From: a virus
Virus record (IMG/VR): IMGVR_UViG_3300021165_003225
Span: 1-42,172 of that record
Length of the DNA stretch: 42,172 bases
Direction: 5' to 3' (one strand)
The notes below the pieces were generated by a model. That model did not search any database. It was not told the origin of the DNA and saw only the letters and a program-made list of their open reading frames with translations. Both the position numbers and the translations under genes were made by a program. Shown one piece after another: positions 1 through 42,172 of this stretch (within the stretch, counting starts at the first letter, position 1; every line of letters begins with the position of its first letter).

Positions 1-321
1 ACTTGCTTAAGTCTTGTAGAAACTTCAACAAGAAGAATCAAAAAAGATATCCATTCAATGGAAAGTCAAATAGAAAATATTAAGAAATTAAATCCTGTTA
101 ATTACGTAAGAATCTTAGATAATAAGCAAGAATATGGATTTATAGCAGAAGAATTAAAAGAAGTATATCCAGAGTTTGTTATTGGAGATGGTGTCAACTA
201 TCCTAAAATGGTTAGTATACTTGTTAGTGCAGTTCAAGAACTAACACAAAAAATAGAAAAACAACAAGATGAAATTGAACTAATTAAAAACAAGAAGAAA
301 ACCACTAGAGGTAAAAAATAA
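1..321 (+). CDS. Tail fibre C-terminus with S74-type intramolecular chaperone (5' partial)
   Basis: The reading frame is open to the first base of the window, so the gene starts outside it. The visible 106 residues match the C-terminal intramolecular chaperone domain of endosialidase-type tail spikes and fibres (Peptidase_S74). There is a helix with RRIKKDI, then NPVNYVRI, the family hallmark YGFIAEELKEVYPE, and a final coiled coil (VSAVQELTQKIEK) with a Lys-rich end. In this family the domain trimerises the fibre and then cleaves itself off at its N-terminal boundary. That boundary is not in the window. The stop codon overlaps the ATG of the next fibre gene (TAATG), so the two are translationally coupled. 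Family assignment is strong; the fibre body and its receptor are unknown. Confidence 0.85.
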   Translation, partial: TCLSLVETSTRRIKKDIHSMESQIENIKKLNPVNYVRILDNKQEYGFIAEELKEVYPEFVIGDGVNYPKMVSILVSAVQELTQKIEKQQDEIELIKNKKKTTRGKK

Positions 322-1361
322 TGGCTCAATTACAAACAACAAGTATAACTGGCTCTTTAACTACTACGGGAAACTTGGCAGTAAATGGTGGCGATATTAC
401 TTCAACTGCAGCCATATTAAATATAAATGCTAGTGGCACTGTTAGAGTGCAAGATAATTTAGTTGTAACTGGCACATTGTCATCAAGCGGTAAGATAACA
501 ACTGCGGACGATTTAATTGTTAATGGCGGGGTCTTAGAATCCTTCGCCACCAATTTCACTCTACTTTCTCTTCCTACTACCGTAGATTTTGCAAATTCGG
601 CTACTGATTTATATTTAGGTTTAAATGCAACAGATGTTAGAATTGGTGATCAGATCGGTAAAACTGGGACTACTACAATTTATAACGATTTGGTCGCCTC
701 TAGCGGAGACAGCACTTTTTATAGACAAGGTGGTGGTTCTTCTGTTATTACTATTAGTGGCTCCGGAGTTGTTGGAAGCGGTCTACAAATCCAAAGCGGA
801 CCAGCCAAATACAGTTTTATTAATTTTTCAAATAGCCTCGGATTTAAAATTACCGATGCTGACGAACTTGGAATAACCGTTGCAAACGGAGGTGTTCTTG
901 AAGCGCTGCAAGGAATTAAGTTCGATGTTACAGGTGAAGTATTAAGCAATTACGAAGAAGGAACTTGGACACCTGTTTTTAGTGGTTCAACGACAGCTGG
1001 TAGTTATGTTTATACTACACAAACAGGAAGATATACAAAATTAGGAAATATGGCTTATATTTCATGTATTGTTGATATATCCAGTATAAACACTAGTGCT
1101 ACAGGAAGTATGAGAATCGCCGGTTTACCCTTCAATGTTGCCGATACTCCAGCTGGAAATGAATTTTTTATGTCAGCTGTCTGGCAAGGCTTTACAAATT
1201 CAGCAACAAATATTTTTGCTGCAGCAGCAGACGCTGGAAACTGGATTGATTTGCATATTCAAACACTTAGCACGTCAACAAACTCGTTTGCGAATATTTT
1301 ATCACCCGACGACGTCGGCACTGGCGGTATAAGATTCACAGGTTTTTATAGAACAGTATAA
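321..1361 (+). CDS. Tail fibre / receptor-binding protein
   Basis: This is a 346-residue protein with low charge and many Ser, Thr, Gly and Asn residues. The first 100 residues are short beta-strand repeats (TSITGSLTTTGNLAVNGG, later VVTGTLSSSGKITT), the pattern of trimeric beta-helical phage fibres. From about residue 215 the sequence changes to a globular tip that begins YEEGTWTPVFSGSTTAG and continues TGRYTKLGNMAYISC. That tip module is common at the C-terminus of phage tail fibres and is probably the host-binding domain. The start is fixed by the TAATG overlap with the preceding fibre gene. No catalytic residues are apparent, so a binding role is inferred. It lies in a fibre operon with the S74 fibre and the small protein that follows. 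Confidence 0.75.
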   Translation: MAQLQTTSITGSLTTTGNLAVNGGDITSTAAILNINASGTVRVQDNLVVTGTLSSSGKITTADDLIVNGGVLESFATNFTLLSLPTTVDFANSATDLYLGLNATDVRIGDQIGKTGTTTIYNDLVASSGDSTFYRQGGGSSVITISGSGVVGSGLQIQSGPAKYSFINFSNSLGFKITDADELGITVANGGVLEALQGIKFDVTGEVLSNYEEGTWTPVFSGSTTAGSYVYTTQTGRYTKLGNMAYISCIVDISSINTSATGSMRIAGLPFNVADTPAGNEFFMSAVWQGFTNSATNIFAAAADAGNWIDLHIQTLSTSTNSFANILSPDDVGTGGIRFTGFYRTV

Positions 1362-1371
1362 GGAGTAAAAA

Positions 1372-1575
1372 ATGGCATTAACAGAAAGAAAAATAATAGA
1401 TCTAATTGAAGTTTTAGAAACTGGACATTTACAAATTCGTGAAGCAAATCTTGTTGAGCGCGATGGCGTTGTTATCGCAAGAACATTTCATAGATATGTA
1501 ATTGCTCCTGGCGAAGATGTTAGTGATAAAGAACAAAAAATTCAAAATATCGCAGCAGCAGCTTGGGCATCATAA
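1372..1575 (+). CDS. Small tail-fibre-associated protein
   Basis: This 67-residue protein follows the fibre by 10 nt and has a good ribosome site (AAGGAG before the ATG). It contains the segment VERDGVVIARTFHRYVIAPG and ends in an Ala-rich helix (QNIAAAAWAS). Similar short proteins with an 'R-D-G-x-x-I-A-R-x-x-H-R' core often lie directly downstream of fibre genes in tailed phages. They are usually annotated as hypothetical or fibre-associated structural proteins. I cannot name a function from the sequence. A role as a tail-fibre accessory or virion protein is inferred from position only. Confidence 0.6.
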   Translation: MALTERKIIDLIEVLETGHLQIREANLVERDGVVIARTFHRYVIAPGEDVSDKEQKIQNIAAAAWAS

Positions 1576-1624
1576 ATATAAAAATTTAGCTAACAAATAC
1601 AAAATATTAGTATATATAACAACA

Positions 1625-2155
1625 ATGATCTTAGGTTTGGATATATCAACTTCTTGCACCGGAATAACTATTCTTGATTATTCTGGTGCTGTTGTTTTAA
1701 ATACCTGTTGGAAATTTAAAGAAGATGATATGATCGATAAGCTCGAAAGAGCAAAAAAAGAAATAAAAGACTTAAAGAAAACTTATCCAATAACAGAAGT
1801 TTTTATTGAAGAAAGCTTGCAAGCATTTCGTCCAGGCTTTTCATCTGCTAAAACTATTCTAACACTAGCTAAGTTCAATGGTATTTTATCTTGGATGATT
1901 TATGAACAAATGTCAATTAAACCACAATATGTTGGCTCTACAACAGCTAGAAAGCTATGCGGTATAACTGTCACCAAAGGAACACCAGCAAAAAAGATTG
2001 TGATGGATTGGCTTATAGCTGCCAATCACAAATGGTTTATGCCAGAACACAAGAAAAATAGTTTAAATATAAAAGACCATTTTTATGATATGGCAGATAG
2101 TTATGTTATAGCACTTGCTGGATTAAAACTAATCAATCAAAAGCTTAAAGTTTAA
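1625..2155 (+). CDS. RuvC-like Holliday junction resolvase
   Basis: This 176-residue RNase H-fold nuclease starts MILGLDISTSCTGI, the first beta hairpin of RuvC-like resolvases, with catalytic Asp6. A second acidic position is in VFIEES (Glu62/63), followed by the helix SSAKTILTLAKFNG. The C-terminal acidic cluster DHFYDMADSYVIAL (Asp151, Asp155, Asp158) supplies the remaining metal ligands. Expected activity is cleavage of four-way and branched DNA before packaging, the job done in T4 by the unrelated endonuclease VII (gp49). I chose ATG 1625 over an upstream in-frame start at 1502, because 1502 would overlap the previous gene and add about 40 residues before the first RuvC strand. No strong ribosome site precedes 1625. 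The gene sits inside the fibre cluster. Confidence 0.75.
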   Translation: MILGLDISTSCTGITILDYSGAVVLNTCWKFKEDDMIDKLERAKKEIKDLKKTYPITEVFIEESLQAFRPGFSSAKTILTLAKFNGILSWMIYEQMSIKPQYVGSTTARKLCGITVTKGTPAKKIVMDWLIAANHKWFMPEHKKNSLNIKDHFYDMADSYVIALAGLKLINQKLKV

Positions 2156-2178
2156 TAAACAATTTGCCTTAAAAGATA

Positions 2179-2186
2179 CTATTTAA
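2179..2186 (+). promoter_or_regulatory. Candidate late promoter element CTATTTAA
   Basis: CTATTTAA lies 36 nt before the ATG at 2215 in a 59-bp gap. The same 8-mer, CTATTTA followed by A or T, recurs at a similar distance from other structural genes in the window. Its role as a late promoter -10 element is inferred from this recurrence. Confidence 0.5.
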
Positions 2187-2214
2187 GTTAAATCTTTAAA
2201 ATGGAGTTACATTA

Positions 2215-2613
2215 ATGTCAATTTATAATCACGTTCAAGCTGGCTTATCAAACGTGGGCTCTTATCAGGCTTCTGGTATACCTTGGGCAAGTTCCTCAAT
2301 AGTAGTCCCAGTTAGTAGCAGTGCTCCTTTGGAAGTTAGTTTTCCACAAGTTACTAAAAATATCATTGTAAAAAATGTATCTGCAGTAAGTGGCACTTTA
2401 AGAGTAGGTTTTAGCGCCAACGGCGTTGCAAGTGGAAGCAACTTTTTCTTACTTGACCGTGGTGAAAGTTTTGCAGCAGATATAAGAGTATCAAGATTGT
2501 ATTTACTCAGCAATAATGGAACACCAGTTAACGCTTCAATCATTGCTGGCTTAACAAATATCACAGCTGCCGATTTACCAAACAATTGGTCAGGTTCAGC
2601 AGGAGTAGGCTGA
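2215..2613 (+). CDS. Putative virion structural protein
   Basis: A 132-residue protein with a GGAG ribosome site. It is rich in beta-forming residues and lacks charged clusters. It contains VTKNIIVKNVSAVSGTL and a SNFFLLDRGESFAADI segment, then alternating hydrophobic strands. This looks like a single beta-sandwich domain. Comparable proteins in large T4-like phages are annotated as structural, but I do not recognise the exact family. It is preceded by a candidate late promoter and followed after 1 nt by a beta-helix fibre gene, so a tail-fibre attachment or decoration role is plausible. That role is inferred from context only. Confidence 0.55.
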   Translation: MSIYNHVQAGLSNVGSYQASGIPWASSSIVVPVSSSAPLEVSFPQVTKNIIVKNVSAVSGTLRVGFSANGVASGSNFFLLDRGESFAADIRVSRLYLLSNNGTPVNASIIAGLTNITAADLPNNWSGSAGVG

Positions 2614-2614
2614 A

Positions 2615-4096
2615 ATGAGCTTTAATGATGGCTTTTCTACAAAAGGTATAGCAACACCACCAGTTGCGCCAGTTAGTGGTAATGCACTTGTATATGATGG
2701 CACCAATTGGGTTGCTGGCACTGTTTCTGGTGGTGGTGGAACAGGAGATATTACTTCTGTAACAGCCGGAACCAATTTAACAGGTGGCGGAACAAGTGGA
2801 GATGTAACTGTTTCACTTAATACAAGTGTTACGGGCTTAACTAATTTACAGGCAACCTCTATAACCGGTTCGTTTAGTGGAAACTTAAATGGCACAGCAA
2901 GTTTTGCTACAAATGCTGCATCTGCTTCTTCAACTGTATACAGAAGAGAGTGGCATGTTTCAACCGGTAGCGGAAATGATATTACCGGCAATGGAACTTT
3001 ATTAAGTCCATATAGAACACTTGGTGCTGCCATTACTGCAGCTTCAGCGCAAGGTGGCGACCAAATTGTTTTACATCCAGGCACTTTTATTGAAGATGTA
3101 ACAATGGGTAAAATTAATACTACGATTTGCGCCGCACAAGGTTCAAATGGTGGAGAAGTTAATATCTCAGGAACAATGACTGTTTCTCAGTCTATTGCGC
3201 CCAACTCTTCTATAAGATTGTTCGGTATTGCTGTTAGTAATTTGATTCATGATGGAACGGGAAGTTTATATCTAGAAAATTGTAAAGTAAATAACACATT
3301 TACAAAAGCAACAACTGCTTATTTTCAAGCAACCAGTTGCGATTTTAATAAAGATATTTTAATCGTAAGTGGTGGTACTACTTCTTTCCAAGGCGGAAAT
3401 CAATCAGCAAGCGGTTCTAGCTTTATAATAAATAATCCTGGTGCCATAGTGCTTGTTAGAGATAGTATTACTACTTGTTCTCCTATTGTTGTTTCTGGAA
3501 CACTGGGAATAAATGATTGTGCTGTTACCGCTACTAGCAGTGGCGGTCCCGCAATAACCTCATTAGCACCTGGCACCGGCAGTATAGTCATAATGGTTGA
3601 CTCAACAACAGTAGATATTAGTGGTTCATCGACCAAAGTTGCAATAGGTGGCCTCTTTTCCTATTCAAATTCAGTATTTAACAAAACTGCTTCAACATTA
3701 GGCGCCAATTTACCTTCAATCGCTGATTTTGATATAGTTAGAGTAAATACTATAACCGGTTCAACAGCTTTATTTACTACAGTTACAGGTTCAACTGTTA
3801 CTGGTTCAACTGCTAGATTTACGGTAGTAACTGGTTCAACTGTAACAGGTTCGACAGCCTTGTTTACGACAATAACTGGTTCAACTGTAACAGGTTCAAT
3901 AGCAAGATTTACAGCTGTAACTGGCTCAACTGTAACCGGTTCATTGGCGTTATTTACAACGATAACTGGCTCAAGTATAGCATATACAGCAGTAACATCA
4001 AGTTGGTCTGGTTCAGCACCAACAACTGTAAAAGAAGCTATTGATAGATTGGCTGCAGCGGTAGTTTTGTTAAGAACAGGCAGCGCAATTCCTTGA
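2615..4096 (+). CDS. Tail fibre / beta-helix adhesin with TGS repeats
   Basis: A 493-residue Thr/Ser/Gly-rich protein. Residues 1-110 form a fibre-like shaft (GDITSVTAGTNLTGGG, then ATSITGSFSGNLNGTASFATN). From about residue 110 comes a right-handed beta-helix, pectate-lyase-like, opened by RREWHVSTGSGNDITGNGT and SPYRTLGAAITAASAQGGDQIVLHPGTF cut by turns. This DUF1565-like opening is typical of phage adhesins. Residues 381-453 are nearly five copies of a 15-residue unit, TGSTALFTTV plus TGSTV. The C-terminus (TVKEAIDRLAAAVVLL) is a short helix that may trimerise the fibre. A catalytic triad or glycosidase motif is not obvious, so binding is more likely than hydrolysis. ATG 2615 is 1 nt after the preceding stop. 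Confidence 0.7.
   Translation: MSFNDGFSTKGIATPPVAPVSGNALVYDGTNWVAGTVSGGGGTGDITSVTAGTNLTGGGTSGDVTVSLNTSVTGLTNLQATSITGSFSGNLNGTASFATNAASASSTVYRREWHVSTGSGNDITGNGTLLSPYRTLGAAITAASAQGGDQIVLHPGTFIEDVTMGKINTTICAAQGSNGGEVNISGTMTVSQSIAPNSSIRLFGIAVSNLIHDGTGSLYLENCKVNNTFTKATTAYFQATSCDFNKDILIVSGGTTSFQGGNQSASGSSFIINNPGAIVLVRDSITTCSPIVVSGTLGINDCAVTATSSGGPAITSLAPGTGSIVIMVDSTTVDISGSSTKVAIGGLFSYSNSVFNKTASTLGANLPSIADFDIVRVNTITGSTALFTTVTGSTVTGSTARFTVVTGSTVTGSTALFTTITGSTVTGSIARFTAVTGSTVTGSLALFTTITGSSIAYTAVTSSWSGSAPTTVKEAIDRLAAAVVLLRTGSAIP
3755..3975 (+). repeat. 45-bp in-frame tandem repeat in fibre gene
   Basis: About 4.9 copies of a 45-bp unit encode TGSxALFTTx/TGSxARFTxV alternating with TGSTV. The protein repeats are nearly identical, while the DNA copies vary at third positions (ggttca, ggctca, ggttcg). 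The array is therefore old or kept diverse, and is not a recent slippage product. Confidence 0.8.
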
Positions 4097-4098
4097 TC

Positions 4099-4127
4099 TT
4101 GACACTCGTTTGATCCTGTGCTACTCT
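4099..4127 (+). promoter_or_regulatory. Sigma70-like promoter for the DNA module
   Basis: A perfect -35 TTGACA (4099-4104) is followed by a 17-bp spacer and TACTCT (4122-4127), with a TG two bases before the -10 element. The predicted transcription start is near 4134, almost at the primase ATG at 4136, so the mRNA would have almost no leader. It is unlike the CTATTTAW motif of the structural genes, which suggests early expression by unmodified host polymerase. Confidence 0.55.
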
Positions 4128-4135
4128 GTGGGAGT

Positions 4136-5074
4136 ATGTCAGAATCACAAAAAACGCAAATATTGGTTAGTATTTTAGGAAACCCCCTCCGTCAAGGAGG
4201 GGAGTTTCTTTTTTATTGTCCAAAATGTAAAAACGAAAAGAAAAAACTAAGCTGTAACATTAAGAAGAATTGTTTTAAATGTTGGATTTGTGATTACAAA
4301 GGCACCAACCTTAAGCGCCTTGTTAGAAGGTTTGGTGATTTTTCACAAAAACATCAGTGGGAAACATTAACTGGTGAAGTAGAGATTAATCAGTCATTGA
4401 CTGACATTCTCTTCCCACAGAAAAAAGAAGAACAATATAGGATCACTTTACCAAAAGAATTTATTTCTTTGGCGAATAAAGTTCTACCATTCTCCTCCAG
4501 AGATCCAATGAAATATCTTCAGGAGCGTGGCCTAGAAAAAGAAGACATTGTTAGATGGAAAATTGGCTATTGTAAAGAAGGAGAATACAAGAACAGAGTT
4601 GTTGTGCCTTCTTTTAATCGCGATGGCTTTTGTAATTATTTTGTAGCACGTTCTTACACTGGTGAAAAGCCAAACTATAAAAATCCAGCCGTAAGCAAAG
4701 ATATTGTTTTTAATGAGTTATTTGTCGATTGGACAAGCGATTTAATACTTGTTGAAGGTGCTTTTGATGCCATTAAAGCTGGCAATGCAATCCCAATATT
4801 GGGCTCTTCTTTACGAGAAGACTCCAAGCTTTTTCAAGAAATTGTAAAACACGATACGCCAATATATGTTGCTCTTGATCCAGATGTTGAAAGAAAAGCA
4901 ATGTATCTTATTCGTAGTTTAATGTCGTATGATGTAGAGCTATACAAGATTGACGTTACAGGCTATAAAGATGTAGGTGAAATGTCGACTCTTGAATTCT
5001 CACGTCGCAAAAAAAGAGCTACATTAATGACACAAGATTCGTTCATCACAAAAGCTTTTAATCTAGTTGGCTGA
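4136..5074 (+). CDS. DNA primase, zinc finger plus TOPRIM (T4 gp61-like)
   Basis: A 312-residue DnaG-type primase that makes RNA primers at the phage fork. The N-terminal zinc-binding domain has CPKC (Cys28, Cys31) and a CFKCWIC cluster (Cys46, Cys49, Cys52). The TOPRIM metal site is visible as LILVEGAFDAIKAG (Glu207) and ALDPDVE (Asp248, Asp250). Length is close to T4 gp61 (about 340). I chose ATG 4136 rather than GTG 4118, which lies inside the promoter. GGGAG is only 1 nt from 4136, so initiation may be leaderless-like. A GC-rich terminator-like hairpin overlaps codons 15-26. It is followed by the gp47/gp46 fusion gene, forming a small DNA-metabolism module between fibre and lysis-like genes. 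Confidence 0.85.
   Translation: MSESQKTQILVSILGNPLRQGGEFLFYCPKCKNEKKKLSCNIKKNCFKCWICDYKGTNLKRLVRRFGDFSQKHQWETLTGEVEINQSLTDILFPQKKEEQYRITLPKEFISLANKVLPFSSRDPMKYLQERGLEKEDIVRWKIGYCKEGEYKNRVVVPSFNRDGFCNYFVARSYTGEKPNYKNPAVSKDIVFNELFVDWTSDLILVEGAFDAIKAGNAIPILGSSLREDSKLFQEIVKHDTPIYVALDPDVERKAMYLIRSLMSYDVELYKIDVTGYKDVGEMSTLEFSRRKKRATLMTQDSFITKAFNLVG
4178..4214 (+). terminator. Terminator-like hairpin inside the primase gene
   Basis: The left arm GAAACCCCCTCC (4179-4190) pairs with GGAGGGGAGTTTC (4196-4208) around the loop GTCAA, with one bulged A. The stem has 12 pairs, eight of them G-C, and is followed directly by TTTTTT with two flanking T-rich bases. It lies within coding sequence 43 nt after the start codon. 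The codons used (CCC, CTC, GGG) are unusually GC-rich for this genome, as if the structure were selected. Confidence 0.6.
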
Positions 5075-5123
5075 TAGTTGAACCACCGGTCTTATAAAAG
5101 AAAGTTTAAAAGAAGGAATAAAT

Positions 5124-8100
5124 ATGAAATTAATTCACATTTCTGATACACACATAAAATTACTGCGCGACCACAATCATTATCTTAAAATCTTTGATAA
5201 AATCTATCAAACAATAAAAGAAGAAAAGCCAGATGCTATTATTCATTGTGGCGATCTGTTTCATAACAAAACAAATCTAACTCCCGAAGCCATTCAGGTA
5301 GCGGGAGATTTTCTTAATAATCTTGCTAATCTGGCACCAACATATCTAATAGCAGGAAACCACGATCTAAACCTTAAAAATGGTAGCAGACTTGATTCTA
5401 TAACACCAGTTGTTGATTTCCTAAAAAATCCTAATCTACATTATATTAAAAAAGCCCAAGAAGTCGATATTGGAAACAATATCGTTCTTAATGCGCTTGT
5501 TATTAATGATTGCCAGAATTGGCAGAAGATTAGTGATACTTCAAAAGTTAATATAGCTTTATATCACGGTTCTGTATCTGGTGTCGAAACAGATGCTGGT
5601 TATGTGATGGAACACGGTGATCACGACATTTCAATTTTTGAAGGCTTTGATTATGTCTTGGCTGGCGATATTCATAAAACAAACCAATCTTTAGATAAAG
5701 AAGGTCGTGCCAGGTATTGCGGCTCAACAATCCAGCAAAATTTTGGTGAGACAAATGATAAAGGTTTTCTTATCTGGGATATTAAAGATAAGGAAGATTT
5801 TTCAGTCAAACATATCTCAATTTCTCATCCTTCTCCTTTTATAACCATCGAGCTTACCGAAGAAGGCGATATACCAGCAGAACTAACCATCCCAGAACGC
5901 GCCAAGCTTCGTCTGGTGTCCAATAGCTATGTTTCCGTGCAAGTGCTTAAGAAAGCTGTTGACATTGCCAAAACCCGTTTTAAACCGGATTCTGTAACAA
6001 TTCAAAATAAACCTGGAAAACGAGTTAGCGTTGAAGACTTTGCAAAAGAAAATGAACACGAAAATCTTCGTGACTTAGCTGTGCAAGAAAAATTCATTAT
6101 AGAATATCTAAAAGACTATAAGCCTAGCGATGCTGTGCTGACTAAAATATTTGAATTCAATAAAAAATATAATGCAGTAGCAGAACAAACAGATGATATT
6201 GCTAGAAATGTTAATTGGAAATTTCGAAAAGTCGAATGGAACAACCTTTTTAACTATGGCTTAGACAATTCTATTGATTTTACAAAAGTCAAAGGTATTC
6301 TTGGAATATTTGGTAAGAATTACTCTGGCAAATCATCTATTATTGATTCTGCTCTTTGGACAGTCTTTAATTCAATCTCAAAGAATGTAAGAAAAAATGT
6401 CGATATTATTAACCAAAATCGTTTAGAAGCTATTGGTAAAGCAGAGATTGAAATAGACAACAAGATATATACAATAGAACGCCAAGCTACAAAGTATAAT
6501 AAAAAGCTTTATGGTGAAGAAACAGTTGAAGCCAAGACTGTTTTGGATTTTTCTGTGGTAGATAATGTCACAAATATTAAAGAAAGCTTAAATGGCTTAG
6601 ACCGCAACGAGACGGATGCAAATATCCGTCGTATTTTCGGCTCCATAGATGATTTTCTTTTAACTTCTATGACTAGTCAGGTTGGTTCGTTGGCCTTTAT
6701 TAATGAAGGTTCTACCAAAAGAAAAGAAATTCTTGGTAAGTTTCTTGACCTAGAACATTTCGATAAGAAATTCAAACTAGCTAAAGATGAAACCTCTCTT
6801 TTGAAAGGTGCGATCAAACGTCTTGAAGGTAAGGATTTTGATGCCGAGATCTCTAAAGCCTTAACAGATATTATTGATAACGAGATTCAAACCGAAAGAA
6901 ATAAAGTTAAATGTGCTTCTCTGAAAGAAGCCCTCGGTAATCTACAATTACAACTTTCAGAGTTAAAATCAAAGGTTGCTTGTGGTCCAAAGCAAGAATT
7001 TATCGACCTCGAAAAAGTTGTTGATAGTATTAAAGTAAAAAATGCAAATATCGAGCAGCTAATAAACAAAAACAATGTCTTCTTAAAGGATGTTGAGAAG
7101 CATCAAGAAGTGCTTAGTCAACTTAAAGAATCGATTGAAAAATATGATTTTGAAAACCTAAGCAATAATAAGAAAGCTCTAGAAGAGCTTAATAAAAAAG
7201 CTATGCTGCTTGAATCTGCTGTCCAAATGCTGCAGAAACAAAAGAAAGAGCAACAAAAGAAAATTGCCATCTTGGATAATGTTCCTTGTGGAGATACTTT
7301 CCTATCCTGCAAATTTCTAGTTGATGCTGCCAAAGAACGAGATTTAATCCCAGAAACACAGCAAAAACTTTTAGATAGCGAAGCCTTGTTGAAGGAAGTT
7401 GAAGAAAAAATCAAGCTTGATGAAACTCAAAAGCATATAAACAAACTTGAGCAGCTAAAGACAAATCTGCATATTGTCGACAAGGAGATCTCTGACTTCA
7501 ATCTTAAAATTGAAAAAAATAAGAACGAGATCAATTCTTGTAATCAACAGCTAGCAGATCTACAAATACTAGAAAAAACTTATCACGATAACGAAGCTTG
7601 GATGAATCAACTGCTTGAAATTAAAGCAGAACAAAAAGTTGCAAATGAGAAAATAATCCTGGCACAAATAACCCTAGAAGCTTGCGATAATGATAGCAAA
7701 AATCTATATCGTGAACACGGTTCTTTGGTGAATAAAAAACAAACCCTAGAATGCGAGAAGGTGGAACTAGCAAATTTGCGTGACGAATTTCTTGCTTATG
7801 ATTTGTTCCTCAAGTCAATGCATAGTAATGGCATTGTTTACGATATTATTAAGAAAAAACTTCCTATCATTAACCAAGAGATAGCAAAAATTCTTACTAA
7901 TATTGTTAATTTCGAAATCTTTTTTGAAGATGATGGAAAAAAACTAGACATTTATATTCGTCATCCAAAATACGATCCAAGGCCAATCGAACTTGGTTCT
8001 GGAGCAGAGAAAAGTATGGCGGCTATAGCTATTCGCTTGGCTCTTATTAAAGTAAGCAATATGCCGAAATGTAATCTATGTATATTAGACGAGCCAGCGA

Positions 8101-8267
8101 CAGCTTTGGATGAAGAAAGTATGGAAGGATTCATTCGAATCTTGGAAATGTTAAAGGCAGAATTTGATCTAGTAATACTAATTTCCCATCTGCCAGAACT
8201 CAAAGATATCGCTGACAATCAAATCGTCATTGACAATAAAGAAGGTTTTGCATACGTAAAAATATGA
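5124..8267 (+). CDS. Fused SbcD/Mre11-SbcC/Rad50 recombination nuclease (gp47-gp46 fusion)
   Basis: A 1047-residue single chain combining two proteins that are separate in T4 (gp47 nuclease, gp46 ATPase). Residues 1-330 are a calcineurin-like phosphoesterase with DTH (Asp8, His10), GDLFH (Asp44, His47), GNHD (79-81) and a later AGDIHK. From about residue 370 an SMC-type ATPase begins: Walker A GKNYSGKS (397-404), a long coiled coil (about 550-900) with a zinc-hook-like cysteine pair PCGDTFLSC (Cys722, Cys729), signature GSGAEKSM (958-965) and Walker B CILDEP (986-991). It should process DNA ends for recombination-dependent replication. I see no internal stop or frameshift, and no internal start with a ribosome site at the domain border. 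ATG 5124 has an AGAAGGAA ribosome site. Confidence 0.9.
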   Translation: MKLIHISDTHIKLLRDHNHYLKIFDKIYQTIKEEKPDAIIHCGDLFHNKTNLTPEAIQVAGDFLNNLANLAPTYLIAGNHDLNLKNGSRLDSITPVVDFLKNPNLHYIKKAQEVDIGNNIVLNALVINDCQNWQKISDTSKVNIALYHGSVSGVETDAGYVMEHGDHDISIFEGFDYVLAGDIHKTNQSLDKEGRARYCGSTIQQNFGETNDKGFLIWDIKDKEDFSVKHISISHPSPFITIELTEEGDIPAELTIPERAKLRLVSNSYVSVQVLKKAVDIAKTRFKPDSVTIQNKPGKRVSVEDFAKENEHENLRDLAVQEKFIIEYLKDYKPSDAVLTKIFEFNKKYNAVAEQTDDIARNVNWKFRKVEWNNLFNYGLDNSIDFTKVKGILGIFGKNYSGKSSIIDSALWTVFNSISKNVRKNVDIINQNRLEAIGKAEIEIDNKIYTIERQATKYNKKLYGEETVEAKTVLDFSVVDNVTNIKESLNGLDRNETDANIRRIFGSIDDFLLTSMTSQVGSLAFINEGSTKRKEILGKFLDLEHFDKKFKLAKDETSLLKGAIKRLEGKDFDAEISKALTDIIDNEIQTERNKVKCASLKEALGNLQLQLSELKSKVACGPKQEFIDLEKVVDSIKVKNANIEQLINKNNVFLKDVEKHQEVLSQLKESIEKYDFENLSNNKKALEELNKKAMLLESAVQMLQKQKKEQQKKIAILDNVPCGDTFLSCKFLVDAAKERDLIPETQQKLLDSEALLKEVEEKIKLDETQKHINKLEQLKTNLHIVDKEISDFNLKIEKNKNEINSCNQQLADLQILEKTYHDNEAWMNQLLEIKAEQKVANEKIILAQITLEACDNDSKNLYREHGSLVNKKQTLECEKVELANLRDEFLAYDLFLKSMHSNGIVYDIIKKKLPIINQEIAKILTNIVNFEIFFEDDGKKLDIYIRHPKYDPRPIELGSGAEKSMAAIAIRLALIKVSNMPKCNLCILDEPATALDEESMEGFIRILEMLKAEFDLVILISHLPELKDIADNQIVIDNKEGFAYVKI

Positions 8268-8290
8268 TCACATTCTTTAGAGGTTTTAGG

Positions 8291-8518
8291 ATGACTCACG
8301 AAACAAAACAAAAGTTAAAAAATGCTTTTTTAGACAGAGGTTTAAATAAGTTAATTAGCAGAAAACTATTAGTATGGCTCTTTGCAACTATTGGAGTTCC
8401 GCTAAATTATATCACTGGCGAAGATTGGATACAGATTAGTATGGTTTATATAGGTTCTCAAGCTGCAATGGATTTCATTTTGAATTATGTTAGAGCCAAG
8501 AATGGAACACAACAATGA
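8291..8518 (+). CDS. Small membrane protein, possible holin
   Basis: A 75-residue protein with a charged N-terminus (MTHETKQKLKNAFLDRG) and two hydrophobic helices, LLVWLFATIGVPLNYI and IQISMVYIGSQAAMDFIL, joined by the short turn TGEDW. Size and topology fit a small phage holin. Similar 'SRKxLVW...GEDW...YIG' proteins are common and mostly unnamed in large phages. I chose ATG 8291 because AGAGG lies 8 nt upstream. ATG 8264 overlaps the preceding stop codon and would add nine residues. The downstream gene overlaps by 4 nt and encodes a periplasm-spanning protein, so a lysis cassette is a reasonable inference. No endolysin is present in the window. Confidence 0.45.
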   Translation: MTHETKQKLKNAFLDRGLNKLISRKLLVWLFATIGVPLNYITGEDWIQISMVYIGSQAAMDFILNYVRAKNGTQQ

Positions 8519-9546
8519 GATATCAAGATAAACAAAAAAAAGTTTTATTATTTAAAATACTTTGGGCTGTAATAATGTTGCTGCTGGTTGTGTTTTTAGC
8601 ATATGCAATAAACGATACTCTTAAACAAAGACAATATAACCGAACATTAAGTCAAAAGTTTGAAAGTATGATGAACAATCATCAAATAGATATACTCAAT
8701 CTAAATGAGGATATTGGACTAGCAGACTCTCAACTAATCACTCAACAGCTTCTAAATGAACAATATAAGCGTTCTTTAGACAAAAAAGATCAAGAATTTG
8801 AAAAGATGAGAAAAAAATATGGTCTTGATATAAAAAGTCGTGATGATACCATCGCCAAATTAAAAGGAATCTCGACTGGCGGCACCACAGTTGTATCTGG
8901 CAAGTGTAATGAAGGCAGCACAGAAGCTACTGTAATATCATATGAATGGCAAGATAATCTTAAAAGATTTAAGTTAAAAGACCCAGACATATTCCAGAAT
9001 AATAACGAAACTTTTACTTATGAGCAAAATATAAAAGTAACAGGCGAGATATTTGCAGATAAGACCGGTAATATTAGAGCCAGAAAAGTTGAACTAAAAG
9101 AAGTGTGGGGCAAGAATAATAAACAAGTTCCAGATTCTAATATTAAATTGGTGTCAAGCGATTTTGTGTATGTTAACGAAAAAGAAGAAACAACTAAATC
9201 GTTTGTAGATATCTTTACATTTAGACCAGTTGCAACTTTTGATGTAGCATTGATGCCTGGTGTTGGCTTTGAAGTATTGAACTTGGGAAAACTGTTACAG
9301 TATGTTAATGTCGGTGTTTATACAAAGCTATCTGCAGATCTTAGTGATCCATTTAATGGTAGCTTGCAGAAATCACGCATTGGTGTTGGTTTGGATTATC
9401 ATTTTATACCACCGATTCTAAAAACAAATTTCGCACTTGGCACAGCCATAAACTTTCCATTTGATAAATTAGACAGTCCGGTTTTAACAATAGATGCGAT
9501 TTTATATTTAACAGAGGATTTAAATCCTTTTTCGGAGAAAAAGTGA
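8515..9546 (+). CDS. Inner-membrane-anchored coiled-coil protein with beta-rich C-terminus (possible spanin)
   Basis: A 343-residue protein. Residues 10-32 are a single transmembrane helix after a basic N-terminus (N-in, C-out). Residues 38-120 form a charged coiled coil (KKDQEFEKMRKKYGLDIKSR). The C-terminal 130 residues have alternating hydrophobic and polar beta-strands ending in aromatic residues (PVATFDVALMPGVGFEV, IGVGLDYHFIPP, LTIDAILYL), as in outer-membrane strands. One cysteine (KCNEGS) lies after the coiled coil. The plan, inner membrane to coiled coil to outer-membrane-like end, resembles a one-gene spanin. Classic u-spanins are different: an N-terminal lipoprotein plus a C-terminal helix. 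It overlaps both neighbours by 4 nt. The function is inferred. Confidence 0.45.
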   Translation: MRYQDKQKKVLLFKILWAVIMLLLVVFLAYAINDTLKQRQYNRTLSQKFESMMNNHQIDILNLNEDIGLADSQLITQQLLNEQYKRSLDKKDQEFEKMRKKYGLDIKSRDDTIAKLKGISTGGTTVVSGKCNEGSTEATVISYEWQDNLKRFKLKDPDIFQNNNETFTYEQNIKVTGEIFADKTGNIRARKVELKEVWGKNNKQVPDSNIKLVSSDFVYVNEKEETTKSFVDIFTFRPVATFDVALMPGVGFEVLNLGKLLQYVNVGVYTKLSADLSDPFNGSLQKSRIGVGLDYHFIPPILKTNFALGTAINFPFDKLDSPVLTIDAILYLTEDLNPFSEKK

Positions 9547-9935
9547 GTCAACCAAAAAAGAACATTGAGTATATTGGCAAGTTAGAACAAGCAATAAAAA
9601 AACAGTATGGGGAAGAAGCCATAGCAAATCCAAGACAATATTGGACACCAGAAAAAGAAGTAACTTACCAAGAACAAATTAAAGAAAATGCACAAAAGGT
9701 CTTTAATAATGAAGAAAACGAAGATAAAATAGAAAAAGATGGTTTTTTAATTTCAAAAAAACTAGTTAACAAGAAGAACAGTAAAAAATGTCATATTTGT
9801 GATAAGTATTTACTTACTACCGAAGATGAGATGTATCTGTTAAAATTTGAATGTTGTTCTACTTGTTACGTGCAATATGTAGAAGACAGACAGGAGAGAT
9901 GGAATAATGGATGGCGACCTACAAAAAGTAAGTGA
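9543..9935 (+). CDS. Zinc-ribbon protein of unknown function
   Basis: A 130-residue soluble protein. The first 65 residues are charged and helical, with RQYWTPEKEVTYQEQIKE. A treble-clef or ribbon-like metal site follows: CHIC (Cys83, Cys86) and CCSTC (Cys104, Cys105, Cys108). It ends in an acidic/basic helix, EDRQERWNNGW. The start is GTG 9543, overlapping the previous stop as GTGA, an overlap type used several times in this genome. Similar short zinc-finger proteins lie near terminase genes in other T4-like phages, but I do not know a tested function. DNA or RNA binding is possible. Confidence 0.6.
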   Translation: MSQPKKNIEYIGKLEQAIKKQYGEEAIANPRQYWTPEKEVTYQEQIKENAQKVFNNEENEDKIEKDGFLISKKLVNKKNSKKCHICDKYLLTTEDEMYLLKFECCSTCYVQYVEDRQERWNNGWRPTKSK

Positions 9936-10119
9936 AGCAATAACTAAATTAATAGCTGATTTACAACTTTCATTGCGTGATGCGGAAAAATTCGATAAAG
10001 GCAATGTGTCAGCTGGTGTTCGCGTGCGCAAAAAAGCACAAGAAGCCATTAAGCAATTAAAAGATATCCGAAAACTAGTATCAGATACAAAAGATTCTAG
10101 AAAATCTGACGAGGAGTGA
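9907..10119 (+). CDS. Hc1-like histone-like small DNA-binding protein
   Basis: A 70-residue, all-helical, Lys/Arg-rich protein. The core pattern DAEKFDKGNVSAGVRVRKKA followed by IKQLKDIRKLVSD matches the N-terminal domain of chlamydial histone H1-like protein Hc1, where the diagnostic part is A-E-K-G-N-x-A-A-x-x-R-V-R. The Lys/Ala-rich C-terminal tail of cellular Hc1 is missing; it ends in SRKSDEE. A role in compacting phage or host DNA is inferred. ATG 9907 has an AGGAG site about 10 nt upstream and overlaps the zinc-ribbon gene by 29 nt in another frame. The alternative is an unrelated helical protein that happens to share the motif. Confidence 0.6.
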   Translation: MDGDLQKVSEAITKLIADLQLSLRDAEKFDKGNVSAGVRVRKKAQEAIKQLKDIRKLVSDTKDSRKSDEE

Positions 10120-10125
10120 CTTTAT

Positions 10126-10710
10126 ATGGCATCTATATCTGTTGAAGAATTGGTCAGAGGCATCAAACAAGCTGCAGCTAACGCTTATGACGGTGCATCT
10201 GATAAAGATGGCAAGCCAGTCAAAGCTGGTCTTGAAAGAGAAATGGATTTAATCGATCCAAGAACTTTACGAACTATTGATGGTTTTACCGTTAAGGTTT
10301 GTTCTTCTAATACGCTTTGTGTAACATATCATTTACAAATGATGGCAAGACACAAACTAGCAGCTTTGGAAAATAAGTTGCAAGAAGAGATCGAAGAGCG
10401 TATCAAGGAAATAGTTGCCTATCTTAAAAAAGAGTTTAAGAATATAACTGGCTCAACATTGAATCTAAAAATGAAAGGCGAAGTCACTTATGAAGTCGAA
10501 GCAGTTTCAATGGTTCGCACCAATTTAAAGGGTGTATGTAACTATGAAATTAGCTCAGTAGAAGATCCAAGAGATGAAAAAGATAGCTTAAGAGATGATA
10601 CAGAAAAAGAAACCAACAAGTTCTTGGCTGTTGGTAAAGACAAATATACTGGTGTCAAAAAACCTCAAAATGATTCACGAAAAAAAGAAAAAGAGGAAGA
10701 TAAAAAATGA
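10126..10710 (+). CDS. Hypothetical protein upstream of terminase
   Basis: A 194-residue protein with a strong GAGGAGTGA ribosome region. Residues 1-90 are mixed, with a Cys-containing strand pair (VKVCSSNTLCVTYH). Residues 85-105 are a charged helix (LEEEIEERIKEI-like). Residues 110-145 are beta-rich (GEVTYEVEAVSMVRTN). The last 50 residues are highly charged and probably disordered, ending in a KKEKEEDKK run. I do not recognise the family. It is translationally linked to the next gene (4-nt overlap), and the cluster leads into the terminase, so a virion or packaging role is possible but unproven. Confidence 0.55.
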   Translation: MASISVEELVRGIKQAAANAYDGASDKDGKPVKAGLEREMDLIDPRTLRTIDGFTVKVCSSNTLCVTYHLQMMARHKLAALENKLQEEIEERIKEIVAYLKKEFKNITGSTLNLKMKGEVTYEVEAVSMVRTNLKGVCNYEISSVEDPRDEKDSLRDDTEKETNKFLAVGKDKYTGVKKPQNDSRKKEKEEDKK

Positions 10711-11117
10711 AAATTACTGAATCTCGCTTAAAGCAAATTATCAAAGAAGAGATGGAAGCTTTAGCTATGGCTTCACAAGCTCCACAAATGGAAGCAGCCG
10801 CACCAGATATGTTTGGGGAGCCAGACGAAGAAGGTGGTATGGCAAGAGGTGAGCTATATAAAATAGCTAAATATGGTCAAGAAACTCGCGAGATGTTAAA
10901 AGACGATGACCAGCTTCCAGCTTGGGTTCAATCAAAGATTACAAAATGTGCTGCTATGATGGGCGATGTTAAACACTTCTTAGAAGGCCAAATGGCTGAA
11001 CAAAGTGATGAAATGGCGCCAGAACAAGAAGACGATTTGGGTGATGATGAAGATCTAGAAGAGATGATTCAATCAGCTCTTGAAGAAGTTCTTAAGAGTA
11101 AAAAAAAATTAAAGTGA
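10707..11117 (+). CDS. Acidic protein with ITxSxLKQIIKEE N-terminus
   Basis: A 136-residue acidic protein. It begins with a basic amphipathic helix (MKITESRLKQIIKEEMEAL) followed by a Met/Ala/Pro-rich linker. A helical middle section (ARGELYKIAKYGQETREML, then ITKCAAMMGDVKHFLE) leads to a very acidic C-terminus ending in a KSKKKLK patch. The same kind of N-terminal helix starts other head-cluster proteins in this window (positions 16801 and 19564). That suggests a shared targeting or core-assembly signal in the prohead. This is an inference, and the family is not characterised as far as I know. The stop overlaps the next GTG as GTGA. Confidence 0.55.
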   Translation: MKITESRLKQIIKEEMEALAMASQAPQMEAAAPDMFGEPDEEGGMARGELYKIAKYGQETREMLKDDDQLPAWVQSKITKCAAMMGDVKHFLEGQMAEQSDEMAPEQEDDLGDDEDLEEMIQSALEEVLKSKKKLK

Positions 11118-11218
11118 ATCCCTGGGCAATTTGCACAACACAAGTTGGCAGAGAAAACAAAGATAAATATGAGAGTTGTGTAATGAGTGTTAAAGAAAAA
11201 CACGGTATAAAGAAATAA
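11114..11218 (+). CDS. 34-residue conserved NPWAICT microprotein
   Basis: A short frame starting at GTG 11114 (GTGA overlap with the previous stop) and ending at 11218. The protein starts M-N-P-W-A-I-C-T-T-Q-V-G-R and continues DKYESCVMSVKEKHGIKK. Two cysteines and the pattern 'NPWAxCTxxVGRxxKxKYExCVxxVK' recur in small proteins, and in C-terminal tails of larger structural proteins, of many uncultured phages. It is therefore probably real despite its size. Function is unknown. It fills the gap before the terminator that precedes the terminase. Confidence 0.6.
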   Translation: MNPWAICTTQVGRENKDKYESCVMSVKEKHGIKK

Positions 11219-11237
11219 ACTCCCAAAATTAAGCTAG

Positions 11238-11269
11238 AAACCCAACTATTTAAAATGGTTGGGTTTTTT
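11238..11269 (+). terminator. Intrinsic terminator before terminase gene
   Basis: The stem AAACCCAAC / GTTGGGTTT is separated by an 11-nt loop and followed by a T-rich run. It ends the upstream small-gene operon. The last stem base and the loop contain the late-promoter-like 8-mer CTATTTAA. Confidence 0.75.
11246..11253 (+). promoter_or_regulatory. Candidate late promoter CTATTTAA in a terminator loop
   Basis: CTATTTAA occupies the last stem base and first seven loop bases of the terminator, 29 nt before the terminase ATG. This is the same spacing class as the other copies. The overlap suggests a compact stop-and-restart element. Confidence 0.45.
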
Positions 11270-11274
11270 ATTTT

Positions 11275-12867
11275 ATGGCATATAAACTAACAAAAGAAGC
11301 AGTCAAAGAAGAAATTCGCAAATGCGGAAATGATCCAATTTATTTCCTTAAGAATTATGTAAAGATTACTCACCCTCTTAAGGGGCAAATACCTTTTACT
11401 ACTTTTGATTATCAAGACGCTCTTCTAAGCGATTTCAATGATCATCGTTTTAATGTCATTTTAAAAGCTCGTCAGCTTGGTATCTCAACTATTGTTGCAG
11501 GTTATGCTACTTGGTTGATGTTATTCCGTCGTGAAAAAGCAGTTCTTGTATTGGCAACCAAGTTTAAGACAGCTGCCAACTTAGCTGTCAAAGTAAAAAA
11601 GATGATGAAAAGCGTTCCGGACTGGCTTCGGATTGCTGAAATCACTGTTGATAATCAAACTTCATTTGAATTATCAAATGGTTCAACTATAAAAGCATCC
11701 ACAACTTCAAAAGGCGACGCTGGTCGTTCTGAAGCGCTTTCTCTTTTAATCATCGACGAAGCTGCCCACGTTGAAAATATGGAAGATTTATGGACCGGTA
11801 TCTTCCCAACAATATCAACCGGTGGTCGTTGTATTGCATTGAGCACACCAAATGGTGTTGGTAATTGGTTTTATAAGACCTATAGTGACGCCGAAAACCA
11901 ATCAAATAATTTCCATCCAATTACATTGCCTTGGCACGTTCATCCGGACAATACTCCTGAATGGTTCCAAGAACAAACAAAGAGTATGTCGCGTCGTGAC
12001 ATTGCACAAGAGTATGAGTGCAGCTTTAACATGTCTGGTGAGACAGTAATAAACCCAGACAACATGGAAGGTATCAAGAAAAACATAATTGAACCAAAAT
12101 ATCGAACAGGATTTGATAGAAATTATTGGATATGGGAGGAACCACAAAATGGTTCTTCCTATATGCTTGTTGCTGACGTAGCAAGAGGTGATGGTGGAGA
12201 TAACTCAGTATTCCATGTTATAAAAATAGAAACAATGGAACAAGTAGCCGAGTATCAGGGAAAACCAACTCTAGATATGTTTTCGTCAATGTTAAATTCA
12301 GTAGGCAGAGAATATCTTAATTGTCTTCTGGTTGTTGAAAATAACAACGTTGGCTATAACGTATTAGAAAAACTAATAGAAATGGAATATCCATCTTTAT
12401 ATTTTTCAGTTAAGTCTACACACGAATATGTTGAACAACAAAATGCTGAGTTTCAAACAAATACTGTTCCTGGCTTTTCTACAACTTCAAAAACACGCCC
12501 ACTGATTATTGCAAAAATGGAAGAGTTTGTTAGAAATAAATTAATTAATATTAAATCTGGAAGACTATTTCAAGAGTTTGAAACATTTGTGTGGAACAAT
12601 GGTCGACCAGAAGCAATGCGTGGATATCACGATGATTTGGTTATGTCTCTTGCGATCTGTTGTTGGGTTCGCGATACTGCTTTGACTGCTAATAAAAGAG
12701 AATCAGCCTATACAAAAGCCATATTAGGGTCTATTATGAAGGCCAATTCCAGAATGAGCACATTGATATCGGGTCAAGATAATTATAAAAAGAATCAAAC
12801 ACTGGATCCATTCGCAGAAGACGAAAAACAAAAATATAGAGATTTTTTGTGGCTAATAAAAGGATAA
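11275..12867 (+). CDS. 17: Terminase large subunit (T4 gp17-like)
   Basis: A 530-residue DNA packaging motor. The N-terminal ATPase has the non-classical Walker A ARQLGIST (65-72), Walker B LLIIDEAAH (Asp161, Glu162) and coupling motif LSTPNG. The C-terminal RNase H-like nuclease shows its acidic residues in VADVARGDGGDNS (Asp301), VVENNNVG (Glu355) and YHDDLVMS (Asp453, Asp454). Length is slightly shorter than T4 gp17 (610). The protein pumps DNA through the portal, which is encoded 5 nt downstream, and cuts the concatemer. ATG 11275 lies directly behind a terminator T-run and has no good ribosome site. No small terminase subunit is recognisable nearby. Confidence 0.95.
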   Translation: MAYKLTKEAVKEEIRKCGNDPIYFLKNYVKITHPLKGQIPFTTFDYQDALLSDFNDHRFNVILKARQLGISTIVAGYATWLMLFRREKAVLVLATKFKTAANLAVKVKKMMKSVPDWLRIAEITVDNQTSFELSNGSTIKASTTSKGDAGRSEALSLLIIDEAAHVENMEDLWTGIFPTISTGGRCIALSTPNGVGNWFYKTYSDAENQSNNFHPITLPWHVHPDNTPEWFQEQTKSMSRRDIAQEYECSFNMSGETVINPDNMEGIKKNIIEPKYRTGFDRNYWIWEEPQNGSSYMLVADVARGDGGDNSVFHVIKIETMEQVAEYQGKPTLDMFSSMLNSVGREYLNCLLVVENNNVGYNVLEKLIEMEYPSLYFSVKSTHEYVEQQNAEFQTNTVPGFSTTSKTRPLIIAKMEEFVRNKLINIKSGRLFQEFETFVWNNGRPEAMRGYHDDLVMSLAICCWVRDTALTANKRESAYTKAILGSIMKANSRMSTLISGQDNYKKNQTLDPFAEDEKQKYRDFLWLIKG

Positions 12868-12872
12868 AATAA

Positions 12873-14912
12873 ATGGCATATAATAATACAAAATCTAGAA
12901 ACAATAGTAAAAACACTGAGTCGACTTTATTCAAGAGACTCACCAAATTGCTTTCTGGACCAATTGTTAATAAGCGTTCTCAATTCTATAGACAAGAAAA
13001 AAGAAAAGACTTAGACAAATACAGTTTCCAATCTGCTTCCGGAAAAGAATTCCAGAAATCCGATTACAATCCATTCCAGCACATTCACTCAAGTATGATG
13101 AAGAATCATAATCGTGGTGAACGTTATGCGGAATTTGATCAGATGGAGTTCACGCCAGAAATAGCCTCTGCGATGGACATTTATGCCGATGAAATGACAA
13201 CTTGGAGCCAACTCCAAAAGATGTTAAGAATTGATTGTGATAATGAAGAAATTAAAAATATTTTAAATAATCTTTATCACAATATTCTAAATGTTGAATT
13301 CAACTTGTTTGGTTGGTGTCGTAACATGTGTAAATATGGCGATTTCTTTCTTTATATGGATATCGATGAAGAACTTGGCATTAAAAATGTCGTAGGGCTT
13401 CCTTCACACGAAGTTGAAAGAATGGAAGGTGAAGATCCAACCAATCCAAACTATGTCCAATATCAATGGAATACCGGTGGTATGACATTTGAGAATTGGC
13501 AAGTAGCACATTTTCGTATTCTAGGTAATGACAGATATGCGCCATATGGAACTTCTGTTTTAGAACCTGCTCGTCGAATCTGGCGACAACTAACTCTAAT
13601 CGAAGATGCAATGATGGCATATCGTATTGTGCGTTCACCAGAACGACGAGTGTTTTATATTGACGTTGGCAATATTGATCCAAGCGATGTAGAACAATAT
13701 ATGCAAAAGATCGTTACCACCATGAAACGAAATCAAGTAATTGATGATAAAACTGGGCGTGTAGATCTGCGCTATAATCCTATGAGTATAGAAGAAGATT
13801 ACTTCTTGCCGGTTCGCGGCTCTACTTCTAATACAAAGATTGAAAGTTTGCCTGGTGGCACATATACTGGCGACATTGAAGATGTTAAATATCTCAGAGA
13901 TAAATTGTTCTCAGCATTAAAAGTTCCACAATCATATTTGGCAAGAGGTGAAGGTGGTGAAGAAGATAAGACGACACTTTCTCAAAAAGATGTAAGATTC
14001 GCAAGAACAATCCAAAGACTACAACGCTCTGTTGTAACAGAGTTAGAAAAGATTGGCATTATCCATCTTTATGTTCTTGGTTATCGTGGCGATGATCTTT
14101 TGGGTCATAAAATCACACTTAACAATCCATCCAAGATTGCTGAATTGCAAGAGTTGGAACATTGGAAAACCAAATTTGATGTTGCTGGTGCAGCCACTGA
14201 GAATTTCTTCAGTAAACGATGGTTGTCCAAGAATCTATTTGGAATGAGTGAAGAAGACTTCCTACGAAATCAGCGTGAGTTGTTTTATGATCGCAAAGTT
14301 GCAACAATGTTAGACAGAGAAGCTGAAAATGTTGAAGATACCGGTGGTTCCAGTGGTGCTGCTGGTGGTGGAGAAAGTTTAGCTGATTTTGCACCAGATG
14401 AAGGTGGAGAAATAACAGATGAAACGCCACCAGAAGGCGAAGAAGAAGCTGGCCTTGAAACTGGTGCAGAAACTGGCGAAACACCGTCAGAAGGCGATAC
14501 AGGAGGTTCTGAGGGTGCAGGTGGACCACTATTGGTTACACCGCCAGCAAGACGCGACGATTCACAGGTTAAAACTGTTAAATTTGAAGCAAATGATGGC
14601 ACAACCACCACGGAGGCTTCAAAAGGCAAAAGATACAAGCCAGAAGTTTACGATAAAAGAACTGGTCGACAGCAACGTATGAAATCTATGGGTAATACTA
14701 ACTTAGCTTCGAACACAACTAGAAATATCTTTAAAGGTTATTCTGATTTAAAGAGTCTAGTAAAGGTTCCTTTTGAAGAAAGTATTGCGCAACAATCGTC
14801 TATATATAATAAACAAGAAGAAAAGCTTATTTTAGAAAACGACAAAAGATTTAAAGATTTAATTACTGAATTGGAGAAGAAAGATGCAAGCAAAAAGCAA
14901 AATAAAGCATAA
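12873..14912 (+). CDS. 20: Portal protein (T4 gp20-like)
   Basis: A 679-residue portal vertex protein that forms the dodecameric DNA gate and docks the terminase and neck. Typical T4-type portal features are the early segment MEFTPEIASAMDIYADEMT, the wing/stem region around EPARRIWRQLTLIEDAMMAYR with SPERRVFYIDVGN, and the LPGGTYTGDIEDVKYLRDKL clip-to-crown region (with KVPQSYLARGEGG). From about residue 485 there is an acidic, Gly/Thr/Glu-rich low-complexity tail of about 70 residues, then a basic end. The tail makes it longer than T4 gp20 (524) and is probably disordered. The gene follows the terminase by 5 nt and overlaps the next by 29 nt. Confidence 0.93.
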   Translation: MAYNNTKSRNNSKNTESTLFKRLTKLLSGPIVNKRSQFYRQEKRKDLDKYSFQSASGKEFQKSDYNPFQHIHSSMMKNHNRGERYAEFDQMEFTPEIASAMDIYADEMTTWSQLQKMLRIDCDNEEIKNILNNLYHNILNVEFNLFGWCRNMCKYGDFFLYMDIDEELGIKNVVGLPSHEVERMEGEDPTNPNYVQYQWNTGGMTFENWQVAHFRILGNDRYAPYGTSVLEPARRIWRQLTLIEDAMMAYRIVRSPERRVFYIDVGNIDPSDVEQYMQKIVTTMKRNQVIDDKTGRVDLRYNPMSIEEDYFLPVRGSTSNTKIESLPGGTYTGDIEDVKYLRDKLFSALKVPQSYLARGEGGEEDKTTLSQKDVRFARTIQRLQRSVVTELEKIGIIHLYVLGYRGDDLLGHKITLNNPSKIAELQELEHWKTKFDVAGAATENFFSKRWLSKNLFGMSEEDFLRNQRELFYDRKVATMLDREAENVEDTGGSSGAAGGGESLADFAPDEGGEITDETPPEGEEEAGLETGAETGETPSEGDTGGSEGAGGPLLVTPPARRDDSQVKTVKFEANDGTTTTEASKGKRYKPEVYDKRTGRQQRMKSMGNTNLASNTTRNIFKGYSDLKSLVKVPFEESIAQQSSIYNKQEEKLILENDKRFKDLITELEKKDASKKQNKA

Positions 14913-15723
14913 TAAGAGGCGCAACACTTCGTTTCTTTATGAAAGTTTGATTAAAGAATTAACACGCTGCATTGTCAACAAAGACGATGTAACAAGAAAT
15001 AAAATAATCAATATTTGTAAAACTTATTTTGCAAGTAATCTGCCTCTTCAAAAGGAATTGCAACTATACTCTGTATTAAACGAGAGCGATAACTTGGATC
15101 CACGCTTTGCAACAAGACTAGTTCAGGAAGTTGCAAGACTACATTCTGAACTTGATCAGAAACAAATATTTGATGAGCAAACAAAGCTAATCAATACTAT
15201 CAATAAACAGCTAACACAAAATGTGTTTAGTAATTTTCTGCCAGATTATAAAAATATGGCAACAATCTATCAGTTGTTTAGTCAGAATACTCCCATAAAA
15301 GAGCGTATTTTACTTGAGCAAACTGTAGTAGAAACACTGGTAGCAAGAAGTGAAGAAAAAGTAACAAGCAAGAATATGCAATCTGTTGATAATATTGTTT
15401 ATAATACTTTTGCAAAGAAATTTAACGAGAAGTATGGCAGCAATTTACTAAAAGAACAAAAAGAGCTTTTATCTCACTATGTTATGTCTGGTGCCGACGA
15501 AGGTCTTGGGCTTAAAGTTTATCTGAACGACGAGATTGGTAGATTAAGAAACAAAATCAGTGAAGTTCTTAAGACAGATGAATTCAAGCAAAATGCTTTT
15601 CTAGCTGAAAAAACAAACAAGTTGTTTGATAAACTAGACGAGTTCAAAAAAAGACCAGTTGATCACGCGATGCTAACAGAAGTTTTAAAAATTCAAGATT
15701 TTATTAATGAGGCAACCAAATAA
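14884..15723 (+). CDS. Portal-adjacent head protein, function unknown
   Basis: A 279-residue, mostly helical, charged protein that starts inside the 3' end of the portal gene. Its N-terminus (MQAKSKIKHNKRRNTSFLYESLIKEL cut by the pattern NTSFLYESL) and repeated Gln/Asn/Leu helices resemble a family often found directly after the portal in large T4-like phages. T4 encodes its small prohead core proteins gp67 and gp68 at this location. A core or portal-associated assembly role is therefore inferred from position. No catalytic motif or membrane helix is visible. Confidence 0.6.
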   Translation: MQAKSKIKHNKRRNTSFLYESLIKELTRCIVNKDDVTRNKIINICKTYFASNLPLQKELQLYSVLNESDNLDPRFATRLVQEVARLHSELDQKQIFDEQTKLINTINKQLTQNVFSNFLPDYKNMATIYQLFSQNTPIKERILLEQTVVETLVARSEEKVTSKNMQSVDNIVYNTFAKKFNEKYGSNLLKEQKELLSHYVMSGADEGLGLKVYLNDEIGRLRNKISEVLKTDEFKQNAFLAEKTNKLFDKLDEFKKRPVDHAMLTEVLKIQDFINEATK

Positions 15724-16319
15724 TGGCTATTACTGTTAAAGTTGGTGACACAGAACAACAAGAGTTACCAGCCGAACCACAAGCTGCACAGCCAGTAATT
15801 ACTCCTCCAAAAGTGGAGGGTAAACTTGGCGCCAACTTGAATATTCGTAGAACATTAGATGGAAATTATTACATCTATGATCATCACTATATTGACATTA
15901 TTTTAATGCCACAAAAGATGAAAATCTTAACACTGCCATACTCTGAGAGTAGTAAGTTGTCTTTTAGTGATCTTGTTTATTCAACACAAGATAAGTTTTT
16001 TGATTTCTTGTCCAGAAGAGGAATCATAGCACCAGAATCAATTAAAGGTGGTAATATATTTGGCTCTTTAGAAGCGACTATATTAAAACCAAAAGATGTT
16101 GGCTTTCCCGTTGATCAACTAGTCCTTCTTAATATTGCTAGTTGGATTGATGAGCAAAGACCAGCACTAGAATTCGATAAGAAATACGAAGAAGAATTCG
16201 ATAATAGACTTACAGATCCAGAAGATGAAGAGTCGACTGAACTTGGTGAAGTTCCACAAGAAAAGGAAAAAGGTTCAATACCTAAGAACCAAAGCAGAAG
16301 ATATCTGGGCGGTTGGTGG
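15723..16319 (+). CDS. Conserved head-cluster protein, function unknown
   Basis: A protein of about 199 residues (stop codon at 16320-16322). A Pro/Glu/Gln-rich N-terminus is followed by a compact domain. That domain includes GANLNIRRTLDGNYYIYDHHYIDI, split here as LNIRRTLDGNYYI and YDHHYIDIILMP, and later VYSTQDKFFDFLSRRGI and GNIFGSLEATIL. The 'LNIRxTLDGxYxIxDHxxIDI' core is shared by unnamed proteins near the portal in other T4-like phages. The C-terminus is acidic, then basic (RRYLGGWW). The start overlaps the previous stop (TAATG). No enzyme motif is seen, and an assembly role is inferred only from position. Confidence 0.55.
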
Positions 16320-16618
16320 TGATAAATATTGGTATATTTATATTAATAGCTTACGGAATAACTCAGATATTATGTTATGGCAAAATATTTGATAAAATAA
16401 GACCTAAAACCGGATTCTTTGGTGAGTTATTTAAATGTAGTATGTGTACCGGATTTTGGACCGGACTTGCTCTTTGGTGTATTAAACCATTAACAAATTT
16501 ATATTCTTTTGATAATTCTATTGTCACTGGTTTATTACTAGGATGTTTAAGCTCTGGCACATCCTATTTACTAGATAAGATAGTCTCTGATGAGGGGATT
16601 AGGTTTTCGAAGGAGTAA
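16319..16618 (+). CDS. Small membrane protein with CSMC motif (DUF1360-like)
   Basis: A protein of about 99 residues with two hydrophobic segments (INIGIFILIAYGITQILCYG, and the NSIVTGLLLGCLSSGTSYLL helix) flanking a conserved-looking FKCSMCTGFWTGL motif. That C-x-x-C-x-G-F-W pattern is typical of DUF1360-type small membrane proteins in phages and bacilli. I chose GTG 16319, which overlaps the upstream stop as GTGA. GTG 16316 and TTG 16313 are in-frame alternatives. Function is unknown. It is the only membrane protein in the head cluster, and membrane-associated prohead assembly is one possibility. Confidence 0.55.
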   Translation: MINIGIFILIAYGITQILCYGKIFDKIRPKTGFFGELFKCSMCTGFWTGLALWCIKPLTNLYSFDNSIVTGLLLGCLSSGTSYLLDKIVSDEGIRFSKE

Positions 16619-16620
16619 AT

Positions 16621-16716
16621 ATGAATTCGTTAGTTACAATCAAATGGTTCCTACCTGTATGCCGCAGGTGCTGCAAAGGGAGCCAGAAGGCGCAGCTTGC
16701 CGCTGCGTTTTTTTAA
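16621..16716 (+). CDS. Possible 31-residue peptide ending in a terminator
   Basis: ATG 16621 has a very good ribosome site (AGGAG, 5-nt spacing) at the end of the previous gene. The frame runs 31 codons: MNSLVTIKWFLPVCRRCC, then a basic/Ala-rich end encoded by the terminator hairpin. The three cysteines and basic residues are unusual here. It may be a real microprotein or only an open frame over a structured, GC-rich RNA. The ribosome site is the main evidence. Confidence 0.35.
   Translation: MNSLVTIKWFLPVCRRCCKGSQKAQLAAAFF
16645..16714 (+). ncRNA. GC-rich folded RNA element
   Basis: TGGTTCC (16645-16651) can pair with GGAGCCA (16679-16685, one G-U). This encloses a second hairpin, ACCTG/CAGGT (16653-16657 with 16665-16669). 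A third hairpin, CGCAGC/GCTGCG, ends in seven T. The base composition is clearly more GC-rich than its surroundings. It could be a small RNA with its own terminator, a 3' UTR structure, or coding sequence of a microprotein. No known RNA family is recognised. Confidence 0.35.
16691..16714 (+). terminator. Intrinsic terminator after portal operon
   Basis: CGCAGC / GCTGCG stem, 5-nt loop, then TTTTTTT. It ends the terminase-portal transcription unit just before a candidate late promoter at 16764. Confidence 0.75.
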
Positions 16717-16763
16717 TTTATAAAGATAAAATACATAAATTAACGAATTTGGCATAAATTCGA

Positions 16764-16771
16764 CTATTTAT
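16764..16771 (+). promoter_or_regulatory. Candidate late promoter element CTATTTAT
   Basis: CTATTTAT 37 nt before the GTG start at 16801 and downstream of a terminator. It is the same motif and spacing as at other structural genes. Confidence 0.5.
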
Positions 16772-16800
16772 TTTTGACCAGCTTAAACGGGAGTATTACT

Positions 16801-18951
16801 GTGGCAATAAAACATGAAGATATTAAGAATCTAGTTATGCAAGAGCTATTAAATGAAAGTATCAACAATGAAGGAGTAGCTGATTGGTTAAAAAAACAAA
16901 GCAGTAAATTCCTTTCGGGGGCTGGTAAAACTCTTTCTGGTGCAGGTGAAAAACTAAAGCCAGGAGATCCAAACTTTGTTAAAAAACTAGACAAAATTGG
17001 CGACTTTTTGCAGGACGCTCAAAGAGATAAAGATATAACAGCTGCCATAATGCAAACAGAACTAGGCAAAAAAGTATTTTCTAGCCAAGAAAAATCTTTA
17101 GAAGAAGCATTGGGTGGAGATTTTGCCAAAATGATGAAAGATAAAAAAGTTACTCCACAAGAAGTGTCCTCTTTTATTTCTGCAATGAGTAAAAATAAAA
17201 AAGCAAAACAAATGCTAGACGGTCTTGGAATAGAAATCGAGGTTGGTGATCAAGATGTTGCAGGTTCTTCGCCTGCTGATAGTGCTCCACAAACACCTGC
17301 TGGTTCAGCAACTACAGCACCAACTAATGGTGCCACCCCACCACCATTACCAGCTGATGCTGGTGGTGCTGATGATGTAATTGCAGTATTCAAAGGTAAA
17401 ACAAAAGGTCCAAAAGGCACTAGCGATTCACTTCATACGCAATTAACAAGACAATTTAAGAATATTCCAGACAGTGGCAAATTAATAACTGCTATTTCAA
17501 AAGATTTATTAAATCAGTTAAAAGTAAATGGATTAAAGGTTCAAGAAAGTGCAGAACAAGTTGAACAATTTTTATTAAAAGAGCTTATAGAGAATAAATT
17601 AGAACACCAATCTCTATCTTACTTGTTAAAAGAAAATAATTCACTTGATTATAGATTGACTAGTCAAATATTAGAATCATTGCAAGAAGGCGAAAGAGAA
17701 AAAAAGCGCAAAGAAGAACATGTTAGACAATTAGGTTTCGTTTTTGATAATGGAGAAGTTAATTGGAAAGCTTTTGCCGCCGCTGTTAAAGATGCCAAAC
17801 AAAAGGGTGAAGCAAAAGATGATGATGAATTTATTATGAAAGGTCTTGAAAAGAGAAAAGGTGAAGGCGAAAAAGATCTTGGTGGCGCTGCAGCTGTTCA
17901 AAATGCAAAAGATGCAGAACAAAATAATACAGCAGCCGCTCGTCAATTAGCTGCAGATACAAATCCAAATTCTACACCAGATGCACAAAGAACACAAGAT
18001 TCAGTGATTCCTCAACCAGCACCAGATGCGCCAGCATCAGTTAGTTCTGAAAAACCAAAAGATTTAGGAAATATCCAAGGTGGCGAAACTCCTGATGTTT
18101 CTTATGCTTCTCAGGGTTTTGATGATAATCAGAAAAAACAGATAGTTCGAACATTAGCTTCACAAGGCTTCAAACAAGAACAAGTTTCAAAAGTAATTAA
18201 TGCGTTTTCTGATTGGCTAAAAAACAGACCAAAACAGCAAGCGGCACTAAAAGAGGCTTCTGGTTCATCTAAAGTTAAAGAACTTCTTTCACAATTTATG
18301 AAAGAAACAAACTTTGCAATAGATGGAAAGCTAATGAATGCTTTGGCAGATACAACCATCAAAACAATGGGAAATCCAGATAAACCACAAGGTCCAGTTA
18401 GAGCAAATACCTCTGCTACTGCAGGTAAAATGCCAGATATTAGCCAAGCTGCTAAGACAATGGGTGCTGGTGTTGCACAGAAAGAACCAGCACAAGCACA
18501 GCCAACAAGTGGTCCAAAACAATCTGGTCAAATGGTTGGTAGACAACAACAAATCAGTAAAGCTGCTGATGCTGCTTTTAAAATGACGACACCAGCAAAA
18601 GCCGGTTTTGTTAATGTTGGTGAAGTAGTTGGTAGAAAATTAAAAGCAATGGCACAGTTAAATGCAAAATCTGGTGCAGCCATAGTTCCATTAATTCCCA
18701 AGATATTAAAGGCAATCGAAGGATTTCTTAATTATGCTCTTTCCAAAAGTGGTAAAAAGAATGTTAAAATCCTTGGTGGAATAAAAAATGCAGCCGCCTT
18801 ACAAAAAACAGTTCAACAAGCTTCACAGGGTAGTAAAGCAGCTATACCTGCTGGCGTTGATATTATGAAAACACAACAAAAACAAAAAGCCGCTTTAAAA
18901 GAAGCTCTAGCCCAGGAAATCTTTAATCTCCTAATAGGTAAAACAAAATGA
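16801..18951 (+). CDS. Large Ala/Gln/Pro-rich head-cluster protein (possible core/internal protein)
   Basis: A 716-residue protein between the portal and prohead-protease genes. I chose GTG 16801 because CGGGAG lies 7 nt upstream; an in-frame TTG at 16774 lies just past the promoter element and has no site. The N-terminus AIKHEDIKNLVMQELLNES resembles the helices that start other prohead-associated proteins. Low-complexity linkers (about 155-200 and 375-430) separate helical domains, and the C-terminus is a basic Ala/Lys/Gln region ending in EALAQEIFNLLIGKTK. Several L-x-E or I-x-E sites fit the T4 gp21 cleavage rule. A scaffold or injected internal protein is inferred. The family is not recognised. 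Confidence 0.55.
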   Translation: MAIKHEDIKNLVMQELLNESINNEGVADWLKKQSSKFLSGAGKTLSGAGEKLKPGDPNFVKKLDKIGDFLQDAQRDKDITAAIMQTELGKKVFSSQEKSLEEALGGDFAKMMKDKKVTPQEVSSFISAMSKNKKAKQMLDGLGIEIEVGDQDVAGSSPADSAPQTPAGSATTAPTNGATPPPLPADAGGADDVIAVFKGKTKGPKGTSDSLHTQLTRQFKNIPDSGKLITAISKDLLNQLKVNGLKVQESAEQVEQFLLKELIENKLEHQSLSYLLKENNSLDYRLTSQILESLQEGEREKKRKEEHVRQLGFVFDNGEVNWKAFAAAVKDAKQKGEAKDDDEFIMKGLEKRKGEGEKDLGGAAAVQNAKDAEQNNTAAARQLAADTNPNSTPDAQRTQDSVIPQPAPDAPASVSSEKPKDLGNIQGGETPDVSYASQGFDDNQKKQIVRTLASQGFKQEQVSKVINAFSDWLKNRPKQQAALKEASGSSKVKELLSQFMKETNFAIDGKLMNALADTTIKTMGNPDKPQGPVRANTSATAGKMPDISQAAKTMGAGVAQKEPAQAQPTSGPKQSGQMVGRQQQISKAADAAFKMTTPAKAGFVNVGEVVGRKLKAMAQLNAKSGAAIVPLIPKILKAIEGFLNYALSKSGKKNVKILGGIKNAAALQKTVQQASQGSKAAIPAGVDIMKTQQKQKAALKEALAQEIFNLLIGKTK

Positions 18952-19550
18952 GCAAATATATTTTAAGAGAGTTTTATCAGCTTTGTGAAGGTGGCAAGTG
19001 CGAAGACTTACTAACTGAAGCTGAAAAGCTAATGGTCCGTGAAAATAAAGCTGTTTTTTTAACTGGCGTTTTGCAAAGAGCAGATGCTTTAAACGGTAAT
19101 GGTCGAGTTTACCCAAGAAAAACACTTGCAAGAGAAATAGAAAATTATAAAAACACTATAGCGCAAAATAGAGCCATAGGAGAACTAGATCATCCTGATG
19201 ATAGTGTTATAAATCTAAAAAATGTTTCTCATATGGTGTCAGATGTTTGGTGGAATGGTGATGATGTTATGGGAAAAATAAAAGTGCTTGACACCCCATC
19301 TGGTAATATATTAAAAGCCCTTATAAGTAACGGCGTTACATTAGGTATTTCCTCAAGAGCATTAGGCTCAGTGCATGAATCACAAGGAAAAACAATTGTT
19401 GAAGAGGACTTACAATTAATCTGTTTTGATATTGTTAGTGAACCATCAACAAAAGGTGCATTCCTTGGGTTAAGTGAATCAAAAAAATCACCACAACTAA
19501 CAAAAAGTGATAAACTAGTTCGTATGATTGGTGATATACTGGATCAATAA
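18948..19550 (+). CDS. 21: Prohead core protease (T4 gp21-like)
   Basis: A 200-residue serine protease of the herpesvirus-assemblin-like fold that matures the prohead by cutting scaffold, capsid and internal proteins after L/I-x-E. The catalytic histidine is in GELDHPDD (His82) and the nucleophile in LGISSRALGS (Ser135 or Ser136). A conserved FDIVSEPS segment follows (Asp161). The N-terminal RVYPRKTLAREIENY is typical of the family. Length matches T4 gp21 (212). The ATG overlaps the stop of the large upstream protein (ATGA), a likely substrate. Confidence 0.92.
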   Translation: MSKYILREFYQLCEGGKCEDLLTEAEKLMVRENKAVFLTGVLQRADALNGNGRVYPRKTLAREIENYKNTIAQNRAIGELDHPDDSVINLKNVSHMVSDVWWNGDDVMGKIKVLDTPSGNILKALISNGVTLGISSRALGSVHESQGKTIVEEDLQLICFDIVSEPSTKGAFLGLSESKKSPQLTKSDKLVRMIGDILDQ

Positions 19551-19563
19551 GAAAGAAGGTCTT

Positions 19564-20031
19564 ATGAAAAAAAGTGATTTAAAAGAAATAATCAATCCGA
19601 TTGTAAGAGAATGTGTTAACGAGAACATACAAGCTATTTTATTAGAAAGTGGCCTGTTATCCCAGGTTATCAGCGAAGTAGTAAAAGGTTTAAAACCTAC
19701 ACTTACAGAAAATAAAATACCAACACAACAACGACTTCAAGATGTTCAAGAAGAGCAAGAAGACGATGAAAAAGATCGTATGAGACAGATATTAAAAAAA
19801 TCTCAAGTTAGAAACGTTAACCACTCTAACAAACAGTTGCTAGATAATATAGGAAGAAGTGCTTATAAAGGGGTTAACATTTTTGAAGGAATTGGTGATA
19901 CTATACCAGATGAACCAGCACCAGCTGGTTTAGGAAATGCTTTGGCAGGAATTGCGCCAGATGATTCCGGTGTTGATATATCGAATTTATTTGACTCAAG
20001 AATTGCAAAAGCTTTAATGAAAGGCAAGTGA
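19564..20031 (+). CDS. Small acidic head-cluster protein
   Basis: A 155-residue protein. ATG 19564 is preceded by AGAAGG. The N-terminus MKKSDLKEIINPIVRECVNE is again an amphipathic helix with an 'LKEII' core, as in two other prohead-region proteins here. The middle is acidic and helical (QEEQEDDEKDRMRQILKK). The C-terminus has NIFEGIGDTIPDEPAPAG and SGVDISNLFDSRIAKALMKGK, cut here at natural turns. Lying between the protease and a bS21 gene, it may be a core protein. The site ILLESG (L-L-E) could be cut by the protease. Function unproven. Confidence 0.5.
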   Translation: MKKSDLKEIINPIVRECVNENIQAILLESGLLSQVISEVVKGLKPTLTENKIPTQQRLQDVQEEQEDDEKDRMRQILKKSQVRNVNHSNKQLLDNIGRSAYKGVNIFEGIGDTIPDEPAPAGLGNALAGIAPDDSGVDISNLFDSRIAKALMKGK

Positions 20032-20032
20032 G

Positions 20033-20239
20033 ATGACAGTAGTTAAGGTAGGACGCGATGAAAGCGTCGAAGCTGCCATTAGAAAATTTATCAATAAGAT
20101 AAAGAAAAGTGGCAAGTTTGAAGAGTTACGAGAAAGAGAATATTTTAAAAAACCTTCGGTCAAAAGGAATGAAGAAAAACGCAGAAGAAAGAGGGTGTTG
20201 AAGAAGCTTCGTGATGAAAAAGCTTCGGACAAAGATTGA
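20033..20239 (+). CDS. rpsU: Ribosomal protein bS21 homologue
   Basis: A 68-residue basic protein matching bS21 along its length (E. coli 71 residues): V-V-K-V-G-R-D-E-S-V-E-A-A-I-R-K-F near the N-terminus, KKSGKFEELREREYFKKPS in the middle and a poly-basic tail (KRNEEKRRRKRVLKKLRDEK). In ribosomes bS21 sits near the anti-Shine-Dalgarno end of 16S rRNA and helps initiation. Phage-encoded copies are known from pelagiphages and large phages, and are thought to replace the host protein and favour phage mRNA. Here it follows the protease operon by 1 nt and is closed by a terminator, so it is probably expressed late. Confidence 0.85.
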   Translation: MTVVKVGRDESVEAAIRKFINKIKKSGKFEELREREYFKKPSVKRNEEKRRRKRVLKKLRDEKASDKD

Positions 20240-20282
20240 CCGTCTTTGACACCCTTGTTAGAGTCTTAAATAAAGTTAAATG

Positions 20283-20313
20283 AAATGTGGCAGAAATGCC
20301 ACATTTTGTTTTG
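20283..20313 (+). terminator. Intrinsic terminator after bS21 gene
   Basis: AAATGTGGC / GCCACATTT, 9-bp stem, loop AGAAAT, then TGTTTTG. It ends the protease-bS21 unit. Confidence 0.8.
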
Positions 20314-20380
20314 TCGACGTTAACTTTTTTAAATGTTGTATTTTGACACAACTAAATAATCTTTTTAAAACTTTTTTAAA

Positions 20381-20388
20381 CTATTTAT
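20381..20388 (+). promoter_or_regulatory. Candidate late promoter element CTATTTAT
   Basis: Same 8-mer as at other structural genes, but 78 nt from the ATG at 20459, giving a longer leader than elsewhere. Confidence 0.45.
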
Positions 20389-20458
20389 ATACAATCAGCA
20401 TATTTGATTATACCTCGTATAATCTGTGTGCTCAAACTTTATTTAGGAGATTTATAAT

Positions 20459-22285
20459 ATGAAAAAAGGTTTAGCAGTATTTAGTGGCTCCGCAGTAGTC
20501 CACAAACTCATGCAAGATGGTACAGTTGTACTTGGTACAGCTGCAAATCCAGCTTCAGTAACAATCAGTGGTTCATTAACAGCTTCAGCCTACAGTGTTG
20601 AAGTTGGTAATGTCGGTGGTGCATTCACAAACCACACACTAGGTGGCATCTTAGTTGAATTAAAACAAAGTGGCTCAACTGGCCTTAGTGATCTAGATAC
20701 ATCATTAAGAACATACATCGATGCACAAGACATTATTGTTGGTAATGCTGCTGCAGCTGCTCTAGCAACAGAAGTAACAGATCGTATTGCTGGTGACACA
20801 TCAGTAAGAAACGACCTATCAGCTGCTTTGACAGCATCCGCCACCGCCGCAAGCTCTTCTTTGGAAGGCGTCCGTGTTGATTTACAAGAAAAAATTGATC
20901 TATTGGCCGGTGCGGACCTAAGTGGTACACTAAGCTCAATAGCAGACATTAAGAGCTTCCTTGATGGCGAAGCTGGTGGTGTTGAAGGTATCCTTACCGG
21001 CTTCAACGACCTTTCAATTGCCGTCAATGCAATCAGTGGCGCACTATCACTAGAAATTATTGACCGCGCAGCTGATGTTGATGCAGAACAGCAAAGAGCA
21101 GAAGGTGTTGAAGAAGATCTACAAGATCAAATCAACAGCCTAACCACAGGTTCAACACAAGCTGTTGATAATCTCAGAGCTGATTTTAATACTTACACCG
21201 GTTCAGCTAATGGTCGTTTAGATACACTTGAAAGTGATCTAGCAGACGAAATTACCCGTGCAACAGCCGCAGAAGCAACACTAACAAGTGATCTTGCTGC
21301 AGAAGTTATTCGTGCAACTGCTGCAGAAGGCGCTCTCGGTGTTCGCATCGATGGTGTTGAAGCAGACCTAGTAACAGAACAAGAACGTGCAGAAGCTGCA
21401 GAAGTAGAACTTGCAAGTGATATTGCCGAAGTCGCTTCAGACTTGGCAGCTGAAATAACAAACCGTATTGCTGACGTTGACGCCGAGCAAGACCGTGCAG
21501 AAGCAGCTGAACTTGTATTGACACAAGCTGTTGCTGCTGAAGTTGTAAGAGCAGAACTTGCAGAAGCTGGCTTACAATCAGCAATCAACACTGAAAAAGA
21601 CAGAATTGATGCAATTCTAGCTGGTTCAACAGTTGATCTTGATCAATTCAAAGAAGTTGTTGATTTTGTTAATAGCATTGATACAACAAATCAAAATGCG
21701 CTAATCAGCTCAATTGCTGCTGTTAATACTACAGCAAGTCAAATGCGCGCTGATTTCAGCGAGTATACTTCATCAAACGATGCTGCATTGGCCGCAGAAG
21801 TTAGCCGCGCAACTGGTGTTGAAGCTGGTTTGCAATCACAAATTGATGCATCAGCATTTACTGTTAATGGTTTGAGTGTTTCCGCCAAGACCGGTTCATT
21901 TGAAATCGTAACTGGTTCATCAAACGTCGTTATCTCTACCTCTGGTACAGATAAAGTCGTTGTTGATCTAGCAAGTTCAATAACACTAGGTGGCACACTC
22001 TCAGCAAACGTAGTTTCAGCTAGTGCTGGTCTAAGTGTTGTTGGTGGTGCTTCAGTTGCTGACGGAATGACAGTATCATCAGGTGATATGAAAGTATCAC
22101 AAGGTGCAATGTCTGTCAAGATGACCCGTGAACAAGCAGTTGCTCGCGGTCCTGGTGAAGATGGCGATATGTTCTATTGCACTAGTGCAACAGACAATCC
22201 AGCTAGTGCTTTCCCACGCGGTAAAGCTTGGTACTTCAAACAAAATGGTGATTGGTTCGATGCACCATTTTACGGCGAAGAGTGA
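20459..22285 (+). CDS. Long coiled-coil virion fibre (head fibre/fibritin-like)
   Basis: A 608-residue protein. The first 25-30 residues (KKGLAVFSGSAVVHKLMQDG) are shared with the gene at 22402 and probably anchor both to the virion. Residues 75-440 are an Ala/Glu/Asp/Leu-rich heptad array with repeated 'RAEAAE', 'DLAAEV' and 'ATAAEA' units, predicted to form a long trimeric coiled coil. A small beta-rich region follows (SGTDKVVVDLASS), then a C-terminal domain with GEDGDMFYCTSATDNP and QNGDWFDAPFYG. Location between the protease and scaffold/capsid genes, with C-rich third positions like the capsid gene, suggests an abundant head-associated fibre. Whether it attaches to capsid or neck cannot be told. 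Confidence 0.6.
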   Translation: MKKGLAVFSGSAVVHKLMQDGTVVLGTAANPASVTISGSLTASAYSVEVGNVGGAFTNHTLGGILVELKQSGSTGLSDLDTSLRTYIDAQDIIVGNAAAAALATEVTDRIAGDTSVRNDLSAALTASATAASSSLEGVRVDLQEKIDLLAGADLSGTLSSIADIKSFLDGEAGGVEGILTGFNDLSIAVNAISGALSLEIIDRAADVDAEQQRAEGVEEDLQDQINSLTTGSTQAVDNLRADFNTYTGSANGRLDTLESDLADEITRATAAEATLTSDLAAEVIRATAAEGALGVRIDGVEADLVTEQERAEAAEVELASDIAEVASDLAAEITNRIADVDAEQDRAEAAELVLTQAVAAEVVRAELAEAGLQSAINTEKDRIDAILAGSTVDLDQFKEVVDFVNSIDTTNQNALISSIAAVNTTASQMRADFSEYTSSNDAALAAEVSRATGVEAGLQSQIDASAFTVNGLSVSAKTGSFEIVTGSSNVVISTSGTDKVVVDLASSITLGGTLSANVVSASAGLSVVGGASVADGMTVSSGDMKVSQGAMSVKMTREQAVARGPGEDGDMFYCTSATDNPASAFPRGKAWYFKQNGDWFDAPFYGEE

Positions 22286-22312
22286 GTTTTAAACTGATTT
22301 AAGTTAGTTTAG

Positions 22313-22343
22313 GAAGGGACCGGAAACGGTCCTTTCTTTTTTT
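22313..22343 (+). terminator. Strong intrinsic terminator after coiled-coil fibre gene
   Basis: GAAGGGACCG / CGGTCCTTTC, 10-bp stem with one G-U, GAAA loop, followed by TTTTTTT. Confidence 0.9.
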
Positions 22344-22372
22344 GCTTAAATATGGCTTTTTTTGTGATATAG

Positions 22373-22382
22373 CTATATTTAT
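22373..22382 (+). promoter_or_regulatory. Variant late promoter element CTATATTTAT
   Basis: A two-base-longer variant of the CTATTTAT motif, just after a terminator. Its TATTTAT part begins 26 nt before the ATG at 22402. Weaker evidence than the exact copies. Confidence 0.3.
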
Positions 22383-22401
22383 AGTAGGATAGAGGTTAAA
22401 A

Positions 22402-22953
22402 ATGGCCAAAGGTCTTGCCGTCCATAAAGGCACCACGGTAGTTCACAAAATGTTAGATAATGGAACCGTTAGTTTTAGCGGTTCTGTTGCTATTACGGGC
22501 ACTATATTGCCTAATGGTGACGGCATTACTGATTCTGGTCGCACAGATGCACGATGGAAAAATATTTATGCCCTGCAAACAACAGTTGGCGCTATTTTTG
22601 AGTATGGTCTTTCAACACCATCTATAGCTAAATATCCAGATGGCACTGTTGTTGTCTGGGGTGAAAATGGTTTAGAGCCATGTAATAAAGAAGAAGATAA
22701 TTTAGTTATGGGAGTCACCAAAGATAGCAAAAGCGAACCAGTTGTTTTTGGTGCTGAAGGTGTTTTGGTAACTGGAACTGTAAAGCGTGGCGATTTTATT
22801 TGCACAAGCAGTATATTTGGCCACGGTATGGTTGTTAAGAAAAAGAAATGGGGTGTTTTTAATAAAGATTTGTCTGGTGTAATAATCGGACAAGCCCTTG
22901 AAGATGCCGATGGAAGTTCAAGTTTAATAAAATGTATGATAAATAAGTCCTAA
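22402..22953 (+). CDS. Virion protein sharing the KGLAV anchor module
   Basis: A 183-residue protein. Its N-terminus KGLAVHKGTTVVHKMLDNGT is clearly related to the start of the coiled-coil fibre (shared K-G-L-A-V, V-V-H-K, D-G/N-G-T-V). GITDSGRTDARWKNIYA follows, a segment typical of phage fibre shafts joining a terminal domain. The C-terminal domain includes GAEGVLVTGTVKRGDFICTS, IFGHGMVVKKK and IIGQALEDADGSS, a beta-rich module seen at the ends of other T4-like structural proteins. I infer a short head-attached spike or decoration protein. No enzyme residues are identified. Confidence 0.55.
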   Translation: MAKGLAVHKGTTVVHKMLDNGTVSFSGSVAITGTILPNGDGITDSGRTDARWKNIYALQTTVGAIFEYGLSTPSIAKYPDGTVVVWGENGLEPCNKEEDNLVMGVTKDSKSEPVVFGAEGVLVTGTVKRGDFICTSSIFGHGMVVKKKKWGVFNKDLSGVIIGQALEDADGSSSLIKCMINKS

Positions 22954-23026
22954 ATGGCATTTTATCAGTTCGTGATACTAGTTATATTGAAATTCTATTT
23001 TTATTTATTGATTTTGGGAGATGATA

Positions 23027-24322
23027 ATGTCAAAATTGTTGGAAGAAGCTATTATCGATGCTAAGGCTCTTAAAGAAGCCGCGCTAAAAAGTGCCCAAGA
23101 AGCTATTCTTGAAAAATATACACCAGAAGTTAAAAAAGCAATTGAAAGTATGCTTTTAGAACAAGATGATCCACTTGCAGATCCAGATCTAGATTCACTA
23201 ACTGGTGATGCACCAGCCGATCCAGCTGCCGGAACACTAAATGGACAAATACCAATGGGTGCTACAAATGGTATGAATCTTTGTCCTTGCCCAGATAAAG
23301 AAATAGAAATCGATTTTGCTGATTTGCAAAAAGCTATGTCATCTGTTGATACTCAAACAGGTATGACAAATGATATGTCAAATCCTTTAGCTGCCCCATT
23401 AACTCCTGCACCAGAACAGGGTCCAGTCGCACCAGATGTTAATGCGAATGTGGCACCAGAAGTTCCTCCAATGTCTCCAGAAGAAGAAGAGGAAGAAACT
23501 CCTGTGATGGAAGAAGAAATAGAATTAAGTGAAGAGTTTATTAACAGTCTCTTAGAAGATGAAGAACTCTTTCAAGAAGCAATATGGGAAGAAGAGCTGT
23601 CACCGGGTCAAAAGAAATTGGATGTTGCCGAACCAAAAGGTAAATTAACATCTGCTGATTTTGCTGCTCTACGTGCCAAAGGTAAAAATAATGATAAAGA
23701 CCTAGAAGAAGATGCTCGTTACCAACCATCACAAGATAGCACAGAAGCTATTAAAGACAGAATGAATCCAAGGGAAAAAGCTCGTATTGCAGCAAATGAA
23801 ATGGCTGCTATAAGAAATAAAAATCTTCAAGAAAGCAAAACAGCTTCTTCTAACCAAACTCTTCTTTTAATAGAAAAGTCTTCACAACTACTTCAAGAGC
23901 ATAAAAAAGCTCAAGTTAAAAACAAACTTCTTACAGAAGAAAATGCAAGATTGTTTAAAGAACATTCAGAAATGAAAGCAACTGCATTAACCTTATCTAA
24001 GCGTCTAGAAGAAATGAATCTTCAAAACGCTAAGTTATATTACAAGAATCAGGCACTAGGTAGCGTCTCCTTGAATGAGCGACAAAAAAATAATATTGTC
24101 GAAGCTATTTCGAAAGCTGGTTCTGTTGACAAAGTTAAAATTATATTCGAAACACTTCAAAGCGCAGTGGGTTCTGGCAATAAATTTGTTAGAGAACCAA
24201 AATCACTAAGCGAAGCTGTAACTCGTAATGAGGGTTTTAACATTCGTCTCAGAGAGAAAGAACAACCTGTTGAAAATTCAGCCGTTGAAAGATGGCAAAA
24301 AATCGCAGGCATCAAGAAATAG
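23027..24322 (+). CDS. 22: Prohead core scaffolding protein (T4 gp22-like)
   Basis: A 431-residue acidic, helical protein directly upstream of the major capsid gene, the position of T4 gp22. It starts SKLLEEAIIDAKALKEAALK and has a long Asp/Glu/Pro-rich middle (EEEEEETPVMEEEIELSEEF within 155-175). A coiled-coil section (KNKLLTEENARLFKEHSEM) leads to a C-terminal helix pair (NERQKNNIVEAISKAGS) and ends ERWQKIAGIKK. Scaffold is expected to be digested by gp21 after head assembly, and several L-L-E, L-x-E sites are visible. I chose ATG 23027 because GGGAG abuts ATG 23021 with no spacing but lies at a good distance from 23027. Confidence 0.8.
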   Translation: MSKLLEEAIIDAKALKEAALKSAQEAILEKYTPEVKKAIESMLLEQDDPLADPDLDSLTGDAPADPAAGTLNGQIPMGATNGMNLCPCPDKEIEIDFADLQKAMSSVDTQTGMTNDMSNPLAAPLTPAPEQGPVAPDVNANVAPEVPPMSPEEEEEETPVMEEEIELSEEFINSLLEDEELFQEAIWEEELSPGQKKLDVAEPKGKLTSADFAALRAKGKNNDKDLEEDARYQPSQDSTEAIKDRMNPREKARIAANEMAAIRNKNLQESKTASSNQTLLLIEKSSQLLQEHKKAQVKNKLLTEENARLFKEHSEMKATALTLSKRLEEMNLQNAKLYYKNQALGSVSLNERQKNNIVEAISKAGSVDKVKIIFETLQSAVGSGNKFVREPKSLSEAVTRNEGFNIRLREKEQPVENSAVERWQKIAGIKK

Positions 24323-24329
24323 TATTTAT
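24322..24329 (+). promoter_or_regulatory. Late promoter-like GTATTTAT before capsid gene
   Basis: One mismatch to CTATTTAT, 36 nt before the major capsid ATG, overlapping the scaffold stop codon. The spacing supports it; the first base differs. Confidence 0.4.
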
Positions 24330-24357
24330 TTAATTAATTCATTTAAGGAGAATTACA

Positions 24358-26076
24358 ATGTCAATTTTAAAGCGTTTAACAGAAAATATCGTTGACCGCG
24401 ACCTTTCAAAAGAAGGTTCCGCTCTTCGTGCAAAATGGGAAAAAACCGGTCTACTAGAAGGTCTTCGTGACGAAGCCCAAAAAAATGGTATGGCTGTTCT
24501 ATTAGAAAACCAAGCCAAACAACTACTAAAAGAAAGTAGTTCAATGAGTGCTGGTGACGTCGAAGGCTTCGCCGCTGTTGCCTTTCCAATCGTTCGTCGT
24601 GTATTTGGTTCACTCATTGCCAATGAACTAGTTTCAGTTCAACCAATGAGTCTACCAAGCGGTCTAATCTTCTTCCTCGACTTTAAAGTCAGTGGAAGCC
24701 GTTTAGGTTCAGACCGTAACGATTCAGTGTTTGGTGGTGGTCGTTTGGCTAGCCAAATCACATCAGGTGTTGATTTAACTGGTGCAAATCTAGAAAAATC
24801 ATTCTACAGCTTAAACAATGGTTATAGCTCACCAACTGGCTCAAATACTGCTTCATTGACGTCAGTGCTAGGCGGTGGCCAACTAGTTGGTGCCGATCCA
24901 GTCCTTGATCGTGCGCTACGTTTTGACCCAGACCTAGTTTCAGGTTCTGATGGTGTCATCGCTGTCGTCGTCCCAGTTGCTTCGCTAGAAGTAGGTGGCA
25001 ACGTTCTTAACAGAAGTAACCTCGTTGCTGTAAAAGTAACAACGGCTGTTGTTAATGGTACGCAAATTCGTCGTTTAACTGCCAAATGCGATGCTAGTGG
25101 CGTCGACGCCGTTGGCGACACCTACACTCATTTACGCTTGGTCTTTAAAGCCAATACCGTTGGTGTTTTGGGTGCTTTACAAACTGAATTGACGACTGGT
25201 ACCAAAGCAGTCACCTTCCCAATTGATGATAATTTGGGCGTCGGCAACGGTCTAGGTTCAATTCGTGCCACGGCACAATGGGCTCTAGAAGGTACTGCTG
25301 ATATTCCAGAAATCGACGTCAAAATCGATTCAGTTTCAGTCAGTGCAAAAACGAAGAAACTAAAAGTCAAGTGGACTCCAGAACTCGGTCAAGATCTAAA
25401 TGCTTACCACAACCTCGATGCCGAAGTTGAACTTACAAGCATCATGAGCGAGCACATTGCTCTAGAAATCGACCAAGAAATCCTTGAAGATCTAATCAAG
25501 GGTGCAACTGCTGGTGTTTATCACTGGTCACGTCGTCCAGGTCGCTTCCTAAACAAAGTAACTGGCGCGCCCATCAGTGCCCTTCCTAACGAAGGTCTAC
25601 TTGGTGCCGACTTTACCGGTAACGTTTCAATGTGGTATGAAACCCTTCTTGAAACCGTTAATGACCTATCAGCACAAATCCACCGCAAAACATTGCGTGG
25701 TGGTGCTAACTTCATCGTAACTTCACCAGAAGTTGCTAGCATTCTAGAAATGACTGCTGGCTTCCGTGCTTCTGGCGTTGTTCCTGATGAAGCCAAAGGT
25801 ACAGCCGGTGCTGTTAAAGTTGGTTCACTTAGTAAGAAATGGGATGTTATGGTTGACCCATACTTCCCACGCAACTTGCTACTAGTTGGTCGTCGTGGTA
25901 CACAATTCTTGGAAAGTGGCTATGTCTACGCTCCATATGTTCCACTCCAAGTCACGCCAACCATCTTTGGTACTGAAGATTTCGTACCACGTAAGGGTGT
26001 TATGACTCGTTACGCCAAGAAGATGGTACGTCCTGACATGTTTGGTCTAGTTGTTTGCCAAGATCTTTTGGGCTGA
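24358..26076 (+). CDS. 23: Major capsid protein (T4 gp23-like)
   Basis: A 572-residue HK97-fold capsid protein. A helical propeptide (about residues 1-59) ends QLLKE before SSSMSAGDVEG, fitting the prohead-protease rule (L-x-E), so maturation is predicted after Glu59; T4 gp23 loses 65 residues. The hallmark segment VRRVFGSLIANELVSVQPM followed by SLPSGLIFFLDF matches the gp23 family. Later regions include VKWTPELGQDLNAYHNLDAE and TLRGGANFIVTSPEVASIL, where this family has strong conservation. Ribosome site AAGGAG. Third codon positions are visibly richer in C than in neighbours, consistent with very high expression. Confidence 0.95.
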   Translation: MSILKRLTENIVDRDLSKEGSALRAKWEKTGLLEGLRDEAQKNGMAVLLENQAKQLLKESSSMSAGDVEGFAAVAFPIVRRVFGSLIANELVSVQPMSLPSGLIFFLDFKVSGSRLGSDRNDSVFGGGRLASQITSGVDLTGANLEKSFYSLNNGYSSPTGSNTASLTSVLGGGQLVGADPVLDRALRFDPDLVSGSDGVIAVVVPVASLEVGGNVLNRSNLVAVKVTTAVVNGTQIRRLTAKCDASGVDAVGDTYTHLRLVFKANTVGVLGALQTELTTGTKAVTFPIDDNLGVGNGLGSIRATAQWALEGTADIPEIDVKIDSVSVSAKTKKLKVKWTPELGQDLNAYHNLDAEVELTSIMSEHIALEIDQEILEDLIKGATAGVYHWSRRPGRFLNKVTGAPISALPNEGLLGADFTGNVSMWYETLLETVNDLSAQIHRKTLRGGANFIVTSPEVASILEMTAGFRASGVVPDEAKGTAGAVKVGSLSKKWDVMVDPYFPRNLLLVGRRGTQFLESGYVYAPYVPLQVTPTIFGTEDFVPRKGVMTRYAKKMVRPDMFGLVVCQDLLG

Positions 26077-26100
26077 TAACAAAAAGAACATAGTTATAGA

Positions 26101-26132
26101 AGAACCCACCAGAAATGGTGGGTTTCTTTTTA
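26101..26132 (+). terminator. Intrinsic terminator after major capsid gene
   Basis: GAACCCACC / GGTGGGTTT stem, AGAAAT loop, then CTTTTTAT. Confidence 0.85.
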
Positions 26133-26151
26133 TCAATGATAAATATTAAAA

Positions 26152-26159
26152 CTATTTAT
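26152..26159 (+). promoter_or_regulatory. Candidate late promoter element CTATTTAT
   Basis: Exact 8-mer, 38 nt before the ATG at 26190 and 20 nt after the capsid terminator. Confidence 0.55.
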
Positions 26160-26189
26160 GGCTGTAACTTAATCTCGGAGGATTAATAA

Positions 26190-27560
26190 ATGTTTTTTTA
26201 TAGTGAACCAGAACAATATTCCGCTACGTCAACAACAACCTTTACTCTTATAGTTAATAGTGCTAGTTTGGCTTTTCCAAACACTTATATTAACGGCACT
26301 AATCAAAAAACTTTTTCGGTAAGAGCTGAAGGCAACACCAGTAGAACAATAAGACTCACCGGAGGTAGAACAAACACTTTCACATGGTCGCCAGCTACTT
26401 TTGCACTAACTGGCGGTACAGGAGAACAAATAGTAACTGTTAATTTCAATCCTACGGATTGGGGTGTTAAAAACAGTACAATTGTAATTAGTGGCAGTGA
26501 CACAGGTTCAGAAAGTGTTTCACTTGCTGGTGTCTGCGTTGCAGATCCTCTTATTATAACTTCTAGTGTCAATTCGATTGGTTTTGCAAATACATATGTA
26601 AATGCAACTGCATCCTCTTCATTTATTGTTTCAGCTGGTGGAGCAGTTCAAGATATAGTACTTATGTCTGATGATTCTGATCAATTTGATTTTTCACCAA
26701 CCAGTTTCAGTTTGACGGGAGCCAACCAAACACAAACTGTTAATGTATATTTTACACCAACTAGTACTGGCGCCAAAATTGGAGTCTTAATGTTAAGTGC
26801 TTCCGGTGGCGATGTTGCCCACGTATCTATGAGTGGTAGCAGTATTGTACAGCCAGACCAATATTCCAGTAGTGTATCACTTCTATTAAAAGGTAACGGA
26901 GCTAATAATAGCACCAGTTTTGTTGATAGTAGTATAAATAACTTCACTGTTAGTCGTTTTGGTAACGCCGTCATAAGCACAAGCCAGTTTAAATATGGCA
27001 CTGGCAGCATGTATTTTGATGGAAATAGTGATTATATAACAGCACCAGGAAACAGTGCGTTTAACTTTGGTTCAGGAAGCTTTACAGTTGAAATGTGGGT
27101 CAACCCGGCTGGCATCGCTACCAATGGCCAACAAAAGTGGCTTTTTGGTACCAATAGAAATTCAAGTGCAATATATAGCGGTGTAAATGCTTGGTTAACT
27201 TATAGCACCGCATATAATAAATATTCTTTGGCTTTATATGCTGCATTTAATAGTACTAGTTGGACAGTAGCAAATATTAATATAACTTCTGGATTTAATA
27301 TTAGTCCAAACACTTGGACCCATCTTGCCTTTGTTCGTGAAGGAAATATTTGGTCAGTATTTGTCAATGGAACAAAATACGTCATAGGCACATTTGGCGG
27401 CGCTGTACCATATACTACTTCTTATGGATTTGGTATCGGGTCTACTGGCGCGTTCAATCCTTTGACCAACGGATTCCAAGGCCATATTGACGACTTCAGA
27501 GTCACTAAAGGTATCGCCAGATATAGTAGCAACTTTACACCACCAACATCTGGTTTCTAA
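26190..27560 (+). CDS. Ig-like and lectin-like capsid decoration protein (Hoc-like)
   Basis: A 456-residue protein. Two Ig-like domains of the ASH/HYDIN type occupy about residues 20-120 and 125-225. The repeats align by eye: AFPNTYINGTNQKTFSV versus GFANTYVNATASSSFIV, and FTWSPATFALTGG versus FDFSPTSFSLTGA. A concanavalin-like (LamG-type) jelly roll follows from about 230 to the end, with GTGSMYFDGNSDYIT, FTVEMWVNP, WTHLAFVREG and GHIDDFRVTKGIARY. In T4 an Ig-repeat protein, Hoc, decorates the capsid. This gene's place immediately after the capsid gene, with its own promoter and terminator, suggests the same. The lectin domain may bind sugars on hosts or mucus; that is inferred. Confidence 0.7.
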   Translation: MFFYSEPEQYSATSTTTFTLIVNSASLAFPNTYINGTNQKTFSVRAEGNTSRTIRLTGGRTNTFTWSPATFALTGGTGEQIVTVNFNPTDWGVKNSTIVISGSDTGSESVSLAGVCVADPLIITSSVNSIGFANTYVNATASSSFIVSAGGAVQDIVLMSDDSDQFDFSPTSFSLTGANQTQTVNVYFTPTSTGAKIGVLMLSASGGDVAHVSMSGSSIVQPDQYSSSVSLLLKGNGANNSTSFVDSSINNFTVSRFGNAVISTSQFKYGTGSMYFDGNSDYITAPGNSAFNFGSGSFTVEMWVNPAGIATNGQQKWLFGTNRNSSAIYSGVNAWLTYSTAYNKYSLALYAAFNSTSWTVANINITSGFNISPNTWTHLAFVREGNIWSVFVNGTKYVIGTFGGAVPYTTSYGFGIGSTGAFNPLTNGFQGHIDDFRVTKGIARYSSNFTPPTSGF

Positions 27561-27603
27561 ACACTCTGCATGTTGATACAAATAAAATAAGTATCTATAT
27601 TAT

Positions 27604-27637
27604 AAACCCGTCTGAAATATGGCGGGTTTCTTATTTT
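27604..27637 (+). terminator. Intrinsic terminator after decoration gene
   Basis: AAACCCG / CGGGTTT 7-bp stem, 12-nt loop, then CTTATTTTG. Confidence 0.65.
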
Positions 27638-27657
27638 GATTAATACATATATAGTAA

Positions 27658-27665
27658 CTATTTAT
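27658..27665 (+). promoter_or_regulatory. Candidate late promoter element CTATTTAT
   Basis: Exact 8-mer, 32 nt before the neck-protein ATG at 27690 and just downstream of a terminator. Confidence 0.55.
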
Positions 27666-27689
27666 TAATAAAATAGGAGTTTTAATCTT

Positions 27690-28991
27690 ATGGCACTTCC
27701 AGTCCTCGCCCCAAAAAGTCAAATAAGCGCAATTACGCTGCCAGCACTGGGAACTTTCTCAAGAGTTACTGCTAGTTTGCCATTTGGTGTATATGCTAGT
27801 AACACTGATTTTATTACAGGTGCTTCTGATCAAGTTGCTTTTACTTATAAAATGCTTGGTGGTGATGTTTTAGACATTGAACTAACTGAACAAAATGTTT
27901 ATGCAGCTTATGAAGTAGCAGTTCTTGAGTATAGTTACATCCTCAATGTGCATCAATCAAGAAATGTGATGGCTAGCGCACTAGGATCGCCTACGGGCAC
28001 TTTTAACAGCGACGGTGAACTAGTTAGTGGCAGTTTATTCTCGTCGAGCCTGAACGGTTCTAGACCGGAATTAATGCTTCCTTCTTTTGATATTGGATAT
28101 GCAAAAGAAGTAATGACAAAAACTTCTGAAGTTGTTTCTGTTGGTGGAAATCTAACTGTATTCTCAGCTTCAGTCCCGGTTAATTCAGAACAACAAGACT
28201 ATGACTTGCAAGATGGTATACTAAGTCAAAGTTTAGTCCCAGGAAGTCCTTTTGCTGGCTTAATAACAAACAAAGTAGAAGTTAAAAAAGTTTATTATAA
28301 ATCACCAAGAGCAATGTGGAGATTTTATGGCTATTATGGTGGCATTAATACTGTAGGTAATTTAAGTACCTATGGACAATATGCGGACGATAGCACTTTC
28401 GAAGTTATTCCAGCTTGGCAAAATAAGATGCAAGCAATGGCCTATGAAGATAACATCTACACACGCATTTCTCATTATTCTTATGAAATAAGAAATAACA
28501 AACTAAGATTATTCCCTACACCTATGGCCAATGACCTTAAATTTATCTGGGTTGAGTTTGTTATTCCACAAGGCGCATATGATTATGGTGGCAGCAGTTC
28601 AACTGGTGTTAGTGGTTCTGCTTCAACAGGTGGCAACCGTTCTACTGGTGTTAATAATATGAACACTTTGCCGTTTGCAAATATTCCATATGAAAATATA
28701 AACTCTATTGGTAAACAATGGATAAGAAGATTTGCACTTTCTATCTGTAAAGAAATGCTTGGTCAAATCCGTGGTAAGTTTTCTACTGTTCCTATTCCTG
28801 GCGAAAGCGTAACCTTAAATGCTTCTGATTTATTATCACAAGCAAAAGAAGAAATGAACACTCTAAGAGAAGAAATGAAAACCATTCTAACAGAGATGAC
28901 TTATGACAAACTTGCAGAACAAACTGCAGGCATAACAGACAGCACTCAGAAAATAATAGAGAAGTTCCCAATGGCAATATTTACTGGCTAG
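27690..28991 (+). CDS. 13: Neck protein (T4 gp13-like)
   Basis: A 433-residue head-completion protein of the head-tail connector. It begins after a short Ala/Leu segment, with the family features AFTYKMLGGDVLDIELTEQN (27-46 region), then AAYEVAVLEYSYILNVHQ. A Ser/Thr/Gly-rich insert lies near residue 300, and the C-terminal core is KQWIRRFALSICKEMLGQIR followed by GKFS and a charged helix. T4 gp13 is 309 residues, so this version is longer, mainly by the middle part and the Gly/Ser insert. The same C-terminal core occurs again at 41684-42172 on the other strand, from what looks like another virus. gp14- and gp15-like genes follow closely, as in T4. Confidence 0.8.
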   Translation: MALPVLAPKSQISAITLPALGTFSRVTASLPFGVYASNTDFITGASDQVAFTYKMLGGDVLDIELTEQNVYAAYEVAVLEYSYILNVHQSRNVMASALGSPTGTFNSDGELVSGSLFSSSLNGSRPELMLPSFDIGYAKEVMTKTSEVVSVGGNLTVFSASVPVNSEQQDYDLQDGILSQSLVPGSPFAGLITNKVEVKKVYYKSPRAMWRFYGYYGGINTVGNLSTYGQYADDSTFEVIPAWQNKMQAMAYEDNIYTRISHYSYEIRNNKLRLFPTPMANDLKFIWVEFVIPQGAYDYGGSSSTGVSGSASTGGNRSTGVNNMNTLPFANIPYENINSIGKQWIRRFALSICKEMLGQIRGKFSTVPIPGESVTLNASDLLSQAKEEMNTLREEMKTILTEMTYDKLAEQTAGITDSTQKIIEKFPMAIFTG

Positions 28992-29002
28992 GAGATTAGA
29001 GT

Positions 29003-29851
29003 ATGGCAAGAAAAAAAGACAGTAAATTTAATAAGTGGCAACAACCTAGCAATCCTCCTCCTCCAATGTTTCTTGGAGAGAAGGAAAGAGATCTAGTTAA
29101 GCAAGTCAATGACGAAATAATAGAACGCGTCATTGGCCAAACTCTTCTTTATTTTCCTATTAGTTATGTACATACCAATTTTCACCCTGTTTATGGTGAA
29201 GCAATAGAGAAAAACTTTTTACCTCCTGTAAGAGTCCACGCTCTTGTTAAATTTGATGGTATTGAAACAGCAACAGATACTTTTGGTCTAGATAAAAAGA
29301 CTAAGGTAACTGTTAATTTCCATAAACGAAGATTAAACCAAGATCAAAATTTATTTGTTCGTGAAGGTGACTTTATATTTTATGGTGGTCGTTTTTATGA
29401 AATAATGACTGCAAATATTCCAAGACAATTATTTGGTCAAGCAGAACATCGATTTGAAATTCAATCAACTTGCACTTCTGCTAGAGCTGGCTTATTTGAA
29501 TATCCAGCCGAAATAGATCAAGTATTAGAAGTTTTCCGCGAACTTACCGAAAATGGTCAAGTAGTGAATATGGGCGATGTTGTAGAAGGGTGCAGAGGTG
29601 TAATAAATAAAATTAATGCTTCTAATAATTCTTTGCAGCTTGCGCAATTCATTGATTATAACGAGAATCCACAAAGTTACAAAGGCTGTATTATTTATCT
29701 TACAGCTTTGGGAGATTTTCAACCTCCACCATTTCAAATGGCAAATAAATTTTATTATAATGAAGAAGGTTTGTGGTATACATCTCCATTCGCATTTGAA
29801 ATATTTGAAGATGGACCATTTGGTAACGGCATCACACAAATAACGGAGTAA
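29003..29851 (+). CDS. 14: Neck protein (T4 gp14-like)
   Basis: A 282-residue protein, close to T4 gp14 (256). Its position directly after gp13 and before the gp15-like gene is as in T4. Motifs visible are LYFPISYVHTNFHPVYGEAI, VNFHKRRLNQDQNLFVREGD and FYGGRFYEIMT, a pattern shared by gp14-type connector proteins of T4-like phages. In the C-terminal part, FQPPPFQMANKFYYNEEGLW precedes an acidic end. It should join gp13 in the ring that closes the head and binds the tail. GGAG precedes the ATG. Confidence 0.75.
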   Translation: MARKKDSKFNKWQQPSNPPPPMFLGEKERDLVKQVNDEIIERVIGQTLLYFPISYVHTNFHPVYGEAIEKNFLPPVRVHALVKFDGIETATDTFGLDKKTKVTVNFHKRRLNQDQNLFVREGDFIFYGGRFYEIMTANIPRQLFGQAEHRFEIQSTCTSARAGLFEYPAEIDQVLEVFRELTENGQVVNMGDVVEGCRGVINKINASNNSLQLAQFIDYNENPQSYKGCIIYLTALGDFQPPPFQMANKFYYNEEGLWYTSPFAFEIFEDGPFGNGITQITE

Positions 29852-29854
29852 TAA

Positions 29855-30676
29855 ATGACAACTCAAAAAGAAGGTGATGGCAAGTTTCCATTAGATCCCT
29901 CAAAAATAGAAAATATTGATTTGGCCGTTTATAAATGGCTAGATGAAATCATGAATCTATATACAACCACAAATCGTGGATGGACCAAGACAACCGTTAT
30001 TTGGGTTTCTGGCGAAAGATCATTCCAGATTAAAAATAAAAAAGAACTTCGTCAAAACGACGGTAGTTTTATATTACCAATTATCACCGTAAAAAGAACA
30101 GGTATAAATAAAGACCTAAAAACAAAAGGTATCTTTCCTGGTAATGTTGTTCCAAACTTATTTAAAGATGATTTTATCTTGGTAAAAGAAATAAATCAAG
30201 ACAAAAGCACAAACTTTGCAAATACAACCTCTCAGAAAAAAGTTAAACAGCCAAATTTTAACATAGAAAACAAGAAAGTTGTATATGGTTTTAAATCTAT
30301 TAAATTTCCTGTTCAAGCAACATTTTCATATGAGATTCAATTAAGAACAGAATATCAACAACAAATGAACGAACTAACACAGCCATTTCTTGTTTATACT
30401 GGTGCCGGAAATTATTTTGTTATCGAGAATGAAGGGCACCGTTTTGAAGTTAATATTGATGCAGATTATGCTATTGAACACAATGGTGATAAGTTAGAAC
30501 AAGAAGAAAGAATGTTTAAAACAACAATAAAAATAAATGTTGTTGGCCATTTAGTTAATTCTGGCGCTAACGAAAATGATACAAACATTATTTATCGTGA
30601 AAACGCGGTTGAAGTTAAAATACCAAGAGAATATATAATGGTAGATGAAAATTCTACGCTTAAAAAGAAATGGTAG
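29855..30676 (+). CDS. 15: Tail sheath stabilisation/completion protein (T4 gp15-like)
   Basis: A 273-residue protein, the same length as T4 gp15 (272), lying between gp14-like and sheath genes. Recognisable parts are AVYKWLDEIMNLYTTTN near the N-terminus, then FILPIITVKRTG. The central segment VVYGFKSIKFPVQATFSYEI precedes a 'YQQQMNELTQPFLVYTG' helix, a layout typical of gp15-like tail terminators. The protein caps the sheath and links tail to neck. The start follows the previous stop by 3 nt. Confidence 0.75.
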   Translation: MTTQKEGDGKFPLDPSKIENIDLAVYKWLDEIMNLYTTTNRGWTKTTVIWVSGERSFQIKNKKELRQNDGSFILPIITVKRTGINKDLKTKGIFPGNVVPNLFKDDFILVKEINQDKSTNFANTTSQKKVKQPNFNIENKKVVYGFKSIKFPVQATFSYEIQLRTEYQQQMNELTQPFLVYTGAGNYFVIENEGHRFEVNIDADYAIEHNGDKLEQEERMFKTTIKINVVGHLVNSGANENDTNIIYRENAVEVKIPREYIMVDENSTLKKKW

Positions 30677-30704
30677 AAATACCTGCTTTTGCATATAAAC
30701 AACA

Positions 30705-30712
30705 CTATTTAT
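30705..30712 (+). promoter_or_regulatory. Candidate late promoter element CTATTTAT
   Basis: Exact 8-mer, 42 nt before the tail-sheath ATG at 30747. Confidence 0.55.
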
Positions 30713-30746
30713 TTTAGAAAAGTTAATTTTAGAGGAGATTTGTATA

Positions 30747-33560
30747 ATGACTGCTAAAAGATTTCGCTTCGTATCGCCAGGTGTAAAAATCAATGAAATT
30801 GATCGTTCCGTTCTAACCTCCAACAATGGTGCAATTGGACCAGTTGTAGTAGGTAGATTTCAACGTGGTGCAGGTCTAGTTCCAGTTACTGTTGGTAGCT
30901 ATATTGATTTTGATAATGCCTTTGGCGCTCCAACACGCGGTGTTGTTAATTCAACAAGAAGCGATGTTTGGAGAACAGGTCAACTACAATCACCAACATA
31001 TGCTGCTTATGCTGCAGAAGCTTGGTTAAAAAATTCCTCACCATTAACAGCTGTTCGTGTGTTGGGTGTTCAACATCCAGATGCTTTGGATATGGATCCT
31101 GCAAAAGCCGGTTGGAAAGCTGGCTCTGGTCTTTCAACTGAACAAGGCGGTGCTTGGGGTATCTTCATTGCTCCATCTGGTTCATCAGTAACAGGTGCAT
31201 TAGCAGCTGTTGTTTATCTTGCTACGGGCTCCTTGGAATTAGTCGGTAATGACTTGGCTGGTGCAGGTTTGGTTTCTGGTTCAAATTTGTTTGTTGCTAA
31301 TACTGGCGATGATTTCGAGTTTAGAATCAAAATTAGAGACGGTAGCAGTGCTGTTAAATTAGACACAGCATTTAACTTCAATAAATCAAGTTCAAAACAT
31401 ATCCGCAAAGTTTTAAACACAAATCCAGTTCTAACAAACGGAGATATCACACTAGCATCAGTATTAAAAACATATTGGCTTGGTGAAACATTTGAAACAT
31501 TCTTAAACGACGCAGGCGTCGACGGCAATACCGGCTTTTGTATGGCAGCAGTCGTCCCACTTCAAAATGCTAGTAATGTCAACTTAGGCAATCACTTGGG
31601 AATTCAAGCTCAACCAGCTAAATCAGGGTGGATTATTTCACAAGATTTAAATTCTAATGTTGAAGCCTTTAAACCAGAAGAAATGCCTAAACTATTCCGT
31701 TTCTCAACTTTGGGTGGAGAAGCCGGTGATAGCTCTGGTGAATGGGAACAAAAGAATGTCAAAATCTCGATTGAAGATGTAAAAGCTTCAAGTAACAATT
31801 TTAACAAATATGGTTCATTTACTGTTAAAGTTCGTAAAATATCAGACTCAGATAAGAGACAAGAAGTTCTAGAAACATTTACAAACTGTAATCTAGACCC
31901 AACTTCACCAAATTATGTTGCCAAACTGATTGGTGACAAGAGTGTTATTTGGGATTCAGAACAAGAAAAACATAAAGTTATTGGAAACTTCGATAACCGT
32001 TCTAACTTTATCCGCGTTGAAATGGACACACTATTGGAACAGGGCGCTCTTGATCCAGCTCTATTACCATTCGGCTTTTTTGGTCCTCCAAGATTCGCCC
32101 CAGCTGAAGTTGTTTCTGGTTCCAGCGTAGTGGGTTCATCACTATTTGATGGCCCTTTGGTTAATCTTGATATTAATGCTGAGTTGTTATTTCCAATCAT
32201 TCCAATGGTCGTAACTGCTTCTGCAAGATTAGCAAATACACACTTTGGTTTGAATTCAACAAATGGTCGACTCTTTAATGAAGATGTTCTTGACCTATTA
32301 AGAGCCAAACCATCGCCATTCAGCTCTTATGAATTTACAAACGAAGCAGGTTTGCAAAACGGTGTTATATTCACTCTTGATGAAGTTAGTGCCTCTGTCA
32401 GCTCAAGTGCAATTGGTATTTGGGTAGAAGGTTCTAGAGCATCTACAAGCTCATTAACAGCTATATCCGCTTCAGCTACCGGTTCAGCCGAAGGATACAG
32501 AAATGTTCTTAATGCTGGTTTCAACAGCTTTACAACACCACTCTTTGGTGGCACAGATGGTTTCCGTATAACAGAAAAGAATCCAATAAGAAATAGTGGA
32601 CTTTTGGTTGGCGGTAATTCACCAGACGCAGAAGGTAAAGATAACTACGCTGTTTACTCCTTGAAGAGAGCACTAGATTCAATAATGGATCCAGAAACTC
32701 TTGATATGAACTTATTAGTAGTTCCAGGTGTAACAGAGCCGGTTATAACAGATCGTGCAATCGAAATCTGCGAAACCCGTGCTGATGCACTAGCAATTAT
32801 CGATGTTGATGGCGGTTATACACCAGAAGCAGAAAATGCACTAACAGAAGTTGCTAGAATGGGCTCTTCAAAAGTTACTATTAATAATGTTAAGGATAGA
32901 AGCTTTAATACAAGTTATGGCTGCACTTATTATCCTTGGGTTAAAGTTAAAGATCAACGCGAAAATGGAGATCTTTGGATGCCACCATCCGTTGTAGCAC
33001 TTGGCACAATGGCTTCATCACAAGAAGTATCAGCTGTTTGGTTCGCTCCAGCAGGATTTAATCGTGGTGGTTTGGATCGTGGTTCAGCCGGTTTGGCTGT
33101 AACAGATGTTCGTGAAGTTCTTAAAGCTACACAACGCGATGACCTATATGAAGTTAATATTAACCCAATCGCAAGATTCCCAGCAGAAGGTATTGTAATC
33201 TTTGGTCAAAAGACCCTACAAGCAACACCATCTGCGCTTGACAGAATCAACGTTCGCAGACTTGTATTGTTCCTTAAGAAACAAATTTCAGTAATCGCTT
33301 CCGGTCTACTGTTTGATCAAAACATCAAGACAACTTGGCAGCGTTTCATCAACCAAGTCAATCCATTAATGGAAAGCACAAAATCTGGTGGTGGTATCGT
33401 TGATTACAAAGTTGTTCTAGATGAAACTACAACAACACCAGATCTTATTGATAGAAACACTATGTATGCGAAAATCTTTATCAAACCGGCTTATGCAATT
33501 GAGTTCATTGGTATTGATTTTGTTATTACAAACAGTGGCGCATCATTTGATGACCTTTGA
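30747..33560 (+). CDS. 18: Tail sheath protein (T4 gp18-like)
   Basis: A 937-residue contractile sheath subunit. The N-terminal FVSPGVKINEIDRSVLT is the classic sheath start, followed by GPVVVGRFQRGAGLVPVTVG. The conserved C-terminal domain includes VVPGVTEPVITDRAIEICETR, seen here as VVPGVTEPVI, then ALAIIDVDGGYTP, YYPWVKVKD, WMPPSVVALGTMA and WFAPAGFNRG. It ends with the ARFPAEGIVIFGQKTLQ and NVRRLVLFLKKQIS segments. T4 gp18 is 659 residues; the extra length lies in the middle (about 120-560), as surface-exposed insertions. The ribosome site is GAGGAG. It is in its own late unit with the tube gene just downstream. Confidence 0.93.
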   Translation: MTAKRFRFVSPGVKINEIDRSVLTSNNGAIGPVVVGRFQRGAGLVPVTVGSYIDFDNAFGAPTRGVVNSTRSDVWRTGQLQSPTYAAYAAEAWLKNSSPLTAVRVLGVQHPDALDMDPAKAGWKAGSGLSTEQGGAWGIFIAPSGSSVTGALAAVVYLATGSLELVGNDLAGAGLVSGSNLFVANTGDDFEFRIKIRDGSSAVKLDTAFNFNKSSSKHIRKVLNTNPVLTNGDITLASVLKTYWLGETFETFLNDAGVDGNTGFCMAAVVPLQNASNVNLGNHLGIQAQPAKSGWIISQDLNSNVEAFKPEEMPKLFRFSTLGGEAGDSSGEWEQKNVKISIEDVKASSNNFNKYGSFTVKVRKISDSDKRQEVLETFTNCNLDPTSPNYVAKLIGDKSVIWDSEQEKHKVIGNFDNRSNFIRVEMDTLLEQGALDPALLPFGFFGPPRFAPAEVVSGSSVVGSSLFDGPLVNLDINAELLFPIIPMVVTASARLANTHFGLNSTNGRLFNEDVLDLLRAKPSPFSSYEFTNEAGLQNGVIFTLDEVSASVSSSAIGIWVEGSRASTSSLTAISASATGSAEGYRNVLNAGFNSFTTPLFGGTDGFRITEKNPIRNSGLLVGGNSPDAEGKDNYAVYSLKRALDSIMDPETLDMNLLVVPGVTEPVITDRAIEICETRADALAIIDVDGGYTPEAENALTEVARMGSSKVTINNVKDRSFNTSYGCTYYPWVKVKDQRENGDLWMPPSVVALGTMASSQEVSAVWFAPAGFNRGGLDRGSAGLAVTDVREVLKATQRDDLYEVNINPIARFPAEGIVIFGQKTLQATPSALDRINVRRLVLFLKKQISVIASGLLFDQNIKTTWQRFINQVNPLMESTKSGGGIVDYKVVLDETTTTPDLIDRNTMYAKIFIKPAYAIEFIGIDFVITNSGASFDDL

Positions 33561-33576
33561 TTTTTAAAGTAATATA

Positions 33577-33584
33577 CTATTTAA
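33577..33584 (+). promoter_or_regulatory. Candidate late promoter element CTATTTAA
   Basis: Exact motif, 32 nt before the tail-tube ATG at 33609. An additional tube promoter would fit the need for many copies. Confidence 0.55.
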
Positions 33585-33608
33585 GTGTGATAACAGGAGA
33601 ATTTTAAA

Positions 33609-34217
33609 ATGGCAAATTTTTGGACAGATGGCAGAATAGAACCAAAAAGACAAAATCGTTGGGTTGTTCAATTTGATGGCATATACAATGGTAATATGTA
33701 TTTTGCTACAAAGGTGGGAAGACCATCAATTGAAGTGACAAGTAAAGCACATAAATATCTAAATCACACTTTTAATTATCCAGGTCGTCCAGAGTGGAAA
33801 CCAATCTCATTAACGATGGTTGATACAGCTGGTGGCGTTGTTGGAGATTTAGCTAATCGTGGAACTGATACAATGAAATCGCTACTGCAGGTTCTAACAG
33901 CCGCTGGCTATGTGGTTCCATCTTCTGAAGCTAGTTTAAATACTATTTCAAAAGGAAAAGCTATAGATGCTCTTAGTTCACGCACCGGTGCTGATTCTGG
34001 AATTACTGCTGCTAATGCAAATGGTGTTACTGTTTCACTAGTTAACGCAGAAGGCCAAACGATTGAAAAGTGGACACTTAAAAATGCATTTATAACAAAA
34101 TACACGCCAAGTGAATTGAGTTATGAAGATGATGGTATCGCAACAGTAGATGTTGAAATCACATATGATTACTGCATCTTTAATGAAGATACAGATAAGT
34201 TATTTACACCATCCTGA
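33609..34217 (+). CDS. 19: Tail tube protein (T4 gp19-like)
   Basis: A 202-residue inner tube protein; T4 gp19 is 163. The N-terminal PKRQNRWVVQFDGI and TKVGRPSIEVTSKAHKYLNH, followed by HTFNYPGRPEWKPISLTMVD, are strongly typical of T4-type tubes. The C-terminal WTLKNAFITKYTPSELSYED and IATVDVEITYDYC complete the fold. A Ser/Gly/Asn-rich insertion at about 100-145 explains the extra length. Ribosome site AGGAG. Located just after the sheath as in T4. Confidence 0.93.
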   Translation: MANFWTDGRIEPKRQNRWVVQFDGIYNGNMYFATKVGRPSIEVTSKAHKYLNHTFNYPGRPEWKPISLTMVDTAGGVVGDLANRGTDTMKSLLQVLTAAGYVVPSSEASLNTISKGKAIDALSSRTGADSGITAANANGVTVSLVNAEGQTIEKWTLKNAFITKYTPSELSYEDDGIATVDVEITYDYCIFNEDTDKLFTPS

Positions 34218-34243
34218 ATTAGGGCTTAACAAAAAGAATTAAT

Positions 34244-34282
34244 GGGTATATCACTAAATATGATATGCCCGTTTTCTTTTTT
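34244..34282 (+). terminator. Intrinsic terminator after tail tube gene
   Basis: GGGTATATCA / TGATATGCCC, 10-bp stem with one G-U, loop CTAAATA, then GTTTTCTTTTTT. The loop is itself similar to the AT-rich late promoter motifs of T4-like phages and lies 40 nt before the next ATG. Confidence 0.8.
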
Positions 34283-34293
34283 AGAGGTGTTAA

Positions 34294-35148
34294 ATGAGAG
34301 ATAATGAAGATAGATTAGGTGCTCTAACACAAGCTGAAGCACCATTAGCTCAGATGCAAGTTCAAACAGCACAAGCAAGTCCATTAAGCTTTGTTGCCCC
34401 AACAGAGTTTGTTGATCTACCATCAAAGGGAGAATTCTACCCCGAAGGTCATCCACTTAAAGATAAGGATAAAATAGAAATTAAGTTTATGACTGCAAAA
34501 GAGGAAGATATTCTTACCTCGCGTTCACTTATTAAGAAAGGTGTGGCGATTGATAGAATGTTGGAAAGTCTCATAACAGATAAATCAATTAAAGTAGACA
34601 ATTTGTTAGTTGGGGATAAAAACGCTCTTATAGTTGCATCACGCATTTCAGGCTATGGTTCTTCGTATAAAACAGCTATAACTTGTCCAAGCTGCGGAAC
34701 TAACGCTAAACACGATTTTGATTTAGAAAAACTAAACATTCATCGTTGTGAAAACTTGCAAGAAATAGGCATTACAAAAACAGAAAACAATACATTCTTG
34801 ATTGAATTATTAAAAACAAGATCAACTGTTGAAGTAAGACTTTTGAACGGCAAGGACGAAAGTGAAATTGCAGAATTAGCAGAAAAAAGAAAGAAGAACA
34901 ATCTTCCAGAAGAACTTTCAACTTCTCAAATGAAAGCTTATATTGTTTCTGTTAATGGCAATAAAGATAAAACATTCTTAAAACAATTCATAGAAAACTT
35001 ACCAGCTATTGATGCCAAAACATTAAGAAGTATGTATCGTGAAATAACTCCAAATATTGATATGAAGCAACAATTCACTTGTTCTTCTTGTTCCTTTGAA
35101 CAGGATATGGAGGTGCCCTTTACGGTGGACTTTTTTTGGCCTAAGTGA
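34294..35148 (+). CDS. 26: Baseplate hub protein, gp26/T4_baseplate-like
   Basis: A 284-residue protein of the T4 gp26-type (T4_baseplate) family. The start signature DLPSKGEFYPE lies at residues 41-51, followed by KDKIEIKFMTAKEEDILTS. A zinc ribbon is built from CPSC (Cys131, Cys134) and CSSC (Cys263, Cys266). The last codons contain a run of seven T at 35131-35137, after which a second frame encodes another 61 residues with no usable start codon. The gene precedes the tape-measure gene, where tail-assembly chaperones lie in other tailed phages. Both a hub role and a chaperone role are possible. Confidence 0.75.
   Translation: MRDNEDRLGALTQAEAPLAQMQVQTAQASPLSFVAPTEFVDLPSKGEFYPEGHPLKDKDKIEIKFMTAKEEDILTSRSLIKKGVAIDRMLESLITDKSIKVDNLLVGDKNALIVASRISGYGSSYKTAITCPSCGTNAKHDFDLEKLNIHRCENLQEIGITKTENNTFLIELLKTRSTVEVRLLNGKDESEIAELAEKRKKNNLPEELSTSQMKAYIVSVNGNKDKTFLKQFIENLPAIDAKTLRSMYREITPNIDMKQQFTCSSCSFEQDMEVPFTVDFFWPK
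35131..35137 (+). other. Candidate programmed frameshift site, run of seven T
   Basis: Zero-frame codons are TTT TTT TGG CCT AAG TGA. Slipping +1, or -2, of tRNA-Phe on the T-run leads into GGC CTA AGT GAT GAA and 61 more codons. The zero-frame stop lies only three codons after the run. Confidence 0.6.
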
Positions 35149-35323
35149 TGAATACATAGAAAATGTTTACGAACAGTTTTTTCTATTAAAATATCACGGT
35201 GGTTGGAGTTTTACAGAAGCGTATAATCTACCAGTTAAAATCAGAATATGGTTTCTTAAGCGTTTAGTAAAACAAAAACAAGAAGAGAAAGAAGCTATCG
35301 AAAAGGCAACAAAGAAAACATAA
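35138..35323 (+). CDS. C-terminal extension of gp26-like protein reached by frameshift
   Basis: 61 codons in the frame +1 (equivalently -2) to the gp26-like gene. The protein begins GLSDEYIENVYEQFFLLKYH and continues GGWSFTEAYNLPVKIRIWFL, then a charged helix KRLVKQKQEEKEAIEK. Its composition and the 'GGWSFxEAYNLP' motif look like real protein. Yet no ATG or GTG exists in frame from 35096 onward; the only possible start is a TTG at 35096 inside the gp26-like gene with no ribosome site. The product is therefore most likely made as a fusion, as for lambda gpGT. A stand-alone protein from an unusual start is the alternative. Confidence 0.6.
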   Translation, partial: GLSDEYIENVYEQFFLLKYHGGWSFTEAYNLPVKIRIWFLKRLVKQKQEEKEAIEKATKKT

Positions 35324-35353
35324 ATATAGGGCTTTATCAGCCCTATATTTTTT
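35322..35353 (+). terminator. Intrinsic terminator before tape-measure region
   Basis: AATATAGGGC / GCCCTATATT stem, loop TTTATCA, then TTTTT. A weak variant of the late motif, CTACTTAC, follows at 35361, 26 nt before the next ATG. Confidence 0.8.
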
Positions 35354-35386
35354 AGTAAAACTACTTACTATCGTTGAGGTATATGA

Positions 35387-35713
35387 ATGTCAGATAAATT
35401 GGTTCCATTAGTTTTAAATTTAAATGAAAAACAAAAAAATAAACTTGATGAAAGTTTTTTAAGAATGTTTGGTGGCTTAATTAAACTAATGATGCAAAGA
35501 ATGCTCGGAGGGTCAACACCAGAAATTACTATTCGTGGAACCGAACAACAAATAGCAGCTCTTAAAGATGCTCTTTCTTATGAAAAAAAGTATTTAGAAA
35601 CTTTCTATTCTCTTGGCCTAGATAATCCTCGCACATATCGTTCAAAAGCAGAATTAGACAAAGCAACTTCAGCTTTTGAGAAGACAACTGGTCTAAAGTG
35701 GCCATTTAAATAG
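35387..35713 (+). CDS. Small protein upstream of tape measure
   Basis: A 108-residue helical protein with GAGG ribosome site. It starts MSDKLVPLVLNLNEKQKNKL and has LIKLMMQRMLGG, then a beta strand/helix with ITIRGTEQQIAALKDALSYEKKYL. The end is NPRTYRSKAELDKATSAF. The 'TIRGTxxQIxAL' piece, followed by 'EKKYxExxxxxGLDxPxT', looks like a family specific to T4-like phages, but I cannot assign it. Its position between the frameshifted gp26-like gene and the tape measure suggests a tail assembly factor. That is inference. Confidence 0.55.
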   Translation: MSDKLVPLVLNLNEKQKNKLDESFLRMFGGLIKLMMQRMLGGSTPEITIRGTEQQIAALKDALSYEKKYLETFYSLGLDNPRTYRSKAELDKATSAFEKTTGLKWPFK

Positions 35714-35726
35714 GAGATAGATTTAA

Positions 35727-38246
35727 ATGACTCTTGAAGACACACTAAAAGAAAAACAGGCTCAAGAAGAAATTAACAAAATTGTTAAAGATAAGATGGA
35801 AAGCCTCAAAGAAGAAGCTGAACAAGTTCAATTTACGACAAATTTAAATAAAATCAGGTTCGAACAAGAAGAAGCTTCCCTTATAAACAAGATCAGACTC
35901 TTGAATCAAATAAAAGAATTATCTACTGATGATAAAAATCAATTAGAAAGCAGTCAAGCAGAATTAGCTAAAATAAGAGTTCAGGAAGAAAATCGTAATA
36001 AATCAGCCACCGCGATGAATCAGTTAAGAGAAAAGGAACAAAAAAGGGTTCAACAAATTAAAGATTTATATTTTGGACTTGTTAAAGCAGACGAAAAGCG
36101 TCTAGGTTTTGGTGGTAAATTTAAAACTCAATTAGAAGATATCAAGAAAGTTTCTCAAACAATAAGTAAAGAAGACGCCCGCGCAACATTAGCCGCAAAA
36201 TTAACAGAATCTGCTGCCGCAATGACTGCAATTGCGATTCAGCAAGCAATGGCTTTTAATAGTTTAACAGCAGATTTAAATAGAGCAACAAATACCTCTG
36301 GTAAATATAATGATGCAATTGTAAGTGTTGCTATGTCCAATAGTCGTTTCGGTATAACAGCAGCAGATGCACAAAAAGCAACTGAAGCTTTGCATAATGA
36401 ATTTGCAGATTTTAGTAGTTTATCAGAACAAGTTGAAACGAATCTAATACAAACCACATCTCAATTAGAAAAAGCCGGTATATCAGCTAGCACAACAGCA
36501 AAATTTCTTGATACAGCTTCGAAGAGTATGGGAATGGGAGCTGAACAAGCAATAAAGTATGAGAAAGAACTTTTTGCTTTTGCTCACGCCAATCAAATAA
36601 GCACCAAAGCTATTAATGATGGCCTAAGTTCTACCATGCCTCGTTTGGCTGCATTTGGTAAACAAGGACCAGCTATTTTTAAAGAAATGGCTTTTAGATC
36701 TAAGGCGCTTGGCGTAGAAATGAGTAAACTTCTAGATGTAACAGAAAAATTTACAACCTTTGAAGGTGCCGCAGAAGCCGCAGGTGAGTTGAATTCAGTT
36801 CTTGGTGGAAACTATATAGATTCTCTTGGCTTATTAAAAGCTGCCAGTGAAGATCCTATTAAAGCACAAGACATGCTTCGTGATGCTTTACAGAAAACAG
36901 GAAAAAGTTTTGATCAATTATCTGGTCAACAAAGAAGAATGTTTGCTGAAATGTTAGGAACAGATCTAGATACAGCTGGTTCGTTCTTTAAAAAGACTTC
37001 GTTAGAAGCCAAAGAAGCTGCTGATGCAGAAAAAACATTTAATGACGCAATATCCTCATTCGTGTCAATTGGTGACAAATTTAAAACACTATTGGGTAAA
37101 ATGGCACCTATTTTCCAGGCACTTGCTTCAGTCATAGGATTTGTTGCTGATAAGTTGGCTATTTTATTAGATTATCCTGTTGTTGCTTGGGGCATTGCAG
37201 TAATTGGTATAGTTTTGACACTTATTGGAACAGTTCTTCTTGTAGGCGCTGCCTTCGCAGGCTTTGTATTAACAATGATAGCTCAAGCTGCAACAGCAGC
37301 CTCGGCTCTTGGTATCAGTTTTTTTGGGATGGGGGCTTCTGCTGTTGGTGCCGGTTCTGCAATTGCTGTTGGTGGCGCTGAAGCAGCTGCTGGTGGTGCA
37401 GGATTTGCTGCTGCTGGTGTGGAAACAGCTACTGGTTCTGCCATGGCAGCAGGCGGCTTAGTTGCGTTTACTGCCGCCGTAACACCACTAATTCCAGCAC
37501 TAATCCCATTAGCAGGTGTTCTATGGGCTTTGGCAGCTGCATTTTTGGCAGTTAGTTTACCAATAGCGCTTATACTTCTTGGTGTTATCGGTATAGTAGT
37601 TGCAATTGCTTACTTATTTAAAGTATTAATCGATGGTGGAACAGCGTCACTCACAGCCGCTATTGCATTCGGAATTCTAGCAGGTTCATTATATATTCTT
37701 GCAGGCGCATTAGGCACACTAGGCACAGTAGGCTCAATTGGATTAGCTGTTCTTTTAGCATTAGCTGGTATAATGTTAGTATTTGGCGCGTCATTCTTAT
37801 TAGTTGGTATGGGTATGCAAATGGCCAAAGAAGGCTTTGATGCAATTTCTGATTTCGAAATTACAAAACTAGAAAATATAAGAAATATAATGAGTCAGAT
37901 GGCAGAGTATATGGAGAGAGTTGCATCAGCTACTGCGGCGTTTTCATCAGCAATGATTAATCCTCTTATGATGCCAATAATGGCAGCTGCCATAGCTGCA
38001 CCAGTTGCCACCGGTTTAACAGATAATATGTCTTCTGTTACAAGTGCAGCTGCACAAGCTGGTTCAGCTGAAAAGCCGATTAATGTTAATCTTACAATAG
38101 AAATGCCGATCACTTTAGATGGCAAAGAATTGGATAGAAAGATACTTAATAAGATAGTGCAAACAACAAGTAATCCAAATGCTTCCAACGGTAGTAAGTC
38201 CTTTGGTAAAACAAGTGATTTAAATACAAAAGATAGAATCACATAG
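35727..38246 (+). CDS. Tape measure protein
   Basis: An 839-residue protein with the usual tape-measure plan. Residues 1-120 are a charged coiled coil; 150-470 are helical with repeated Ala/Thr/Ser segments (ITAADAQKATEALHNEF, DTASKSMGMGAEQAIKYEKE). About 480-720 is a Gly/Ala-rich hydrophobic stretch with several potential membrane helices (GIVLTLIGTVLLVGAAFAGF, then ALIPLAGVLWALAAAFLAV). The C-terminus is polar (KPINVNLTIEMPITLDGKEL). Length is larger than T4 gp29 (590), implying a longer tail if the usual proportionality holds. The hydrophobic part fits a role in DNA passage through the inner membrane. Confidence 0.85.
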   Translation: MTLEDTLKEKQAQEEINKIVKDKMESLKEEAEQVQFTTNLNKIRFEQEEASLINKIRLLNQIKELSTDDKNQLESSQAELAKIRVQEENRNKSATAMNQLREKEQKRVQQIKDLYFGLVKADEKRLGFGGKFKTQLEDIKKVSQTISKEDARATLAAKLTESAAAMTAIAIQQAMAFNSLTADLNRATNTSGKYNDAIVSVAMSNSRFGITAADAQKATEALHNEFADFSSLSEQVETNLIQTTSQLEKAGISASTTAKFLDTASKSMGMGAEQAIKYEKELFAFAHANQISTKAINDGLSSTMPRLAAFGKQGPAIFKEMAFRSKALGVEMSKLLDVTEKFTTFEGAAEAAGELNSVLGGNYIDSLGLLKAASEDPIKAQDMLRDALQKTGKSFDQLSGQQRRMFAEMLGTDLDTAGSFFKKTSLEAKEAADAEKTFNDAISSFVSIGDKFKTLLGKMAPIFQALASVIGFVADKLAILLDYPVVAWGIAVIGIVLTLIGTVLLVGAAFAGFVLTMIAQAATAASALGISFFGMGASAVGAGSAIAVGGAEAAAGGAGFAAAGVETATGSAMAAGGLVAFTAAVTPLIPALIPLAGVLWALAAAFLAVSLPIALILLGVIGIVVAIAYLFKVLIDGGTASLTAAIAFGILAGSLYILAGALGTLGTVGSIGLAVLLALAGIMLVFGASFLLVGMGMQMAKEGFDAISDFEITKLENIRNIMSQMAEYMERVASATAAFSSAMINPLMMPIMAAAIAAPVATGLTDNMSSVTSAAAQAGSAEKPINVNLTIEMPITLDGKELDRKILNKIVQTTSNPNASNGSKSFGKTSDLNTKDRIT

Positions 38247-38257
38247 GGCGAAATAAA

Positions 38258-39181
38258 ATGGCTTTTTTTGACGAAACAGATGCGATGGCTGGTCCAAGTT
38301 TTAGATCAGCAAAAGGTTCCGAAAAAAACGGAGCAGTAATACAATTTTATCACTTACCTACAATCAAAAAAGCATTAGATAATAATGTTTTTACAAATCA
38401 AGCAACATTTAAAGCTTTTATAACATCGTTCACCGATAACTTTAAAACAAATTGGAGCCCAAAAGAAACAATGGGTCGTATGGATCCTATTCAAACATTT
38501 AAAAATACACAAAGAACAATTACTTTAAGTTTCGACGTGCCATCAAATTCAGAAGACGAGGCTCATAGTAATTTTGTCGAGCTTCAAAAATTGATTATGA
38601 TGCAATATCCTGTATATGAAACAATAAATATAAATGAAGTGTCAAGAACGGTTCCAACACAAAACACTAATACTGTCGGCGCGCCACAAACATTTAATAT
38701 GGAACAAGATATAAAATCAAATATAGCATCGAATCAAGAAAATTGGATTTTGCAACAAAGTAAAACAACTAATGCTCGTTTTATGAGTTCTCCACCATTA
38801 TTATATATTAAATTTATGAATTGGATTGGGACCGATTCAAATGTTGCTTCTTATTCAAAAGCAACAACATATATTAATAATGCCGTTGTCGGCGCTGTTA
38901 GTGGCGTTTCATTTAAGCCAGATCTAGATGCTGGTGTTCATTTTATAGATTCAAATCTTATACCAAAATTATTCACTGTTGATATGGATATAAGTATTAT
39001 TCACACAACAGAACTTGGCTGGGTAGATGTTGTCGGTGGCACAAACGAGAAGCTATCTTCTTATGCATTCGGAGAACCAACCGGTGTCGCCATAGGCCAA
39101 GCAGATACAAATAGAACATATCCTTATGATACAGCTGAATTAATAGAAAGAAATCAAAGATTCAGCGGAAGTGGTGGATAA
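38258..39181 (+). CDS. Baseplate tail-tube-associated protein (gp48/gp54-like candidate)
   Basis: A 307-residue protein between the tape measure and the gp53-like wedge gene. It contains FKAFITSFTDNFKTNW followed by GRMDPIQTFKNTQRTITLSF and DVPSNSEDEAHSNFVELQ, then LQKLIMMQYPVYET. The 'GRMDPIxTFxxTxRxIxxxFDxP' pattern is found in baseplate proteins of large T4-like phages. The order relative to gp53 suggests the tube-initiation/cap proteins gp48 or gp54, but I cannot align it with either by eye. The ribosome site is GGGCGA, weak. Confidence is moderate for 'baseplate', low for the exact homologue. Confidence 0.5.
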   Translation: MAFFDETDAMAGPSFRSAKGSEKNGAVIQFYHLPTIKKALDNNVFTNQATFKAFITSFTDNFKTNWSPKETMGRMDPIQTFKNTQRTITLSFDVPSNSEDEAHSNFVELQKLIMMQYPVYETININEVSRTVPTQNTNTVGAPQTFNMEQDIKSNIASNQENWILQQSKTTNARFMSSPPLLYIKFMNWIGTDSNVASYSKATTYINNAVVGAVSGVSFKPDLDAGVHFIDSNLIPKLFTVDMDISIIHTTELGWVDVVGGTNEKLSSYAFGEPTGVAIGQADTNRTYPYDTAELIERNQRFSGSGG

Positions 39182-39182
39182 A

Positions 39183-39524
39183 ATGGCATATTCAAGATAT
39201 AGAAATAGAAACAAATTTAAAAATGATTATGACTTATATAATGAACATATGACTGACAGAGATGTTAAATATATAAATCATTTTACTACACCTCAATTTG
39301 GCTCAGTAAACGCATTACAATTTTCTAAACTGCAAGTGGCGCCACATGTATGGTCAGCTGGTGATAGATTATATAAATTAGCTTATGAACATTATGGCGA
39401 TTCTGAATTATGGTGGGTGATTGCTTGGTTTAATAAAAAGCCAACTGAGGCGCATTTTCAGATAGGTGATCAGGTTTTAATTCCTAAACCGCTTAACAAA
39501 GTCTTAGAAATGATGGGTGTTTGA
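39183..39524 (+). CDS. 53: Baseplate wedge protein with LysM domain (T4 gp53-like)
   Basis: A 113-residue protein. The C-terminal half is a LysM module: WSAGDRLYKLAYEHYGDSEL, WWVIAWFNKKPT and FQIGDQVLIPKPL. T4 gp53 carries a LysM in the baseplate wedge, where it staples neighbouring wedges. T4 gp53 is 196 residues, so this is a compact version. I chose ATG 39183 over GTG 39171, which lies before the stop of the upstream gene and is part of the GGTGGA ribosome-site region. It is followed 2 nt later by the next baseplate gene. Confidence 0.75.
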   Translation: MAYSRYRNRNKFKNDYDLYNEHMTDRDVKYINHFTTPQFGSVNALQFSKLQVAPHVWSAGDRLYKLAYEHYGDSELWWVIAWFNKKPTEAHFQIGDQVLIPKPLNKVLEMMGV

Positions 39525-39526
39525 TT

Positions 39527-40372
39527 ATGGCAGGTGAAACAGCAACAGTCTCTGGTAGCACTGAAACTTCCGCAGAGCCAAAAGTGCTTGATGAGCAAGG
39601 TATACTTCTTTTCAATTTAATTGAGTTGACCAAAGGTAGAACAAAAAAAGGTATTAAACATACAAACTTTAACAAAGATCCTGCTAGTATGCAAAATTTA
39701 GGTAGTATCATAAATAATACCAACGGCGGTGATGCTTTATTACCTAGTATATGTTTAATTGATACAGAAGATCCAAGCAGTTTTATGAATCTGTTAAAAG
39801 CAGATCCAGAAAGAAATGACATTTTACTTAGAATGTCAACTTTCGAGCTTTCTAGTCTTGTTCCTGTTATTAGATTGTTTAAAATATTTGTAAACCCAGC
39901 AGGTGAAGAGATTATCTTAGAATTGCCATTTGATACAAAAGCAGCTGGTATTGAAAGTATTTTTCAAAATAGCACAGGTAGAGGAACAGGTGCTGGCGTT
40001 ACTTCATTTCAATGGAAACAAAATCCAAAAAATGAAGCTGCTTCTTCAACCTATAAGGTAAATTTAAATTTATATTTGCAAAATGTTCAAGAGTTTTATA
40101 AAACAAGAAATACAACAATGTTTAATGACACAATATTGGATTTTTCTATTCAAGATTTATTGTATCAAAGAAAAGACTGGAGAATACAAACAAACGAAGG
40201 AACTTCCACATACAATCCAGATAGCTATATTATAAAAGCAATTGTTGGCTGGGAAATTAGTGATGGTGGCATACAAAGCTTAAGAGATAATGGATCTAAA
40301 AGAGAAGATATTGAATTATTTCTAAAAGCAATTAAAAGTCAAAAAGAAGTTCTTTATGGACAAAGGATTTGA
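39527..40372 (+). CDS. Baseplate/tail protein, probably 3'-truncated at the junction
   Basis: The 281 visible residues start at ATG 39527; the in-frame TTG at 39521 overlaps the previous stop. A Ser/Thr-rich N-terminus leads to LVPVIRLFKIFVNPAGEEI and LELPFDTKAAG, then GAGVTSFQWKQNPKNEAASS and YKVNLNLYLQNVQEF. This combination ('P-x-I-R-L-x-K', 'G-V-x-S-F-x-W') occurs in long baseplate-region proteins of large T4-like phages, which I remember as considerably longer. The final residues (KEVLYGQRI) and stop come exactly where sequence from another virus begins, so this stop is probably an artefact of the joint. Confidence 0.5.
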   Translation: MAGETATVSGSTETSAEPKVLDEQGILLFNLIELTKGRTKKGIKHTNFNKDPASMQNLGSIINNTNGGDALLPSICLIDTEDPSSFMNLLKADPERNDILLRMSTFELSSLVPVIRLFKIFVNPAGEEIILELPFDTKAAGIESIFQNSTGRGTGAGVTSFQWKQNPKNEAASSTYKVNLNLYLQNVQEFYKTRNTTMFNDTILDFSIQDLLYQRKDWRIQTNEGTSTYNPDSYIIKAIVGWEISDGGIQSLRDNGSKREDIELFLKAIKSQKEVLYGQRI

Positions 40373-40375
40373 CCC
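40345..40375. other. Junction with sequence from a different T4-like virus
   Basis: Left of here is baseplate sequence. Right of here, a polymerase reading frame begins in mid-gene with no start or upstream domain; an in-frame stop at 40323 blocks extension leftwards. Codon style changes, with more GGA for Gly and more CCG/ACC. The exact joint cannot be placed closer than about 30 bases. Confidence 0.75.
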
Positions 40376-41360
40376 CCTCGTTATGGATACTGATGGTGTT
40401 AACTTCTCTTCTCCATCCGATGTAGAAGATTATGAATATATCGGAAAGGGATTGAATTGGAAGGTTGAAAAGGGAAAGGTATATAAGGGTACTGAAGCTC
40501 ACGTGGCTGAGTATAATGACATCTATATGAGGGGAGAGATGGCTTTGGATACCGACGGGGTTTGGCCTTCTTGTATCAATGTGGCAAGAAAGAACTATGC
40601 TCTTGTAACGGCAAAAGGAAAAATCAAACTTGTGGGAAATACCATTAAATCAAAAAAACTTCCGATCTATATTGAGGAATTTATTGACAAGGGATTGACA
40701 ATGCTTCTTGCGGGTGATGGTGAAGGTTTCGTTGCGTATTACTACGAATACATAGATCGGATTTATAACCGTCAAATTCCTTTGTTAAAAATTGCAAACA
40801 GAGCAAAGGTAAAACTTTCTATTGAAGATTATATCAAAAGGTGTGGAATGAAAACCACCGCAGGAAATCCGATGTCACGGATGGCACATATGGAACTTGC
40901 GATTAAAGAAAACCTGAAGGTAGATCTTGGTGATGTAATTTATTACGTAAATAACGGAACCCGTCAATCTCACGGAGATGTCCAAAAGAAAAAGGATGAG
41001 TTGACTATTAACTGTTATCGTTTAGATCCACAAGATATTGAAAACAACCCCGATAAGGTGGGAGAATATAATGTCCCCCGAGCAATCAATACGATCAACA
41101 AACGAATTGAACCTCTTTTGGTGGTGTTTGATGAAATTGTCCGTGACAACCTTTTGATTGATGATCCAAAAGATAAGTATGTGTTCACAAAAACACAATG
41201 TAAACTTATCAATGGTAATCCAATCAAGGAAACCGACCAAGATTCTTTGGATGAGGTTTTGACTATTTCAGATCAGGAACTTGAATATTGGAGAAAGAGG
41301 GGACTTTCACCCAACTATATCTACGAACTTGCGGATTTGGAATTGGTTAATCCCACTTAA
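40356..41360 (+). pseudogene. 43: DNA polymerase family B, C-terminal fragment (T4 gp43-like, 5' truncated)
   Basis: About 334 residues of the C-terminal half of a B-family replicative polymerase. The fragment starts just before catalytic motif C, MDTDGVNF (Asp11 and Asp13 of the fragment). It continues with palm and thumb: LVTAKGKIKLVGNTIKSKKL (the K-x-x-G-N/K-K region), IEEFIDKGLTMLLAG and NPMSRMAHMELAIKENLKV, then QLEYWRKRGLSPNYIYEL-like thumb end. The exonuclease, fingers and motifs A and B are absent. ATG 40356 is simply the first in-frame Met and has no ribosome site. The gene is likely intact in its source virus and cut by the joint. Its end overlaps the convergent gene's end by 14 nt. 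Confidence 0.85.
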
Positions 41361-41682
41361 TTCCGTCGGAACCCAAGATATACCAGTTTCCACCCATAAA
41401 TTGGAAATGAACTGACGTTCCTTTGTTGATTTCTAATTCAGAATACTCTTCATCAATCAATCCTTTGTCGGGTCTGATGATGGTTTTGGTTAAGGATTTC
41501 ACAACGATATTATCTGTTGTTGTGGAATCCAAAGTCAAAATACAAGTGTCAACTTTTTTCACCAAAAGAACTCCCTCCCCATTGGTTGAATAGTCTTTTT
41601 CAGAAATTATTGAAATCTCTGATGTTTTTACGAATTTTCCGCCGACGAATTTAAAGACGGGTGTAGATTTTAAAATACTCAT
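41347..41682 (-). CDS. Small hypothetical protein following neck protein
   Basis: A 111-residue protein on the minus strand, 1 nt after the stop of the neck gene. It is beta-rich, with SILKSTPVFKFVGGKFVKTS, KKVDTCILTLDSTTTDNIVV and HFQFMGGNWYILGSDG. The end resembles small phage beta-sandwich or fibre-cap domains ('GGxWxxxG'). The family is not recognised. It is arranged with the neck gene in the structural operon of the second virus and is convergent with the polymerase fragment. Confidence 0.55.
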   Translation of the reverse strand: MSILKSTPVFKFVGGKFVKTSEISIISEKDYSTNGEGVLLVKKVDTCILTLDSTTTDNIVVKSLTKTIIRPDKGLIDEEYSELEINKGTSVHFQFMGGNWYILGSDGIKWD

Positions 41683-41683
41683 A

Positions 41684-42172
41684 TTAAATGGTGAAGAATG
41701 AATAAGGGAATGCTCTATATTGAAGTGATTTATTTAAGTTTTCTGCTTCAAGAGCTTGTCTTTCCATCATTTTATCGGGTCTAAGTCTTTCAAGTCTTAA
41801 GGTTAACTCTTCTAAAAGTTTAGATTTTTCATCTTTTGCCTCAGTTAAAAGAGAATCGTATTCAAGTTGTAGTTCTGAGTCAGGTGTTTTTAAATTACCA
41901 CTGAATTTACCTCTTACCCTACCTAAAGTTTCTTTTACATAGGCTACGAACCATCTTCTCACCCAAGTTTTGGAAGGAGTGTTAAGTTCATCCCAAGTGA
42001 CAACATCAATCGGAATATCTGATGGTAGTTTCACAATGTCGGGATTGTTTGCTAGACAATCGTTTCTATCTTTGTTGTGTGTATCGTAATACCAATACCA
42101 AACTCTATATTGGTTTCTTTGAATATTTCCAAAGTCAAAGGTACCACCAGGAACGTTATAGAGGTGTAGGGC
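41684..42172 (-). CDS. 13: Second neck protein (T4 gp13-like), 5' partial at window end
   Basis: The minus-strand frame is open from the window end through 162 residues to the stop; the GTG at 42034 is internal. Visible motifs are LHLYNVPGGTFDFGNIQRNQ, then YRVWYWYYDTHNKDRNDC and the core SKTWVRRWFVAYVKETLGRV followed by RGKFS. Against KQWIRRFALSICKEMLGQIR in the gene at 27690, the core shows about half identical residues (13 of 25 compared by eye). The following helix, QLEYDSLLTEAKDEKSKLLE, also corresponds to the resident SDLLSQAKEEMNTLREEM. It ends with FPYSFFTI where the resident ends FPMAIFTG. A second gp13 in one T4-type genome is not expected, which supports a foreign origin. Confidence 0.8.
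   Translation of the reverse strand, partial: ALHLYNVPGGTFDFGNIQRNQYRVWYWYYDTHNKDRNDCLANNPDIVKLPSDIPIDVVTWDELNTPSKTWVRRWFVAYVKETLGRVRGKFSGNLKTPDSELQLEYDSLLTEAKDEKSKLLEELTLRLERLRPDKMMERQALEAENLNKSLQYRAFPYSFFTI

Follow-up and report, generated by a model that had tools for sequence, protein, structure and literature searches.

Comparative sequence evidence for a putative +1 frameshift in a tail assembly chaperone gene of a T4-type virus

The window analysed here, meaning the whole stretch of 42,172 nucleotides of a 42-kb IMG/VR virus record, carries a T4-type tail module, and the features around the locus of interest are listed in Table 1. The gp26-like ORF matches PF12322, the family of T4 gp26 and gp51, with an E-value of 1.2e-12 and 48.4 bits against a curated cut-off of 24.5. 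It is situated between the tail tube gene and the probable tape measure gene, which is the position of a G/GT-type gene and the one given in a preliminary description of this DNA. The 5′ neighbour is identified by its phrog_4542 match, and the tape measure call is by synteny: immuto and LIS04 have a gene annotated as tail tape measure in the same place. The window gene itself matched no PHROG. Mel-JY01 has a CDS 72 aa long where the window has the 108-aa ORF.

Table 1. Features of the chaperone locus in the window.
Feature	Position	Strand	Basis
Tail tube gene, directly 5′ of the gp26-like ORF	33609..34217	+	phrog_4542 tail tube protein, E 2.2e-19
gp26-like ORF, putative short tail assembly chaperone form, 284 aa	34294..35148	+	PF12322, phrog_150
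Shine-Dalgarno-like GGAGGTG, candidate stimulator or pause element	35109..35115	+	sequence
Slip site UUU UUU UGG (proposed)	35131..35139	+	block nearly invariant, 118 UGG-group loci
Extension in the +1 frame (61 codons and a stop), C-terminal domain of the putative 342-aa long form	35138..35323	+	
108-aa ORF between chaperone and tape measure genes	35387..35713	+	without PHROG or Pfam match
Probable tape measure gene, 839 aa	35727..38246	+	synteny

The gp26-like ORF ends with GAC TTT TTT TGG CCT AAG TGA, the stop codon being at 35146-35148, so that, as first described, the frame closes three codons past a run of seven T (35131-35137). The second frame of 61 codons is likewise real: it is the +1 frame GGC CTA AGT GAT GAA TAC ..., running from 35138 to 35320 with its stop at 35321-35323 and a translation beginning GLSDEYIENVYEQFFLLKYHGGWSFTEAYNLPVKIRIWFLKRL..., and it contains neither ATG nor GTG. 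Joined to the upstream frame it would give a product of 342 aa. The +1 open frame reaches further 5′ of the slip site, where it holds a single TTG, at 35096. The preliminary description had noted the absence of a ribosome site as well, and this stands only in part, since a Shine-Dalgarno-like (SD-like) GGAGGTG is present, followed by no ATG, GTG or TTG in the +1 frame.

The check by alignment of homologues that had been proposed with the description placed the extension in the +1 frame at the same codon pair in 80/80 relatives, these being the IMG/VR relatives from one scan, the first, and including one (L046) that ends shortly after the joint. All scans together gave 256 loci with a gp26-like ORF, which an automatic rule sorted by the frame of the extension into 173 +1 loci, 66 −1 loci and 17 without assignment. 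Among the latter, L116, L185 and L193 are too short for a call, L095 and L096 look like −1 loci and the other 12 look like +1 loci by eye, with the limits that L046 and L129 are incomplete and the extension of L196 is interrupted by a stop. Removing duplicates left 161 distinct +1 loci for analysis. The isolates Microcystis phage Mel-JY01, immuto, GXN1, LIS04, Bacillus phage SP-15 and RM378, with gp26 identities of 26-37%, likewise have a +1 frame that stays open and is joined at Phe-Phe or Phe-Leu. The codon differences in the extension between the window and the close relative L013 were 13 synonymous and 1 non-synonymous when read in the +1 frame, and 2/13 and 1/13 in the other two frames; in the comparison with L001 the +1 frame had 10 synonymous and 3 non-synonymous differences. 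This pattern of substitution indicates that the extension is under purifying selection in the +1 frame. Annotation of the isolates Mel-JY01, SP-15, immuto and LIS04 gives the extension as an ORF of its own, cuts it short or leaves it out, and the present analysis corrects these annotations.

The codon triplets at the joint of the 161 loci were UUU UUU UGG in 110, UUU UUU UAC in 32 and UUU CUU UGG in seven, and the remainder include UUU UUU CGU, UUC UUU UGG and UUU CUA UUC. Three biases were found at these codons. The second codon was UUC in 0/153, although in these genes 26% of all Phe codons are UUC; the base preceding the codon pair was U in only one of the 161 loci against a background of 37%; and the codon before the pair was GAC in 66 loci and GAU in one, opposite to the bias elsewhere in the genes. 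All three persisted in 77 dereplicated loci, with p-values (2e-9, 1e-15 and 8e-20) that are nominal only, because the loci are related to each other. A U in the preceding position would create U_UUU_UUU, and its near absence therefore points to avoidance of a −1 heptamer. The −1 loci, on the other hand, carry U_UUU_UUC in 66/66. No lambda-type −1 heptamer X_XXY_YYZ was found at the joint in the window, where the preceding base is C and the second frame is +1.

The same triplets bear on the direction of the shift, which had been described as either +1 or −2. Of these two, +1 is favoured, because re-pairing one base forward is possible at 161/161 loci, either by tRNA-Phe or by a Leu tRNA moving from CUU to UUU, whereas the same re-pairing rule disallows −2 at 12 loci, namely those with UUC UUU, UUU CUU or UUU CUA sites (for instance UUC UUU UGG, UUC UUU CGU and UUU CUA UUC), and permits it at 149. 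A −2 shift like that by which the G/GT pair of phage Mu is made (PMC3498833) would be permitted on UUU UUU U itself, as is +1, but given these 12 loci we regard it as highly improbable. A run of seven T is also a plausible site for RNA polymerase slippage or for a sequencing error, either of which could bring the two frames together. The same frame relation is however kept where the run is broken (TTT CTT TGG, TTC TTT TGG, TTT CTA TTC) or shorter (TTT TTT CAC), and random error would yield neither the retention of TTT TTT TGG in 110 distinct loci nor the avoidance of a preceding T, which makes this explanation extremely improbable.

Another explanation would be that the extension is a separate small gene, translated from a non-AUG start of its own such as the TTG at 35096 or by termination and reinitiation at the gp26 stop. 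Gene callers annotate the extension of Mel-JY01 as a CDS starting at TTG, an ATG overlaps the stop of the gp26-like gene in Pseudomonas phage Cygsa01 (TAATG) and is found at that stop in the related locus L007, and an ATG or GTG occurs upstream in the +1 frame in 72/161 loci and within the next 22 codons in 88/161. These starts are nevertheless not conserved: 51/161 loci are without any ATG or GTG, and in 123/161 no such codon has an SD-like motif before it. The +1 frame of 53 loci meets a stop no more than 5 codons 5′ of the slip; ATG, GTG and TTG are all lacking nearby in 30 of them, and in 10 so are CTG, ATT, ATC and ATA. A separate gene would furthermore leave the bans on UUC and on a preceding U unexplained, and we consider it very unlikely.

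A possible stimulator was found on the 5′ side. Counted from the second Phe codon, a GGAGG occupies about −25 to −21 in loci of the UGG group and about −34 to −30 in those of the UAC group, and in the UGG group the mean anti-SD affinity peaks at this element, above all upstream background. The Glu codon at the element in the UGG group was GAG in 61 loci and GAA in two, compared with a background of 28% GAG, which suggests selection at the codon level. The element lies about 19 nt 5′ of the slip, a spacing unlike that of known SD-stimulated +1 sites. Downstream RNA structure gave no signal as a stimulator. The stretch just 5′ of the slip (about 35074-35134 in the window) was somewhat more stable than shuffled sequences in the UGG group, with a mean z of about −1.1, and in the UAC group the fold stability of a segment spanning the slip reached a z of up to −1.5 relative to shuffled sequence.

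The gp26-like ORF and the extension were modelled separately from table-11 translations. The gp26-like model was confident (pLDDT 92), and its residues 163-253 gave as top three PDB chains YqbN (Z 5.5), the HK97 tail assembly chaperone (Z 4.7) and 5ir0 (Z 4.5), the remaining chains having Z 3.4 or less; all values are under 8, and the tool cautions about the range into which the top ones fall. The chains that match the model best are, at moderate Z, siphophage-type tail assembly chaperones, an N-domain fold of that kind being possible. Foldseek gave no significant match of the gp26-like model in the PDB, with the HK97 chaperone ranking sixth, and the PDB sequence search with the gp26 profile returned nothing relevant. 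The extension was modelled as a helical hairpin (pLDDT 88), whose weak viral structure matches include Gp51 of Prochlorococcus phage P-HM1; in the VIA fold comparison, which covered 4 chains, none matched it at Z 2 or more. The extension also showed a weak relation to the C terminus of T4 gp51 (hhalign P 0.0015 over 28 columns), and the window fusion matched phrog_634 across the junction weakly (E 0.088). The corresponding fusion of cyanophage Sf-FS3 matched phrog_150 and phrog_634 across its joint, the latter with an E-value of 6.1e-28.

Our preferred explanation, to which we give a probability of about 0.88, is programmed +1 ribosomal frameshifting that would yield a short (284 aa) and a long (342 aa) tail assembly chaperone. 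It is from sequence that we infer both that the shift occurs and in which direction. The majority of ribosomes would read GAC UUU UUU UGG CCU AAG UGA in frame and produce the short form. In a fraction of them the P-site tRNA-Phe would re-pair from UUU to the overlapping UUU, one base forward, before UGG is decoded, and these shifted ribosomes would go on to the long form with its predicted helical C-terminal domain. The roles of the two forms are taken by analogy from lambda G/GT: the region shared by both would bind the tape measure protein, and the less abundant C-terminal domain would bring in tail tube subunits. As in a G/GT-type pair, the second ORF has no conserved start and a conserved frameshift site joins it to the first, as judged from comparative sequence evidence. 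Comparative genomics, synteny and fold comparison support two proposals of the preliminary description, the joining of the frames by frameshifting and the role of the gp26-like protein as a tail assembly chaperone (TAC).

Among the relatives, the extension follows U_UUU_UUC in the −1 frame in cyanophage Sf-FS3 and Rhizobium phage IC12. For L191-L261 and L007, very large phages included, the distance from the −1 joint to the zero-frame stop is 10 to 23 codons among the examples listed. In a 46-protein tree, which has several long branches and weak deep forks, 3 changes account for the states +1, −1 and duplicated, compared with a mean of 13.7 after shuffling. A related gene pair was also observed in Actinobacteria and Chloroflexi (L262-L341, e.g. 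L312 and L289), in loci of contractile-injection-system type near a DUF6760 match (about 3001); from DUF6760 we take these to be contractile injection systems. Their upstream zinc-ribbon ORF aligns to residues 165-275 of the gp26-like protein of the window (hhalign E 3.4e-7) and their small DUF6760 ORF, which is in the −1 frame relative to the zinc-ribbon ORF in 80/80, aligns to the extension (P 5e-5 to 8e-5). A G-run of 5-8 marks the junction in 78/80, and a GTG or ATG overlaps the stop in 64/80 and is absent in 16/80. The pair may be expressed by either reinitiation or −1 frameshifting, and the two ORFs are possibly a chaperone pair of the injection systems. We lean towards a wider interpretation in which a dedicated +1 shift, selected against −1, would be lineage-wide in a T4-like group, related lineages would use −1 shifting or duplication, and the injection systems would have a homologous pair. 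If true, several decoding strategies would lead to the same short and long output within one chaperone family.

The link between T4-type and lambda-type tail chaperones that had been drawn from the window is supported by these results. It is not new, since TAC genes of T4-like phages were reportedly identified by Vladimirov, Gautam and Davidson in 2022 (Virology 566:9-15). Of two papers citing Vladimirov et al. 2022, the PRFect paper reports from it a short gene alongside a long, fused one in some T4-like phages (PMC10885494) and the Adele paper cites that work for polyT −1 sites (PMC12846349). The conserved +1 site in a T4-like group appears to be new, no report of it having been found in a literature search that left most subscription journals and the full text of Vladimirov 2022 outside its scope. 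The review of Atkins et al. 2016 describes G-T frameshifting as conserved 'except T4' (PMC5009743), and against this exception the present loci would be T4-type phages with a tail-chaperone frameshift, in the unusual +1 direction. The site is compact and has many natural variants, and the rules of +1 versus −1 slippage on U-runs are therefore directly testable.

T4 gp26 and gp51 appear in the literature as hub assembly chaperones (PMC3004832). Both are full-length PF12322 proteins, the domain they have in common with the window protein, and gp51 has an extra C-terminal part. The laboratory phage seems to make the same short and long pair from two separate genes, whereas the window would do so from one gene and a frameshift. 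Lambda gpG/gpGT resembles the proposed pair in having a short protein and a rare frameshifted long form encoded between tail tube and tape measure, and in a second ORF without an independent start; it differs in that lambda shifts −1, while the window has a proposed +1 shift at UUU_U, PF12322 and CxxC zinc-ribbon-like motifs. The −1 group of PF12322 (L007, L191-L261, Sf-FS3 and IC12) has a homologous gp26-like protein with an extension after a Phe-Phe pair, but the shift is in the opposite direction and a U precedes the pair in all 66. The +1 site of E. coli prfB (RF2), CUU_UGA, has a stop codon next and an SD 3 nt upstream. The CUU_UGG of seven relatives is one base away from it, but the window has neither a stop codon at the shift nor an SD at that distance, the next codon being UGG and the SD-like element about 19 nt upstream. 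At the UCC_UUU_CGU of influenza PA-X, +1 shifting occurs by slippage of P-site tRNA-Phe from UUU onto UUC (PMC3498833). The proposed mechanism is likewise P-site +1 slippage on UUU, for which PA-X is a published precedent with C as the following base, and UUU_CGU itself is found in several relatives; PA-X differs in belonging to a eukaryotic virus, in its unrelated protein and in having CGU next where the window has UGG. Halovirus HSTV-2, an archaeal virus unlike that of the window, is a myovirus whose tail chaperone very likely uses a +1 shift (PMC5009743), and it is by this published direction that the window locus is likened to it.
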